Shown piece after piece: positions 1-64,000 of a DNA stretch of 64,000 nucleotides. Within the stretch, counting starts at the first letter, position 1. Each line of letters opens with the position of its first letter. Both the position numbers and the translations under genes were made by a program. Under the pieces are notes generated by a model that ran no database searches, was not told where the DNA came from, and saw only the letters and a list, made by a program, of their open reading frames with translations. Source of the stretch: Deltaproteobacteria bacterium (GTDB lineage Bacteria > Myxococcota > B64-G9); assembly GCA_019314375.1 (NCBI GenBank), contig JAFCZJ010000040.1, positions 1 to 64,000 on the forward strand, written 5' to 3'.

Positions 1-50
1 GCGACCACCGAGAGAATGCCGACCTTCAAGGGAGTTAAAATCTTCTTCAC
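1..50 (-). CDS. MCE-family (MlaD-like) protein, N-terminus only, truncated by window edge
   Basis: Minus-strand GTG start at 50 with AAGGTG upstream; reads (M)KKILTPLKVGILSVV, typical of the MlaD N-terminal TM start; adjacent to an MlaF-like ATPase. Confidence 0.6.
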   Translation of the reverse strand, partial: MKKILTPLKVGILSVV

Positions 51-122
51 GTGCGCACCTTAGTAGAATACGAGCGCCCCATTCCTACTATGCAGGCCAT
101 GGACTCGCAATGAAAAACCCAA

Positions 123-866
123 TCAACGATCAAACCAGGTGCTCAGAAATTCATTCACATAGGGGTGCTTGCTCTTGCGCAACTCGTCAGGCGAACCCTG
201 ATCCACCAACACGCCCTCAAAAAGCATGGCCACATGAGTCGCGACACGAAAACTGGACGCGATATCGTGGCTGATGACCACCGAGGTGATGCCCAGGCGT
301 TCCTGCGCACTCATGATCATTTCGTCCACGGCATTGGTGCTGATGGGGTCAAGACCCGTGGTGGGTTCGTCGTAGAGGAGGATCTTCGGATCCAGGACCA
401 CGGCTCGAGCCAAACCCACCCTTTTCCGCATGCCGCCGGAGAGCTCGGAAGGCATCAGGTGTTCGATGCCCGTCAAATCCACGATGGCCAATTTCTCGGC
501 CACGATCTTCTTGATCTCCGGATCCTTGAGCTCTTTGCGGTGCTCGCGCAGCGGGAAGGCCACATTCTCGCCTACGTTCATGGAGTCGAAAAGCGCCGAC
601 TGCTGAAATACCATGCCGAACTTGCCGCGCACCTGCACCATTTTCCGCTCACCGAAGCCGGTCACGTCCTCTCCGTCGACGATCACCTGACCCGAATCGG
701 GCTTCAAAAGGCCCAACATGTGCTTCATCAATACGCTCTTGCCAGAGCCCGAGCCGCCGATGATGACCGAGGTGGAGCCCCGGGGCACCTCCAGGTTCAC
801 GCCCTTCAGCACCTGATTTCCCCCGAAGGACTTATACAAGTCCTTGATCTGAATCATCGCATCCAA
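123..866 (-). CDS. ABC transporter ATP-binding protein, MlaF-like (phospholipid/toluene-tolerance type)
   Basis: Walker A GGSGSGKS, signature LSGGMRKRVGLARA, Walker B ILLYDEPTTGLDP. Confidence 0.92.
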   Translation of the reverse strand: MDAMIQIKDLYKSFGGNQVLKGVNLEVPRGSTSVIIGGSGSGKSVLMKHMLGLLKPDSGQVIVDGEDVTGFGERKMVQVRGKFGMVFQQSALFDSMNVGENVAFPLREHRKELKDPEIKKIVAEKLAIVDLTGIEHLMPSELSGGMRKRVGLARAVVLDPKILLYDEPTTGLDPISTNAVDEMIMSAQERLGITSVVISHDIASSFRVATHVAMLFEGVLVDQGSPDELRKSKHPYVNEFLSTWFDR

Positions 867-872
867 GGGATT

Positions 873-1556
873 TCAACCATGCTCGCGAAAAAAATGAGGC
901 CCAAGCACCACGCGCTTGCCGTCCATTTCCAAAAGACCGCGTTTTTGAAAATCTCCGAGGACTCTGGAGACCGTCTCCCGGGAGGTGTTGGCCATGGAAG
1001 CCAAGTCCTGCTGGGTCGGCCGCTTGCGGATCAGGGTGCCCTCTTCCACCTTTTCCCCATCTTTCTCCGCCAGATCCATCAGCAGCCGCGCCACCCGGCC
1101 GTAGACATCCAGCAGGGCCAGGTTGCCGATGATCTCGTCGGCCTTGCGCAAGCGGCGTGAAAGCTCGCCCAGCACGTTGATGGCCGTGGCTGGGCTCTCT
1201 TCCAAATGCGCGACAAAGTCCGATCGTTTCAAAATCACCAGCGTGGAAGCTTCGCAAGTAATGACGTTAGCCGAACGGGGCATGTCGTCCAAAAGCGACA
1301 TCTCGCCGAAGAAGTCTCCTTCCCCGAAAAAAGTCAGGGTGATCTCCTTGCCGTTTTCCCCGTAAAGCACGACCTTCACGCGACCCGAGGCGATGATGAA
1401 AAGAGCGTCCCCCGAATCATCCTGGCCAAAAATCAAGCTATCCTTGCCCACTTCCCTGACCTGAACCAAACTCGCCAGACGGCCCAAAGCCTGATCGTCA
1501 ATGTTGGCGAAGATGCTTACCTTCTTTAGCAATTCGCGAATCCGCGTCGAATCCAT
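873..1556 (-). CDS. Crp/Fnr-family transcriptional regulator
   Basis: Cyclic-nucleotide-binding-like N-terminus (GEGDFFGEMSLLDDMPRSANV) and HTH PTQQDLASMANTSRETVSRVLGDFQKRG. Confidence 0.93.
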   Translation of the reverse strand: MDSTRIRELLKKVSIFANIDDQALGRLASLVQVREVGKDSLIFGQDDSGDALFIIASGRVKVVLYGENGKEITLTFFGEGDFFGEMSLLDDMPRSANVITCEASTLVILKRSDFVAHLEESPATAINVLGELSRRLRKADEIIGNLALLDVYGRVARLLMDLAEKDGEKVEEGTLIRKRPTQQDLASMANTSRETVSRVLGDFQKRGLLEMDGKRVVLGPHFFREHG

Positions 1557-1686
1557 TGGGTCTCCCCGCTCCTCGAAGCCCGCATGGCCTCAGAGTCGGT
1601 CCAATCTACCGGCGGGATGCAAGGCATGTCAACCAACCCCACCAACCAAATCAGCCCTCCTGTCCGTACACAGACCCACCTTAAGG

Positions 1687-1716
1687 TTGACACACAAATA
1701 TGTGTCCCCGCATTAT
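1687..1716 (+). promoter_or_regulatory. Putative promoter with overlapping operator palindrome upstream of the vapB-like gene
   Basis: TTGACA (1687-1692), CATTAT (1711-1716), 18-bp spacer; inverted repeat GACACA-N6-TGTGTC at 1689-1706 overlaps the -35. Confidence 0.5.
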
Positions 1717-1735
1717 TTAGACAGAAGGAGGAGTC

Positions 1736-1960
1736 ATGAACATCACCCTCTCCGCGGACGAAGAAATCATCAAACGAGCCCAAAAGGCTGCCCGCAGGCA
1801 AGGCAAAAGCCTGAATCAAATGATCCGAGAGTATATGCGCACTCTTGCCATGCCTCAGGACGGCGCGGACTCAGCGGAAAAACTATTCGCATTAATGGAT
1901 GAAGGCGGCGGCACCTTGTCTGGAAAGCGCTGGACTCGTGATGAAGCCCACAAAAAATAG
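1736..1960 (+). CDS. VapB-like ribbon-helix-helix antitoxin
   Basis: MNITLSADEEIIKRAQKAARRQGKSLNQMIREYMRTL resembles RHH antitoxins; AAGGAGG upstream; overlaps a PIN-domain start. Confidence 0.72.
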   Translation: MNITLSADEEIIKRAQKAARRQGKSLNQMIREYMRTLAMPQDGADSAEKLFALMDEGGGTLSGKRWTRDEAHKK

Positions 1961-2072
1961 GTTCTTCATCGACACCAACATTCTGGTTTACGCCAACGTT
2001 CTCCTGAAGCCTGAAGCACTGAACACAGCTGATGGCCCATACGCCTGCGGCATGCCAAGGATCGCTGGTTGA
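1941..2072 (+). pseudogene. Truncated PIN-domain (VapC-like) toxin remnant, 43 aa
   Basis: ATG at 1941 inside the antitoxin 3' end; MKPTKNRFFIDTNILVYAN is a PIN N-terminal motif; then unrelated residues and TGA at 2070-2072. Confidence 0.75.
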
Positions 2073-2118
2073 CAAGGCGTCCCCTGGAGGGCAATCTTTG
2101 CCGCCGAAGGAGCGTGAC

Positions 2119-3432
2119 ATGAACGAGACCCGAATCCATCAAGCCCGCAAGGGAATCCTCACCGACGAAATGCAGGCCGTGGCCAGACAGGAAAACCTCA
2201 GCCCGGAGTTCATCGCCGAAGGGCTGGCCAAGGGCCACATCGTCATCACCCGCAACAACAAGAGAACCGACATCGCGCCTTTGGGCATCGGCAAAGGCCT
2301 GTCGATCAAAATCAACGCCAACATCGGCACTTCGCGCGATCTGCTGGACATCGAAGGCGAGTTGGAAAAAGCCCGCGTGGCGGTAGAAGCCGGCGCTCAC
2401 ACGGTCATGGACCTGTCCACCGGCGGGGACTTACCCGCCATCCGCAAAGACGTCATGAAGGCCGCGCCCGTGCCCTTGGGCACCGTGCCCTTCTATGAGG
2501 CGGCCGCCAGGGCCTTGGACAAACACAGCTCTTTCTGTCTTTTGACCGAAGACGAACTTTTCGACGTCATCGAGGATCATCTGGCCTCTGGCGTGGATTT
2601 TTTGACAGTGCACTGCGGCGTGACCTTGGGCACCTTGGGCCGCATGGAAAAAGAAGGCCGCATCATGGACATGGTCAGTCGGGGCGGTGCCTTGACGGCC
2701 GCCTGGATGCGCTACAACGAAAAGGACAATCCCCTCTTCACCAGCTTTGATCGCCTGGTGGAATTGAGCGCCCGCTACGACGCCACCTTGTCTTTGGGCG
2801 ACGGCTTTCGCCCCGGGGCCACCGGCGACGCGACGGACCGCGCGCAGCTTCACGAGCTCATCACCCTGGGCGAGTTGCAGCAACATGCCCTGGAGCAGGG
2901 TGTACAGGTCATGGTCGAAGGACCGGGTCACGTGCCCTTGGACCAGGTGCAGGCCAACGTTCTTTTGCAAAAGCGACTCTGCCACGAGGCGCCGTTTTAC
3001 GTACTGGGACCCTTGGTCACCGACTTGGCCCCCGGTTACGATCACATCACCGGAGCCATCGGTGGTGCCGTAGCCGCTTGGGCCGGCGCGGATTTCCTCT
3101 GTTACGTCACCCCGGCCGAGCACCTGCGCCTGCCCGATGTCGACGACGTGCGTCAAGGCGTCATGGCCTCGCGTATCGCGGCTGTCGCCGGTGAATTGGC
3201 CCGGGGCATGCCCGGCACCCGCGAGCGGGAACACAAAATGTCAAAAGCCCGGCGGATGCAAGATTGGGATGCTCAGTATGAGCTCGCCATCGATCCCACG
3301 GTGGCCCGCGGACGCCGGGGAGAAGCGCCGCCAGCTGATGAGAGCGTCTGCTCCATGTGCGGTGAGTTCTGCGCCATCAAAGTGCAAAACGACGCCAAAG
3401 AAGCCAAAGCGGCCAAAACCGCCAAGACCTAA
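2119..3432 (+). CDS. thiC: Phosphomethylpyrimidine synthase ThiC (or ThiC-like BzaF)
   Basis: INANIGTSRD, VMDLSTGGDL, VEGPGHVPLDQV and C-terminal CSMCGEFC; AAGGAG RBS supports the start at 2119 rather than 2032. Confidence 0.9.
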   Translation: MNETRIHQARKGILTDEMQAVARQENLSPEFIAEGLAKGHIVITRNNKRTDIAPLGIGKGLSIKINANIGTSRDLLDIEGELEKARVAVEAGAHTVMDLSTGGDLPAIRKDVMKAAPVPLGTVPFYEAAARALDKHSSFCLLTEDELFDVIEDHLASGVDFLTVHCGVTLGTLGRMEKEGRIMDMVSRGGALTAAWMRYNEKDNPLFTSFDRLVELSARYDATLSLGDGFRPGATGDATDRAQLHELITLGELQQHALEQGVQVMVEGPGHVPLDQVQANVLLQKRLCHEAPFYVLGPLVTDLAPGYDHITGAIGGAVAAWAGADFLCYVTPAEHLRLPDVDDVRQGVMASRIAAVAGELARGMPGTREREHKMSKARRMQDWDAQYELAIDPTVARGRRGEAPPADESVCSMCGEFCAIKVQNDAKEAKAAKTAKT

Positions 3433-3445
3433 ATCGCGCGGTTCA

Positions 3446-4837
3446 TTAATCCTTCTGCAAGAAGCCCTCTCCAGGGGCCGGCGAAAAAGCACCTGAAGCG
3501 CAGTCGCAAGAATCCAAGGTGTTGATCCGAATGCGGCCGAATCCACCCCCGCCGCCGCCACCGCCCACATAGGGCTGGGGCTCAAGCATACAGAGGTTGT
3601 GGTCATAGCTTTCGCCATCGCTGGCCTGGCTCGTGCCCGCGGCACCTGAGCCTCCTTCGCCGCCTTCGATGGCCTGGTACAAAGCACAACTAAGTCCATC
3701 CCTGCCCACGCCGCCGATGGCTGAATTCATGGAAGCCGTGGCGTCAGCCCCATCCCCACCGGAGGCGCCATGGTTGTTGCCACCGCCGCCGCCACCGCCA
3801 CCATTGGCCCAGATGGCACCCGAGACCACCACTTCCCGTGCCTCGAGGACAATTGCGCCACCCGAGCCGGCGCCGGCACCGCCGATGCAGACCTCGTCGT
3901 CAAGTCCCTGACCGCCCTGTCCGCCCGTTCCGTTGGCCAAAATCGTGCCGCTGATCGTGACCCGGTTAACAGCCGAAAGCTGCACACCACCGCCCGAGGC
4001 GCCGCCGGCCTGATCACCGCAACTGTTCTGACCAAACTGCCCGCCCACCAGGGGCTGCATATCCGCCGCACAGCCCGGCGCATCGCCGGAGGAGCCGCCG
4101 GCCGTGCCGCAGCTTCCACCCCGGCCGCCGTACCAAGTGCCCGCGCCCAGCGTCTGTACGCGAGCACCCGCGCCGCCCTCGTCTCCATGGCCGGACATAT
4201 CCAAGGTCCCCGAAATGCTGATGCTGTCGGCGGCCAGTACGGCCAATGCCGCCGAGCCCACCAGGCGCAAGGTTCCACCCACTTGCAATGAATCCACTCG
4301 ACAAACACAAACCGACACCGCCTCGATCAACTCGCAATCGCCCAAGGCGGAACCCGCGTTGCAATCCGTGTCCGTATCAAAGGTGCCCGAAGGCGAGGGG
4401 TTCAGTCCCGTATTTTCAATGCGCCCCAAAGAAGCCGCGTTGGATGGCCTGACCACGCAGCAATGATCGCCACAGCAACCCATATCACCACAATCTTCAG
4501 TGCATGAAGCCGTCACGCAGTCCAGGCCATCGCTTGTCGGGTAGGTGCCACCCTGACATTCGCAATAGGGATTGTTCTCGCCATCGACCCGACAACGCCC
4601 AAGACCCGAGCAGGTGATGTCCCGACAGGGGTCGTCCACATCCAACACACAACCCGTGCCCGCGCTGTCGACCCGAAAACCCTCCTCGCAATCGCAAAGT
4701 GCCGCCCCATCGGAAACGGTGCAAGTCCCATGACCCGAACAAGTAACATCCTCGCAAACATCCTCGCCCCCACCACCCGAGCAAGCAACCAGCAAAGCGA
4801 AGAGAGAAAGCCACAGGAATATCCGTATCATCAGCAT
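3446..4837 (-). CDS. Predicted lipoprotein with EGF-like N-terminal repeats and Gly-rich C-terminal region
   Basis: Lipobox LFALLVAC; CEDVTCSGHGTC and CRDITCSGLGRC repeats; start MLMIRIFLWL chosen over the longer ORF start. Confidence 0.75.
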   Translation of the reverse strand: MLMIRIFLWLSLFALLVACSGGGGEDVCEDVTCSGHGTCTVSDGAALCDCEEGFRVDSAGTGCVLDVDDPCRDITCSGLGRCRVDGENNPYCECQGGTYPTSDGLDCVTASCTEDCGDMGCCGDHCCVVRPSNAASLGRIENTGLNPSPSGTFDTDTDCNAGSALGDCELIEAVSVCVCRVDSLQVGGTLRLVGSAALAVLAADSISISGTLDMSGHGDEGGAGARVQTLGAGTWYGGRGGSCGTAGGSSGDAPGCAADMQPLVGGQFGQNSCGDQAGGASGGGVQLSAVNRVTISGTILANGTGGQGGQGLDDEVCIGGAGAGSGGAIVLEAREVVVSGAIWANGGGGGGGGNNHGASGGDGADATASMNSAIGGVGRDGLSCALYQAIEGGEGGSGAAGTSQASDGESYDHNLCMLEPQPYVGGGGGGGGFGRIRINTLDSCDCASGAFSPAPGEGFLQKD

Positions 4838-4909
4838 GGAACCCTTCCTTTCGATATCCCCATATTGAACGCCATGGGGACCCACCATGTCAATCTAGGC
4901 AAAAACACC

Positions 4910-4939
4910 TTGACAGAAAGACCAAGCTCTTGCTAAAAA
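4910..4939 (+). promoter_or_regulatory. Putative sigma70-type promoter for the tRNA-Thr/tRNA-Glu unit
   Basis: TTGACA (4910-4915), TAAAAA (4934-4939), 18-bp spacer, about 41 bp upstream of tRNA-Thr. Confidence 0.45.
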
Positions 4940-4980
4940 TCCTCCGCCTTTTCAAGATAACGCTCTTTGTAATCCGAAGT

Positions 4981-5053
4981 GCCGACGTGGCTCAGTTGGT
5001 AGAGCAGCTGATTCGTAATCAGCAGGTCAGCGGTTCGAATCCGCTCGTCGGCT
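4981..5053 (+). tRNA. tRNA-Thr (anticodon CGT)
   Basis: Acceptor GCCGACG/CGTCGGC, anticodon arm CTGATTCGTAATCAG, T-arm GGTTCGAATCC. Confidence 0.97.
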
Positions 5054-5080
5054 TTGATTGAGATGCTCCGTGAGATTTTT

Positions 5081-5152
5081 GGCCCCATCGTCTAGCGGTT
5101 AGGACACTGGCCTCTCACGCCAGGTACAGGGGTTCGAGTCCCCTTGGGGTCA
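5081..5152 (+). tRNA. tRNA-Glu (anticodon CTC)
   Basis: Acceptor GGCCCCA/TGGGGTC, anticodon arm CTGGCCTCTCACGCCAG, T-arm GGTTCGAGTCC. Confidence 0.97.
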
Positions 5153-5156
5153 TGCT

Positions 5157-5189
5157 GGACCGCCGGAATCTTCCGGCGGTCCTTTTTTT
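5157..5189 (+). terminator. Intrinsic terminator after the tRNA pair
   Basis: Perfect stem GGACCGCCGGAA-TC-TTCCGGCGGTCC followed by seven T. Confidence 0.9.
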
Positions 5190-5208
5190 ATGCCGGGAGA
5201 TCGAATTC

Positions 5209-6021
5209 ATGACCGAGGACAACAAAACCCAACACAGCCTGGAAGACCTGGTGGCCATCATGGCCCGACTGCGGGGGGATGACGGCTGTCCCTGGGACCG
5301 GGAACAGACCCTCTCCAGTCTGCAACCTTATCTGCTGGAAGAAGCCCACGAAGTGCTGCAAGCCATGGACTCAGGAGATTCGACGGCCCACCGCGAAGAG
5401 CTGGGGGACTTGCTCTTGCAGATCCTCTTCCAAAGCCAGATCGCGGAGGAAGAAGGCAGCTTCGATATGGCTGGGGTGGTGGACGGTCTGGCAAAAAAAC
5501 TCATCCGACGCCACCCCCACGTCTTCGCGGATGCGAAGGCCGAAACCGCCGAAGATGTGATCGAAACTTGGGAACGCATCAAGAAAGAAGAAAAACCCGC
5601 CGACAAGCGCTCCGTGCTGGATGGATTACCCAAAAGCCTGCCGGCCTTGCTGATGGCGCACAAGCTTGGACAGCGCGCCTCCCGGGTCGGCTTCGACTGG
5701 CCCGACCTTGCCGGCGTGGAGGCCAAGGTGAGAGAGGAATGGACCGAGCTTGAAGAAGCGCGGGCCTTGCCCGAAGGAAAAAAGCGCAAAGAAGAGCTGG
5801 CCTGGGAACTGGGCGACCTGATTTTTTCCCTGGCCAACCTGGCCCGACACTTGGACTTCGACGCTGAAAATTTGCTCCGCAAGGCCAATGAGCGCTTCGA
5901 AGCCCGCTTCCGCAAGGTGGAGATCTTTGCCCAGAGCAAAGGACTGGACATGAAAAAGGCGGATATCGACTCTTTAGAAGCACTCTGGCAGCAGGCCAAA
6001 CAAGAGCTGTCAAAGCCCTGA
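5209..6021 (+). CDS. mazG: Nucleoside triphosphate pyrophosphohydrolase MazG
   Basis: LRGDDGCPWDREQT, EEAHEVLQA, EELGDLLLQILFQSQIA and second EELAWELGDLIFSLANLARH; start MTEDNKTQ preferred because the ORF-track start lies in the tRNA. Confidence 0.93.
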   Translation: MTEDNKTQHSLEDLVAIMARLRGDDGCPWDREQTLSSLQPYLLEEAHEVLQAMDSGDSTAHREELGDLLLQILFQSQIAEEEGSFDMAGVVDGLAKKLIRRHPHVFADAKAETAEDVIETWERIKKEEKPADKRSVLDGLPKSLPALLMAHKLGQRASRVGFDWPDLAGVEAKVREEWTELEEARALPEGKKRKEELAWELGDLIFSLANLARHLDFDAENLLRKANERFEARFRKVEIFAQSKGLDMKKADIDSLEALWQQAKQELSKP

Positions 6022-6052
6022 ACCAAAGCCCTTTTCCAGCACCTGCCGAAGC

Positions 6053-6290
6053 TTTCCCACAAATCGTGTGGAAAACCTGTGGAAAGCTCTGTGGGAACCC
6101 ACCTTGAGGCTCCAATAGGTGATCTTGACTTCGATTTGCACAATTCTTGTGCATGCATGTTTATCTTTGTTTATATGGGGTTATATTGTTTTTATCCACA
6201 TTCTCAAGCAAGTTACGGACTTAGAGCCCCAGACCCTTAACTCAGGCCAAGACAGCGATGAAAAGGCCCTCCAGAAGCTAGTTTTCCACA
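6053..6290. promoter_or_regulatory. Cluster of DnaA-box-like 9-mers with an AT-rich patch
   Basis: TTATCCACA (6192-6200, exact), TTTTCCACA (6282-6290), TGTGGAAAA (6067-6075, reverse), TTTCCCACA (6053-6061), TGTGGAAAG (6078-6086), ATTTGCACA (6134-6142); AT-rich tract about 6155-6200. Confidence 0.5.
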
Positions 6291-6393
6291 GGAAAGGCTC
6301 GCAGATCTTACGGCCACAAGCCCGCCCGACCTCGACATAAAGAGGCAGCCTGAGGGCATCCAATTCAAAGCCCATCCAAAGCCAGAAAAGGCC

Positions 6394-6420
6394 TTGACAT
6401 TTTCTCGAAGTAGCGATAAT
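6394..6420 (+). promoter_or_regulatory. Putative sigma70-type promoter for rpsT
   Basis: TTGACA (6394-6399) and GATAAT (6415-6420) upstream of rpsT; the spacer is short (15) unless the -10 is shifted by 1-2 nt. Confidence 0.5.
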
Positions 6421-6457
6421 ACAACCCGCTCAGTTGTTCTTAACAAGGAGATACGCA

Positions 6458-6730
6458 GTGGCCAATCATGCTTCGGCGATAAAAAGAAATCGGCAGAACA
6501 TCAAGCGCAAGACTCGCAACGCTGGCCAACGCAATCAAATGCGCGGCCAGATTCGCAAATTGCAAGAAATGGTCAAGACCAAAGACGAGGAAGGCTCCAG
6601 GAAAGAATTGCTGGCGGCCATCTCACAAGTCATGCGTGCGCGCAGCAAGAACGTGATTCACAAAAGCACGGCAGCGCGTAAGGTTTCCCGGCTCACCCGC
6701 CTGGTGAACCGCAGCTTCGCCAGCAAGTAG
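6458..6730 (+). CDS. rpsT: 30S ribosomal protein S20
   Basis: (V)ANHASAIKRNRQNIKRKTRNAGQRNQMRGQIRKL; GTG start with AAGGAG eight nt upstream. Confidence 0.96.
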   Translation: MANHASAIKRNRQNIKRKTRNAGQRNQMRGQIRKLQEMVKTKDEEGSRKELLAAISQVMRARSKNVIHKSTAARKVSRLTRLVNRSFASK

Positions 6731-6747
6731 ATCCTGCGGCATCCCGA

Positions 6748-7794
6748 TCACGAATCTGTTTGGCCGCAAAGGGCAAACAGCAATCGTTCGCAGATCAATT
6801 CATCTGGAATACGACCGCCCTTTAGACCCTGATCAGCCTTGGCCAAAGACTCTATGGCCGCGGCCAAACGACCTGAACCAAAGCGCCGCGATTGTTGCGT
6901 GCACTTCTTGACCACGTAAGGGTGCAAGCCCAAAGCGGCCCGGATATCATCCGCGGAGCGCCCACGCCTGGCCAAGGCTTGCACCGTAGCCAGGTTGCGG
7001 AAGTGCCGGGTCAAGTGACCCAGGATGGGCAAGGGGGCCTCTCCATCCCGCAACATGCGCCTGAGCACGCCCAGGGCTCGAGTGAGATCACCTTCCGCGG
7101 CCGCGTCGGTCAGATCAAAAACCGACTCCGAGCGTGTGTCAGCCACCACCTCTCGCACGTCCTTGCTGTCGATTCGACCTTCGCCGCCCTTGAACAAAGC
7201 CAGCTTATCCACCGCCTGCATCAAGGCACCCAAATCTTCGCCCACGGCCTCCACCAATGCATAAAGCCCGTCTCGATCCGCCGAGCAACCCTGATCGCCC
7301 AACAGCTGCTCGGCCAATTTGGGCAAGTCCCGGGCCCTGGGCCGCGGACAGTCCACCACCTGTCCCCCACCCTTCTCCACCGCTTTTTGGAAAGCACGGG
7401 CCGCCTTGGATGCCTTGGCTTGCCTTGGACCGCGGCTTGAAGGCCCCGCGCCCCTGACGACCAAAACCAGGGTGGTGGTGGGCACGGGCTTTTTCAGATA
7501 AACCAACAATTTCTTCTGCTCTGCTGCTCGCAGAAGATGGGCCTCGCGCAGAATCACCAAGCGATGTCCGCCAAAAAGAGAAGCGGTGCGAGCGGCGGCC
7601 TCAATCTCGGTGGCCGAGGCCGTGCGCCCATCGAAGCGACTGTAACTGAAATCGTCCGATCCCTTGCCGGATAGAATCTTGGAGGACAGAATATCCAAGG
7701 CACGGTCGACCAGGGCACCTTCTTCTCCGGCAATCAAATACAAAGATGCGGGATTGCCCTTCTTCAGGCTTTGGGCCAGCTTGCGAGTATCCAT
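6748..7794 (-). CDS. holA: DNA polymerase III subunit delta
   Basis: LYLIAGEEGALVDRAL N-terminus, SVFDLTDAAAEGDLTRAL; synteny rpsT-holA-lptE-leuS. Confidence 0.92.
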   Translation of the reverse strand: MDTRKLAQSLKKGNPASLYLIAGEEGALVDRALDILSSKILSGKGSDDFSYSRFDGRTASATEIEAAARTASLFGGHRLVILREAHLLRAAEQKKLLVYLKKPVPTTTLVLVVRGAGPSSRGPRQAKASKAARAFQKAVEKGGGQVVDCPRPRARDLPKLAEQLLGDQGCSADRDGLYALVEAVGEDLGALMQAVDKLALFKGGEGRIDSKDVREVVADTRSESVFDLTDAAAEGDLTRALGVLRRMLRDGEAPLPILGHLTRHFRNLATVQALARRGRSADDIRAALGLHPYVVKKCTQQSRRFGSGRLAAAIESLAKADQGLKGGRIPDELICERLLFALCGQTDS

Positions 7795-7808
7795 TTAGCA
7801 CCGCATCC

Positions 7809-8318
7809 CTAGAAGTCCCTGCTGATCCGCTCAATGGCCGATTGCGCAACCCGCTCCAAAGCCTGCCGCAATGCCAAGTGCCGGTTGGCCAAGGTATTGC
7901 GCAAATCCGACGCCGACAAATAGCTGGCCCGTTCAGACAAGCTGAATGGCAAATTCCGACCATCTTTGAGCTTCAGTTCGAAGTCCACTTTAATCGTCAC
8001 CTCTTGCTCTCGGGCCCGAAACCGCCCAGCCGCCAAAGCCACAGCCCGTGGCCGGGCATCAACCTGGCGAATACGGGCTTTCAGCCGAGCCGCGCCGGAC
8101 ACCAGGCCAAGACCCCGACGACGGGCCTCTTCCCGAAGCAGGCCGGTCAGCTCCGCGCCGGCACCGGCCTCGGCCGACTGGTCCTCGGCCACCGGGATTG
8201 CAATCGACTGACTGCCGTCGGGCAAACGCCCTGCGCTCGTACGCAAACTGTAACCGCATGCTTCAAGGCACGTAAAGACCAGAAGCATTAAGATTGCGCT
8301 ACGCAGGATGATCATCAA
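7809..8318 (-). CDS. lptE: LPS-assembly lipoprotein LptE
   Basis: Lipobox then CGYSLR; Arg-rich LptE pattern; start overlaps the leuS stop. Confidence 0.82.
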   Translation of the reverse strand: MMIILRSAILMLLVFTCLEACGYSLRTSAGRLPDGSQSIAIPVAEDQSAEAGAGAELTGLLREEARRRGLGLVSGAARLKARIRQVDARPRAVALAAGRFRAREQEVTIKVDFELKLKDGRNLPFSLSERASYLSASDLRNTLANRHLALRQALERVAQSAIERISRDF

Positions 8319-10933
8319 GTGACCACGAAGTTAACCAAGCGACCCGGCACCACGATGACCCGACGCTCCGTCTTGTCGGTGAGCCACTTCTCTATCCTCT
8401 CATCTGCGCGGGCGGCGGCCTCCATGTCTTCTTTGGATGCGTCACGGGCCACGTCGACCTGGGCCCTGAGCTTGCCGTTGACTTGCACGGCAATGCTGAT
8501 CACGTCTTCGATGGTGGCCGCTTCATCAAACTCGGGCCAGGACTGCAAACAAGCCAGACCGCCTTGGCCGACCAACCGCCAAACCTCTTCTGAAAAATGG
8601 GGCGCGAAAGGCACCATCATCAGGCAAAGACTGCGTCCGGCGAAGTTCAGCAAACGCAGGGCCTCGACAGCGGCCGGGTCAGAGGGTCGACCCGGCTCCA
8701 ACTTTTCCAAAACCCGGCTGGCGTTGAGCAACTCCATCATAGCGGCGATGGCCGTGTTGAACTGGATCTCGCTTTCGATGTCGCGAGTTACTTTTTGAAT
8801 GCAACGATGCACCTGGCGATGGAAGGCCACCAGATCCTTGCCCAAATGCTCTTCGTTCACCGGACCATCCAAATCCCCGATGACCTCAAAACGCGCCCGG
8901 TGGGTCACAAAAAAGCGCCACAGGCGGCGCAAGAAATTGTAACAACCAGTGACGCCTTCATCGCTCCATTCCACGTCTTTTTCGGGCGGTGCGGCAAAGA
9001 GACAGAACAAGCGCATGGTGTCGGCACCGTATGCCTCAAAAACCGCCTCCGGGCTCACGCCGTTAAGCTTGCTCTTGGACATCTTCTCCAAGCGGACCTG
9101 GGTGGCCTTGCCACAAAGGCCGCAAAGATACTCCTTGCCCTCGGCCTTCAAGTCCTCCACAGCCTGGTAACCATGCTCTTCGCAATAATAGCTGTCGCGC
9201 ACCACCATGCCCTGGGTCAAGAGCTTATCCACCGGCTCGTCGTTGCCCACCAGGCCCATGTCGCGCATGACCTTGTACCAAAACCGAAAATACATGAGGT
9301 GCATAACCGCGTGCTCTGGCCCGCCCACATAGAGGTCCACCGGCAACCACCTGTCCGCCAGATCCCGCCGGAAAGGTTCTTCGGTATTCTTCGGGTCCAG
9401 GTAGCGGCAGAAGTACCAAGTGGAGTCCACGAAGGTATCCATGGTGTCCGTGTCTCGCCTTGCCTTCCCGCCACAGCTCGGGCAAGTGGTCTCCACGAAG
9501 TCTTTCACCTTGGCCAAGGGCGGCTCGCCCGTGCCGGTCAGCTCGGCGTCAGGCGGCAAGAGTACGGGCAGGTCCTTTTCGGGCACCGGCACCACGCCGC
9601 ACTTTTCGCAATGGATCATGGGAATGGGTGTGCCCCAATATCGCTGCCGCGATACGCCCCAGTCCCTCAAATGATAGTTGACCGTGGGCCCGCCCTGCTT
9701 TGCTTCATTTGCCGCCTTGGCGATTGCGGTACGCGCTTCGGCCGAACTCAGACCGCTGTGCTCGCCGGATTCCGCCAGTCGACCGTCTTCGACGAAAGCA
9801 GTCTCCATCTTCTCCAACTTGAGTTCCTCGCCCTCTTCCGGCTGGATGACCACCCGAATGGGAATCTCATAGCGCTTGGCAAATTCGAAATCGCGCTGAT
9901 CGTGGGCCGGCACGCTCATGACCGCGCCCGTGCCGTATCCGGCCAGAACAAAATTGGCAATCCAGATGGGGATGCGCTCTTTCGTGAAGGGATTTTTGGC
10001 ATAGGCACCGGTCCACACGCCTTCCTTGTCCGTGCTCGCGTCGGTTCGCACGGCCTTGTCCACCAAGCCCATGCGCTCGACAAAAGACTCCACCGCCTCG
10101 CGCTGTGCATCCGTGGTCAGATGCTTGACCATCGGATGCTCGGGCGCAAGCACCATGTATGTCGCCCCATAAACCGTGTCGGAACGGGTGGTGAAAACCT
10201 GGATGGGCTCAACCGCCGCGGTCTCCACCGGAAAGACCAGCTCGCAGCCTTCGGAGCGGCCGATCCAGTTGCGTTGCATGGTCTTGATGCGCTCAGGCCA
10301 ATTGGGCAACTTGTCCAAGTCTTCCAACAACTCGTCAGCGTATTGGGTGATACGAAAGGCCCAGTCGGGCATTTCTTTTTGCAGCACGGTGGACTTGCAG
10401 CGCTCGCACTTGCCGTCCACCACCTGCTCGTTGGCCAACACGGTCATGCAGCCCGTGCACCAGTTGGACAAACTGCTTCGCCGGTAAACCAAATCCTTTT
10501 CGAACATCTTGATGAAAAACCACTGGTTCCACTTGTAATAACTCGTGTCGCAGGTGGCAAACTCACGGTCCCAATCATAACTCAATCCCAACATCTTCAT
10601 CTGGGCACGAACGCTTTCGATGTTGGCGCGGGTTCGCTTTTCCGGATGCACACCGTCCTTGATGGCCGCGTTCTCGGCAGGCAGGCCCAGGGCGTCCCAA
10701 CCCATGGGATGCAAAACCTCATGCCCGCGCATTTTGTAATAACGAGCCAGCACATCGCCGATGGAGTAAACCCGCACATGGCCCATATGCAGCTTGCCCG
10801 AGGGATAAGGAAACATCTCCAGGATGTAAAAAGGCGGCTTGTCCGAATCGTCCTTGGCCTTGAAGATGCCCTCTTTGTCCCAGACTTCTTGCCACTCAGC
10901 TTCGATCTTTTTGGGATGATACTTGTCGTCCAT
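8315..10933 (-). CDS. leuS: Leucine--tRNA ligase
   Basis: FPYPSGKLHMGHVRVYSIGD (HIGH) and KMSKSKLNG (KMSKS), full length 872 aa. Confidence 0.98.
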   Translation of the reverse strand: MDDKYHPKKIEAEWQEVWDKEGIFKAKDDSDKPPFYILEMFPYPSGKLHMGHVRVYSIGDVLARYYKMRGHEVLHPMGWDALGLPAENAAIKDGVHPEKRTRANIESVRAQMKMLGLSYDWDREFATCDTSYYKWNQWFFIKMFEKDLVYRRSSLSNWCTGCMTVLANEQVVDGKCERCKSTVLQKEMPDWAFRITQYADELLEDLDKLPNWPERIKTMQRNWIGRSEGCELVFPVETAAVEPIQVFTTRSDTVYGATYMVLAPEHPMVKHLTTDAQREAVESFVERMGLVDKAVRTDASTDKEGVWTGAYAKNPFTKERIPIWIANFVLAGYGTGAVMSVPAHDQRDFEFAKRYEIPIRVVIQPEEGEELKLEKMETAFVEDGRLAESGEHSGLSSAEARTAIAKAANEAKQGGPTVNYHLRDWGVSRQRYWGTPIPMIHCEKCGVVPVPEKDLPVLLPPDAELTGTGEPPLAKVKDFVETTCPSCGGKARRDTDTMDTFVDSTWYFCRYLDPKNTEEPFRRDLADRWLPVDLYVGGPEHAVMHLMYFRFWYKVMRDMGLVGNDEPVDKLLTQGMVVRDSYYCEEHGYQAVEDLKAEGKEYLCGLCGKATQVRLEKMSKSKLNGVSPEAVFEAYGADTMRLFCLFAAPPEKDVEWSDEGVTGCYNFLRRLWRFFVTHRARFEVIGDLDGPVNEEHLGKDLVAFHRQVHRCIQKVTRDIESEIQFNTAIAAMMELLNASRVLEKLEPGRPSDPAAVEALRLLNFAGRSLCLMMVPFAPHFSEEVWRLVGQGGLACLQSWPEFDEAATIEDVISIAVQVNGKLRAQVDVARDASKEDMEAAARADERIEKWLTDKTERRVIVVPGRLVNFVVT

Positions 10934-10969
10934 GGTTGTCCATTCCTTTGTGCTTTCGGAAACAGGCTA

Positions 10970-11779
10970 TTAGCACGAGAAATCCACGTCCCGCAAGGGG
11001 TGCCCGTGGTCCAAGGGACCGTGGCCGGCCCCATAGCCCGGGGCGCTGAGGATGGCTTGACGTACGTATCGCAGGGCGCGCTCTACCGCCTCGTCCAGGG
11101 ATGAGCCTTGGGCCAGGCCGCAGGCGATGGCTGAGGCCGTGGTGCAGCCCGTGCCGTGGGTGTGACGGCTGTCGATGCGACTTGAAACGAAGCGCCTGAC
11201 ACCCTGCTTGTCACAGAGCACATCGACCAGTTGGGTGCCGACAAGATGGCCGCCTTTGAGGAGTACGGCTTGTGGGCCCATGGCCAGGAGTTCTCGGGCC
11301 GCGTCTTCCATTTCGTCTTCGGTGCCGATTTCCCGACCCAAGAGGGCCGAGGCCTCGGGCAGGTTGGGCGTGAGGAGACGCGCTTTGGGTAGGAGTTGCT
11401 CTTTGAGTACGGCAATCGCCGCGGGGTCCATCAGGGCCGCGCCGCCCTTGGCCACCATGACCGGGTCCAGAACAAGGGGCATGCTCGGAGCCAAGGATTC
11501 CAGAACACGAGCCACGGCCTCCATGATGCCCGCATTGGGCAACATGCCGGCCTTGATGCAGTCGGCGCCCAGATCTTCCAAGACCACTTCCATCTGCCGG
11601 GCCACGAAGTCCGGTGCCACATCCATGACCCCATGCACGCCCAAACTGTTTTGCGCGGTCAGTGCCGTGATGGCCGTGGCCGCAAAGCCGCCCAAAACCG
11701 TAATGGTCTTGATGTCCGCCTGCAGGCCCGCCCCACCGCCGGAATCCGATCCGGCCACAACCAAGACTCGACCCTTCAT
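10970..11779 (-). CDS. thiD: Hydroxymethylpyrimidine/phosphomethylpyrimidine kinase
   Basis: VLVVAGSDSGGGAGLQADIKTITVLGGFAATAITALTAQN; GTGCTTASAIACGLAQG; start MKGRVLVV preferred. Confidence 0.94.
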   Translation of the reverse strand: MKGRVLVVAGSDSGGGAGLQADIKTITVLGGFAATAITALTAQNSLGVHGVMDVAPDFVARQMEVVLEDLGADCIKAGMLPNAGIMEAVARVLESLAPSMPLVLDPVMVAKGGAALMDPAAIAVLKEQLLPKARLLTPNLPEASALLGREIGTEDEMEDAARELLAMGPQAVLLKGGHLVGTQLVDVLCDKQGVRRFVSSRIDSRHTHGTGCTTASAIACGLAQGSSLDEAVERALRYVRQAILSAPGYGAGHGPLDHGHPLRDVDFSC

Positions 11780-11870
11780 CTTCTCTTCTCCCATCCAAAG
11801 CAAAGGGCACACGAAAAACGCCGCCGACATTTCATTTGTGTTTCCATCCTCTGCTCCCTACCATGATCAG

Positions 11871-13994
11871 ATGCTGCGGACCAGCCTGACCATCACCCTG
11901 AGCGCCGCGCTCGTCTTCGCGCTGCAACCCATGATGGGCAAAGTCCTTTTGCCCTGGTTCGGTGGCGGACCATCGATCTGGAGCGCCTGCCTGCTTTTTT
12001 TCCAAATCCTGCTTTTGGCCGGTTACGCCTATGCCCATGGATTGTCGACTTGGCTTTCCCCCCGGGCAGGCGCTCGACTGCATGTCTTTCTGCTAAGCCT
12101 GGCCTGCCTGCTGGGCATATTCCTGGGCATGCATTGGTCTTCACCCATCACCCCGAGCACGGCCTTCCGCCCCGAAGACAGTGCGTGGCCGGCCCTGCGC
12201 ATCCTCTTGGCCCTGACGGCAAGCGTAGGCCTGCCATTCTTTCTGCTCAGCGCCACCAGCCCCTTGTTGCAGACCTGGTTTCACCTCAGTCATCCCGAGC
12301 GCTCACCTTATCGACTTTACGCCCTGTCCAATCTGGGCTCTTTGGGGGCGCTCGTCGCCTATCCTTTCTTGCTGGAACCAAGCCTGGGGCTCCACGAACA
12401 GGCCTTGCTTTGGTCGGTCGGCTTTTTGATCTTTGCCGGCGGCATGGGGGTCTGCGCCTGGCCCTTCCTTCGTCGAAAACTCGCGGCGACGGCTCAGGTT
12501 GTCGAGAAGCCCTCAGATCCCGCACCCGGCAAAGCCTTGCGTCTTTTGTGGTTCGGCTTGGCCGCGACCGGCTCCATCTTGCTGCTGGCCACCACCAACC
12601 AAATCTGTCTCAACGTGGCGGTGGTGCCTTTCTTGTGGGTGCTGCCTTTGGCTCTCTACCTGCTCTCCCACATCCTCTGCTTCCACGATCCCCGCCTGGC
12701 GGCCCGAGGATTCTGGCTTCCCATCTTCGCCCTGAGTAGCCTGATGGTCTTGGCCTTGCTCTTCCACGGCGGCGAGAAAATCTGGCAAGTGGGTTCGGTG
12801 CGTTTTGAATTGGGTCTTGCCTGGCAGGTGCTCATTTACGGCACCAGCCTGCTCTCCGGCTGCATGCTGGTGCATGGTGAACTGGTGCGGCTCAAACCAC
12901 CGGCCAGCCGCTTGACGTCTTTTTATCTGTGGATGTCGGCTGGCGGTGCCGCCGGCGGGCTCTTCGTCAGCCTCATCGCGCCCATGGTTTTCGACGGTCT
13001 CTGGGAATTCCATCTGGGCCTGGCCGCCGTGGCCGCATTCTGCCTCTTGACCTCCTGGCAGGACAAAGAAAGCCCCCTGAACGGGCAATGGGCTTTGACA
13101 GCCAGGGCCGCGGCACTGAGCGCCCTGGCGGGCCTGATGCTGATTCTGGGCCTGCATCCATTGCACTTCATGCGCGAAGCGGTCTTCGCCGAACGCAACT
13201 TCTACGGTGTGCTGCGGGTTCTCAAAAAACACGAAGGTCTGCCCAAGTACTTCTCCCACGATCTTTACGATGGACAGATCCTCCATGGTTATCAGCTCCA
13301 GGATCCGAAACTGAAGTCGATCCCCACCTCTTATTTTAGCGACCAATCAGGTCTGGGCCTGCTGCTGGCCAAACATCCGGCCCGCCCCGCCCCCTTGCGA
13401 GTCGCGCTGATCGGCCTTGGAGTGGGTACCGCCGCGGCTTTGGCGAAACCCAAGGATCTGTTCCGATTTTACGAAATCAACCCGGCGGTCATCCGGCTGG
13501 CTGAAGGACAAGACGGGTACTTTTCCTTTCTGAAGGACAGCAAGGCGGAAATCCAGATAGTCGAAGGCGATGCCCGAGTACAATTGGAACGCGAGCGAGA
13601 AGCCGGCCTGAAGAATCGATTCGATTTGTTGGTCGTCGACGCCTTCCAGTCCGATGCCATCCCCGCCCACCTTCTGACCAAAGAAGCCATCTCGCTCTAC
13701 CTGAGCCAGCTCAAGGATGATGGCGCCTTGATGATGCACGTCACCAACCTGCACTTGGACCTGGAACCGGTGGTGGATCGCCTGGCCTCCGAGTTGAACC
13801 TGAGCGTGGCCGTCATCCGCCATCCAGGGGACGGATGGCTATCGCTCATGTCTCGCTGGATGCTCCTGACCCGAAACAAGGATATTCTCGCGACCGAGGC
13901 CATCGCCGCCCGAAGCGAGCTACCCCATAAATTACCAAGACATGCGCCCCTTTGGACCGACGATCACTCCAGTTTGCTGCCTATCCTGCAGTAA
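11871..13994 (+). CDS. Membrane-fused spermidine-synthase-like protein (N-terminal multi-TM, C-terminal PABS/SAM-MTase-like domain)
   Basis: MLRTSLTITLSAALVFALQPMMGKVLLPWFGGGPSIWSACLLFFQ and C-terminal IGLGVGTAAALAKPKDLFRFYEINPAVIRLAEG, DLLVVDAFQSDAIPAHLLTKEA; ORF-track start at 11175 runs antisense through thiD. Confidence 0.88.
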   Translation: MLRTSLTITLSAALVFALQPMMGKVLLPWFGGGPSIWSACLLFFQILLLAGYAYAHGLSTWLSPRAGARLHVFLLSLACLLGIFLGMHWSSPITPSTAFRPEDSAWPALRILLALTASVGLPFFLLSATSPLLQTWFHLSHPERSPYRLYALSNLGSLGALVAYPFLLEPSLGLHEQALLWSVGFLIFAGGMGVCAWPFLRRKLAATAQVVEKPSDPAPGKALRLLWFGLAATGSILLLATTNQICLNVAVVPFLWVLPLALYLLSHILCFHDPRLAARGFWLPIFALSSLMVLALLFHGGEKIWQVGSVRFELGLAWQVLIYGTSLLSGCMLVHGELVRLKPPASRLTSFYLWMSAGGAAGGLFVSLIAPMVFDGLWEFHLGLAAVAAFCLLTSWQDKESPLNGQWALTARAAALSALAGLMLILGLHPLHFMREAVFAERNFYGVLRVLKKHEGLPKYFSHDLYDGQILHGYQLQDPKLKSIPTSYFSDQSGLGLLLAKHPARPAPLRVALIGLGVGTAAALAKPKDLFRFYEINPAVIRLAEGQDGYFSFLKDSKAEIQIVEGDARVQLEREREAGLKNRFDLLVVDAFQSDAIPAHLLTKEAISLYLSQLKDDGALMMHVTNLHLDLEPVVDRLASELNLSVAVIRHPGDGWLSLMSRWMLLTRNKDILATEAIAARSELPHKLPRHAPLWTDDHSSLLPILQ

Positions 13995-14001
13995 AACCTT
14001 G

Positions 14002-14061
14002 AGCACCACATTCCTTTGGAATGTATAGCAGCACGTCTAGCACCACATTCCTTTGGAATGT
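14002..14061. repeat. Two copies of a 23-bp hairpin-forming repeat (AGCACCACATTCCTTTGGAATGT)
   Basis: Copies at 14002-14024 and 14039-14061; stem (CC)ACATTCC-TTT-GGAATGT(GG). Confidence 0.85.
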
Positions 14062-14333
14062 GGCACAAAACGTTCCACTCCTGGACCGTATGCTTTCGCT
14101 CTTGACCCATGTGGAAAAGTCACGCCTCCTCTGGAACGTCTAGTTACCAGATCTACGCAAACTTTTCTTAGCCCTGTTTTTGTTGTGTTTTTTGTCCTGG
14201 CTGGCTTATCGGCCAGATGACCGATGTGCCATCTTGTCTCGATTCTGAAGTCAAAATTCCTGGACGTTTGACCAATGTTCCTTTTTTTGCTTATTTCTCC
14301 ATGCGTTATGGAGGAATCAAAAATCGACACAAC

Positions 14334-14350
14334 TTGGCACAGTGATTGCT
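14334..14350 (+). promoter_or_regulatory. Sigma54 (-24/-12) promoter
   Basis: TTGGCACAGTGATTGCT matches YTGGCACR-N4-TTGCW with GG-N10-GC spacing; about 40 bp upstream of the protease start. Confidence 0.8.
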
Positions 14351-14388
14351 CATACCAGGCCGACACAGCAATTACCCAGGAGAATCCC

Positions 14389-15678
14389 ATGCGCAATACA
14401 ATGAACACCCTGCTGATGACGGTTTTGATTCTTGGTCTCGCGGCCTGCTCCGGCGAACAAATGGATGCACAGGATGTAGGTCAGACCACCAGCCGCATCG
14501 TGGGGGGTTCTTCTTTCGACGGCCTGCCGGCCGTGGGTGCCTTGCTCTACAATGGCTCCCAGCATTGCACCGGCACCCTCATCGGGCCGAGGACGGTTCT
14601 GACCGCCGCCCACTGCGTCGACGGATTTTCCGCCTCACGCATGACCTTCATCACCGGACCCAATGTCTCCTACCCCGAGTCCAGAACCCAGGCCGTCAGC
14701 ATGACGGGCCATCCCAGCTACAACGCCTACAGCATCACCAACGATATCGGCTACGTCACCTTGGCCGAGCAACCGCCTGTTGCGCCCATGCCCGTTCTGA
14801 CCTACATGGATTCCTCCTTCCAGGGCACGGACCTCTTTTTCGTGGGCTACGGAGTGGACAACGGCTACAGCCAAACCGGCTCAGGCCTCAAAAGAGCCGT
14901 TTGGATGGGCGTCAGCCGCGTCGACGCCACCACCTTCCGATACGACGATCCCAACCGCAACACCTGCAACGGCGACTCGGGCGGCCCGGCTTTCTTCCAG
15001 GGTTCTGACGGAACCTACTTCGTGGCCGGCGTGACCAGTTACGGAGACCAGTACTGCACCGACTATGGCGTGGACACCCGCGTGGACGCCTACTTGGATT
15101 TCCTGCCCATCGTCAATAGCCAGCCGGATCCCGAGCCGGAACCGGATCCCGTGGATCCCTGTGGCGGCGAAACCTGGGAAGGTCGCTGCAACGGCGAAAC
15201 CGTGGTCTGGTGTGAAAACGAGAAGGTCTATCAACAAGACTGTTCAAGCGACGGCAAGGTCTGCGGTTGGGATGAAGGCCGCGGCTACTACGTCTGTCAG
15301 GTACCCGTTATCGAAGAACCCGAGCCCGTCGAAGAGCCTGAGCCCGTCGAAGAGCCTGAGCCGACCGACCCCTGCGAAGGAGAAACCTACGCGGGTCGCT
15401 GCAACGGCGACACGGTCGTCTGGTGCGAAAACGAAGAGATCATGAACCAGGATTGCGCCGAGCAGGACTTAGTCTGTGTCTACGACGTCGACAAATCCTA
15501 CTTCGCCTGTCGCGAACCGGAAGTCGTCGACCCCTGCAACGGCGAGACCTTCGACGGCCGCTGCGATAACGGCTCGGTCATCTGGTGTGAAAACGAAGAG
15601 GTCAAATCCCTCAACTGCCAAGCATCAGGCACCGACTGCGGCTACAACTCAAGCAAGGGCTACTACGACTGCATGTAA
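14389..15678 (+). CDS. Secreted trypsin-like (S1) serine protease lipoprotein with three C-terminal six-Cys repeats
   Basis: Lipobox LILGLAAC; RIVGGSSF, TAAHC, GDSGGP; three PCxGETxxGRC...WCENE...C...C...C modules; AGGAGA RBS at the 14389 start. Confidence 0.93.
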   Translation: MRNTMNTLLMTVLILGLAACSGEQMDAQDVGQTTSRIVGGSSFDGLPAVGALLYNGSQHCTGTLIGPRTVLTAAHCVDGFSASRMTFITGPNVSYPESRTQAVSMTGHPSYNAYSITNDIGYVTLAEQPPVAPMPVLTYMDSSFQGTDLFFVGYGVDNGYSQTGSGLKRAVWMGVSRVDATTFRYDDPNRNTCNGDSGGPAFFQGSDGTYFVAGVTSYGDQYCTDYGVDTRVDAYLDFLPIVNSQPDPEPEPDPVDPCGGETWEGRCNGETVVWCENEKVYQQDCSSDGKVCGWDEGRGYYVCQVPVIEEPEPVEEPEPVEEPEPTDPCEGETYAGRCNGDTVVWCENEEIMNQDCAEQDLVCVYDVDKSYFACREPEVVDPCNGETFDGRCDNGSVIWCENEEVKSLNCQASGTDCGYNSSKGYYDCM

Positions 15679-15697
15679 TCCAAAGCTCATCCATCAG

Positions 15698-15729
15698 GGC
15701 CGGCCCTTCAAGGAGGGTCGGCCTTTTTT
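15698..15729 (+). terminator. Intrinsic terminator
   Basis: GGCCGGCCCT-TCAAGG-AGGGTCGGCC followed by TTTTTT. Confidence 0.85.
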
Positions 15730-18013
15730 AATTGGACGCGGGCCAAGCTGAAGGCTCTGGCCCCAAGACCAGACGCAAGCTACCACCGGCCACGATTTCC
15801 TCGTGGCTGATCCAACTGCGCTCCAATGCATGATCGTTCAATTGCGCCGACTGAATGTAGGGATTATCCGGCCCCTGCCCCTCGACCTCGATGACAAAAG
15901 TTCCGCCCGAATAGAAGCTCGGGTGCAAATGCAAAACCACCCGATCAAACAAAGGGCTGGTCAGTTGATAGCGTCCATCCCCCGGTGCCAAGGGATACAA
16001 ACCGATGGCCGCCAACACATACCAGGCACTGGTGGCACCTGCGTCATCGTTGCCTGGCAAACCGTCGGGTTGGGCTGAAAAGTCCGTCTTCAAGATCTGG
16101 CGCACCAGGGCCTGGGTCTGATGCGCCCGACCCGCAAGGTTGTACAGAAAGGGAACATGAAAGCTGGGCTCGTTGGAAACATCGAAATAGCCCTCGGCAA
16201 AAAAGCGGTCCAGCTTCTCGACGAAGGCTTCCGGCCCGCCCATGGCCTCGATGAGACCCGGAACGTCATGAGGCACGAACCATGTGTAAATCCAACTATT
16301 GGCCTCACAAAAATCGTTACCCTCCGAGCTGTCGGCCGGGTCAAAGGGCTCCACCCAGTTTCCGGATCGATACCTTGGCCGCATGAAGCCCCTGTCCGGG
16401 TCCCAATGGTTCCTCCAATTGCCCGACCTGGCCTCCAGAGCCTGCGCATCTTGCTCTCGACCAAGAATCCGGGCGATCTGAGCGCTGGTCCAATCGTTGT
16501 AGGCGTATTCCAATGTCATGGAGACGCTTTGGCCTGGATCGCATTCCGAAGACACATAGCCCAAATCCCGATAATCGACCGGCGTACCCAGGTTGGCGTA
16601 CCCACAGAGCCCATCAGGGGCATCCTCCGGGTTGTCCTCCATAGAGGCCTTGTTCACCGCCGCCCAAAGTTTCTCCCCATCAGGCACACCAAAACCCTTG
16701 CTCAAAGCGTCTGCGATGATGGCCACGGCGTGGTTGCCGATCATCACGCGACTATAGCCCGTGGCGTGCCAAGTGCATTTGGGCAGCCAACCTCCCTGTT
16801 CATAAAGGTGCAGATAACTGGCCAGCACATGCTCCACCCGCTCGGGAGCCAAAAGCGTGGCCAGTGGATGGGCGGTGCGATAGGTATCCCAGGCGCACCA
16901 GTCGTCGGTGAAGAAACGAAAATCCTTCCCTGAAAAAACCTGTCCCTGGCCGTCCGCCCCGGAAAAAAACACGCCCCCGGCCTCGGTCAGGTCCGAGGGC
17001 TGGAACAGACTGCGATACAAGGCCGTGGCGAAGGATCGGCGCTCGGACTCACTGCCGCCTTCGATCTCCACCCGGCCGAGGAAACAGGCCCAGGCCGCCG
17101 CCGCCTGGCGCCGTATTTGCTCGAATGATCTGTCCGCCAACTCTTGATCATGATGAAGCTCGGCCTGCGTCTCATCCACAAAAGAGATGCCCACTCGCAC
17201 CAGGACTTGCCGGGTGCCGGGTTCGAATTCCACCCAAGCACCGATCTTGCTACCCGTGACCGAAGCCTGGCCCTCTTGCGCCACGCCCGTCGACGTCCAG
17301 GTTCCGAAAGAAGCAAAAGCCGGCTCAAAACTGGCGTGAAAATAGACACGACTTTGGCCGGTCCAATTGTCCGGCTCGCTCAGCAGAAGATCCAGCAACG
17401 GATGGACATTGTATTCCCCCATGCCCCGAATCAGGCCATCTTCGATTTGCAGCCATCCCCCGCGAGACTCACCCCGGCTGTGGCCCAGATCCAGAATCAC
17501 GCGGGCCGGCTCCTGGGCCGGATAGCCATAACGATGCATGCCTCCGTGTGCGCTGGCCGTGAGTTCGGCCCGCACCCCATAAGTCGACAGGCTCACCGCG
17601 TAGTATCCGGGTTCGGCGGCCTCGGACAAATGATTGTAATGGGAGGGTCGGCTGCTTGGGTCCAAGTTCAATTCGCCGGTGGTCGGCAAGAACAAAATAT
17701 GGCTGTATCCATTGCCTCCGCCGCCGGGGCCCTCCAGGTGGGTGTGGCTGAAGCCCTCGATGAAATCGCTTGCGTACTCATATGCGTCCACACTAAAAGC
17801 CTCGACCACCGTATCGGGACTGAGCTTGACCATGCCATGCGGCATGAGCGCGCCGGGGATGGCGTTGCCCGAACCCAAGGTACCGATGAAGGGATCCACG
17901 AATGCGGCCATGTCTTGACCAGGCCCACCGCACCAGGGAAGCAGGCTCCTGTCGTTGTCCTCGCAGGCCGACAGCAAGCACAATCCGACAATCACCCCTA
18001 GCCACTTCTTCAT
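15728..18013 (-). CDS. GH92-family alpha-mannosidase, predicted lipoprotein
   Basis: LCLLSACED lipobox; DPFIGTLGSGNAIPGALMPHGMVKLSPDT; NDDAGATSAWYVLAAIGLYPLAPGDGRYQLTSPLFDRVVLHL. Confidence 0.93.
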   Translation of the reverse strand: MKKWLGVIVGLCLLSACEDNDRSLLPWCGGPGQDMAAFVDPFIGTLGSGNAIPGALMPHGMVKLSPDTVVEAFSVDAYEYASDFIEGFSHTHLEGPGGGGNGYSHILFLPTTGELNLDPSSRPSHYNHLSEAAEPGYYAVSLSTYGVRAELTASAHGGMHRYGYPAQEPARVILDLGHSRGESRGGWLQIEDGLIRGMGEYNVHPLLDLLLSEPDNWTGQSRVYFHASFEPAFASFGTWTSTGVAQEGQASVTGSKIGAWVEFEPGTRQVLVRVGISFVDETQAELHHDQELADRSFEQIRRQAAAAWACFLGRVEIEGGSESERRSFATALYRSLFQPSDLTEAGGVFFSGADGQGQVFSGKDFRFFTDDWCAWDTYRTAHPLATLLAPERVEHVLASYLHLYEQGGWLPKCTWHATGYSRVMIGNHAVAIIADALSKGFGVPDGEKLWAAVNKASMEDNPEDAPDGLCGYANLGTPVDYRDLGYVSSECDPGQSVSMTLEYAYNDWTSAQIARILGREQDAQALEARSGNWRNHWDPDRGFMRPRYRSGNWVEPFDPADSSEGNDFCEANSWIYTWFVPHDVPGLIEAMGGPEAFVEKLDRFFAEGYFDVSNEPSFHVPFLYNLAGRAHQTQALVRQILKTDFSAQPDGLPGNDDAGATSAWYVLAAIGLYPLAPGDGRYQLTSPLFDRVVLHLHPSFYSGGTFVIEVEGQGPDNPYIQSAQLNDHALERSWISHEEIVAGGSLRLVLGPEPSAWPASN

Positions 18014-18032
18014 GAATTTTCTCCCCTCGGAT

Positions 18033-18902
18033 CTACTTGGTCTTCTTTTTCTTGCTGGTTTTCTTTGCCGCGGCCAAGGCCTCGGCCACGGCTTCGTCGG
18101 TACGCGGACCTGACTTCAGCGACCAGATGACCAATCCCACCCCCAAGGCGAAAAAGGGTATGGACAAAAACTGCCCCATGGTCAAAGCCGAGTCCGTCGA
18201 AAGGGTCTGATGGGCCTTGAAAAACTCGACAAAAAATCGTTGCAGAAAATAGGTGGAGAAAAAGACCCCGGCCAGCAACCAACGGGGGCGTTTTTCCCGA
18301 CCCGCCAAGCGGTCGACCAAAACCAAAAGACCCAAAACGGCAAGCCCGATGGCCACCTCGTATAGCTGTGAAGGGTGCCGGGCCACCAGGGGTTGGTCCA
18401 CGCGAGGAAAACAAACAGCCCAGGAGACATCGGCTGGACGACCCAGGATCTCCGAGTTGAAGAAGTTGCCCACCCGAACCAGGGTGGCCCCCACGGCGGC
18501 TGAAAAACTGATCCGATCAAACATCTCCCCCATGGGCACTTTGCGGCGCCTGGCGTAGAGGATCAGCGCCAGACAGAGACCGATGGTGGCACCGTGGGAG
18601 GAAAGCCCGCTCAAGCCCCCACGCACATCGATGAGATACAGGGGGTGGGTCAGAATCCGATCGAACTCATAGAAGAAACGATGACCGAACCAGGCACCAA
18701 GCACGATGCCGCCCATGGCCCAATACAAAAAATCAGCCGCGAGCTGAGCGCCTCGCCCCGAGCGCTTGAACTGCCAGTGCAAAAAGACCCAGCCGAGAAT
18801 AAAAACCAGCAAAAAACTAAGTCCATAGTAACGGATGGCGATCGGCCCCCAAATGTGCGCCAAAATCGGATCCACGTCCCAGACAAAACAGTTGGCTTCC
18901 AT
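18033..18902 (-). CDS. lgt: Prolipoprotein diacylglyceryl transferase
   Basis: IRYYGLSF, GGLSGLSSHGATIG, VRVGNFFNSEILGRP, RHPSQLYE. Confidence 0.96.
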   Translation of the reverse strand: MEANCFVWDVDPILAHIWGPIAIRYYGLSFLLVFILGWVFLHWQFKRSGRGAQLAADFLYWAMGGIVLGAWFGHRFFYEFDRILTHPLYLIDVRGGLSGLSSHGATIGLCLALILYARRRKVPMGEMFDRISFSAAVGATLVRVGNFFNSEILGRPADVSWAVCFPRVDQPLVARHPSQLYEVAIGLAVLGLLVLVDRLAGREKRPRWLLAGVFFSTYFLQRFFVEFFKAHQTLSTDSALTMGQFLSIPFFALGVGLVIWSLKSGPRTDEAVAEALAAAKKTSKKKKTK

Positions 18903-19055
18903 GAAAAACCTACCTCCTTAACTCTCACCGTTCACTATCACCCCTTGCCGCCCATGTTGAGAAAAATCATGACCTGAGAGGAATCGTCGACCTTGCCCGA
19001 GGGTTATCCGAAGGCCTATGATGGGTAGTGTTCAAGGAAGGAGACCGAAATAGAC

Positions 19056-20129
19056 ATGCCCCACCTTCAAACCAGAGCATGGAGTATACCTGCTTTCTTT
19101 GGATTCTTTTTCCTCATGGCTGGGGCCTGTCAGGAGCAGATTCCCAAACCAACTCGCCCCCTGCTGGAAGCGGCGGAAGCCGGCGACCTGGCCCAGGTAC
19201 AAGCCCACATTCACCACAAAAGCAATTTGGAAGCCGAAAACCAATTCCGGATCAACGCCCTCCACAAAGCGGTGATCGGTGGTCACCCGAAGGTCGTCCG
19301 GGCCCTGATCGACGCTGGAGCAAAAATCGAAGCACGGGATATCAGCGGATACACGCCCCTGCTCCGTGCTCTGTACCTGGGCAAAAAAGACCTGGCGTGG
19401 CTGCTGCTGGAACGAGGCGCCGTTCCAAGCCAAACCAATAACTACGGTGAGCAAGCCCTGCACCTGGCCGCCAAGCAGGGCTACACCGCCATGTGCATCA
19501 AGCTGCTGAGCCGACCCGACACGAAAGTGAACATCCAAAGCCTGGCTGGATGGACGCCCCTGCACTTGGCCGTAAACAAAGGCCGGGCAGAAACGGTCAA
19601 GGCGCTGCTGGACAAACAAGCCAATCCCAACCTGGCCACGAGCAACGGGACCGTGCCCATGCATCGGGCGGTGGCAAGCTACGGCCCCATCGCCCGTTTG
19701 CTGCTCGACCACGGTGCCGAAGTAAATCGATACGACGCCCGGGGTCAAGGGGTCTTGTACTGGGCCGCGGGCCAAGACGATGTCGAGTTGCTTCGCAGGC
19801 TCTTGGAAAAAGGCGCGGATCCCAAAGCCCAAACCATCGTGGGCGATCAGCCCTTGCACCGGGCGGCCGTTTACGGTCTGGCGGCGATCATGCGCGTTCT
19901 GATCGAAAAAGGCGCGGACATCCACGCTGCCAACAAAAAGGGAGAGCAGGCCCTCCACCTGGCTTACAAGGGTGCCCACGAAGAGGCCGCCAGGCTCCTG
20001 TTGGGTTTGGGCGCCGATCCCAAGACCCGAACCAAAGCAGGCCAAACCCCGCTGGACCTTGCCTACCGTTCAGGCCATGGGGATCGCTTCCAAGGCTTGC
20101 CGGAACGCGTCAAGCCAATCAAGCCTTGA
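19056..20129 (+). CDS. Ankyrin-repeat lipoprotein
   Basis: Lipobox FLMAGAC; many ANK units such as GWTPLHLAVNKGRAETVKALLDKQANPN. Confidence 0.93.
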   Translation: MPHLQTRAWSIPAFFGFFFLMAGACQEQIPKPTRPLLEAAEAGDLAQVQAHIHHKSNLEAENQFRINALHKAVIGGHPKVVRALIDAGAKIEARDISGYTPLLRALYLGKKDLAWLLLERGAVPSQTNNYGEQALHLAAKQGYTAMCIKLLSRPDTKVNIQSLAGWTPLHLAVNKGRAETVKALLDKQANPNLATSNGTVPMHRAVASYGPIARLLLDHGAEVNRYDARGQGVLYWAAGQDDVELLRRLLEKGADPKAQTIVGDQPLHRAAVYGLAAIMRVLIEKGADIHAANKKGEQALHLAYKGAHEEAARLLLGLGADPKTRTKAGQTPLDLAYRSGHGDRFQGLPERVKPIKP

Positions 20130-20144
20130 GGGCTTTGTCCGCCC

Positions 20145-21941
20145 TCACTTCAATTTGGAATAGAGCCGATTGATGGCCCGATTGGCCTGCTCTAGCCTTC
20201 CATCCACGACCTCGGTCAAAATGAGCTTGACCTGTGCCTCATGGGCCTGGGGTTTGCCGCTGCGCTCAATGGCCGACCGCAGTCGCCTGAGCTTTCGATC
20301 AATGAAATCCCCGTCGATGCGCTGAGCCTGAAGCGCTCTCCCGTAACCCTGAGCTGCGGACAGAGCCGCCCTTTCGTCCTGCGCTTTGAAGGCCTTGGCC
20401 CAGGCCCGTGCCTGGGCATCACAAGCCAGGCAGTCACCGGGTCGGACACCACGCTTGGAGGCTTGCTTCCGCAGGGTTCGCCATCGGTCTCGCCAGGCTT
20501 GTCGCACGGCCCGGCTCCAGCCCTTGGCGGCATTCGTCACCTTGGCCACCTTGGTCACCTTGGTGACGCGGGGTCGTCGCTTCTTCTTCCTGTTCTTCTG
20601 AATCTTCCTGACAGGTCTGGGCTTGGCCTCGGGCTCCTCTGCCAGCAAGCGATCCACCTCGGCCCAAGAATCGGGGACAGGCACCTGTACGGGCTCCGAT
20701 ACGGATTTCGGTACGGGTTTCGGTGCGGGCTCCACTGCTGCAGGCTGGGCCAAAATCGGCCTCATCTCTCCGGGCGGCTCCGCATCCTGACTCAGCCATA
20801 CCCATAATGTGCCCAAGGAAACCAAAATCACCAAGGCCAGACCGATCCCCAAGCCAAGCCGTCGCGACTTGGGTGGGGCCAGATCATCCAATGACATGGT
20901 GCCGGTCCTGCGAGCCGAGCCCCCCTCCAAAGCACCCTTAAGGGCCACCATTGCCAGGGGGTCTTCGTCCAGCGACTCTGCAGCCTCGGTGGATGGCAGG
21001 GCCGACCTCTTTTCGACAGGCTGAAGGACCCGCTCAACTTCAGCCGCTAAGGTGCCTGGCGGATCGCTGCCGGCCAGCACCAGGCCCAAGGCATCCAAAG
21101 CCGCCACCAGGGCATCGGCGCTGGCAAAACGAGCCTGTGGTTCTGGCCGCAGCAAGCGAGACAACAGGTCCTCCGTGGCCTGGTTCACCTCGGGGTTGAG
21201 CCCTCGGGCCGAACGCCACACCGGACGAGCCGCCGCCCGCATGAGTTCGAAGTCGGAGGGGCCCTGCAAATAGCGTTGCCCCGTAAGCAATTCGAAAAGC
21301 ACCAGGCCCAACGCGTAAAGGTCAGAAGTCGGACCCAAGACATCGCCCTTGGCCTGTTCCGGAGACAAGTACTCCAGCTTGCCCTTGATCTGCCCCTGAC
21401 GGGTTTGCAACTCATCGGTCAGGCCCTTGGCGATGCCAAAGTCGCCCAACTTCACGTCACCCTGAGCGGACAGAAGAATGTTGTGCGGGTTCACGTCCCG
21501 ATGCACGATGGACAAGGCCCCACCCTGCTCGTCCTTTCGGCTGTGCAAATAGGCAAGGCCGCGACCCACCTCCCGCACGATCCAAACAGCCAGCCACGGG
21601 GGAAGCCGCCGCCCGTCGACCTGCAAGCGCTTCAACAGACGGGCCAAATCGCATCCGTTCACATACTCAATGCACATGAACAGCACCCCATCCACCTCCC
21701 CCAGTTCGTAAACTTGAACCAGGTTGCCGTGGTTGAGGTCCGCCATGATGCGGCTCTCTCGAAGGAACATTTTCCGAAATCGCCGGGTGCGGTTGAGTTC
21801 AGGCAGAATCTTTTTGATGGCCACGGTCTTGGAAAAGTCATAGGGGCCGGTCAGCTCCGCGCGGTAGAGCTCAGCCATACCCCCCACGGCCAGCCGCTCA
21901 ATCAGCTTAAAGCGCCCGAAGCGCTGCGCCTCGACCTTCAC
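20145..21941 (-). CDS. Serine/threonine protein kinase with C-terminal TM and Lys/Arg-rich domain
   Basis: GGMAELYRAEL, VAIKKILPEL, HRDVNPHNILL, GDFGIAKG, YLSPEQAKG; GTG start at 21941 overlapping the upstream stop (GTGA) fits better than the longer ORF. Confidence 0.93.
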   Translation of the reverse strand: MKVEAQRFGRFKLIERLAVGGMAELYRAELTGPYDFSKTVAIKKILPELNRTRRFRKMFLRESRIMADLNHGNLVQVYELGEVDGVLFMCIEYVNGCDLARLLKRLQVDGRRLPPWLAVWIVREVGRGLAYLHSRKDEQGGALSIVHRDVNPHNILLSAQGDVKLGDFGIAKGLTDELQTRQGQIKGKLEYLSPEQAKGDVLGPTSDLYALGLVLFELLTGQRYLQGPSDFELMRAAARPVWRSARGLNPEVNQATEDLLSRLLRPEPQARFASADALVAALDALGLVLAGSDPPGTLAAEVERVLQPVEKRSALPSTEAAESLDEDPLAMVALKGALEGGSARRTGTMSLDDLAPPKSRRLGLGIGLALVILVSLGTLWVWLSQDAEPPGEMRPILAQPAAVEPAPKPVPKSVSEPVQVPVPDSWAEVDRLLAEEPEAKPRPVRKIQKNRKKKRRPRVTKVTKVAKVTNAAKGWSRAVRQAWRDRWRTLRKQASKRGVRPGDCLACDAQARAWAKAFKAQDERAALSAAQGYGRALQAQRIDGDFIDRKLRRLRSAIERSGKPQAHEAQVKLILTEVVDGRLEQANRAINRLYSKLK

Positions 21942-23311
21942 TTGCCCAACCCATGTTTGCTCATCAAGCGATAAAAGGACTGCCGGGGCACGCCGGCCGC
22001 GTCGGCGGCCTTGGCCACCACGCCCCCGGCAGCGTCCAGCGCAGCGGAGAGATAAGCCCGCTCGAATCCTTCCACCACCCGACGCCGGGCGTCGTTGAAA
22101 GGCATGCCCAGTACATCGGCATCCATGCCGAATCCCTGAGCATCCCCTTCCGGCAAAGCCGCCTCCGGCCTGTCCGGAAACAAAAGCAAACGCTCGACCA
22201 CGTTGCGAAGTTCGCGCACGTTGCCCGGCCAATCGTGGTTAAAAAACAAAGCCAGGACTTGATCGTGGATCACGGCCTGCGGGTCCTTGTCCGGGCTGAG
22301 CCCTTGCACCATGGCCCGAGCCAATAGACCCAAATCTTCACGACGCTCACGCAGAGGCGGCATGCGCACTCGCAGCACGGAAATCCGGTAAAACAAGTCC
22401 CTGCGGAATCGTCCGGTCGCCACGTCACTGGCCAAGTCGCGGTTGGTGGCGGCCAGGACACGCACATTCACTGGCCTGTACCGATTCTCGCCCAAGCGCT
22501 TGACCTCGCGCTTTTCCAGCACCCGCAACAAGGTCAGTTGCAGCCCCGGTTCCAACTCCCCAATCTCGTCTAAAAAAACCGTACCGCCCTCGGCCGCCTC
22601 AAAAACGCCGATTCGCTCGCTTTCGGCGCCCGTGAAGGCTCCCTTCGCATGGCCGAAAAGCTCGCTCTCGATGATGGACGCCTTCATGGCACCGCAGTCG
22701 ACCACGATGAAGGGTTTGTCCCGACGGGCGGAAACCATGTGCACCGCCTCGGCCGCCAGGTCCTTGCCTGTGCCGGATTCACCCTCCAAAAGCAGGCTGG
22801 ATTCGGTGGGTGCCGCCCGCTCCAGAATGGCGAAAACCTGGCGCATGGCCAAAGAGCGCCCCAGCAATTTCCCAAAGGCTGTGCGATCACTCAAGGGAAA
22901 CTCTTCGTGTTCGTCGGAAAGCTTAAGCTTGAGCCGGCTCGTGCCCACCTGGATCTCATCGCCCCCTTCCAGCCTGGCCGCCAATACGCGTACCCGCCCC
23001 ACCAAGGTGCCGTTCTTGGATGACAGGTCCCGCAGCACGAAGCCTTCGCCCTCGGGCACCAGTTCAAAATGCCGCCTGGACACGGCCTGGTCCGTCAAGA
23101 TCATGTCGCAGTCATCACCGGCTCCCACCACCACGCCGTGTGGGGGCAGGGCCAAACTGAGCCCCTTGTCGGGCCCCTTGGCCGGGTCACCACCCGAGTG
23201 ACGGTGCTGGCTAAGTTCGAATCCCCTCGCATCCCATTCTCCCTCAGCGGCAAGACCAAAGCCCGTCGGCACGCAAAGCGCAGGTCTGGGTAAATTCCGC
23301 ACAAGATCCAT
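21938..23311 (-). CDS. FHA-domain sigma54-dependent transcriptional activator
   Basis: FHA motifs SRRHFELV, LRDLSSKNGTLVG; GESGTGKD, ESELFGHAKGAFTGAE, EAAEGGTVFLDEIGEL; C-terminal Fis-like HTH; start MDLVRNLP inferred. Confidence 0.92.
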   Translation of the reverse strand: MDLVRNLPRPALCVPTGFGLAAEGEWDARGFELSQHRHSGGDPAKGPDKGLSLALPPHGVVVGAGDDCDMILTDQAVSRRHFELVPEGEGFVLRDLSSKNGTLVGRVRVLAARLEGGDEIQVGTSRLKLKLSDEHEEFPLSDRTAFGKLLGRSLAMRQVFAILERAAPTESSLLLEGESGTGKDLAAEAVHMVSARRDKPFIVVDCGAMKASIIESELFGHAKGAFTGAESERIGVFEAAEGGTVFLDEIGELEPGLQLTLLRVLEKREVKRLGENRYRPVNVRVLAATNRDLASDVATGRFRRDLFYRISVLRVRMPPLRERREDLGLLARAMVQGLSPDKDPQAVIHDQVLALFFNHDWPGNVRELRNVVERLLLFPDRPEAALPEGDAQGFGMDADVLGMPFNDARRRVVEGFERAYLSAALDAAGGVVAKAADAAGVPRQSFYRLMSKHGLGK

Positions 23312-24536
23312 AGGCCGCGCAGGACTCCAAACAAGCGCCCAGGCCCGGCTGACAACCCCAGTCCGGCACACAAATTTGACCCGCCACGGGGCAAGTCCCC
23401 AGGCATGCGTCAGGAACACAAAGCCCTGGGCCGAAGTCGCACACAAATGTCCCAAAACCGCGACAGTCGCTTTGGCGCAAGCAGGGCCATGCGTCCATTA
23501 TCACGCAAGCGCCGCCGACCTCCACTGCACCGGAGCGATAGGCTTCGCAGGTGCCCGTGTCTTCACCCGCCACCACCCCAAAAAGGCTGCGTTGCCCCAA
23601 GCAGGAGCCGGACGCATTGGAGCAATCCGCAGGTTCCAACAGACCGCTTAGCGTGTCACAACGCAAGTCCACCCGGTGGCTGGTCGGCTCCAGGGCAGAA
23701 CATTCAACGACCGGCTGGCAAGCACCAAACTCCAAGATGGCCAAGTTCAGGTTTGCCGAGAAGCCGGCCTGGCCTTCCTCATCCACCAAAACCTGTCCAT
23801 CAAGATCCAAAACACCTTGATCAAGTTGCAAGTGCAAGGCCATGGATGCACCGGACGCGGGCCAACAACCGGCGGGATGAAAGACCCACATTTGGGCTCC
23901 ATCAGGACAGCCGTCCCGCACGATCCATGAACCAGCTAGCTCGCCCACGCCATCCAGGCTCACATGGGCTCGCCCCTCCATGCTGTCAGAATCCAGGGGC
24001 TTGGAGGCAAAAAAAGCCAAGGCAGCCAGACTGGATCCGGAAGGCGCGCCGCCCGGGCTCACGGCCGTCACGAACGGAGCCAAAGCGCTTCGGCTCAGGT
24101 CGAAAGGTATATTCAGGCGATCATGCCCAACAAAAAGTGGCTGGGCTTCGATGCCGCCATACGCCACCACCCGACCCTCCCCATCCAAACCGCGAAGGCG
24201 TACCGAAAGCGGCCGCTCCGGTGCCTGACCGGGTTCGATGCGAATCCAGGGCAAATCCGAACGTCCGGCCACGTCCATGGTCAGCAATATCTCAAGCTCA
24301 CCATCTCCGTCTGCGTCCAAAAGTTCCGCGCCATCCACCGTATGACTCGCATCGAAGCCCCCTTCCCCATCCAGCAAGAGTTGAATCTCGCTCAAACGGG
24401 CAGCCACCTGTCTTTCCGTATTCCAGGCAGCGTCCGGGCTTGGCACCACCACAATCCCCTCAAGATCACCGCATCCGGCAAAGCATGAAGAGAAGGCCAG
24501 CAGGCAGCCCAAACCCATTCGCATCCAGAATTTCAT
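23244..24536 (-). CDS. Predicted Cys-rich lipoprotein, unknown function
   Basis: Signal/lipobox-like LLAFSSCFAGCGD; multiple C-terminal Cys motifs; start MKFWMRMG; overlaps the next gene's inferred start. Confidence 0.65.
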   Translation of the reverse strand: MKFWMRMGLGCLLAFSSCFAGCGDLEGIVVVPSPDAAWNTERQVAARLSEIQLLLDGEGGFDASHTVDGAELLDADGDGELEILLTMDVAGRSDLPWIRIEPGQAPERPLSVRLRGLDGEGRVVAYGGIEAQPLFVGHDRLNIPFDLSRSALAPFVTAVSPGGAPSGSSLAALAFFASKPLDSDSMEGRAHVSLDGVGELAGSWIVRDGCPDGAQMWVFHPAGCWPASGASMALHLQLDQGVLDLDGQVLVDEEGQAGFSANLNLAILEFGACQPVVECSALEPTSHRVDLRCDTLSGLLEPADCSNASGSCLGQRSLFGVVAGEDTGTCEAYRSGAVEVGGACVIMDAWPCLRQSDCRGFGTFVCDFGPGLCVPDACLGTCPVAGQICVPDWGCQPGLGACLESCAAYGSCAEFTQTCALRADGLWSCR

Positions 24537-24547
24537 GGCCAAAAGCA

Positions 24548-25177
24548 TCATGGCAGGCGAAGGTGAAAATCCGCCGGGTCTCCAGCGCCAGATGTCAGGG
24601 TGGCGGCCAGCACCGCCCCAGTGATCAAGGCCGCGCCGGCACCTACCGCCGTCCAGACCTCCCAGCGCTTATACCAAGAGGGAGCCGGCGGCGGCGCTGG
24701 ATACGTTCGCTGCAGCAGAAGGTTCAAGGAAGTCACCCATGCGCCCAGATCGCCGGGACCCGCCTCCACCAACTCAACGCTGATCGTGTGGGCCTCCATG
24801 TCAACCCAGCGCAGTTTCACGGCGTGGCGTTTGCCCAAACTGGCCACACGCACCGTCAAGGCGGCCGGCACACCGAGCTTTGCGCCCAGGGCGAAAAGGT
24901 TGGCGTCCTGCTCCAGGCAAGCCCACCACTGGTCCTTTTTCCCGCAGCGGGCTTGCACTGCCTTGTTCACCTCAGCCCCTAAGACGACTTTGAGATGCAG
25001 ATCCTTGGCCAGACGAGAGGCGAAGTCCTGCCTGAGCCGCTCGCATGTACTCGCCTCGCCTCCGACACAGCCGAAGGGCAGGAGGACCAAATGCTCAGGC
25101 TGTGCGGCGCGAGCCGTCCCGAAACACAGGATGACAAGCAGTCCCAAAAGACCAAGAAGGCGAGGGAGAGCGAACAT
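24548..25177 (-). CDS. Signal-peptide protein with TolB/CsgG-like periplasmic domain and C-terminal TM
   Basis: ARAAQPEHLVLLPFGC...RCGKKDQWWACLEQDANLFALGAKLGVPAALTVRVASLGKRHAVKLRWVDMEAHTIS; TM near C-terminus. Confidence 0.6.
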   Translation of the reverse strand: MFALPRLLGLLGLLVILCFGTARAAQPEHLVLLPFGCVGGEASTCERLRQDFASRLAKDLHLKVVLGAEVNKAVQARCGKKDQWWACLEQDANLFALGAKLGVPAALTVRVASLGKRHAVKLRWVDMEAHTISVELVEAGPGDLGAWVTSLNLLLQRTYPAPPPAPSWYKRWEVWTAVGAGAALITGAVLAATLTSGAGDPADFHLRLP

Positions 25178-25200
25178 GGCCCCATGCTAGATTCGCCAGA

Positions 25201-25250
25201 AACACTTGTCAACAAAGGCATGTCATTGTCACACAGAGGTGACAAGTGTT
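25201..25250. promoter_or_regulatory. Long inverted repeat, putative operator/enhancer
   Basis: AACACTTGTCA (25201-25211) and TGACAAGTGTT (25240-25250), perfect 11-bp arms, 28-bp spacer; inner TTGTCAC (25226-25232)/GTGACAA (25239-25245). Confidence 0.7.
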
Positions 25251-25398
25251 CGGCATCAACACAATCGCAAGCCCTTGTAAATAATGGGCTTCAATTGTTC
25301 TCACTCAGAAGACTATTTGTCGCGAACCTGTGACAAATCCAAGCCATCCCATAAGGCAAATCTCAATATTTCATAAAGTTAGTGAGTCGCCGGCCACC

Positions 25399-25414
25399 TG
25401 GCACGTTCCTTCCA
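25399..25414 (+). promoter_or_regulatory. Possible sigma54 promoter with one -12 deviation
   Basis: TGGCACGTTCCTTCCA against TGGCACG-N4-TTGCW (G to C at -12); 60-75 bp upstream of ATG 25475. Confidence 0.45.
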
Positions 25415-25474
25415 TATACAGGAAGACCTATGGAACACACACCACAGTCCAAAAGGACGAAAAAAGGAGAAATC

Positions 25475-26338
25475 ATGTTGAAAGAGACCTTCATAGGCTT
25501 AGGACTCGGATTATTGCTCATGGTGCCCTCTGCTCAGGCGGACAATGGAAGTGGGTCGGGTTCGGGCGACGGTGATCAGCTGAACACCCAGGAACAAACC
25601 CAAAGCCAGGTCAGGGAACAAACGCGCACCCAGACCCGCGAACAAACGCGCACCCAGGCCCGCAACCAAAACCGTGATCAATCCTGCCAGGACGACGATT
25701 CAGGAGCGACCGACGACGCGTCAGCAGGCGACGACACCGTTCTCAAATCCGGTGGAACAGACGAGAGCTGGGAACAATCCGCGGATGCCCAGGGTGATCA
25801 TGCCCAGGTCCAGGCCCAGAACCAGTACCGCTACCAGTACCGGTGGCAACATCGTCACCGCAACGGCCAGGGCGAAGGCGGCGGTCAGGGCGAAGGCGGC
25901 GGCCAGGGCGAAGGCGGCGGCCAGGGCGAAGGTAGCGGCCAGGGCGAAGGTAGCGGCCAGGGCGAAGGTAGCGGCGATTGCCAGGGAAGTTGCCAAGACG
26001 GAGACTCGGGCTCGGCGGGAGACTCTGGTGACAACGCAGACTCTGGTGACAACGTGGACCCGGGCGACGACACCGTGGTGTTCCGCTCAAGCTTGGACGA
26101 CGTCGATGGCCAGGGCTCGGGAGACCAGACTCAGGCCCGAAAGCAGACCCGCAACCAAATCCGCAACCAGATGCGGCTGCAACTCCGCGAGCAGCAGAAT
26201 GCCGGCAGCGTGGTCCTCAAATCCAACATCGACGGTATGGATTCGGGCAGCATGCTTCGCAGCCGCCTCCAGAAAATGCAAAACATCCGCAGCATGAACC
26301 GACTCAACACTGGCTCCGGTCAGGGCGCAAACCATTAA
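25475..26338 (+). CDS. Secreted low-complexity Gln/Arg- and Gly/Glu-rich repeat protein
   Basis: AAGGAG RBS; signal peptide ending SAQA; QTRTQTREQTRTQARNQNRDQ tracts and six GQGEG(G/S) repeats. Confidence 0.8.
   Translation: MLKETFIGLGLGLLLMVPSAQADNGSGSGSGDGDQLNTQEQTQSQVREQTRTQTREQTRTQARNQNRDQSCQDDDSGATDDASAGDDTVLKSGGTDESWEQSADAQGDHAQVQAQNQYRYQYRWQHRHRNGQGEGGGQGEGGGQGEGGGQGEGSGQGEGSGQGEGSGDCQGSCQDGDSGSAGDSGDNADSGDNVDPGDDTVVFRSSLDDVDGQGSGDQTQARKQTRNQIRNQMRLQLREQQNAGSVVLKSNIDGMDSGSMLRSRLQKMQNIRSMNRLNTGSGQGANH
25865..25972 (+). repeat. Six tandem copies of an 18-bp coding repeat
   Basis: GGYCAGGGCGAAGGCGGC x3 then GGCCAGGGCGAAGGTAGC x3. Confidence 0.95.
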
Positions 26339-26357
26339 TCAGTAAGGAGCAGACACC

Positions 26358-28058
26358 ATGGTCCGCGGACGTCCAGCGTCAATCCAGCACGACGAGCCCA
26401 AGCCCAGGGCGCTGGACGTCTCGACCACCCCTCTCGCAAGCTCCCCCATCATCTGGATCCTGATCATCGCCTCCCTCATCCTGGTCGACCTCGGAAAAAG
26501 TCACGCACGCAGCCTGGCCTTGATCAGTCCCCCATCCCAGAACCATGCCCGAGCCCGCCAGGTCAGGCGGCTGCATGCTCAACTGAGCAGGCAACTCCAG
26601 GCTCGCGGCATCGAGGTGGTGGGCGAACGAGTCTTTTCCTCTACCGCACGGGGCTTGGGTCTCAATTCAAAAACAGCCCTGCACAAAGATCGTTTGCCTG
26701 AAATCTGCGATGCCTTGCGCATCGATGGTGTGCTGATCGTGGGCCTGGCCCGACGCGGGCGCATGATGCGCCTGTCGGCTTTCCTTTTCGATGCCACCGG
26801 CCGACTGACCCTGAAACGACAGAAGCACCAACGCCGAGCCAAAGCGACGCGACGTTGGCTGCGGCAATTGGCGCGGACCGTGGATCGCCGCCTCAGCCCG
26901 GCCCGCCCCCCCCTGGAAGAAGTCGCAGAACCCCTGCCCGAAAGCATGCCCATCGTGCCCATGGGCTTGCATGCCAAGGCCGCCAAACCCCAAGCCTCAG
27001 CGAAGGAATCTGACTGGGACTGGCAACCGGCCGTCGAGGTTGGGGTCGAGAGTCTTGGCACGAGCAACCTCTATGCCGACTCATCACAACAGATGGACCT
27101 GGCGGTGCACCCCTGGTTGGATCTTGGCCTGGACCTGGCCAGCAACTGGGCGATGGGCTACCGAGCCGAGCTGCGAACCTGGCTACGCAAAGAAGACCTG
27201 CTTCAGCACGCTCACCGCATCTATGCGGCCAAGGGCTATGGATGGGGAATACAAGGTCAACACAGCCTGGTCTTGCTGGCCAACATGGAGACCAGCCTGA
27301 ACCGCGAGACCTACCAAAACCTGGACTTCATCCGCACTGCTTTCCAGGCGGCATTGGACTTCCAGGCCCTGGAATGGCTGAGCCTGCAAGCCACGGGCCG
27401 CCTGGGTGGTCGCATTTTCCTTCACGACAAACAATCCAACTCACTTGATACCGACCTTCGAGCAGGCTTGGGTCTTCGCCTACCGGCCGGCTGGCGGGTG
27501 GGGATCTCGGCCCAGGCCGATGCGCGCTTGTACACCCAGTCTTCAGCACCGGCGGGAGAAGCCAACGACTTACAGGTCGGCGGCGACTTGCGCCTCTCCG
27601 GCCCCTTGTGGAGTGAGGCCAGGATGACGGCCAAAGCGGGCTACCGCCTGGCCATCGGCGACAGCCACCAGGTACAACGCATCCTGGCCGAAGCTCAAAT
27701 CCGGGCATTGGGCGATACCTTTTTGAGCTCTGGCCCTCGGGCCAGCCTTCGGGTCCTGCAGAAGCTCGGCAAGCACAACCAGGTGTCCGTAAGTTTACGC
27801 TACCAAGAAAACGACTACGCCGGCTGGCCGGCCTTAGACGAGCAGGGCCAGGATCTGGGCCTGATGCGGAAAGATCGACGCTTGGGGCCCAGCATCGCTT
27901 TTGGACACGGATGGTGGCCCGAGCAGCAAGGCGGGGGCCTTTTACAATTTGAATACAGTCTGCGGGTGGAATATGGTTTTACGCGCCAGTGGTCCAACGG
28001 TCCATGGACCGACACGGCCATTCACATGCTGGGCCTGCAATTCCAAGGCGCTTGGTAG
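26358..28058 (+). CDS. Hypothetical exported protein with outer-membrane beta-barrel-like C-terminal half
   Basis: Hydrophobic segment near N-terminus; alternating aromatic/charged strands and aromatic C-terminus LQFQGAW. Confidence 0.6.
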   Translation: MVRGRPASIQHDEPKPRALDVSTTPLASSPIIWILIIASLILVDLGKSHARSLALISPPSQNHARARQVRRLHAQLSRQLQARGIEVVGERVFSSTARGLGLNSKTALHKDRLPEICDALRIDGVLIVGLARRGRMMRLSAFLFDATGRLTLKRQKHQRRAKATRRWLRQLARTVDRRLSPARPPLEEVAEPLPESMPIVPMGLHAKAAKPQASAKESDWDWQPAVEVGVESLGTSNLYADSSQQMDLAVHPWLDLGLDLASNWAMGYRAELRTWLRKEDLLQHAHRIYAAKGYGWGIQGQHSLVLLANMETSLNRETYQNLDFIRTAFQAALDFQALEWLSLQATGRLGGRIFLHDKQSNSLDTDLRAGLGLRLPAGWRVGISAQADARLYTQSSAPAGEANDLQVGGDLRLSGPLWSEARMTAKAGYRLAIGDSHQVQRILAEAQIRALGDTFLSSGPRASLRVLQKLGKHNQVSVSLRYQENDYAGWPALDEQGQDLGLMRKDRRLGPSIAFGHGWWPEQQGGGLLQFEYSLRVEYGFTRQWSNGPWTDTAIHMLGLQFQGAW

Positions 28059-28065
28059 TGAGGCA

Positions 28066-28767
28066 TCACCCCAAATCGAATCGCTCCCAAAGTGCATCGA
28101 AAGCCTGAAGGTGGGAAGACACGAGGACCGGGTCGTCGCTGACAATGAAACTTTCCTGATTGTGTTGGGCGGCCGAGCGGGTCCAGTTGAAAGATCCGGT
28201 GAGCATGAGCCGTGCATCGAAAACCGCAAACTTGTGGTGCATGTGGAAAGGGGAACCGTCCATGCGCACCTCAATGCCGGCCTTTCTGAACTGCCCCACA
28301 TCCGAACCCAAATCATGAGATTTCTCATCGTCGGTGATCACGCGAACGCGGACGCCTCGTTTGTGGGCGGCCAAGACCTCGGTACTTAACTCATCGTTGG
28401 TGATGGTAAATACGCAGATCTCCAAGCGCTTGCGACAGTTCTGCAGCAAGCCCCGCAGTCTGCCCACAGCCCGTGAGTCGGGCAAGAAGTAAGCTTCCGC
28501 CTGACCTTCCTTGCCTGAATCGAGCTTTCGATCAGACATAAGCAGCTTGATCAAATCCTCAAGCCAACCCAAAAGCCGTTCATCGCGGCCATCGAAAAGC
28601 CGTTCAGAGGCAAGCGCAAAAGCCCGATTGACCCAGAACAATCTATCCTGCTCATCCAAATGATGTTCATCCAGCCAATCATGGACCACGCTGCGTTCAG
28701 CCCGACTGAGCCGATCGTCGTCCAGGGTCTGCCTTAAGAAACCTTCGAATTCGTCCCGTTCGCCCAT
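28066..28767 (-). CDS. Phospholipase D-like (single HKD) domain protein
   Basis: MHHKFAVFDARLMLTGSFNWTRSAAQHNQES; start MGERDEFEGF. Confidence 0.82.
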   Translation of the reverse strand: MGERDEFEGFLRQTLDDDRLSRAERSVVHDWLDEHHLDEQDRLFWVNRAFALASERLFDGRDERLLGWLEDLIKLLMSDRKLDSGKEGQAEAYFLPDSRAVGRLRGLLQNCRKRLEICVFTITNDELSTEVLAAHKRGVRVRVITDDEKSHDLGSDVGQFRKAGIEVRMDGSPFHMHHKFAVFDARLMLTGSFNWTRSAAQHNQESFIVSDDPVLVSSHLQAFDALWERFDLG

Positions 28768-28777
28768 GTCGCCTCTA

Positions 28778-30127
28778 TCAAGCCCGGGGTTTGATCTTCC
28801 AGGTGAAGGCCAAAAGAATGATGGACATGCCGGCGGCAGCCAGGATGGCCCAGAGCACTGCGTTCCAGGCGGCCTCTTTTCCCTGGCTTGCCCCGATGGA
28901 GTCAGCCATCCAGCCGAAGCCCTTGGCCTGAGCACTACGCCCAAGGTAACCAAAAAGCCCCACGAAACCTGCCGCGGTGCCCACGGCCTTCTTGCTGGTT
29001 AGATCCAAGGCGCTGACCCCTAGCAACATCACCGGCGGATACACAAAAAAGCCCACCACCGCCAAGAGGGTCATGTCCAACCAAAGCCGACCGGCCGGAT
29101 TGATCATGATGCCAGCGAAGGCGGCTATGATGGGGATCATACACAAGAGGCTCACCATACCGCGGCGTCCACCCATGCGATCCGACAGCCAACCCATGAG
29201 CAAAGTCGACGGGATGCCGCCGAACTCAAGCACCAGCACCGCCAAACCACCGCTGCCCAGGCTGGCGTCCTTGACCTCGCGCAAATACATGGGGCCCCAA
29301 TCCAGCATGCTGTAGCGCACCACATAAACAAAAAAGTTGGCCAGGGCCACCAGCCAAAGGGTCTTGTTCTTCAGAATGTTATCGACAAAGAGAGCGCGGG
29401 TGCTGAGTTCCTGCTCGTGGTCTTTCCGCTCGCCTTCATACAGAAGGTAGTCGTCCTTGTATTGCTCCACAGGCGGCAAGCCCACGGATTGGGGCGTGTC
29501 ACGGAGGCGCCAAAACAAATAGACGGCACCGATGACGGCCAGCACGCCAGGCACGTAAAAAGCATAACGCCAGTCCCAATTGCCCGCGGCCCAGGCCGCC
29601 AACACGCCCGCGATGCCGCCACCCACATTGTGGGCGACGTTCCAAACAGCAAAAATGCTGCCGCGTTCGCGCACCGAATACCAATGCCCGATGGATCGAC
29701 CGCATGGAGGCCAGCCCATGCCCTGGATGAAGCCGTTGAGGGTCCACAGGATCAGGTGCAAGGAATAGTCGGCGACGGAGCCAAAGGCAAAATTGCAGAC
29801 CGCCGTCATCAACAAGCCCGTGGCCATGAAGACGCGCGGGTTGGCCCGGTCGCTCAAGGAACCCATCAGAAACTTACCCAGACCGTATGCGATGGCGGTC
29901 AAGGCCAGGATGTTGCCCACCTGATCGTGGCTGTAGCCTAAGGCATGCTCCATGTCGGCCGAGACCGGGGAGAGATTGTTGCGAACCAAATAAAAGGTGG
30001 CGTAACCGAGAAAGGTGCTCTCGAGTATGGCCCAACGCAAACGCGGGTATTTTTTCTTTACCTGGTCTTCAGGCAAGGGCTCGATGTGGGGAGCCGGAGC
30101 AAAACTGGATTTGAGACGGCCGAGCAT
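28778..30127 (-). CDS. MFS transporter of the organophosphate:phosphate antiporter (GlpT/UhpT-like) family
   Basis: GYATFYLVRNNLSPV, YGLGKFLMGSLSDRANPRVFMATGLL, GMGWPPCGRSIGHWYSVRERGSIFAVWNVAHNVGG. Confidence 0.93.
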   Translation of the reverse strand: MLGRLKSSFAPAPHIEPLPEDQVKKKYPRLRWAILESTFLGYATFYLVRNNLSPVSADMEHALGYSHDQVGNILALTAIAYGLGKFLMGSLSDRANPRVFMATGLLMTAVCNFAFGSVADYSLHLILWTLNGFIQGMGWPPCGRSIGHWYSVRERGSIFAVWNVAHNVGGGIAGVLAAWAAGNWDWRYAFYVPGVLAVIGAVYLFWRLRDTPQSVGLPPVEQYKDDYLLYEGERKDHEQELSTRALFVDNILKNKTLWLVALANFFVYVVRYSMLDWGPMYLREVKDASLGSGGLAVLVLEFGGIPSTLLMGWLSDRMGGRRGMVSLLCMIPIIAAFAGIMINPAGRLWLDMTLLAVVGFFVYPPVMLLGVSALDLTSKKAVGTAAGFVGLFGYLGRSAQAKGFGWMADSIGASQGKEAAWNAVLWAILAAAGMSIILLAFTWKIKPRA

Positions 30128-30131
30128 CAGA

Positions 30132-31064
30132 TTATTTTACGTCGCGGGTCTTGTTGATACGGATGCCGAACTGCTTCGATGAGAGAGATGGAAAATCCGG
30201 TCGCGGCACGTCGCGAATGCGCACGACAAGCCAACCTTCTCGTTTTGCGTAATCGAAAATGCTCTCTGTCTGATCTTCCGCCACGTGTTCGTCCGGGTTG
30301 ACGATCAAACGCAAGTCGCTGGCGAATTCGATCATCTCTTTGTCGCCCCGACTGTTGCCGCCCACCAGCAAGGGTCGGGTCTGGATGAAAGTCTCGATGG
30401 CTTCTTTTTTGCCGTGGTCCTGCGGTATGGGCTGCACGAAGGTGTCGGTCACAAGGCCACCGCGAATCACAGCGCGGATGCCCACGACCCGATAAATGGG
30501 GATGCCCAATTGCTTGGAGAGGAACTGCTGGTACATGGCCTCCGGCGAAGCGGTCACGACCCAGGCCTCGAAACCCTGTGCCTTCAGGTTGACGAAGAGA
30601 TCCTGCATGGGCTTGTACATCTTGTCGGCGTACATCTCATTGAAACAGCGCTCGCCTTGATCCCGCTGCCACTGAAGTTCTTTTCCCGCGAAATAGCGAA
30701 CCCGGCCCTGGACGTAAGGGATGGACACGTTGACCATCTTGCCCATCTCCGCCAGGAGCGCAGGTTTGCGCTCGGGATGCGCCGCCGCATATCGATACAG
30801 GCATTCGTCGGCCATGTAATGAGGCGTTTGGCCAAAGACCGTGCCGTCCCCATCGAAAACCGCCACTTTGCGACCAGGTGTGTCCTTGTGCCGCTCAAAA
30901 AAGGCCTGGAGCTTGGCGTTGGTCTCGGCATCGAAGCCTGCGATGGGCACATAGACGGCCGGCACCGAAACCTTGGCTGGACTGCTGATACAGGGCTGGG
31001 ACGTGGCGCAAGCCTGCAAGCTCAAAAAGCAAGCTCCAGCGAACATCCAAGTGGCGAAACGCAT
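30132..31064 (-). CDS. HAD-superfamily phosphatase, predicted lipoprotein
   Basis: Lipobox FLSLQAC; VAVFDGDGTVFG, WVVTASPE, GGNSRGDKEM; ATG at 31064; the longer ORF is antisense to the next gene. Confidence 0.87.
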   Translation of the reverse strand: MRFATWMFAGACFLSLQACATSQPCISSPAKVSVPAVYVPIAGFDAETNAKLQAFFERHKDTPGRKVAVFDGDGTVFGQTPHYMADECLYRYAAAHPERKPALLAEMGKMVNVSIPYVQGRVRYFAGKELQWQRDQGERCFNEMYADKMYKPMQDLFVNLKAQGFEAWVVTASPEAMYQQFLSKQLGIPIYRVVGIRAVIRGGLVTDTFVQPIPQDHGKKEAIETFIQTRPLLVGGNSRGDKEMIEFASDLRLIVNPDEHVAEDQTESIFDYAKREGWLVVRIRDVPRPDFPSLSSKQFGIRINKTRDVK

Positions 31065-31199
31065 GAATACCTCCTCTGGTTGGGCACCCAGGTTTACCAC
31101 AGCCCCGCCCCAGGTCCAGCCAAATCCCCCCAGACGGCGTTGCGTTTCCATACGCGCCATGCCAAGCTTTGGCCTTGCAAATCCACGAGGAGGCCTGAA

Positions 31200-32405
31200 A
31201 TGATCCGCTGCAAACATACTGCACTCTTCTTGACGCTCGTTTTGATTCTTGGTGCCAGCCTTACCGCCTGCAGCAAGTGGCACGAAAAGTACGGCATCCG
31301 CAAAGCGAATGAACTCAACGATCCGGCCACGGCACCCAAGTTGGTTCGCGCATTTGAGCGAGGAGACTGCAACGACGTCTATATGGCCAGCTACCATCTG
31401 CACAGCCTGGGTGCCAAACCCGCCGAGGCCTTGGACAGCCTGGTCAAACAGCTCAACGGCCCCTGCGGGTCGAGTATGCTTTACTACATCCCCATGGTTC
31501 TGGGCCGCCTGGGGGCCCCTGCCCTGCCGGCTTTGAAGGCCGCCATCCAGCACGCCAAGCCGGAAAAACGCCTCTTGGCCATCAGCGGCCTGGGCGAGAT
31601 GCGAGACCAGGCAGCAGAAGCCAGTCGCCTCCTGGCCGAAAAAATCCTCTCCAAGGATCAGCTGGACCTGGACTGGAGCGTGCCCGGCGCAGCCCTGGAT
31701 GCCCTGGGGAAGCTGGGCCCGGCGGGCCGTCAAGGAGAGCAAGCCGTCCTCTCCATGCTTTTGGATGAAAGCTGGCGGAATCAAGCCCTCGACTGCCTGG
31801 TAAAAATCGGCGATCCATCGCCGCGGGCCCTGGAAACCCTGAAAGTCTTGTCGCAAAACGCCGATAACGACAAATTCCGCGAGAAGGCCGTCAAGGCCTA
31901 CAAAAAACTCCACATCAAGGCCTTGGCCCAGGGCAGCCAGGTTGCCGTGGCCGGCGTAAACGACATGCCGGCCGCCAAAAAAATGGACAAGCCGGTGAGC
32001 GCCAAGAACGTCATCGTGGCCGTCTTCGACATCCAGGACAAATCCAAAGCCACGACGGAAGAAGAACTGGACCAACTTACGCTTTTTCTGAGCAACCAGA
32101 TGACCCGCGCCGCCGGCTACAAGGTGGTTCCCCATGCGCAACTGCAACAGCGCCTCCGCCAGGAGAAAAAGGGAAGTTTCAAAAAATGCTACGATGAAGG
32201 CTGCCAAATCGAGCTGGGCAGGGCCTTGTCGGCCCAAAAATCCCTCTCCACCCAACTCATCAAAGTGGGCAAGCAATGCCAACTTGCCGCCACTCTTTTC
32301 GATTTGAAAAACGAGACCACCGACAAGGCAGCTTCCGTGAAGACCGACTGCAGTGCGGACAAGCTCTTAGAGGCTGTCGAGGAACTGGCCAAGCAGTTCA
32401 ATTGA
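31200..32405 (+). CDS. HEAT-like repeat lipoprotein with C-terminal TolB/CsgG-like domain
   Basis: Lipobox LILGASLTAC; alpha-helical repeats; C-terminal CYDEGCQIELGRALSAQKSLSTQLIKVGKQCQLAATLFDL; start at 31200. Confidence 0.75.
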   Translation: MIRCKHTALFLTLVLILGASLTACSKWHEKYGIRKANELNDPATAPKLVRAFERGDCNDVYMASYHLHSLGAKPAEALDSLVKQLNGPCGSSMLYYIPMVLGRLGAPALPALKAAIQHAKPEKRLLAISGLGEMRDQAAEASRLLAEKILSKDQLDLDWSVPGAALDALGKLGPAGRQGEQAVLSMLLDESWRNQALDCLVKIGDPSPRALETLKVLSQNADNDKFREKAVKAYKKLHIKALAQGSQVAVAGVNDMPAAKKMDKPVSAKNVIVAVFDIQDKSKATTEEELDQLTLFLSNQMTRAAGYKVVPHAQLQQRLRQEKKGSFKKCYDEGCQIELGRALSAQKSLSTQLIKVGKQCQLAATLFDLKNETTDKAASVKTDCSADKLLEAVEELAKQFN

Positions 32406-32528
32406 TCCGCCTCATTTGTGCCTATCGCGCACGACTGTGACATGCCCGCCATGGTCCGGGCCGATGACGGCCTTTCCTCAAAGCTCAAGAATGCAGAAAC
32501 TTCCAAGACTCCCCGAGGACAAGAATGC

Positions 32529-32545
32529 CTGGCACAGTCCTTGCT
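32529..32545 (+). promoter_or_regulatory. Sigma54 (-24/-12) promoter
   Basis: CTGGCACAGTCCTTGCT, full match to YTGGCACR-N4-TTGCW; 83 bp upstream of the lipoprotein cluster. Confidence 0.82.
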
Positions 32546-32627
32546 GTCCAATGACCAACAGATTTTGAAACTTGCCCGAAAGGCCTGATTTGTGGCAAAA
32601 CTCGTTTATTCAACCAAGGAGAAAACC

Positions 32628-33179
32628 ATGAAAACCATCCTCGGCATGTCTTTGTTGGCAATCTTTTCCCTCGGCCTGATGGTCGCCTGTGGCGGCTCTT
32701 CGGGCCCCTCCTGCGAAGACGTCTGCAACAAGATGGTCGAATGCGAGCAGGATGACAACGTGACCGAATGCTTGAACCAATGCGCCATCTTCAAAGACGC
32801 CCTGCGGAGCGAGGTCTATGCCGAACTGGGCGACTGTTTCATGGAAAACACCTGCGAAACGCTCAACGCAGAAGAAAATGGGGACATGTGTTTCGAGCAA
32901 GCCATGACCCTGGGCTCCACCACGGCCGGCGAGGCTCTGGTGGATGACCTGTGCGTCAAGTACGTTGAATGCGACGAGACGGAAACACTGACCCAGGAAG
33001 ACTGCGTCAGCCAAATGACAGCCGGAGGAGGAGAAGACGCCCTGGCAGCCATCGGCATGTTCAAAGACTCGGTGCTCGACTGCTTCGTCGGCTGCGTCAA
33101 CGATCTGACCTGTGCGGAAACGATGGACGACAACAACATGGACGCTTGCTCGCAAGACTGTGGTCTCCTCTTGGACTGA
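32628..33179 (+). CDS. Cys-rich lipoprotein, domain type A (array member 1)
   Basis: Lipobox LGLMVAC; GPSCEDVCNKMVEC...; paralogous to the following genes. Confidence 0.88.
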   Translation: MKTILGMSLLAIFSLGLMVACGGSSGPSCEDVCNKMVECEQDDNVTECLNQCAIFKDALRSEVYAELGDCFMENTCETLNAEENGDMCFEQAMTLGSTTAGEALVDDLCVKYVECDETETLTQEDCVSQMTAGGGEDALAAIGMFKDSVLDCFVGCVNDLTCAETMDDNNMDACSQDCGLLLD

Positions 33180-33199
33180 TGTCTGCGAAAGGAATCGAC

Positions 33200-34231
33200 A
33201 TGAAACGTTTCTTTATCCTGTCTCTCTTGGCTTTGTTTTCCCTTGGCCTGGCTGTCGCCTGCGGCGGTGGTTCGTCCGGACCGTCCTGCGAGGATGTCTG
33301 CACCAAGGTTAGCGAATGCGATTCCACCGAGGATTACAACGAATGCCTCAGCATGTGTGACATGTTCAAAGAAGTCATGCGGGACGAAGCCTATCAGGCC
33401 CTGGGCGATTGCACCATGGAACAAACCTGCGCCTTCATGGAAGAAAACGGCGATTATTGCTTCGAAGCGGCCATGGCGGAAGGCTCACTGACCGCCGCCC
33501 GTTCACTCATCGAGCGGATATGCACCACAATGGCCGCATGCGACACGACGGGCAACTACACCCAGCAACAATGCGTCGATGATATGACCAGCGGAGAAAA
33601 CGACGACCTTGACTCCGCCATGAGCATATTCAAAGACTCGGTCTTGGATTGCGTCGCCGACTGCGTTGAAAACGAGAGCTGCACAGACTTGGCCGAAGGC
33701 TCCGCCCAAGACTGCATGACAACTTGCGGCTTGGTCGTTTTCAGCAGCGATTTCTCGGGCCCCACCTGCGAGGACGTCTGCAACAAGATGGTCGAATGCG
33801 GGCTGGATACCGACATGACTGAATGCCTGAGCGGATGCGCCCCCTTCGAAGACTCCCTGCGGCCTGAGGTCTTTACCGAACTGGGTGACTGCTTCATGGA
33901 AAACACCTGCGAAACGCTCAACGCAGATGAAGACGGGGACATGTGTTTCAGACAAGCCATGACCCAAGGCTCCACCACGGCCGGCGCGGCTCTGGTGGAT
34001 GACCTGTGCGTCAAATACGTTGAATGCGACGATTCGGGAACACTGACCCAGGAAGACTGCGTCAGCCAGTTTACAGCCGAACAAGAAGGCGCCATAGCCC
34101 AGATCGGCATGTTCAAAGACTCGGTGCTCGACTGCTTCGTCGACTGCATCAACGGTCTGACCTGTGCGGAAGCGGCGGATGACAACAGCATGGACGCTTG
34201 CTCGCAAGACTGCGGTCTCTTCATAGACTGA
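33200..34231 (+). CDS. Cys-rich lipoprotein, B-A two-domain fusion (array member 2)
   Basis: MKRFFILSLLALFSLGLAVAC; second domain starts at SGPTCEDVCNKM without its own signal peptide. Confidence 0.9.
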   Translation: MKRFFILSLLALFSLGLAVACGGGSSGPSCEDVCTKVSECDSTEDYNECLSMCDMFKEVMRDEAYQALGDCTMEQTCAFMEENGDYCFEAAMAEGSLTAARSLIERICTTMAACDTTGNYTQQQCVDDMTSGENDDLDSAMSIFKDSVLDCVADCVENESCTDLAEGSAQDCMTTCGLVVFSSDFSGPTCEDVCNKMVECGLDTDMTECLSGCAPFEDSLRPEVFTELGDCFMENTCETLNADEDGDMCFRQAMTQGSTTAGAALVDDLCVKYVECDDSGTLTQEDCVSQFTAEQEGAIAQIGMFKDSVLDCFVDCINGLTCAEAADDNSMDACSQDCGLFID

Positions 34232-34251
34232 TGCAGACGAAAGGAATCGAC

Positions 34252-34818
34252 ATGAAACGTTTCTTCATCCTATCCCTCATGGCTTTGTTTTCCCTTGGTT
34301 TGACTGTCGCCTGCGGCGGCGGTTCGTCAGGCCCCTCCTGCGAGGATGTCTGCAGCAAGGTGAGCGAATGCGATCCCGCCGAGGATTACAACGAATGCCT
34401 CAGCATGTGTGACATGTTCAAAGACGTCCTGCGAGACGACGTCTATGAGACCCTGGGCGACTGCACCATGGAACAAACCTGCGCCTTCATGGAAGAAAAC
34501 GGCGATTTCTGCTTCGAGGCGGCCATGGCCGAAGGGTCACTGCCCGCCGCCCGTTCACTCATCGAGCGCATGTGCGTGGCAATCGCCGCATGCGACACAA
34601 CGGGCAACTACACGCAACAACAATGCGTCGATGAAATGACCGGGGTGGGCGAAGGCTCCGACGACCTGTACTACAGCATGAGCATGTTTAAAGACTCGGT
34701 CTTGGATTGCGTCGCCGACTGCATTGAGAATGAAAGCTGCGACGACCTGGCCAATGGCTCTGCGGAAGACTGCATGACAAATTGCGGCTTGGGCTTCGAG
34801 TCAAGCGACGACATCTAG
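34252..34818 (+). CDS. Cys-rich lipoprotein, domain type B (array member 3)
   Basis: MKRFFILSLMALFSLGLTVAC; near-identical N-terminus to member 2. Confidence 0.9.
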   Translation: MKRFFILSLMALFSLGLTVACGGGSSGPSCEDVCSKVSECDPAEDYNECLSMCDMFKDVLRDDVYETLGDCTMEQTCAFMEENGDFCFEAAMAEGSLPAARSLIERMCVAIAACDTTGNYTQQQCVDEMTGVGEGSDDLYYSMSMFKDSVLDCVADCIENESCDDLANGSAEDCMTNCGLGFESSDDI

Positions 34819-34845
34819 CCCAACCTGCTTAGAAGGAGAACAGAC

Positions 34846-35427
34846 ATGAAGACAATCATCAGCCTGTCTTTGATTGCCCTTCTTTCCCTGAGCCTGGCGG
34901 TCGCCTGTAGCAGCGGGTCCTCCGGCCCCTCTTGCGAAGACGTCTGCAACAAAATGGTCGAATGCGACCCCTTGGAGAACTACACCGAATGCATCGGTAG
35001 TTGCGGCGAATTCGAAGACGTCATGCGGGACGGCGTCTACGAGGCCCTGGGCAACTGCTACATGGACAACACCTGCGTGTTCCTTGAAGCCAATGGCGAA
35101 TACTGTCTTGAGGCGGCCATAGCCCAAGGCTCCCTGCCCGCGTCCCTGTCGCTCATCGAGCAAATATGCACCAAGTTCGTCTCTTGCGACACCGGTGCCT
35201 ACACGCAGCAACAATGCATCGATGACATGACCGGTGCCGACGAAGGCATCGACATGTACCACTACATGAGCATGTTTTCCGATTCGGTCCTGAACTGCGT
35301 TGGCACTTGCGTCGATGGAGAAGACTGCGGCGCTCTGGCGGACGATGGCCCGCTGATCTGCTTTGAAGAATGCGGCCTCGGCTTCATCGAAGGCAGCGAC
35401 GACGAAACAGACAACCCAGGGCAGTAA
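34846..35427 (+). CDS. Cys-rich lipoprotein, divergent paralogue (array member 4)
   Basis: MKTIISLSLIALLSLSLAVAC; same Cys spacing CEDVCNKMVECDPLENYTECIGSC. Confidence 0.9.
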   Translation: MKTIISLSLIALLSLSLAVACSSGSSGPSCEDVCNKMVECDPLENYTECIGSCGEFEDVMRDGVYEALGNCYMDNTCVFLEANGEYCLEAAIAQGSLPASLSLIEQICTKFVSCDTGAYTQQQCIDDMTGADEGIDMYHYMSMFSDSVLNCVGTCVDGEDCGALADDGPLICFEECGLGFIEGSDDETDNPGQ

Positions 35428-35445
35428 GCCCCTCCTGACTCGACC

Positions 35446-35724
35446 TCAAGCCGCCGTCAGATCCCGCCGAGGTCGGCCCTTCTCGTAATTGCATTCACAG
35501 ACCAGCCGACCCTTCTCCGACCAAAAGCACCAGCGCCCCACCCTCATGCCAAAAACATAGTCGCCCTCGGAACGCCTACGGCCCAATTCGTCGTATATTG
35601 TCCAACGACCGTGCATGTGACCGTCAACCAGAACGCCCTGCTGCCATGGCCTGCCATCGCCATAACGCAAAGCCTGGCGCCCCTGCTTCATACGACTCAA
35701 ATGCCTCGCATTGACCATCGCCAT
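35446..35724 (-). CDS. MORN/YwqK-like repeat small protein
   Basis: GVLVDGHMHGRWTIYDELGRRRSEGDYVFGMRVGRWCFWSEKGRLVCECNYEKGRP. Confidence 0.7.
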   Translation of the reverse strand: MAMVNARHLSRMKQGRQALRYGDGRPWQQGVLVDGHMHGRWTIYDELGRRRSEGDYVFGMRVGRWCFWSEKGRLVCECNYEKGRPRRDLTAA

Positions 35725-35898
35725 CGCATGCTCCTCTTCAGAGAGGTTCGGCTCTCCTTATAAGCAAAACACATGCCTGCTGGTCGCCAAGCAGCTTGAT
35801 GAACAAAACTTCAACAAAATTCATCAACTATAAAATGGACGACGCAAGCCCAATTCCAAAAAGCATCAAATTTTCATGACAGGGCTATGCGAAAATCC

Positions 35899-35945
35899 GT
35901 GACAAGTACCGACCCCATCCGGCCCACTGTGACAACATTGTCACA
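35899..35945. promoter_or_regulatory. Putative enhancer/operator: GTGACAA half-site plus TGTGACAA-CA-TTGTCACA palindrome
   Basis: Half-site 35899-35905; perfect 8-2-8 palindrome 35928-35945; about 90-105 bp upstream of the -24 at 36033. Confidence 0.65.
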
Positions 35946-36030
35946 AAGCCTGGCTTCGCCTGCCTCAGTGGCCGAGTCCGGTTGATCCACAAGACACTGT
36001 AATTCCCGAACAAAACGCCTGTGCGAACCG

Positions 36031-36047
36031 ATGGCATGCTCCTTGCT
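36031..36047 (+). promoter_or_regulatory. Sigma54 (-24/-12) promoter
   Basis: ATGGCATGCTCCTTGCT; GG-N10-GC spacing and TTGCT; 40 bp upstream of 36087. Confidence 0.72.
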
Positions 36048-36086
36048 GTTCTGATGAGCAGATGAGCATTCAATCAGGAGGTAAGC

Positions 36087-36713
36087 ATGACGACGTCACT
36101 TCGTAACTTGGGTCTTTTTGTTTGCTTGAGTCTTTTGGCCATGCCCGCAACGGTCCACGCCGACAATTCAGAGGCGACGACCGAGGTGGCCGCCAAACGC
36201 GGCATGCCCAACTTTTACCTGGCACACAACCTGACCTTCGCACCCAGCCCCTTGGCGCTTCACAACGACGGCTACGGGGAATGCGGCCAGCGTCTGGGCG
36301 ATGCCGTCGGCATGGAGCTCAACTTCGACTATCGCATCTGGTACTTTTTTCTGGGCAGCCACATCGCCATCTCCGGCGATATTTGGACCATGCGCGAATA
36401 CGCCCTGCGGGTCGGCGGCATGCTGCCTTTGGGCGAACGCTTCTCTTTGGTCGGGGCCGCCTGGCTGGGCACGTCCCATATCGAGACGACCTCTCTTGAC
36501 TGGGACAGCGATTATGCCTACGACACAGATAGAGAGGAAGCGGGGCTTTTGCTGGGTGCCTCCATCGGCGCGCGCTTCATGGTGGCCCGCTGGTTTGGTC
36601 TGACAGCCGACCTGAGTCTGTCTACCGCAATCTGGACAGACAACGACTCCAGCGACCCCGAGCTCCAGATCAACCGCCTTCAAGCCCACACCGGCGTGCT
36701 CTTCGCTTGGTAA
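36087..36713 (+). CDS. Outer-membrane beta-barrel-like protein
   Basis: Signal peptide MPATVHA; YRIWYFFLGSHIAISGDIW..., LLLGASIGARFMVARWFGLTADLSLS, C-terminal GVLFAW; AGGAGG RBS. Confidence 0.75.
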   Translation: MTTSLRNLGLFVCLSLLAMPATVHADNSEATTEVAAKRGMPNFYLAHNLTFAPSPLALHNDGYGECGQRLGDAVGMELNFDYRIWYFFLGSHIAISGDIWTMREYALRVGGMLPLGERFSLVGAAWLGTSHIETTSLDWDSDYAYDTDREEAGLLLGASIGARFMVARWFGLTADLSLSTAIWTDNDSSDPELQINRLQAHTGVLFAW

Positions 36714-36759
36714 GAACCCCCCTCTGTTCATATGAACCGGTCGAGGCTATACTCGACCC

Positions 36760-37920
36760 ATGCGGTACATCCTCCTTTCGGCCCTCATCCTGACTCTCTG
36801 CGGGTTTTCGATCGCCTGTGAGAAGGAAGCACCCTCGGGACCTGGTGCCATGGAGCCCATCCGACCCAGGGGCCGGGTCCACGACAAAAACGCCCTGGCT
36901 CAGGTTCAACTGCCCTCCTGGCCTCCCTTGGGCAGCGCCGGCGTGGATCTGGCCAAGCTGCCTCGATCTTATCGCAGGGGCATGGCGCTTCTGGCCGCTG
37001 ATCCGGACAACCTGGCCATGGCCGAGGCGGCGCAACATCACGCCCTGGCGCTGCTCAAAATTCCCGCGGACCGCTCCCTGGGGCATGTGCTGCATGGCCG
37101 GCTCCAACTCGTCTTGGGCCGCAAGCCGGACGGACAGATCTTGGACGGCAACCTGGCGATTGCAGTGCAGGACTTCCGCTCAGCCCTGGAGACAGATCCA
37201 AAATGTTACGAGGCCATCTTCTATCAGGCCGATCTTGCTCTCAAAGCCAAGCACATGGCCAAATACGACGCCCTGGTCAAAATGGCCCGTGCCCTTCGGC
37301 CCGACTCGCCGGAAACCCGCTGGCTTGCCTTGCGACAAAAATCACGCCTCATCTCGTGGACCGACTGGCTCCAGGAAGCCGAAACCCTCCTCGCGGATGC
37401 CCAGCACCCGGATTTACTACGACAAACTTACAGCCTGGTGGCCCAGAACTACCGACTGCGCGACAACACGTCCAAAGCCTTGGCCATTCACCAGGCCATG
37501 GTGGACCGCCTGCCCGAGGATCCAAGGGCCATCACCCTTTTCATCGAGTGCTTACTTACTGAGCGCATGCCAGGCCAGGCATTGAAATTGACAGAGCCGC
37601 TCGAGCGACTCAGACCCGGACCGACCACAGTCCGACTCAAAGCCAAAATTTTGTGCAACGTGGGCAACCAATTGCTGGGCAGCAAAGCCAATCCGAAAGA
37701 AGTCGAGGCCTGGTATCGCAGGGCCATCAAGCTGGAACCAGAGCAGGCCGAGGCCTGGCTGGGGCTTGCCCTGGCCTTACACATGAAGGCCAAAGAGAGC
37801 GAATCGGAACAAGACCAAGCCCGGGCCTTCCAGGCTGCCAGCAAAGCCAAGCAGCTGGATCCCGGCAACCGTCAAGCACGCTTGATATACGAAGAACTCT
37901 TCTACGCTCGGCACCAATAA
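36760..37920 (+). CDS. TPR-like repeat lipoprotein
   Basis: Lipobox LCGFSIAC; alpha-solenoid segments YRLRDNTSKALAIHQAMVDRLPEDPRAI and EVEAWYRRAIKLEPEQAEAWLGLALALH. Confidence 0.8.
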   Translation: MRYILLSALILTLCGFSIACEKEAPSGPGAMEPIRPRGRVHDKNALAQVQLPSWPPLGSAGVDLAKLPRSYRRGMALLAADPDNLAMAEAAQHHALALLKIPADRSLGHVLHGRLQLVLGRKPDGQILDGNLAIAVQDFRSALETDPKCYEAIFYQADLALKAKHMAKYDALVKMARALRPDSPETRWLALRQKSRLISWTDWLQEAETLLADAQHPDLLRQTYSLVAQNYRLRDNTSKALAIHQAMVDRLPEDPRAITLFIECLLTERMPGQALKLTEPLERLRPGPTTVRLKAKILCNVGNQLLGSKANPKEVEAWYRRAIKLEPEQAEAWLGLALALHMKAKESESEQDQARAFQAASKAKQLDPGNRQARLIYEELFYARHQ

Positions 37921-37935
37921 AACCAGACGGTCCAT

Positions 37936-38895
37936 TCAAAGCAAAGCACGAACCACGGGCAAGATGCTGCCGGAAAAACTTACAGGCGTCCCCTCGAAGT
38001 CATCGAACATGTAGTTAAGCTTCTCGAAGAAATGCGGTCTGGCCGAATAGTCCAATTCCGCCGGTACGGGACCGAACTCCTCGATGGACAGGAAAGCATC
38101 CAAACTTTTCGGGCCGCCGGTCAGAATGCCGAGGGGCATGATGCCAAAACGAAAGGCCCAATCGAAATACTTAAAAAGGCTGGCTTGGGATGGATAGGCT
38201 CGGATCAAGTCCCACTTGCTCGCCAGCTCCTGTGAAGTCAACTGGATACGCATCCGCTGCCCTCGGTACAGGGGATGAAAGCGCATGGCCAGCGCATAAG
38301 TGTATTCATAGGCAGGCACATGAAAGAAGGGAATGGAAACACCGCTTTCCTCTTCCAAATCCCGCAAGGCCAGATAGGTAAAAAAGTGACAGAGATCGTG
38401 TTCGGGCTGTCCGCCCTGCCAGGCCAAGGTCAGCACGAAATCGGGTTTGAGATCCCGGACGACTTTGCTCACGGCCCGCCGCATGTCTTCAAACAGGGCA
38501 CCCTCGCTCTCCCAAGTCCCCTGCCCCGAATGCAACCTGCTCATGGCTCGATAGATGGCCACCTCTGAAAAATCCAAGTTTCGAACTCGCTGGGGAGCGA
38601 CGCCCAAAAGACCTGCCGCCTCCATGCCCTCCGCCTTGCGCAGCTCGCCGTAAGCCAAAGGTTCAAGCTCAGAATCAAAGTAACGCCCGTCTGAGTTGGT
38701 CAGCCAGGCAATCCCCAACTCGCCGCCAATCCGCTGCAACAAACCTGACTGCGTGACCTCGTCATCGTGGTGGGCCAGGACGCAAAGCGGTCTCTTGAAA
38801 TTCGCCTTAGCAAGGAAAGCCCGTCCATTCTCTAACCCTCGTCGATGATTGCGCGCAAACATGCCCAGCCCTCCGAATAATTCCGATCGCAGCAT
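37936..38895 (-). CDS. PIG-L/LmbE-family deacetylase-like protein
   Basis: VLAHHDDEVTQSG (AHPDDE-like), TNSDGRYFDSE, LKPDFVLTLAWQGGQPEHDLCH. Confidence 0.8.
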   Translation of the reverse strand: MLRSELFGGLGMFARNHRRGLENGRAFLAKANFKRPLCVLAHHDDEVTQSGLLQRIGGELGIAWLTNSDGRYFDSELEPLAYGELRKAEGMEAAGLLGVAPQRVRNLDFSEVAIYRAMSRLHSGQGTWESEGALFEDMRRAVSKVVRDLKPDFVLTLAWQGGQPEHDLCHFFTYLALRDLEEESGVSIPFFHVPAYEYTYALAMRFHPLYRGQRMRIQLTSQELASKWDLIRAYPSQASLFKYFDWAFRFGIMPLGILTGGPKSLDAFLSIEEFGPVPAELDYSARPHFFEKLNYMFDDFEGTPVSFSGSILPVVRALL

Positions 38896-38896
38896 A

Positions 38897-39796
38897 TCAA
38901 CGAAGCTTGTCCACCAGTGCCCGGCTGAGCCCATCCAACCCGGCCGGCAAGGCGTCCAGGCCGCAGGCTGTGTCCACCGTCACCGCGCCTTCGCTTGCCA
39001 CTTTTGTCAAATCATAAACGGTGCCAACCAGCTTGCATGCGGAACCTGCCTGAATCAGTTGTACCCTCAACATTTTCTGAGCAGCAAGGGCTCGACCCAG
39101 CTCGATCTGGGACTCCGATTCCACAGCCTGACTGAAGCTCTCCCTCTGCTTTTCCGCAATGGCGGCCTTGAGTCTGGCCTGCGGCGTCACATTAAAACGA
39201 CCCGTCTCGGTCAACTTGGCCGACAAGTACTCGGTGAGTTGCTCGACATCGGTGGTCCGCAGCATGCCCTCAGGTGTCCGCAACTCGAAAACGACGATGA
39301 CGATGCGATGTTCACCCGTCACCTCGGGGCTGGGCCGCAACCTGGACAAAGCCTCGCGAAGCTGGCTGCCCAAAGTTTCCAAAGCCTCTTGATGATCCGC
39401 GATGATTCCGCCCAAAACCTTGCAGCCGGCAGGCAATCGCTTGCCCTCGCCAACTTTTGTACCTACTGGACAAGCCCTGACCTCGGCCCTCAGCGTGAGC
39501 TGGGTGTCCGCCGGCCGACGGTGAACAACAGCCACATAGCGCCTGAACAAAGTGGCGTCCTGACCGTTTACGTAACCATAGAGATAGTTGATGTCCACCC
39601 ATCGGGTCTTCAGCACACCGGAAGGCTCATCCATGTCCGCCGTCTCTTGCCCCAAAGCGGAAAGCTCCCGCTCCAGAACCTCAAGCGCCAAAAATGCCGG
39701 CCCATCAAAGCGCACGGGCTTCTGCGCATGCACGCAGCCAACGGCCAAAACCGCCACCAAGCCCCAGCAAGCAAAACAAACCAACAAATTTCGCAT
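38897..39796 (-). CDS. Lipoprotein with C-terminal TolB/CsgG-like domain
   Basis: AVLAVGC lipobox; SQIELGRALAAQKMLRVQLIQAGSACKLVGTVYDLT. Confidence 0.7.
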   Translation of the reverse strand: MRNLLVCFACWGLVAVLAVGCVHAQKPVRFDGPAFLALEVLERELSALGQETADMDEPSGVLKTRWVDINYLYGYVNGQDATLFRRYVAVVHRRPADTQLTLRAEVRACPVGTKVGEGKRLPAGCKVLGGIIADHQEALETLGSQLREALSRLRPSPEVTGEHRIVIVVFELRTPEGMLRTTDVEQLTEYLSAKLTETGRFNVTPQARLKAAIAEKQRESFSQAVESESQIELGRALAAQKMLRVQLIQAGSACKLVGTVYDLTKVASEGAVTVDTACGLDALPAGLDGLSRALVDKLR

Positions 39797-39847
39797 CTCG
39801 TCTCCCATCAATAAGTACAAACTCAGCCCTTAGTGCTGCATGATTTC

Positions 39848-39946
39848 CCAGAGCCGAGTTGAAAATTCATGATGAGGACGATAGACAGTGAAGCAGGCCA
39901 AGTCAAACTTGATGCCGCCGGGCCGCATGGCGCGTCAGTCATGGAC
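39848..39946 (+). repeat. Upstream repeat copy A, shared with about 43332-43430
   Basis: GAGCCGAGTTGAAAATTCATGATGAGGACGATAGACAGTGAAGCAGGCCAAGTCAAACTTGATGCCGCCGGGCCGC against GAGCCAAGTTGAAAATTCATGTTCGGGACGATAGACAGTGAAGCAGGCCAAGTCAACCTGAAGCCGACGGGCCGC. Confidence 0.9.
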
Positions 39947-40018
39947 ATCCGTACTCCCGGCAGTCATGCATATGAATTCAGGGAAATCGCTCGATTTTCA
40001 GCTACCAGCCAGAATTGA
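39869..40018 (+). pseudogene. 5' remnant of a paralogue of the 43354 gene
   Basis: MMRTIDSEAGQVKLDAAG against MFGTIDSEAGQVNLKPTG, then divergence and a stop. Confidence 0.65.
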
Positions 40019-40062
40019 AAATAGATCTATCAAAACCGGAAAATGCTCAATAGGATCTCACC

Positions 40063-41973
40063 GTGACTAGAAACCAGAAATTATTTGGTGGTTACATTCT
40101 CGAAGAGCGCATCACCCGGGGTGGCATGGCCGAAGTCTATTTGGCCACACGGCAAGGCCCGGAAGGCTTTAATAAACAGGTGGCCATCAAGCGCATCCTG
40201 GACCACCTCACCGACCAGGCCGACTTCCGTACGATGTTCTTGGACGAAGGCCGCCTGGTGGCCCAACTAAGTCACCCCAACATCGTCCAAATCTTCGACA
40301 TGGGTGAAGTCGATGACCGTCTGTTCTTGGCCATGGAATTCATTGACGGCCTGAACCTGGCCCAAGTGCTCAAAATCTGCCGAAGCAAAGGCGTTCGCCT
40401 GCCCGTTCGCTTGGCCTGCCATATCGCGAAGGAAGCTGCCCTGGGCCTGGACTACGCCCACAACTTCAAAGACAAAAACGACGAAGCCCTTAATATCATC
40501 CACCGGGATATCAGCCCACAGAACATCATGCTAACCCATGACGGCGTAGTAAAAATCGTCGACTTCGGTATCGCCAAGGCCGCCACGAACCTGTATCGAA
40601 CCCAAACGGTCTCCATCAAGGGCAAGCTGCGATATATGTCACCGGAACAAATCGAGACCAAGATCAAGCTGGATCGCCGTACGGATGTATACTCTACCGG
40701 AGTCGTCCTGTTCGAAATGCTGACCATGCAAGCGCCCCACCAGGCGACGAGCGACCTGGAGTTGATGACCAAAATCGTTCGCAAGCCCGCGCCCGATCCC
40801 AGAGAATTCGTGAGCGACCTGTCGGCGAACTTGGCCCGAATCGTCAATCACTCCCTGGAACGTAATCGCAAAAATCGCTTTCCCGACTGCCGCCAACTCC
40901 AGGTTGCACTTCTGGAGCACATCCGGAAAAACTCCGCCCCAGTGGACAACTACGATCTAAGTGAATTCCTCAACGAATTGACCGGTCATGGACACTCCCC
41001 CGCCGAAAAAAACAAACATTCGACAGCCAGTGCAATTATGCCCGATTCCCTGGATTACATTGGGAAGGGTTCGACCGCTCCGAAATTGAGACGCAACGAC
41101 CCAGCAGGGGGGGGCGGATCTAAAACGATATGGATTGGCCTGACGATTTGCTTATCAATCGCAAGCTTGTTGGTGTTGTGGCTTCTTGCAGAAGGGGGAC
41201 CGGGCACGGCAAAACCCACCAAGCAATCCACTTTTCAAGAACTGAATTTCGATAGAGCAACAATTGACAAGAAGCGGGCTGAGGCATCCTTCTTCTCGCA
41301 CTGGAATCGTGGTCGCCGATTTGCAAAAGATCCGGCCATGATCTACGAGGCGCTCAAAGAAATGGAAAAGGCAGCCGAATTGGACGGGAGCTTTGAACTG
41401 GACGAAAAGACCAGGAAAAATCTCCAAGCTCGGCTCGCCGAAATCCGGGCAGGTGTAATTGATCTAGAAAGGCAGAATCATGAGGCGCTGAAAAGGGCAG
41501 ACCAAGCAGAAATCGACCAGAAGAAACAACATCAAAATGACTTGAGAATTCTGAAAAAACGGGAACAAGAGAGGAAGGAACTCATCACGAGTGTCATGAC
41601 GAGATCGACGGAATACTGGGAGAAAAAGGCGGAAGCAGCCAAACGAAGACCAAGTACGGAACAACAGGGTTATACAAACCCAGTCATCATGAACTACGTT
41701 AACGCAGGTGTCAGATCGCTCACCGAGGGCCGCCCCAAAAAGGCCATCACCATGTTCAGAAGTGCTCTGGCATTTAGCCCGAAGACCATTGAAATCTACT
41801 TCCTATTGGCGGAAGCTTACAACCTCGACAACAACGGACCCTTGGCATATGAGTACTATCGCCTATTCATAGAAGAATGCCCCAAATGTACTGGCGCTGC
41901 ATCCGTAAAGTTAATGCTCCGGGAAGACTTCGAGAATTGGCACATCTTGGTTCAGGACCGGTGGACGCCCTGA
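40063..41973 (+). CDS. Serine/threonine protein kinase with C-terminal TM and coiled-coil/TPR-like region
   Basis: GGMAEVYLA, VAIKRIL, IIHRDISPQNIML, VDFGIAKA, YMSPEQ; TM IWIGLTICLSIASLLVLWLL; GTG start. Confidence 0.94.
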   Translation: MTRNQKLFGGYILEERITRGGMAEVYLATRQGPEGFNKQVAIKRILDHLTDQADFRTMFLDEGRLVAQLSHPNIVQIFDMGEVDDRLFLAMEFIDGLNLAQVLKICRSKGVRLPVRLACHIAKEAALGLDYAHNFKDKNDEALNIIHRDISPQNIMLTHDGVVKIVDFGIAKAATNLYRTQTVSIKGKLRYMSPEQIETKIKLDRRTDVYSTGVVLFEMLTMQAPHQATSDLELMTKIVRKPAPDPREFVSDLSANLARIVNHSLERNRKNRFPDCRQLQVALLEHIRKNSAPVDNYDLSEFLNELTGHGHSPAEKNKHSTASAIMPDSLDYIGKGSTAPKLRRNDPAGGGGSKTIWIGLTICLSIASLLVLWLLAEGGPGTAKPTKQSTFQELNFDRATIDKKRAEASFFSHWNRGRRFAKDPAMIYEALKEMEKAAELDGSFELDEKTRKNLQARLAEIRAGVIDLERQNHEALKRADQAEIDQKKQHQNDLRILKKREQERKELITSVMTRSTEYWEKKAEAAKRRPSTEQQGYTNPVIMNYVNAGVRSLTEGRPKKAITMFRSALAFSPKTIEIYFLLAEAYNLDNNGPLAYEYYRLFIEECPKCTGAASVKLMLREDFENWHILVQDRWTP

Positions 41974-41974
41974 C

Positions 41975-42100
41975 CGCCACAGGCACTTTTTCTCCATGAG
42001 CATCGACAAGGTCAGCGGCGAGACTCGCGACGTGGCGACCGGCCACGAGATCCCGGCTGACGAAGAATCGGGGGACTGGGACGAGGAGCCCATGGGGTAA
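41975..42100 (+). pseudogene. 3' remnant of a paralogue of the 43354 gene
   Basis: RHRHFFSMSIDKVSGETRDVATGHEIPADEESGDWDEEPMG-stop against DGHGHFFSMTIDKVSGEIRNVMAGHEDSLDYDDEPADFDEEPPE-stop. Confidence 0.82.
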
Positions 42101-42117
42101 GCAAGGATATTTAACGC

Positions 42118-43308
42118 CTATAGCGTCATGAACCAATTGATACAAAGCTCATTAATTTTCGCACTGTAGTGACTGCAATGAAGCGCATCGGGAAAGCTCT
42201 CGTGGACGCAGTGATGCGCATCATCGGCGTCGAGGAGTTGGCAAAAACCGGCGAAGGGCACGCCGTCCACCACATCGTTTTCGCAGCGCTTGTCCAGATC
42301 ATCCGCCCAAAAACCGCCTTCGGTGATCAGCTTCCAATGAGGCACGGCAAAATCCCCCGCCGTCACACCATCGGAAAAAACGAAGTCCCCATTCTCCTCG
42401 ACGACGATGGAGTCGAAGGACACGCAGTCGCCCTCGGCGCAATCTCCTGCGTAAGGGATATGAACATGCGCGGGATCGCAGGCGCACTGACCTTGCGGAC
42501 TGTCCTGGCAGGCATGGCCCGGCACCGGCTGGACCACCGTATACGCATGGACGATGCGCCGATGCCGACCTGCACATGACGGGCCCGTACCCTCGCCGAC
42601 AAAACGATCCTGCCTGCCGATATTTACCACCCCATCGCTCATGCAGACCGCGGTCTTCCGACTGCCCAACCAAAGGGCATCCTGTTCGTAGCGGGCCGCC
42701 ACCACCGGATAGCGGGTAGCGCCCATGCTGCATCCCCCCATCAATAGGTTCTCACCGTTCCAAACAGCCAGATCACCCCCAGGACGCAGGCTCTGAAAAA
42801 GCGAATCCATCACCGCTTCGTCACGCTCCGGTGCCCCCAGCGAGCCGGGCAGGATCTCTCCTGGATATATGGGTTGAACGCAGGCGGTGACGAAACCGGG
42901 CTGCGCGGCCAAAATTTCGTCTGACATCTCGGCGAAGCCCTCCAGGTCACAATGCACCGCGGCCCAGAACAAAAAAAGATCGTCACAGGGCCGCTCCGGC
43001 GAGCAGACATCAGCGCGATAGCGAATGCGAAGCTGACAGGCACCGCATAGGGGATCATCAGCATGGGCACCCTCGCAACGCAGATTGAAGGCCTTGCATT
43101 CTTCGAGATAGATCGCCGCCGTATCCACCACACGCGCCGCTTGATCTGCCCCGGGGCCCGCGTCGTCACCGGCGTCCAATCCAGCATCCACCGAATCACC
43201 AGCATCCAGGCCGGCGTCTGTTGTCGGTCCGTCGCCATCCGAACAGGCCACGGGCACCCAGACCGCGAAAAGCAACCCGGACAGGATCAATACTCCACGC
43301 CACATCAA
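42118..43308 (-). CDS. Predicted Cys-containing lipoprotein, unknown function
   Basis: VWVPVACSDGDGPTTDAGLDAGDSVDAGLDAGDDAG lipobox and Asp-Ala-Gly linker; GGCSMGATRYPVV. Confidence 0.7.
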   Translation of the reverse strand: MMWRGVLILSGLLFAVWVPVACSDGDGPTTDAGLDAGDSVDAGLDAGDDAGPGADQAARVVDTAAIYLEECKAFNLRCEGAHADDPLCGACQLRIRYRADVCSPERPCDDLFLFWAAVHCDLEGFAEMSDEILAAQPGFVTACVQPIYPGEILPGSLGAPERDEAVMDSLFQSLRPGGDLAVWNGENLLMGGCSMGATRYPVVAARYEQDALWLGSRKTAVCMSDGVVNIGRQDRFVGEGTGPSCAGRHRRIVHAYTVVQPVPGHACQDSPQGQCACDPAHVHIPYAGDCAEGDCVSFDSIVVEENGDFVFSDGVTAGDFAVPHWKLITEGGFWADDLDKRCENDVVDGVPFAGFCQLLDADDAHHCVHESFPDALHCSHYSAKINELCINWFMTL

Positions 43309-43353
43309 AACACCTCACTCTGCCAATCTTTCCCCGAGCCAAGTTGAAAATTC

Positions 43354-44304
43354 ATGTTCGGGACGATAGACAGTGAAGCAGGCCAAGTCAACCTGAAGCC
43401 GACGGGCCGCGGCAGGGGGCTCTCCATGGACCCAATTTCAGCAGAAGACAAAGACTTCCTGCACGAGAATTTCAAGCGATTCGGCACAGCCTGGGATGGG
43501 GGCCTGACGGATTTACAGAAACAGTATTTCATCCGAATAGAAAAAACCGAAGAGGCCTTCGAATTAAACCTTCGCCATCGGTCCAGGGCGGCGGTCTCTT
43601 ATGTGGTGACCGTGGATCGGGAAACCGGCGGCATGTCCAATACCGGGGAGCAACTTCCCGAGGCCAGGGCCTTGAATGCAGAAGAGCTGGACAAAGCGGA
43701 CGAAGTACTGCGCGCATCCAAGAGTTTGTGGCTGCTTGAACCCGACAACCAAAAAGTAATTCGCCTGAACCTTCGAGATGGAATCGAGGCCTTGGCCCAA
43801 GACCCCCGGCTGGCAAGTCACTTCTACAACGGCCGGGAGCAACTCTTGCCCTGCAAGGTGGAAAGTCGGATGCTCGACGGGATCGCCGTCTTGTATTTCG
43901 TCAACCCGGAATGGGGTGGGGAGTTGTTCTGTGTGGCGATCGAGCTGAACGACGAGCGAATTGTGGACGTTGCATACGTGGACCTGCCGCCCCCGAAATT
44001 CAAACTTCTGGGCCCAAAGGAAAGAACCTTTTTCGACAAGTCCCTGCGGAAGCACGGAGACTTCGGTGTCTACGGAAATTTAAAATCGGGTTTTCCGAAG
44101 CTGGTACGAGACTTCGATGTATGCATCGACGAAGACGAAAAAGACTACCACCTCGAAGCCAGCCCCAAAGACGGCCACGGGCATTTTTTCTCCATGACCA
44201 TCGACAAGGTCAGCGGCGAGATTCGCAACGTGATGGCCGGCCACGAGGACTCCCTCGATTACGATGATGAACCGGCGGATTTCGACGAAGAGCCCCCAGA
44301 GTGA
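43354..44304 (+). CDS. Hypothetical protein with two PepSY-like half-repeats
   Basis: FELNLRHRSRAAVSYVVTVDRETGGMSN and YHLEASPKDGHGHFFSMTIDKVSGEIRN; start may be 43354 or 43426. Confidence 0.7.
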   Translation: MFGTIDSEAGQVNLKPTGRGRGLSMDPISAEDKDFLHENFKRFGTAWDGGLTDLQKQYFIRIEKTEEAFELNLRHRSRAAVSYVVTVDRETGGMSNTGEQLPEARALNAEELDKADEVLRASKSLWLLEPDNQKVIRLNLRDGIEALAQDPRLASHFYNGREQLLPCKVESRMLDGIAVLYFVNPEWGGELFCVAIELNDERIVDVAYVDLPPPKFKLLGPKERTFFDKSLRKHGDFGVYGNLKSGFPKLVRDFDVCIDEDEKDYHLEASPKDGHGHFFSMTIDKVSGEIRNVMAGHEDSLDYDDEPADFDEEPPE

Positions 44305-47300
44305 GCAGGGACTCGACACCTGAGCTTGTTGGCGCACCTTCACCGGAAAATGAGGTAGACATGGCCGGCGACAAACGCAAACCCACCCTCTGGATCTTTC
44401 TCGCCTTCATCATCTTGGCCGCGGCCATAGCTGCCTTCTTCTTCATCAAATGCGACAAGCCGCCCCCGAAAATCCGCGCCGGTTTCGACTATTTTGAGGC
44501 CAAGGCCGGCGAGCTGGGCAAAGACAGAAGCCGCGTATTGGCCTTTGTGCACGATGACGTTTTGACCCTGCCCTATCGAGGACAGGTCAAAGGTCCCCTT
44601 GGCGCTCTCTGGGATACTGCTGGCTCGCCCGAAGAAAAACTGGCCCTGGCCGAAGCCCTGCTCGCCCATTGCGAAGATGACGACGTGGAGATCCAAGACG
44701 TGATCGGCAAGTCACCCAAGCTTGCCGACTCGCCTGATGCCAAGCGACTTTACAAAATCCGCATCAGCCACCGCCTCTTCCTGCCTCAAGGCGCAACCGC
44801 AAAAGACACCTTGGTCTTCGACGGTCCAATCCGAGATCTGGTCGGCGAGCATCAATCCATCGGGGTGCCCAAAATCGGCACGACCCGCCTGCAGATCCGT
44901 GGGGCTCAGCCAAAAACCATTGATCTGTCCTGCATCGGCGGCATCGGCGAGGCCCTGGTTTTCGAGGTCGAAGGGCCGGGTCGCGCCAAACCCCAGATCG
45001 TGCTCCGCGAACTCTGGCGAGCCGACAATCAGGCGGGTGCGCGCCTTCCCTTGAAAGGGGATCTCCACGAATTTGTCGTGCTGCCCAGCCGCATCAGCCC
45101 CTGGGTGCGGAAAAAAGAAGAACTCACGTTAAAAGCTGCTGGCGTGGAGAAGTCCGATGCGGGCAAACAGTACCTCGGACTCTTAGACTACTGCCTTGAT
45201 GCAGATGAGCGGCTGGCCAAACTGGAGGCCGGACTCGACGTTCGGGCCAGCTTCAAGACCCCGCGCATTCTCTTTTTGTCCAAGCACAACCTGCCCAAGG
45301 CCTTCGGCGGCCCCATGTATAGCTTCGATCTGCGCCTCAACCGGGCGGACTTCATCGGAGCCAAGGAAGTTCAGGCATACCAGGCCACCGAAATTCGCGC
45401 CTTCCACGAAGCGGGCCTGGAACAAGCCTTCATGGAGCGCTGGACCGGCAAGCCAACCACCTCGGCCTTCGACATTTTCGGCCGCCTTCGGGATGATTTT
45501 CCCAACCATCCTCAACGCCGCATCAAGCTCATCTCAGACGCGCTACACCACATGCGACAGGCAGGCGGTCCGGAGGCTTTGGCCACCTTCCAAACCCAGA
45601 GCGGAAGCAAACCCGTCATCCGGGTCAAGCGAGGAGAAAAGAAGGCTTTCCATATCAGCGGCCCGGCCTTGGACGCAGACATGCTCAAGACCCTGACCGA
45701 GCACGGCATGCCCCTGCCCGAACAGGATGAAAAACTCGAAGGCGAAGTCGACGACCCGGCGAAAGCAGCCATCCTGATCGAAAACGGCTTATTGGCGGCA
45801 CAGGGTTCCCAGGCCACGGCCTTTAACTTCTTGCTGGAGACGAAGGTCGATTTGGCGAGTGCAGATGCCATCTTTGCGCCGGGCAGCATCTTGCGCATCC
45901 ACAACAAGGCCACCGGCGGCGACGCCTGGATACGCTTCACCCAGACCCACGGAGATCTGACCTTCGACTTCCGCGTCTGGAACTCCAGCATCTCCATTCC
46001 CGGCTCCCTGCGGCTGACAACCAAGGCACGGACAGAATCAAAAACAATAGGCAAGTATTGGTTTGACAAGAATCTCACCTATGACGACAAGGTGAAACTC
46101 ATCATCCCCGGGCCCACCTATCGCAGCCTAAAAGAGGGCAACCCTGGTGACTACATCATGTCCGACAAAGGAAAAGAAAGCGCAAGAACCTTACAGTTCG
46201 TCAAAGCTGACATCCTGTCTATTCCGGTTAACGGTCAAGCTGAAGACTTTCCAGTCTTGGAATGCAAACGAGACGACAACTCGGTCATCATCCTCGACGA
46301 TCCAAACTTACCCATCATCAACATCGACCGAACGCAGTACATCTCCACATCGATCAAGGGTCGCCTGACCGACAAAAAGGGCGTGGGCATCGGCGGAGCG
46401 CAAATCGCCATGAAGGGAAAAGGCGTCACCGTATCCACCTGGCTCGACGGCTCCTTCACGCTTCCGCCTGCCCCCGAACACATCTACGGGCCGGTCAAGG
46501 TCCGGGTGAACAAGGATGGCGAGCTCTGGGGTGAGGTGGACGTAGACCTGTCCGCGCCGGGACGCGAGACCGTGCAAATCCAGATTCCGCGAAAACGCAT
46601 GGAGGTGGTCTGGATCACGCCCGAGGGTGCCGGGCTGGAAAAACTTAAAATCTCAGCCGAGGCCACGCGCCACATCAAGCGCCACCTGGCCTCCGGCCTC
46701 TACGCGGCCGTTCCTGAGCGCATGCTGCGAATGGGCGGGCAAGAAACTTTAGCCTACTTCGCCTTTGACTCAAAAGACGGCCACGTCATCGCCGTCTCCG
46801 AAGACGGCCTGCACAGCAGCGGAGCGGATCTGAAAGAGGCATTCAATAATGTCGCCAACTTCGCCAAAGAGAAATATGACGAGTTCAACAAGGGGGTAGA
46901 AGGTCACCTGAAAGATGCCGCCAAAGATGGCCTGGACAAGCTCATCAACAAGACAGGCATTGACGAAGAAGTGGCCCGGGCCCTGGCCTCCATCGCCGCG
47001 GACTTAATTGACAGCAAAGGCGAGATGGGCATGATCTCAACCCTGCATGGCTTTCGGGGATCCTTGACGGCCATGTATGGCTACAGCCGTCACCGCATCG
47101 GCCAGGATGACAAAGGCGATCACAAACTGGCCATCCTCAACACCCTGAGAGAAATGGACGCCTGGGCCCACGGTACCGACATGTTCTCCGGGGCCGAAGA
47201 CTCTACGGGTGGTCACATCGCAGGCAAGCTGGAGTCCGCCTTGAACGATCGCATCAATGGCATTTCGGGCCCGGCGGCCCGAGCTTGCTTCAAGATGGGC

Positions 47301-47348
47301 TATCTTTCGGCGGTCATGCACCTGAATTTGGAATTCGGAAAGCCTTAA
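44301..47348 (+). CDS. Large membrane-anchored hypothetical protein with carboxypeptidase-regulatory-like domain
   Basis: TM LWIFLAFIILAAAIAAFFFIK; GRLTDKKGVGIGGAQIAMKGKGVTVSTWLDGSFTLPP; alternative ATG at 44361. Confidence 0.7.
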   Translation: MSRDSTPELVGAPSPENEVDMAGDKRKPTLWIFLAFIILAAAIAAFFFIKCDKPPPKIRAGFDYFEAKAGELGKDRSRVLAFVHDDVLTLPYRGQVKGPLGALWDTAGSPEEKLALAEALLAHCEDDDVEIQDVIGKSPKLADSPDAKRLYKIRISHRLFLPQGATAKDTLVFDGPIRDLVGEHQSIGVPKIGTTRLQIRGAQPKTIDLSCIGGIGEALVFEVEGPGRAKPQIVLRELWRADNQAGARLPLKGDLHEFVVLPSRISPWVRKKEELTLKAAGVEKSDAGKQYLGLLDYCLDADERLAKLEAGLDVRASFKTPRILFLSKHNLPKAFGGPMYSFDLRLNRADFIGAKEVQAYQATEIRAFHEAGLEQAFMERWTGKPTTSAFDIFGRLRDDFPNHPQRRIKLISDALHHMRQAGGPEALATFQTQSGSKPVIRVKRGEKKAFHISGPALDADMLKTLTEHGMPLPEQDEKLEGEVDDPAKAAILIENGLLAAQGSQATAFNFLLETKVDLASADAIFAPGSILRIHNKATGGDAWIRFTQTHGDLTFDFRVWNSSISIPGSLRLTTKARTESKTIGKYWFDKNLTYDDKVKLIIPGPTYRSLKEGNPGDYIMSDKGKESARTLQFVKADILSIPVNGQAEDFPVLECKRDDNSVIILDDPNLPIINIDRTQYISTSIKGRLTDKKGVGIGGAQIAMKGKGVTVSTWLDGSFTLPPAPEHIYGPVKVRVNKDGELWGEVDVDLSAPGRETVQIQIPRKRMEVVWITPEGAGLEKLKISAEATRHIKRHLASGLYAAVPERMLRMGGQETLAYFAFDSKDGHVIAVSEDGLHSSGADLKEAFNNVANFAKEKYDEFNKGVEGHLKDAAKDGLDKLINKTGIDEEVARALASIAADLIDSKGEMGMISTLHGFRGSLTAMYGYSRHRIGQDDKGDHKLAILNTLREMDAWAHGTDMFSGAEDSTGGHIAGKLESALNDRINGISGPAARACFKMGYLSAVMHLNLEFGKP

Positions 47349-47485
47349 GTGTCCGATTTCCGGACACGGCCCTCCATGACTCCAGATCGGCCTGCTGACA
47401 CTAAAGCCTGAGAATTCAGCGAGATAGACAACAACACCGCCCGACACAAGCCAACTGGCACGATGCCTGCTAGTATAAATCACCC

Positions 47486-49342
47486 ATGAGAACCCAATCC
47501 ACCAAACCCGACTTGCACCAGGCACTCAAAACCCACTTTGGCTTCGAGGCCTTCAGGCGGGGTCAGGAAGAAATCGTCCAGGCCATGCTCGATGGCAAGG
47601 ACTGCATCGCCGTACTCCCCACCGGCGCGGGCAAATCGCTCGGCTTTCAGCTGCCGGCCGTCATGGGGAAGGGATTCTGCCTGGTGATCTCGCCGCTGAT
47701 TTCCCTGATGCAAGACCAGGTGGACGCGCTGACCGAACGCGGTTTGCCGGCCACCTACATCAATTCCACCCTCGATACAGCCGAGCTCAATCGGCGTTTC
47801 GACGGGCTGTGGGCCGGTCGCTACAAATTGGTCTACATCGCCCCGGAGCGTTTCAAAAGCGAGCGATTCTGGCGTCTACTTGAACGCTTCCCGCCCGAAC
47901 AGGTGGCGGTGGACGAGGCCCATTGCATCAGCTCATGGGGACATGACTTCCGGCCCGACTATCTGGAAATTGGCCCAGCCCTTGCTCGATTGGGCCACCC
48001 CCAAGTAATCGCCCTTACCGCCACGGCCACCGCCCAGGTACGCGACGACATCATCGAGCAGCTCGAGCTGGGCGCGCCCCCACGATCCGAGCCCAAAGTG
48101 CTGGTGTCCGGTTTCTTGCGCCCCGAATTGACCCTGGCGGTCAAGCGCACCGCCAACCACGTCATCAAGCTCAAACGAGTGAGCCACATCTTCAAGGAGC
48201 ACGGCACCGGGATCGTTTACTGCGCCACCCGCAAGATGGTCGACCGCGTGACCGGCCTGATGAAACAAGTGGGCATTTCCTGCGTGGCCTACCACGCAGG
48301 CATGGACGACGAGGCCCGAAAAACGGCCCAGGAGCGATTCATGAACGGCCAGGTGCCTGTCGCGGTGGCCACCAACGCTTTCGGCATGGGCATCGACCGA
48401 TCCGACCTGCGAGCGGTCGTGCACTGGGACCTGCCCGGATCCTTGGAGGCGTATTATCAAGAGGCCGGGCGCGCCGGCCGGGACGGAAAGCCGGCCCATT
48501 GCGAAATCCTGTTCAACTTTGCCGATGTGAGGACCCAAGAGTACTTCCTGAAAGGTTCCAACAATCAAAATGAACGGGCCAAGCTCAAGGCGCTCTTGCG
48601 TTACATCGACGGTCGCACTTGTCGCCACGCGGCCATCCTGCGCTATTTCGGCGATCCGGACCATCGCAAACTAACCGACTGCGCCGCCTGCGACAACTGT
48701 ATGCGCCGGGCAGGCAAAGACGACACCGATCGACGTGCGCCAAACGAAGAAGAGTGGCTACAAATCCAAAAGACCCTCTCCTGCGCCGCGCGCATGAAGG
48801 GCATGTGGGGACGAGCCAAGCTAATCCAGGTACTCGCCGGTTCCAAAGAGAAAACCCTGCTATCAACCGGCCTGCAGGAGCTATCCACCTACGGGCTACT
48901 ACAAGACATGGGCAAAACCCGCATCCGAGCACTAACAGATGCCTTAGAAGACGCTCGCTGCTTAGAAACCGTCGGCGACGACTTTCCCAAAATCCGCATC
49001 ACCGCCCAAGGCCAACAAGTCATGCGCCGAGAGATCGAAATCAAACTGGCCCTGGCCGACCCCAAACCCAAAAAGCCCAAACCAAACAAGATCAACCAAT
49101 ACTCAGACGCCCCCACTGATCCCCTACTCTACAACGCCCTGCGCGCATTACGCACCGAACTGGCCAGCCAAAACCAAATCCCAGCCTTCCGAATCTTCTC
49201 CAACAAGACCCTCAACCACCTGGCTGAAGACGCCCCAAACTCCGAAGAAGAACTCCTGGAAGTCAACGGCATCGGCCCAGCCAAAGCCCAACAATTCGGC
49301 GAAGCCATCCTAAAAATGATCGCCTCGGCAAAAAGCCCCTGA
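47486..49342 (+). CDS. recQ: ATP-dependent DNA helicase RecQ
   Basis: FRRGQEEIVQAML, LPTGAGKSLGFQ, VDEAHCISSWGHDFRPDY, QEAGRAGRDG, Zn-binding Cys cluster and C-terminal HRDC-like region. Confidence 0.97.
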   Translation: MRTQSTKPDLHQALKTHFGFEAFRRGQEEIVQAMLDGKDCIAVLPTGAGKSLGFQLPAVMGKGFCLVISPLISLMQDQVDALTERGLPATYINSTLDTAELNRRFDGLWAGRYKLVYIAPERFKSERFWRLLERFPPEQVAVDEAHCISSWGHDFRPDYLEIGPALARLGHPQVIALTATATAQVRDDIIEQLELGAPPRSEPKVLVSGFLRPELTLAVKRTANHVIKLKRVSHIFKEHGTGIVYCATRKMVDRVTGLMKQVGISCVAYHAGMDDEARKTAQERFMNGQVPVAVATNAFGMGIDRSDLRAVVHWDLPGSLEAYYQEAGRAGRDGKPAHCEILFNFADVRTQEYFLKGSNNQNERAKLKALLRYIDGRTCRHAAILRYFGDPDHRKLTDCAACDNCMRRAGKDDTDRRAPNEEEWLQIQKTLSCAARMKGMWGRAKLIQVLAGSKEKTLLSTGLQELSTYGLLQDMGKTRIRALTDALEDARCLETVGDDFPKIRITAQGQQVMRREIEIKLALADPKPKKPKPNKINQYSDAPTDPLLYNALRALRTELASQNQIPAFRIFSNKTLNHLAEDAPNSEEELLEVNGIGPAKAQQFGEAILKMIASAKSP

Positions 49343-49413
49343 CTGTTCCGAAAAAACCATTGAATTGAATTTTTGGAACGAATTGATGTATCATTAGAAA
49401 CAGGAGGGAAGCG

Positions 49414-49668
49414 ATGGCCTACGAAAAAATCAAGGAAGAGCAGGCCAGATTCAAAGAGGCTCTGCCCGATCTCTTGGAAAAAATCGGAGATCGATGGGTT
49501 ATTTTCAAGGATGGCGAAGTCAAAGCAGACTTCAACACCGAAGATGAGGCCATACGGGAGGCTTCCGGGCAGTATGACTTCGAAGACACCTACCTGATCA
49601 TCCAGGTTACTCCGATCGAGGCCACCCCTTTGACTGCGGCAGTTATGTTTGGCGGTTGCATTGCGTAA
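49414..49668 (+). CDS. Small DUF5678-like protein
   Basis: DRWVIFKDGEVKADFNTEDEAIREASGQYDFEDTYLIIQVTPIE; AGGAGG RBS; stop overlaps the next start (TAATG). Confidence 0.55.
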   Translation: MAYEKIKEEQARFKEALPDLLEKIGDRWVIFKDGEVKADFNTEDEAIREASGQYDFEDTYLIIQVTPIEATPLTAAVMFGGCIA

Positions 49669-49916
49669 TGGCCAGCTTCAAGCATACCGGCAGAGTTAAT
49701 CCTGTCCCAGATGGACTCGTAAGCGTTGGGCCCATTGTAAAGGTGACTCTTCTGCCTCACCCGGCAGACGTTGACAAAATGCTGGCCGAGGGAGTCACTC
49801 CAAAGGGTGCCATCGCCAACATGATGGTGGACACTGGGGCAACGCGAACTCTTATCGATGATAGTATCGCACAAGACCTCGGGCTCAAGCCTCTTCGATT
49901 GACCCCCATCATTTGA
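49668..49916 (+). pseudogene. Retropepsin-like aspartyl protease domain, interrupted by TGA
   Basis: ANMMVDTGATRTLIDDSIAQDLGLKPLRLTPII-TGA-VSQKVQQEEIVTIPSACVCF; same frame stays open into the tRNA region. Confidence 0.65.
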
Positions 49917-50065
49917 GTCTCGCAGAAGGTCCAACAAGAAGAAATAGTAACCATCCCCTCAGCCTGTGTCTGTTTTGTGCCCGAATTTGCTCCCGTACAG
50001 CTGTATTTCGCCTTGTGGTGCCTGCTGAGTATGAATTGGAACAAATTGGGCAACCCGCGAAAAGC

Positions 50066-50093
50066 AAAGCCCCGCAATTGCTTGCGGGGCTTT
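50066..50093 (-). terminator. Terminator-like hairpin downstream of tRNA-Leu
   Basis: AAAGCCCCGCAA-TTGC-TTGCGGGGCTTT, read on the minus strand. Confidence 0.75.
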
Positions 50094-50099
50094 ACGAAG

Positions 50100-50183
50100 T
50101 GCCGGTGCCCGGACTCGAACCGGGACGGAGTCGCCTCCACTGGATTTTGAATCCAGCGCGTATACCAATTTCACCACACCGGC
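50100..50183 (-). tRNA. tRNA-Leu (anticodon CAA)
   Basis: Reverse complement GCCGGTG...CTGGATTCAAAATCCAG...GGTTCGAGTCC...CACCGGCA with class II variable arm. Confidence 0.95.
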
Positions 50184-50249
50184 ATCTGCCAAAGAACTTC
50201 GATCCTTTGTTGGGACCGGCAGCTTATGTAGCGCAAAAGTTTGAGGGCG

Positions 50250-50816
50250 TCAAGCCTCGGATTCGACAAAGGACCAGGCGCAACCGGGCAGGGTATCCTG
50301 GCCCAATTTCTTGAAATCCGCCCCGTTCAGCTTCTCGATCCGAATCGCCGGGTTGAAGGTATGAACGAAGCCCTCCAGATAGGCCAACCGCACCGTCCGA
50401 CAAGCCGCCTCCGGATCCGCGCCTGCTTGAGCCCAGGGACAGACCTGCACTGAAAAACGCACCTGGTCATCGGCCAACTCAAAATGCTTGTGCTCGATGG
50501 CCAACATCCAGCTGGAATGCTTCAGCGCCAAAGCCAGGCCCATCAGGTTCCGCTCCGAAAGCTCCAGAGCCTCGACCAGCTTCAGGGCCTCGACAGCACC
50601 CAGGTCCCGCTGCACCTTGATCTGTAAATCTTCGGCCACGTCCGCACCGAGTTGATCAACGATCCGCCGATGATACAGACCATCCACCTGGTTGACCGCC
50701 TCGACATGGGACAAAAGGACCTTCAGAAGCTGGTTGGGTGGATGCTGCAAAAGCATCTGCATGTCCAGCTTGCGCGCCAAGCTGGGTCCCCGAGCTTTGT
50801 CGTCCGAAATCGCCAT
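50250..50816 (-). CDS. Hypothetical protein
   Basis: Clean ORF, start MAISDDKARGPSLARKLD inferred; no family recognised with confidence. Confidence 0.6.
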   Translation of the reverse strand: MAISDDKARGPSLARKLDMQMLLQHPPNQLLKVLLSHVEAVNQVDGLYHRRIVDQLGADVAEDLQIKVQRDLGAVEALKLVEALELSERNLMGLALALKHSSWMLAIEHKHFELADDQVRFSVQVCPWAQAGADPEAACRTVRLAYLEGFVHTFNPAIRIEKLNGADFKKLGQDTLPGCAWSFVESEA

Positions 50817-50980
50817 ACCAAGCCTCTCTCTTCTTACTCCGTCCCCAATACTATTGGCAGCCCGACCTGCTGTAAAGTCCCGCGAAAACACATGGTTTCC
50901 CCTTCTATTTCAGAGACATGACGCGCCTTGACAGTGATAAAAGCCCATGCTACCGTTCGAAAATCATAAACAGATTATAT

Positions 50981-50998
50981 TGATTGAGTAGTCAATCA
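50981..50998. promoter_or_regulatory. Palindromic putative operator upstream of the SCP2 gene
   Basis: TGATTGA-GTAG-TCAATCA, perfect 7-4-7. Confidence 0.5.
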
Positions 50999-51043
50999 CC
51001 ATCGACCGAAAAGCAGATCAACATTTTCAAGGAGGATATGGAC

Positions 51044-51370
51044 ATGACCCCGAAAGATATCTTCACCAAAAATCTCCCCGAGGCACTCACGAAAAAAGGC
51101 GACGACGTGACCAAGGTCAACGCCATCTATCAGTTCGACATCACCGGCGACAACGGCGGCAAGTGGTGGGTGGACGCCACCAAGAGCGGTGGCGACGTGG
51201 GCGAAGGGGACAACGAAGGCGCCAAGTGCACCATCACCATGATCGACACCGATTTCGTGGACATGGTCACCGGCAAGCTCAATGGCCAGATGGCCTTCAT
51301 GACCGGCAAGCTCAAGGTCAAAGGCGACATGAGCCTGGCCATGAAACTCGGCTCCATTTTGGGTATGTAA
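51044..51370 (+). CDS. SCP2 sterol-binding-domain protein
   Basis: AIYQFDITGDNGGKWWVDATKSGG...CTITMIDTDFVDMVTGKLNGQMAFMTGKLKVKGDMSLAMKLGSIL; AAGGAGG RBS supports 51044. Confidence 0.9.
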   Translation: MTPKDIFTKNLPEALTKKGDDVTKVNAIYQFDITGDNGGKWWVDATKSGGDVGEGDNEGAKCTITMIDTDFVDMVTGKLNGQMAFMTGKLKVKGDMSLAMKLGSILGM

Positions 51371-51396
51371 GGGACTTGTTTGTTTGTGCCTCGAAG

Positions 51397-51423
51397 GCCG
51401 TCCCTCTTAGGGGCGGCTTTTTT
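51397..51423 (+). terminator. Intrinsic terminator
   Basis: GCCGTCCC-TCTTA-GGGGCGGC followed by T6. Confidence 0.88.
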
Positions 51424-52774
51424 GTTTGGTCCTGCTCGTCGCCCTAATGCGATCTTTGCGGGCCCGGTACAAAGACCATTCGGCCACGCAGGCCCCTGAT
51501 CCCTCGCCGGCCTTCCCCTCGGTCTCCACCCGCATTTGAATCCGCTTGATGGCCCGTGGGCCTTCGAAAAAAATCAACAACTGATTTCCCTTGTTGCGCC
51601 CCGGCAGTTTGTACTCGCCCCAAGCCATCACCCCCCAGGGAGGACGATATTTGCCGTCCAGCTCCAGAGTCATGGGCTGTTTGCGACCGTTTAATCGAAG
51701 ATGGATGCGCTTGATGGCCTGGCTGTCCTCGCCACAATTCGGCACCAACCTGAGCGCCCGAACCGCCACCGCCTGGCCAAAGCTGGCCTGCAACCAGGCC
51801 TTGTCACCGGCCGCCGCCCCCGGACGCCAGCCTGTATCGAGCTTGCCGTCGGAGGCCTTATTCGCGCCGTGCTCGGGCGCAGCCGCTCCCGCAACCAGCT
51901 TGCCCGGCTGCAAAAGTTCAAGAAAATCCAGATACTCATCCCGGCTCTCGGCGTAGCGACCGTCTTGCGCTTCGTAGATGCGTTCGCGGATGCCGATGAT
52001 CACCCAGACCGGCCGACCGTGGGCATCGATCATTTCCAATCGTTTGGGGTTTTCCCTGACCCAGATCTGAGGCCAATCGACACCCGGCGGCCCCATCTTG
52101 AAACCAGACACCTCGCCACCCAGGTCCACCAAGCGCACCGGTTTTCGGCCCGCCTCATCCTCGGGATGCATCTCCCAATAGCGGGAAGCGAAGATCGGCT
52201 CAAGTTTATCCTGCCTCACCTGGAAGAGATGGATCCAGTGCACGGCCTCGTCAGGATTGTCCTCCATCACGTCCAGCAAGAAGGCGGGCCTGTCTCCCAA
52301 GCGGAATCCGTCCCAACGATGCAGCGAGGAGGCCGGGGAAGGCAAGGAGCGCCAGAGAAAACGAAAGCTGCCCTGACCCAAATTGCGAAAAGCGGAAACA
52401 CCCAAACCCGAATCCGAGCGTTCAACCACCAGAGCATCATCCAGGCCATCTCCATCGATGTCGAAGGGCTGCTCCCTCACCACCTCACGGCCACTCCGCC
52501 GGAATTGGATGAAAGCCTCCGAACCATAAAAACCATCGTGCTTGCGCTTGGTCGGCGACAACGAAGCGGGCAGCTTGACGGCGGGTGCCTTGGGCTCTGC
52601 TTGGGGTTTGGCCTTGCCCTGGAGCACCCCGGGAACCAACAACATACCCAACAACACTGCGCAATACGCCGCAGCATAAGAGGCCCTAGAAAAAAGGGCC
52701 TCTAACACTGCGCAATACGCCGCAGCATAAGAGGCCCTAGAAAAAAGGGCCTCTAAGATCAGAACAAAGCGCAT
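51407..52774 (-). CDS. Exported protein with C-terminal discoidin/F5-8C-like domain
   Basis: N-terminal hydrophobic signal; DVMEDNPDEAVHWIHLFQV; GWRPGAAAGDKAWLQASFGQAVAVRALRLVPNCGEDSQAIKRIHLRLNG. Confidence 0.68.
   Translation of the reverse strand: MRFVLILEALFSRASYAAAYCAVLEALFSRASYAAAYCAVLLGMLLVPGVLQGKAKPQAEPKAPAVKLPASLSPTKRKHDGFYGSEAFIQFRRSGREVVREQPFDIDGDGLDDALVVERSDSGLGVSAFRNLGQGSFRFLWRSLPSPASSLHRWDGFRLGDRPAFLLDVMEDNPDEAVHWIHLFQVRQDKLEPIFASRYWEMHPEDEAGRKPVRLVDLGGEVSGFKMGPPGVDWPQIWVRENPKRLEMIDAHGRPVWVIIGIRERIYEAQDGRYAESRDEYLDFLELLQPGKLVAGAAAPEHGANKASDGKLDTGWRPGAAAGDKAWLQASFGQAVAVRALRLVPNCGEDSQAIKRIHLRLNGRKQPMTLELDGKYRPPWGVMAWGEYKLPGRNKGNQLLIFFEGPRAIKRIQMRVETEGKAGEGSGACVAEWSLYRARKDRIRATSRTKQKSRP
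52653..52754. repeat. Exact tandem duplication of 51 bp containing a hairpin
   Basis: AACACTGCGCAATACGCCGCAGCATAAGAGGCCCTAGAAAAAAGGGCCTCT x2; each unit contains AGGCCCT-N7-AGGGCCT. Confidence 0.97.
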
Positions 52775-52775
52775 T

Positions 52776-54620
52776 TCAGGCGTCCTCCAGGCAGATGGCC
52801 TCATGGCGATCGCTCGGCTCTTCGTACATGGCCTCGATGAGATCTCGGTAGCGCACCACCAGTTCCTGGCGCCGCAATTTCAAAGTGGGCGTAATCTCCC
52901 CGGCGTCCATGGAAAAGGGGGCCGGCAGAATGGCGAAATTGCGCACCGTTTCCCAGGCGTTGAGCCGCCGGTTGCAGGCATCCACCTCAGTCTGCAAAAG
53001 CTGCCGCACTTGTGGGTTACAGAGCAACTCCCCGATACGATCAAAGGGCAAGCCCTGTTTCTCAGCGAAATGCTGTACTTGCTCGGGATCCAGCACAACC
53101 AATGCAGTCAGGTAACGACGCCCATCGCCGCAAACCATAGCCTGGGCGATATATGGGCTGGTCCTGAGCAGGCTCTCGATTTGTAGAGGCGCCACATTCT
53201 TGCCGGTGGAGGTCACGATCAAATCCTTCTTTCGCCCCGTGACCCGCAGGTAGCCCTCCTCATCGATCTCACCCAAGTCGCCCGTATGCAACCAGCCCTC
53301 GGCGTCGAGAACCGCCTCGGTTTCTTCAGGCATGCCGAAATAACCGGCCATGACGTTGCGCCCTCGGATGAGAATTTCTCCATCGGCGGCGATGCGCTCT
53401 TCCACCCCGGGAATGGGCGGCCCGACCGTACCCAACTTGATTCGCTCCGGTCGGTTGACGTTGGCTGCGCCCACGTTCTCGGTCAAGCCATAGCCCTCGA
53501 CAACCGAAAGGCCCAGGCTCTGAAAGAACTCACCGATTTCCACCGACAGAGCCGCCCCGCCCGAAATCAAAAATTTGATACGCCCGCCCAGTTTTTCTTT
53601 CAAGCCCCGCTCCAAGACAAGACGATTGGCCAACCAATGCTCGGCCCCCAAGCGCAAACCCAGCGGCCCGTGCCAATGGCGTTTTCGGGCCACCGTCGAA
53701 CTCACGCCGCGCGCCCAACCCACCATTCGCCGGAGGACGAAGTTACGCCCTTCAATTTCCTGCAAGAATGAGGTGTGCAGTTGTTCCAAGATCGCCGGCA
53801 CCACGGTCACAAAGGTTGGCCTCACCTCCAAAAGCTCTCGCTCCAGCGCTTCCAGCCCCGATGAAAAAGCGTTCGCGTAACCGGCCGTAATGCCTGCCAA
53901 GACCATGATACGAGCCAGGATATGGGACAAAGGCAGACAAAGAAGGTGCAAATCTGAAGCCTGGATATGCTCCTTCATGGACAAGGCCAAGGCCTCCACC
54001 TCAAAGACCAGGTTGTCGTGGGTCAGCATAACGCCTTTGGGTTGCCCGGTGGTGCCCGAAGTGTAGACCAAGCTGGCCAGAGAATCCGGGCCGACGGATC
54101 GAGCCCTCGCGGCCAAGCCATCGGGGAATTCGGCCAACTGGGAACGCCCCGCCGCCCGCAGATCGTCCCAACGCATCTCGCTGGGACCGCGGGTGGGACC
54201 GCGCATGACGATGACATGATGCATCTCGTGGTAGCAATTGGCACAGCGGACCTTGGCCAGCTGGGACTCGTTCTCCACCAACATGACCACCGTCTTGCTG
54301 TCGGCAAGAATATGCTGAATCTGCTCACCCAGGGCATTGGCGTGCAGAGGCACGGTACAGCAGCCAGCCTTGAGGATGGCCAAGTCGGCCAGCACCCATT
54401 CGTACCTGGAGCGGGACAACAGCCCCACCCGAGCCCCCAAAGGCAGCCCCAAAGACAAAAGCCCGGCGGCAATCTCGTCGGTGGCGCGCTGCACCTCGGC
54501 CCAGCTCAGGGTTTCCCAGGAACCGCCCACGTTGTGCATCAGGGCCGCATCATCCGGGCTATGGCTAGCCCGCAAGCGCAGCAGTTCGATCAAAGTCTTG
54601 CCCTTTATTCCGCTGGCCAT
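52776..54620 (-). CDS. Long-chain acyl-CoA synthetase (AMP-binding)
   Basis: LVYTSGTTGQPKGVMLTHDN, VEGYGLTEN, GWLHTGDLGEIDEEGYLRVTGRKKDLIVTSTGKNVAP. Confidence 0.95.
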   Translation of the reverse strand: MASGIKGKTLIELLRLRASHSPDDAALMHNVGGSWETLSWAEVQRATDEIAAGLLSLGLPLGARVGLLSRSRYEWVLADLAILKAGCCTVPLHANALGEQIQHILADSKTVVMLVENESQLAKVRCANCYHEMHHVIVMRGPTRGPSEMRWDDLRAAGRSQLAEFPDGLAARARSVGPDSLASLVYTSGTTGQPKGVMLTHDNLVFEVEALALSMKEHIQASDLHLLCLPLSHILARIMVLAGITAGYANAFSSGLEALERELLEVRPTFVTVVPAILEQLHTSFLQEIEGRNFVLRRMVGWARGVSSTVARKRHWHGPLGLRLGAEHWLANRLVLERGLKEKLGGRIKFLISGGAALSVEIGEFFQSLGLSVVEGYGLTENVGAANVNRPERIKLGTVGPPIPGVEERIAADGEILIRGRNVMAGYFGMPEETEAVLDAEGWLHTGDLGEIDEEGYLRVTGRKKDLIVTSTGKNVAPLQIESLLRTSPYIAQAMVCGDGRRYLTALVVLDPEQVQHFAEKQGLPFDRIGELLCNPQVRQLLQTEVDACNRRLNAWETVRNFAILPAPFSMDAGEITPTLKLRRQELVVRYRDLIEAMYEEPSDRHEAICLEDA

Positions 54621-54842
54621 CAAACCTCCCGCCCCCGCAATCGCCGCCTCTAGCTTAGCCTTGCCCGCGGCCGGTTTCAAATTCAGGGAAATGCCGACGC
54701 CCATCCAGGCTTCGGGTGCCAAGCAGACTTCTGAAATCAGGATCATAGCCAACTTTGGGATGATGGCTGTACTTACTTGTAGGAAAAAGAGATCTGCGTT
54801 GACAGCCTCGGCACCTCTGGTCTAATAGTGAGAGCTTGAACC

Positions 54843-56810
54843 ATGACAGGCTCGACATGGTGGGCCTTGGCCGGAGTCAGTTTGAAACCAAACGCGATCC
54901 AGCTCGAACGCTATGAAGTCCTCGAAGAAGTCGGGCGAGGCGGCATGGCGGTCGTCTACCGGGGCCACGATCGCAAACTGGACCGGGAAGTGGCCATCAA
55001 GGTGCTACACGCCCACCTGGCCTCGGAGGCGGAGAGCCAGCAACGCTTCCGCCTGGAGGCCAAGGCGGTAGCCCGATTAAAGCACCCCAACATCATCGAG
55101 ATCTATGACTTTTCGGACACAGACGAGGGACCCAGTTACATCGTCACCGAGTTCATCCATGGCTCTACGCTAAGAGCCTTCGTGCAACAACACGAAGCCT
55201 TCTTTCCCGAAGTGGCCGTGCTCATCACCATTTTCATCTGTGAAGCCATCGGCCACGCCCACAGCGAGCAAATCATTCATCGGGATCTCAAGCCCGAGAA
55301 TATTATGATCGATCAATCGGGCCAGCTGAAACTGATGGACTTCGGCATCGCCAAGGTCATTGACCAGCAACAACAGATGACCCTGACAGGCACCATCCTG
55401 GGTTCACCCACCCACATGGCGCCCGAACTCCTGGAAGGCAAGGCGTTAAGCTTCCGTTCCGATCTGTTTTCGGTGGGCACCATCCTGTACTGGTTGGCCA
55501 CGGGCCAGTTGCCCTTCAGCGGCAACAACCCCCACCAGGTGTTGAGACGGATACTGGAAGGCAGTTACCCGGATCCCCAGATGGTCAATCCTGAGCTGGG
55601 GATAAATCTCTGCCGCATCATCAAAAAGGCCCTGGCAAAAGACCCCGAGGAGCGCTTCGCCTCCGCCGCGGCCATGCAAACCGCCCTCAGGGCCGAGGTG
55701 GCCGAGTTGGGCCTGGATGACGTGGGTGCCGAACTCAAGACTTGTTTCGAGGATCCGCCCGGCTACATCAAGGCCATCAAACAACGCGTGGTGCGGCATT
55801 TGGAAACCAGGACCGAGAAACTCCTGGTGGCCAAGAAACACCGCCAGTGCTTGGAAGACCTGGATAGACTCTTGGCCTTAGACCCGCAACATGCCAGAGC
55901 CCACGAAATTCTCTCTCGGCTGCAGCGCCGCAGCCGGTGGCGTCACATCAGCGGGCTGGCGGGCTTGGGTGCCGGCGGACTGGCCCTGTTGGCAGGGATC
56001 TTTTGGTTCTTTTGGTTCTTGTGGCCCTTGATGGCACCCCTCGATTCCACCCCGGACGCAGGTCTGAATTCGGTCGCTCAAGACGCAGGCGTGGTCCCGC
56101 CGGAGGACGCGGGTTCCAAGCCATCAGCCGCCGACTCAAATACAACCGGATCCGTCGATAAAACCGACGGCTCAGACGCGGGACAAGACGCTGGACAAAA
56201 TGGAGATGCTACCCTGCCCAAGCGCCGAGGGGATCGACGTCGCTTCTTGTTCCGCGGCGACCGACGCAGCCCACGACTCCAGCTCCCAAAAACTCTCCCG
56301 CATCAGGTGGTCATCAAGGTGGATCCCTACTTCGATCAGCTGCGCATCGGTGACAAACTGGTGGCGCAGCGCGATCGGCAAAATGCATACGGTCAACAAT
56401 ACAAGGGCAAACTGAAGGCCGGCAAATATCGTGTGATGATCGAAAACCAAGCCTGCCAAACCGACGAATTTGAGCTGGTGGTGCCCTCCAAGCCACCATC
56501 GGATAAGCCCCTGGAGTTTCGACGCAAGCTCCGCTTTCGACCTGCCCGACTGGTCATCGAAAGCCAGTTTTCGGACTCTTCGGTCTGGGTTAACGGCATT
56601 TTCAAGGGCTCCGCTCAGGCATCCAAGGCCAAACCCATCGTCATCCCCATTGAAGGAGCCACTGGACGACTCAAGGTCAAATTGCGCTTGAGCCACCCAA
56701 AAGAAGGCGAGCACCAAGCCCAGATCAACGTGCTGGCTGGCCGCCAAAAAGTGTACAGGGTGTCCCAGGGCGATTTCCGCCCCAAGACGACCAGCGGGGG
56801 ATCACCATGA
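54843..56810 (+). CDS. Serine/threonine protein kinase with C-terminal TM and PEGA-like domain
   Basis: GGMAVVYRGHD, VAIKVL, IIHRDLKPENIM, MDFGIAKV; C-terminal LKAGKYRVMIENQACQTDEFEL. Confidence 0.94.
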   Translation: MTGSTWWALAGVSLKPNAIQLERYEVLEEVGRGGMAVVYRGHDRKLDREVAIKVLHAHLASEAESQQRFRLEAKAVARLKHPNIIEIYDFSDTDEGPSYIVTEFIHGSTLRAFVQQHEAFFPEVAVLITIFICEAIGHAHSEQIIHRDLKPENIMIDQSGQLKLMDFGIAKVIDQQQQMTLTGTILGSPTHMAPELLEGKALSFRSDLFSVGTILYWLATGQLPFSGNNPHQVLRRILEGSYPDPQMVNPELGINLCRIIKKALAKDPEERFASAAAMQTALRAEVAELGLDDVGAELKTCFEDPPGYIKAIKQRVVRHLETRTEKLLVAKKHRQCLEDLDRLLALDPQHARAHEILSRLQRRSRWRHISGLAGLGAGGLALLAGIFWFFWFLWPLMAPLDSTPDAGLNSVAQDAGVVPPEDAGSKPSAADSNTTGSVDKTDGSDAGQDAGQNGDATLPKRRGDRRRFLFRGDRRSPRLQLPKTLPHQVVIKVDPYFDQLRIGDKLVAQRDRQNAYGQQYKGKLKAGKYRVMIENQACQTDEFELVVPSKPPSDKPLEFRRKLRFRPARLVIESQFSDSSVWVNGIFKGSAQASKAKPIVIPIEGATGRLKVKLRLSHPKEGEHQAQINVLAGRQKVYRVSQGDFRPKTTSGGSP

Positions 56811-57735
56811 TTCGCCTGCTGCTGATCTTGATCATCGCGGGTCTGCTTTTGCCTGCACAGGCCTTTGCGGATTCCGTGGCCGAACGTTTCGCCGCGGCCA
56901 AGCTGGAGTTCGAATACAAAAACTTCGACAAGGCCATCGAAAAACTGGGGCCCTTGCTCAACCCCACGGCCCAACTCAGCGCCGAGGCCGACATCGTGGC
57001 CGCCCGGGAAATGCTGAGCCTGGCCCACTTCTATCTTGGCCATGAAAAACTGGCGCGCATCGAGTTCATCGAGCTTCTGTATCTCCGCCCCAAGCACGAG
57101 TTGGACGCCTTTTTGGTGCCGCCTCCAGCGGTGAAGTTTTTTTCAGCCATCCGCAACGAGCCCGCCATGAAAGAAAAACTCGAACGCATCGAACGAGAAC
57201 GACAGGAAGCAGCAGAGCAAGAGAGGGAAAAAAACCGCCCCCCGAGCGTGGTGCGGCGCATCTATCTGGAACGCAGCAACGACACCCACCTGCGCTTCCT
57301 GGCCTTCATGCCTTTTGGGCTGGGACAATTTCAAAACGGCCATGAAGTGAAGGCCTACACCATCCTGGCGGCCCAGAGCATGGCCTTGATCGGTTATACG
57401 GCCAGCGTATCGCTCCTGGTGGCCCTGCGTGACAAGGACAACAAATTTCCTGCGGGACAACTTGATTTGGCCAAGGGGGCCTATGCCACCCAGTTTATCA
57501 CCGGCGGGATCTTCGCTGCCCTGTGGGTCTATAGCTTATCACCGGCGGGATCTTCGCTGCCCTGTGGGTCTATAGCGCCATCGACGCCAACATCTATTAC
57601 AGCCCCGAAGTGGTTCATCCTTTCAAGCGCGTGCGAGAAGAAGTGGAGCTCCCCAAGGCGACGAGCGAACCCAGCATCACCCCGGTGGTTCTGCCCGGTG
57701 GTGCCGGGTTGCGCTTCACCTTGGGATTTGACTAA
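56807..57735 (+). pseudogene. Signal-peptide TPR-like protein gene, frameshifted by a 41-bp tandem duplication
   Basis: ATGA overlap with kinase stop; removing one 41-bp copy (57495-57576) restores ...FAALWVYSAIDANIYYSPEVVHPFKRVREEVELPKATSEPSITPVVLPGGAGLRFTLGFD-TAA (296 codons including the stop). Confidence 0.9.
57495..57576 (+). repeat. Exact tandem duplication of 41 bp
   Basis: TTATCACCGGCGGGATCTTCGCTGCCCTGTGGGTCTATAGC x2. Confidence 0.98.
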
Positions 57736-57760
57736 TCGATTGTTTTTGGAGGACATAGAA

Positions 57761-59554
57761 ATGCCAACACTGCAGTTTATCGCCAAAGACGCCAAACGCC
57801 CCACCCGCGTCAACCTCTTCAAGCGCATCACCACCTTAGGGGCGGCCCCCGAATGCGACGTGTCCATCCAGGGACAAGATTTGGCCGAGACCCACGCCAA
57901 CATCCACTTCGACGGCAAAGAATTCACCATCTCCAGCATGGACAAGAACACGGCCGTGCTGGTCAATACCAAGAAAATCAAGAATCACAGCCTGGCCCAC
58001 AAGGACAAAATCCGCCTGGGCAACGCTGAGCTGACTTTCTCGATTTACGATGAACCCATGGGCGAAGACGACGACCTGGAATCGGCCCGCATGGAGGCCT
58101 ACCAAAAAATGGTCGAGTTCTCCTCCCGCCTGGCAAGCCGCGCCAGCTTGACGGATCTCTTGGCCGCCCTGCTCGACAGCGTCATCGAGCTCACCCGCGC
58201 CGACAAGGGCATGCTCATCTTGCTGGAAGGCAACAGCCTGCAGGTCAAAGCCGCCCGGAACCTGAAGCGAGAGCATATCGAAGACGCGGTCCGGCAAGTC
58301 TCCGACAGCATCGTGGCCAAGGTGGTGCAAAGCAAACAAGCGCTGATCGTTTCCGATGCACTCAACGACGAGGACTTCAAAAACTCGGCCTCGGTGGTCA
58401 ATCTGAAGCTCTGCTCGGTCATGGCCGCACCCCTGATGGAGAAGGGCAGCCTCTTCGGCATCCTCTACGTCGGCAATGACAACGTGGTCAACCTCTTCGA
58501 GGACAGCTCTTTGGAAGTGCTGAAGGTCTTCGCCTCGCAGGCATCCTTGTTGGTCCAAAACGCTCTGCTGGTCGACGAGTTGCGCTTGGACAACCGAGAA
58601 CTGAACGAACGCCTGGAGCGCATGCGCTTCGGCGACATCATCGGGGCCTGCGCGCCCATGAAAGAAATCTACGCCAAAATCGAAAAAGTGGCACCGACCG
58701 ACATCTCCGTACTCATCTCAGGCGAGACCGGCACCGGCAAAGAACTGGTGGCCCGGCGTATCCACGAGCTGAGCCCACGGGCGAAAGGCCCTTTCGTCAC
58801 CATCAACTGTGGTGCCATCCCGGAAAACCTCCTGGAAAGCGAACTCTTCGGCCACGTCAAGGGGGCCTTCACCGGCGCGGTGGCCACCCGGCAGGGTCGG
58901 TTCCAGGCAGCCCACGGCGGCACCCTGTTCCTCGATGAAATCGGCGAGTTGCCATTAAGCCTGCAGGTCAAACTTTTGAGGGCCTTGCAGGAACACACGG
59001 TGACCAAGGTGGGTGATACCAAAGTCGAGACGGTGGACATCCGTGTGGTCAGCGCCACCAACCGAACCCTTGAAATTGAGATCAAGGAAAACCGATTCCG
59101 AGAGGATCTCTATTACCGGATCAACGTGGTCAACCTGCATCTGCCCCCACTTAGAGAGAGAGACGAAGACGTCTTGGCCATCGCCAAATACCTGCTGGCC
59201 AAATTCACAGAGGAGTTTGGTTCCAAGGCCAAGGGATTTACACCCTCGGCCGCCATGGGCATGCGCAAGTTCGGCTGGCCCGGCAACATCCGAGAATTGG
59301 AAAACAAACTCAAGAAAGCCGTGGTTCTGGCGGACAAGACCCACATCACGGCCGAAGATCTGGACATCCGACCGGAGGACTTCGAGCCGGTGATGTCTTT
59401 GGCTCTGGCCAAGGACGAATTTCAGCGTCGGTACATCAATCAGGTCCTTGCTCGCAACGACTCCAATCGGACCAAAACAGCCAGGGACCTGGGCGTGGAC
59501 CCACGGACCATCTTCAGGCATCTGGAAAAAGAGGCCGAATTGAATGAGGCCTGA
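57761..59554 (+). CDS. FHA-GAF sigma54-dependent transcriptional activator
   Basis: GGAGG RBS and ATG at 57761; FHA-like N-terminus; GAF-like region; GETGTGKE, ESELFGHVKGAFTGAVATRQGRFQAAHGGTLFLDEIGEL; Fis HTH NRTKTARDLGVDPRTIFRHL. Confidence 0.94.
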   Translation: MPTLQFIAKDAKRPTRVNLFKRITTLGAAPECDVSIQGQDLAETHANIHFDGKEFTISSMDKNTAVLVNTKKIKNHSLAHKDKIRLGNAELTFSIYDEPMGEDDDLESARMEAYQKMVEFSSRLASRASLTDLLAALLDSVIELTRADKGMLILLEGNSLQVKAARNLKREHIEDAVRQVSDSIVAKVVQSKQALIVSDALNDEDFKNSASVVNLKLCSVMAAPLMEKGSLFGILYVGNDNVVNLFEDSSLEVLKVFASQASLLVQNALLVDELRLDNRELNERLERMRFGDIIGACAPMKEIYAKIEKVAPTDISVLISGETGTGKELVARRIHELSPRAKGPFVTINCGAIPENLLESELFGHVKGAFTGAVATRQGRFQAAHGGTLFLDEIGELPLSLQVKLLRALQEHTVTKVGDTKVETVDIRVVSATNRTLEIEIKENRFREDLYYRINVVNLHLPPLRERDEDVLAIAKYLLAKFTEEFGSKAKGFTPSAAMGMRKFGWPGNIRELENKLKKAVVLADKTHITAEDLDIRPEDFEPVMSLALAKDEFQRRYINQVLARNDSNRTKTARDLGVDPRTIFRHLEKEAELNEA

Positions 59555-59611
59555 AAGCATGGCAGCCATGTCAGGGTCCCCGAGATGGAGCCTGGCCTTA
59601 CCGGGATAGCG

Positions 59612-60166
59612 ATGAAGGTATTAGGGCTAAAAATTCAAACACTTACACACCTGCGCGTCAGACCGGCACTCTTCTTGCTTCTTCTACTTGCCGTGGCCTC
59701 AGCCCTCGGTCTTGCGGGCTGCGTGCTGGGGCCCATTGAAGCCGCGGAGGAAGAGCCCATGTACCCGCCTCGCATCATTTTGGAAAAACTCTACCCCCCC
59801 ATGGAGGGCATCATCACGGTGCGCCGGGAAGACTGCGAGCGGATCACCTTCAAAGCCGATTCCGTGTTCGACCGCAACAAAGACGACGTCTTGTACGTTT
59901 GGTGGGTCTTGGATTGGGAAGGGGGCGATATCTCCACCGAGGCCGAAAAAGAAGCCTTCATCGGTAAAATGGGCGATGAGATCCGATCCGGCCCACAGCT
60001 GGATAACACCCTGAACCTGAGCAATCAAACCGATACCTTCTTTGATCAGCATCACAGCATGACCCTGTTTGTTCGGGATCGCATCCTGCAAGACGAAGAA
60101 GGTCAGATGGACAGCTATCAGTGGACTTTTGAAGTGGTGCCTGGCGGCACCTACTGCGACGAGTAA
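59612..60166 (+). CDS. Predicted lipoprotein, unknown function
   Basis: VASALGLAGC lipobox. Confidence 0.7.
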   Translation: MKVLGLKIQTLTHLRVRPALFLLLLLAVASALGLAGCVLGPIEAAEEEPMYPPRIILEKLYPPMEGIITVRREDCERITFKADSVFDRNKDDVLYVWWVLDWEGGDISTEAEKEAFIGKMGDEIRSGPQLDNTLNLSNQTDTFFDQHHSMTLFVRDRILQDEEGQMDSYQWTFEVVPGGTYCDE

Positions 60167-60196
60167 CCTTGGGGCAGGAGAGCAGGAACCGAGACG

Positions 60197-61849
60197 ATGA
60201 AACGCGAAGAAAAATGCCTGAAGATGATCTGGAGCTTGGCCCTGGCGGTCATGCTTCTGCTTCCTTCGGGCTGTATGATGGTCGGAGATTCCGGGCCATA
60301 CTGCTTTGACAGCCTGGACTGTCCGGCTGGATGGATCTGCGACACAGACAGCCATCAATGCGTATCCGGCGATACACCCGATTCGGTCATCGACTTGGAA
60401 TTGCAACCAGGGGCCGAATCCAGTGGCGCGACCACCCAGATCCCAGGCATCGACTTAGACGACCCCAGGGTCGACCACGAACAACTAAGCCTGGAACTGA
60501 CGCCCGGTCTGGCATTGACCGGCCATGTGGGTTCGCCCATGGGCGTGCCGGGCTCCCTGGTGGCCAAACGGACGGCCGAATTCGGCGCTCGCTCTTTGAG
60601 CTGGAACATCACCGTGGACTCGGCAGGCTATTTTGAAGCAGCCGTCAGTCAGGGTGATTTCGAGATGCTCTTTCGGCCCACCAACCGCGAAGATTTTCCA
60701 CAGCTCAGACTGTTGGGGCTAAACTTTGCCGACGGAGATCCGACGGATTCACTGGAGTTGACCTACCCAACCTACCCCACTGCTGAAACCCTGGATGAAC
60801 AAGAGCACATCCTCTTAGTCAAAGTGCAGGTTCTGCAAAGCGAAAACACGCCCCACCCCATATCCGGCATCCAGGTGGAAGGCACCACCGACAGCGGCCT
60901 CAGGACCAATGTGGCCATCCCCGACGCCCAGGGTATTGCCCACCTGCGCCTGCCGGTGGAGTTGCGTAGCGACCTGGGCGATAAAATCATCTACCCTCGA
61001 TCTCTGAGCATCACCTTGGGCCCGGCGGCCACGGGCAGCCACCTGCCGGTGGTCACCACGGAGACCCAAGATCTGGTCTCAGCCGACTTGGGCACCCTCT
61101 ATATGGGCGACCTGCCCGACTCTCGGGCTGTTTCCGGTGTCGTCACGGACTCGCAAGGCCACGCCGTGCCTGATTGTCATTTGCGATTCATGGCGGCCTT
61201 GGGCTACGGCAGTTTCAGCCACATCATCGCCAGCGACGGCCAGGGTGCCTTCACCACCACCTTGCCAGAGGGCCAATACCAGCTCACGGCCATCCCTGGC
61301 AACCTGCGCCCGGAGGCCATCATGACCACCGAGCTTTCCATCGAGGGTGACACCAGCGGCGTGGCCGTGATGCTCGAAGCGCGCTACACATTGAGCGGCA
61401 CCGTCTTTGACGCGCATGGACAGACCGCATCCGAAGTGAACGTAGTGGCCGACCGGGTGGGCGACTGGACCGGAGCCAACGACGGCATCCTGCGCTCCTA
61501 TGAAACCATCAGCGATGGCGACGGCCATTTCGAGCTGGCGGTGGATCCAGGCAGTTACTTATTTAGCCTGCTTCCCCCGACGGCAAGCGGTCTGCCGCGC
61601 AAGCCGGCCGAAAGTCTTTTCGTCTACGACAACGAGGCATTGGACCCGATCCGCACGACCCTCCGCGAGCCGGCGGTGCTGCAAGGTCACGTCTTCAGCC
61701 GCAGTGGCGCGCCCCAATGCGGCGTCAGCATCAAAATCTTTCGCTCGAACGAAGACTCAGCCACCCTGGTGGGCCAGGGTGTCTCCGCCGCCAGCAGCCC
61801 GGATGGCTGCACGGGCGCATACGCCATCGTGATCCCGGCCACGAATTGA
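60197..61849 (+). CDS. Predicted lipoprotein with carboxypeptidase-regulatory-like repeats
   Basis: LLLPSGCMM lipobox; CFDSLDCPAGWICDTDSHQC; repeats such as AVSGVVTDSQGHAVPDCHLRFMAALG. Confidence 0.75.
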   Translation: MKREEKCLKMIWSLALAVMLLLPSGCMMVGDSGPYCFDSLDCPAGWICDTDSHQCVSGDTPDSVIDLELQPGAESSGATTQIPGIDLDDPRVDHEQLSLELTPGLALTGHVGSPMGVPGSLVAKRTAEFGARSLSWNITVDSAGYFEAAVSQGDFEMLFRPTNREDFPQLRLLGLNFADGDPTDSLELTYPTYPTAETLDEQEHILLVKVQVLQSENTPHPISGIQVEGTTDSGLRTNVAIPDAQGIAHLRLPVELRSDLGDKIIYPRSLSITLGPAATGSHLPVVTTETQDLVSADLGTLYMGDLPDSRAVSGVVTDSQGHAVPDCHLRFMAALGYGSFSHIIASDGQGAFTTTLPEGQYQLTAIPGNLRPEAIMTTELSIEGDTSGVAVMLEARYTLSGTVFDAHGQTASEVNVVADRVGDWTGANDGILRSYETISDGDGHFELAVDPGSYLFSLLPPTASGLPRKPAESLFVYDNEALDPIRTTLREPAVLQGHVFSRSGAPQCGVSIKIFRSNEDSATLVGQGVSAASSPDGCTGAYAIVIPATN

Positions 61850-61870
61850 CCCAGGCCACCACCGCCCGGT

Positions 61871-62800
61871 ATGATGGCGAACGGAAAAGCCATGGGCGAC
61901 AAAAAAATCAACAGAGAACACACCCAGACCATCGAACTGAGCGCGGTGCGACCAGAAGAATTGGCGAACAGTGACCGCAAGGCCTTTCTGACCATCATCC
62001 GCGGTGCCGATGCCGATCTGGGACGAAGCCTGGTTGTCGAGGACGAAGTCACCATCGGCCGTGATCCCGACTGCGATCTCCCCTTGCATGATCACGGCAT
62101 CAGCTGGGCCCATGCCCGGATCCGGTCCTTGGACAGCGAACGATTCCGCGTTGAGGATCTGGGGTCCACCAACGGCACGCGAGTCAACGGCCACGTCGTG
62201 GGCTCGGGCAGGGAGCTCAAAAATGGCGACCGCATCTTCACCTCCAAAACCGTTTTGCGCTTCAGCCTGGCGGATGAGATGGAGTTTGGCTTTCAGCAAC
62301 AAGTCGCACAGCTGGTCAGCACCGATCCCTTGACGGGCTTAGAGGCCAAACGCGTATTCGACGACGCCATGGATCGAGCCGTGGAAACAGCCGGCATATC
62401 AAAAATCAGCCTGGCGGTGCTCATGATGGACATGGACGGCCTGAAGGCCGTCAATGATAGCCATGGCCACCTTTTCGGGGCTCACTGCATCCAATGCGTG
62501 GGCAAAATCATCGGCGAACAAGTCCGCTCCCCGGGTCGCTCCTGCCGATTCGGCGGAGACGAATTCACGGCCATGTTGCCCGGTGTCAGCCAAAAGACAG
62601 CGATCCTGGTCGCCGAGGGCATCCGCAAGGCCGTCGACGAAGCCGACATGCGCAAAGACGGCATCTCCATGCACCCAACCATCTCCATCGGCGTGGCGGT
62701 TTTTCCCAGGGATGCGGAGAACGTGCTGGATCTGGTAGCGGCAGCCGATCAAGCCCTATACAGGGCCAAGGCCAAAGGCAAAAATCAGGTTTCTCTGTGA
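61871..62800 (+). CDS. FHA-GGDEF protein (putative diguanylate cyclase)
   Basis: VTIGRDPDCDLPLHDHGISWAHARI, EDLGSTNGTRVNG; TDPLTGLEAKRVFDDA, RFGGDEFTAMLPG. Confidence 0.93.
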   Translation: MMANGKAMGDKKINREHTQTIELSAVRPEELANSDRKAFLTIIRGADADLGRSLVVEDEVTIGRDPDCDLPLHDHGISWAHARIRSLDSERFRVEDLGSTNGTRVNGHVVGSGRELKNGDRIFTSKTVLRFSLADEMEFGFQQQVAQLVSTDPLTGLEAKRVFDDAMDRAVETAGISKISLAVLMMDMDGLKAVNDSHGHLFGAHCIQCVGKIIGEQVRSPGRSCRFGGDEFTAMLPGVSQKTAILVAEGIRKAVDEADMRKDGISMHPTISIGVAVFPRDAENVLDLVAAADQALYRAKAKGKNQVSL

Positions 62801-62846
62801 GCCTTCCAGGCTCATGACCAACACTTAACCGCTTTGTGCGCCGGGA

Positions 62847-63947
62847 TCAATCCGACTGTTTGTCTGGTTCGGGCAGCGCCGAGGGAGGATTCGGGGCCGG
62901 CGGGGCGATTTCGACCACGCCCGCCTTGGCTGCTTTGGCAATCCGCTCGGCCCAGGCTTGGCCGTCTTCTTTTTCAGTGGGCCAGAGCGATTCGTCTCCG
63001 GTGCCCAAGCGTAGTTCGAGGGCCGCCCAGCGGACCAAGGGCATGGGTCCGTAAACCGCCGAGTTCAATTTATCGAAGCGCTTCGTGGCCAGTTGGATCT
63101 GGGAGTGCTTCTCGGCGATCAGCACCTTCAGGGTTCGGGCCAGATAAGCGCCCTCGGCCTTCTGGTCCAGCAAGAAGATCAAGGCCTGGCCGCCAGCGAG
63201 CCCCAGGTCCCTTTCCCGAAGGACTCGTTCACGCTCGGCCTGTTGGCGCAAGGCCTCGCCGAGCTTTTTCTCCAGACCTTCGGTCTCTTCTTCCCTCAAG
63301 TCCAACAAAGGCCGGTCGTCGAGGATGAGTTCGTCCCGCCCCAAACTCAATTCGGGCCCAGGCTTCAAGGGCTTTTCGGCGTCGATGTCCACCGGGTCCA
63401 GTCTACGAGGCGGCATGGGTCGATGGCCGCTGTTTCCGCCGCTCCGATTGAGGATCTCCTGACTGCCCACACAAGCGTCTGCAGCATGAGGACGGGTACC
63501 CCAAAAAGCGGCCCCACCCACGACTAGGCTCAGAACACCCGCGGTCAGCGCGGCTTTGCCTGCCCGCTTCGTGTCCCGAATCCGCCAGACAGCGCCCAAG
63601 ACCAGGAGGCCCGCGGCCAACAAAGCCGGGACCATCAGGCCAGACATCTCGGCGATGCCCTGGGACAAAAGACGAATCTTCTCCCCCGGGGCCACCGCGG
63701 CCAGGGCGGAAAAGACAGTGTTGAACTCCATGGCCCGCCAGGCCAGACCCGCGCCGAAGATCAAAGCCGCAAGAGCGGCCATCAGACCCAAACCCGCAAA
63801 AGACGCCTTGGGCGCAAGGGCCTCATCGCGACCGGCCCGCATGCTCAGACCACAGGCCACGGCAGACAAGAGGCCTGAAAACGCTAGGGCGAAGCCGCCG
63901 GCCAACTGCAACATGATGTTTCCAGCCACACTCATCGCAAGGCTCAT
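62847..63947 (-). CDS. Membrane protein with C-terminal soluble domain, unknown function (possibly ExbB/TolQ-related)
   Basis: Several N-terminal TM segments, charged coiled-coil then periplasmic-like domain GGQALIFLLDQKAEGAYLARTLKVLIAEKHSQI; family call tentative. Confidence 0.5.
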   Translation of the reverse strand: MSLAMSVAGNIMLQLAGGFALAFSGLLSAVACGLSMRAGRDEALAPKASFAGLGLMAALAALIFGAGLAWRAMEFNTVFSALAAVAPGEKIRLLSQGIAEMSGLMVPALLAAGLLVLGAVWRIRDTKRAGKAALTAGVLSLVVGGAAFWGTRPHAADACVGSQEILNRSGGNSGHRPMPPRRLDPVDIDAEKPLKPGPELSLGRDELILDDRPLLDLREEETEGLEKKLGEALRQQAERERVLRERDLGLAGGQALIFLLDQKAEGAYLARTLKVLIAEKHSQIQLATKRFDKLNSAVYGPMPLVRWAALELRLGTGDESLWPTEKEDGQAWAERIAKAAKAGVVEIAPPAPNPPSALPEPDKQSD

Positions 63948-64000
63948 GGCCTTTTCAGATGGGTCCGCCCAAGCCGCGGAACTCAGGCCTTGTGCACGAC

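Follow-up and report, generated by a model that had tools for sequence, protein, structure and literature searches.

A very likely sigma54 promoter with an upstream palindromic activator site in an uncultured myxobacterium, and a conserved FHA-GAF enhancer-binding protein as its candidate regulator

The window analysed here is a stretch of 64,000 nucleotides on a 95-kb contig; its genome (G000) comprises 6.66 Mb in 370 contigs. All genomes considered are draft MAGs, and the assembly containing the window has an estimated contamination of 5.83%. Its class consists of nine genomes only, all from one family, and the named relatives reached via the product of gene 57761 are uncultured Myxococcota or Deltaproteobacteria MAGs. 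Genes are designated by their start positions, and the features discussed are collected in Table 1. The ATG of the presumed controlled gene, 36087, is preceded by AGGAGG. The initial annotation had described its product as a small beta-barrel, an assignment that is weak: the match to PF13505 (E=5e-4) was below the gathering score, and a single-sequence AlphaFold model, built with no alignment, had a pLDDT of 37. Among 58 related genomes, one clear orthologue was detected (47% identity, in G007, which belongs to a different genus); a scan of genome contigs returned no orthologue.

Table 1. Regulatory elements and genes of the window, with the evidence for each.
Position	Strand	Feature	Evidence or remark
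14335-14350	+	Consensus sigma54 promoter, second of the window; trypsin-like protein	TGTGCCATCTTGTCTCG, a related N3 site, at 14225-14241
32530-32545	+	Consensus sigma54 promoter, third of the window; Cys-rich lipoprotein array	Weak site TGTGACATGCCCGCCATGG at 32436
35899-35905	+	Extra half-site GTGACAA, 30 bp further upstream of the palindrome	Possible second, weaker contact
35928-35945	+	Putative upstream activator site; perfect 18-bp palindrome TGTGACAACATTGTCACA, i.e. TGTGACAA-CA-TTGTCACA	Core GACA-N4-TGTC
36032-36047	+	sigma54 -24/-12 promoter TGGCATGCTCCTTGCT	11/11 consensus positions
36087-36713	+	Gene presumed to be controlled; exported protein of 208 aa, perhaps a small beta-barrel of the outer membrane	ORF; PF13505 below cut-off
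54843-56810	+	Ser/Thr protein kinase gene upstream of 57761; possible source of FHA signal	Pfam, synteny
57761-59554	+	Candidate activator; enhancer-binding protein (EBP) of 597 aa with the domains FHA, GAF, AAA+ (sigma54 interaction), and HTH_8	Pfam
59559-59575	+	GRCR-N4-TGTC site directly 3' of the 57761 stop codon (ATGGCAGCCATGTCAGG)	Nine genomes; top matrix score in window
59664-59679	+	sigma54-like element CGGCACTCTTCTTGCT; distance from the TGTC of the 59559 site, 95 bp	Overlaps lipoprotein reading frame

The GG-N10-GC element that the initial annotation had placed before 36087 is present and matches the full sigma54 consensus, with the two dinucleotides 10 bp apart within TGGCAYN5TTGCW and agreement at every scored position. 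The genome contains 57 matches to the consensus TGGCAYNNNNNTTGCW and three to the reversed pattern, and a single rpoN gene was found (PF04552, E=2.1e-63). Transcription of 36087 would be expected to depend on it. The perfect palindrome and the additional GTGACAA were also where they had been reported. Allowing up to three mismatches, the palindrome occurs once in the window (0.12 expected). Its core, the dyad GACA-N4-TGTC, lies at 35931-35942, and its TGTC begins 93 bp before the -24 element. The heptamer GTGACAA alone was only mildly enriched in the window (12 occurrences vs 6.1).

The outer half-sites of the palindrome, TGTGA and TCACA, agree with the half-site of CRP, and a CRP/FNR-family regulator bound there might modulate the promoter in place of an EBP. 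We consider this very improbable, since the palindrome has a spacer of 8 rather than the usual 6 of TGTGA-N6-TCACA, the part conserved across relatives is the inner GACA/TGTC and not the outer TGTG, and the centre, about 95 bp above the -24 element, is at a typical EBP-site position. A NifA-type site (TGT-N10-ACA) was not found at the palindrome either, the spacer being 12 and not 10, and 57761 scored below the NifA cut-off. Among the papers listed by a literature search for TGTGACA in connection with sigma54, none described such a site.

Conservation was assessed by orthology. Upstream of the G007 orthologue lie a promoter matching 10 of 11 positions (TGGCACGCCGCGTGCA) and a core, GACACCGTTGTC, that contains a perfect GACA-N4-TGTC with its TGTC 90 bp above the -24 element (93 bp in the window); this is one independent comparison for promoter and core alike. 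A broader view came from 208 consensus promoters (57 from G000, 77 from G006, 56 from G007, and 18 from others). Perfect GACA-N4-TGTC dyads with the TGTC 80-119 bp above the -24 element preceded 11 of the 208, compared with 0.10 expected from shuffles, although the set includes orthologous promoters and the counts are not fully independent. Excluding the 36087 site, 10 promoters remained (P about 3e-17), and only three occurrences were found in the remaining 350 bp. GACA-N3-TGTC was detected seven times at 80-119 bp (0.12 expected) and nine times in the remaining 350 bp. Spacers of 0-2 and 5-9 gave no occurrence at 80-119 bp among the 208 promoters, so that 3 and 4 were the only enriched spacers at that distance. 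Class-wide, the pattern GACANNNNTGTC-N80..110-TGGCN8TGC returned 31 matches (not all of them good promoters, and some inside open reading frames) and none for the reversed control. GTCCGGA and TGTGACA were the top two heptamers above the 57 G000 promoters; with 4706 heptamers compared, the TGTGACA enrichment is only suggestive, and its distance control (25 matches at N85-115 vs 8 at N385-415) was weaker than the dyad test.

These counts identify the inner dyad GACA-N4-TGTC, which also has a related N3 form, as the element that recurs, rather than the 18-mer. In a genome-wide scan, the exact 18-mer TGTGACAACATTGTCACA was present as a single copy in 6.66 Mb and was rejected as a regulon signature for that reason. 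Its uniqueness and the mild enrichment of exact GTGACAA would fit a palindrome arisen by chance next to a genuine sigma54 promoter, or the lack of a functional promoter. Given the core retained in G007 and its strong distance- and spacer-specific enrichment, either reading appears most unlikely. We regard it as very likely that 36087 has a sigma54 promoter with an EBP site upstream.

A variant of this core also adjoins an EBP gene of the same window. The product of 57761 contains the sigma54-interaction domain (PF00158, E=4.5e-73) with the GAFTGA motif, as well as a Fis-type HTH (PF02954, E=1.3e-5). Orthologues occur in all nine genomes of the class (67-79% identity), with one match each in eight; in G005, two partial matches at contig ends indicate a split gene. 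In each of the nine, GRCR-N4-TGTC directly follows the stop codon. A sigma54-like element lies 92-95 bp downstream of the TGTC in eight genomes and 106 bp downstream in the ninth, while the sequence between the two is not conserved. Three more distant genomes, in which the EBP is 59-62% identical, have a perfect GACA-N4-TGTC 59-70 bp above TGGCAC-N5..-CTGCT; in other distant genomes, no intergenic space follows the EBP gene.

In the genomes examined, the sigma54-like element at 59664 and its counterparts are in frame with the downstream lipoprotein ORF (e.g. LAPFLR), and its conservation may therefore be partly coding. In four genomes, the stretch from the preceding stop to the element contains no in-frame ATG, GTG or TTG, and starts just past the predicted transcription start often yield good lipoprotein signal peptides; the element is thus compatible with a promoter.

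Using a matrix built from eleven EBP-adjacent sites of genomes other than G000, we ranked the about 64,000 positions of the window. The 59559 site came first and position 35929, the 36087 palindrome, second. As shuffled windows contained a mean of 0.28 sites scoring as well as 35929, this rank is support and not proof, and the match derives its weight from its position rather than from its score alone. The sole genomic copy of the 18-mer with two mismatches (C79:22102) likewise has a consensus promoter downstream of it; the matrix score of this copy was only 2 bits, and its membership in the regulon is doubtful.

The gene order kinase, 56807 gene, EBP, lipoprotein, and 60197 is conserved in the class; outside the class, the first three of these genes keep that order. 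Within the 56807 gene, a direct duplication of about 40 bp (window 57501-57576), either an assembly error or a real mutation, shifts the frame, which is why the listed 915-aa ORF overruns the EBP gene in another frame.

Starting from the promoter, the dyad, their spacing and conservation, and the recurrence of the dyad beside 57761, all of which can be read from the DNA, we infer the following scheme, which as a whole we consider reasonably probable. Sigma54-RNA polymerase would transcribe 36087 from 36032-36047, and an EBP would bind the dyad, whose centre lies about 95 bp above the -24 element, and open the promoter via DNA looping and ATP hydrolysis. The activator would most likely be the 57761 protein, with the adjacent kinase 54843 probably switching it on through phosphothreonine signals read by its FHA domain. 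The choice of 57761, the best-supported one by conservation and gene context, is a fairly probable one, as the core site recurs both at envelope genes of relatives and beside this conserved gene.

Myxobacteria encode EBPs in very large numbers, and for few of these is the DNA site known. A single query gave 26 genome matches at E<=1e-60, with dozens of EBPs per genome, and the palindrome may be bound by another of them, either 21938 or a different FHA or response-regulator EBP. In front of different orthologous genes, the dyad varies in its outer bases and has a spacer of N3 or N4, which suggests several related specificities. Among the subset of EBP genes examined, however, none but 57761 has a conserved adjoining dyad, and we consider a different binder unlikely, if well within consideration.

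Both FHA-EBPs, 21938 and 57761, had been put forward as candidates in the initial annotation, and conservation and context favour the latter. Orthologues of 21938 were found in G003, G004, and G006 (54-63% identity), with a paralogue in G000, but in G007 and G001 no match exceeded 46% identity. The counterpart operon in G004 has no TGTGACA sites. Lacking an orthologue at this level in G007, a genome that retains both the 36087 orthologue and the site of that gene, 21938 was rejected as the regulator of 36087.

The 9-mer GTGACAAGT at 35899 does recur upstream of 25475 (at 25239), as noted earlier, but the assignment of 25475 to the same regulon was not supported: its promoter-like site, TGGCACGTTCCTTCCA, lacks the GC at -12, the GTGACAA copies are arranged differently, and the G004 counterpart has no such sites. 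The intergenic region between the divergent genes 25177 and 25475 also contains a long inverted repeat, ACACTTGTCA...TGACAAGTGT (25205-25250), that is not conserved in the G004 counterpart.

With 57761 as the candidate activator, several putative targets lie in the envelope. GACA-N4-TGTC in the same arrangement with a sigma54 promoter was found upstream of lpxC in four genera (L328, L336, L337, and L338; Pfam LpxC E=1.6e-101 for the L338 gene). The same arrangement precedes a gene for a protein of about 125 aa in seven genera (L054, L200, L272, L318, L320, L324, and L325); this family had no Pfam or NCBIfam match, and for L325 the site came from the pattern search and the gene from tblastn, its ORF not being placed automatically. 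Variants with an N3 spacer or a single mismatch occur upstream of a gspC-like gene, a gene of the FlhB/YscU family, and PilZ-like candidates (labelled by inspection only). The initial idea of a sigma54 envelope regulon with a defined upstream site is supported as to the promoter, the EBP-type site, and a wider regulon including envelope genes; its defining element is the inner dyad, the full palindrome being unique. On sequence conservation alone, a defined site and a list of putative targets, among them lpxC, exported proteins, and lipoproteins, can be assigned to a single EBP of wide conservation, which opens the way to direct tests. That a Ser/Thr kinase and FHA-GAF EBP module runs, through GACA-N4-TGTC, a sigma54 envelope regulon including lpxC throughout this uncultured myxobacterial class is a tentative extension that we hold to be rather unlikely.

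FHA-domain EBPs of Myxococcus xanthus were reportedly described by Jelsbak, Givskov and Kaiser (PNAS 2005, cited in PMC12288465). These authors are said to have proposed a link between Ser/Thr kinases and the sigma54 regulon. Like these, 57761 combines FHA, a sigma54-interaction AAA+ domain, and a Fis-type HTH; it differs by its GAF domain, the conserved kinase-EBP-lipoprotein order, and a proposed DNA site. NmpR of M. xanthus, a response regulator and NtrC-type EBP, likewise has a short interrupted palindrome above sigma54 promoters that was defined in silico, GCGCA-N5-TGCGC, present as two sites 14-15 bp apart (PMC11841059); the 36087 palindrome has another half-site and spacer. In Desulfovibrio vulgaris, EBP sites of the sigma54 regulome were obtained by comparative reconstruction, with a -24/-12 consensus of tGGcacg/tTGCt (PMC4641369). 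The inverted repeat of its flagellar EBP, yGTCA-N6-TGACr (PMC4641369), differs from GACA-N4-TGTC in orientation and spacing.

Genes for lipopolysaccharide, lipoproteins, and the envelope have been linked with sigma54 both in a paper that presents it as a controller of the bacterial exterior (Francke et al. 2011, PMC3162934) and in a survey from 2025 (PMC12316311). In the survey, the COGs enriched in Myxococcia include those of LpxC and type II secretion. The portions of these two papers considered here name neither the GACA-N4-TGTC site nor the 57761 EBP. The survey also states, with reference to Keseler and Kaiser 1997, that sigma54 is essential to M. xanthus (PMC12316311); if lpxC were controlled by such a site in Myxococcus too, this could help to explain that essentiality.

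Further promoter-associated sequences were noted. A second, dominant class of activator site, TGTCCGGA/TCCGGACA, was evident among the 208 promoters, with TCCGGACA in 19 of them vs 0.7 expected (e.g. L023, L026, L039, L067, and L068). At L067 (G000:C331, about 38960), the region upstream of a gene that is recA-like by inspection combines a sigma54 promoter of consensus type with a GTGTCCGGATTCCGGACAC palindrome. Within the window, the promoter at 32530 is followed by an array of similar Cys-rich lipoprotein genes with an SCEDVC motif (32628-35427). Finally, CACTGTAATTCC (window 35995-36006) is common to the sigma54 promoters of 36087 and L029, 25-37 bp above the -24 element, and TACACTGTAA was found in some promoters of relatives.
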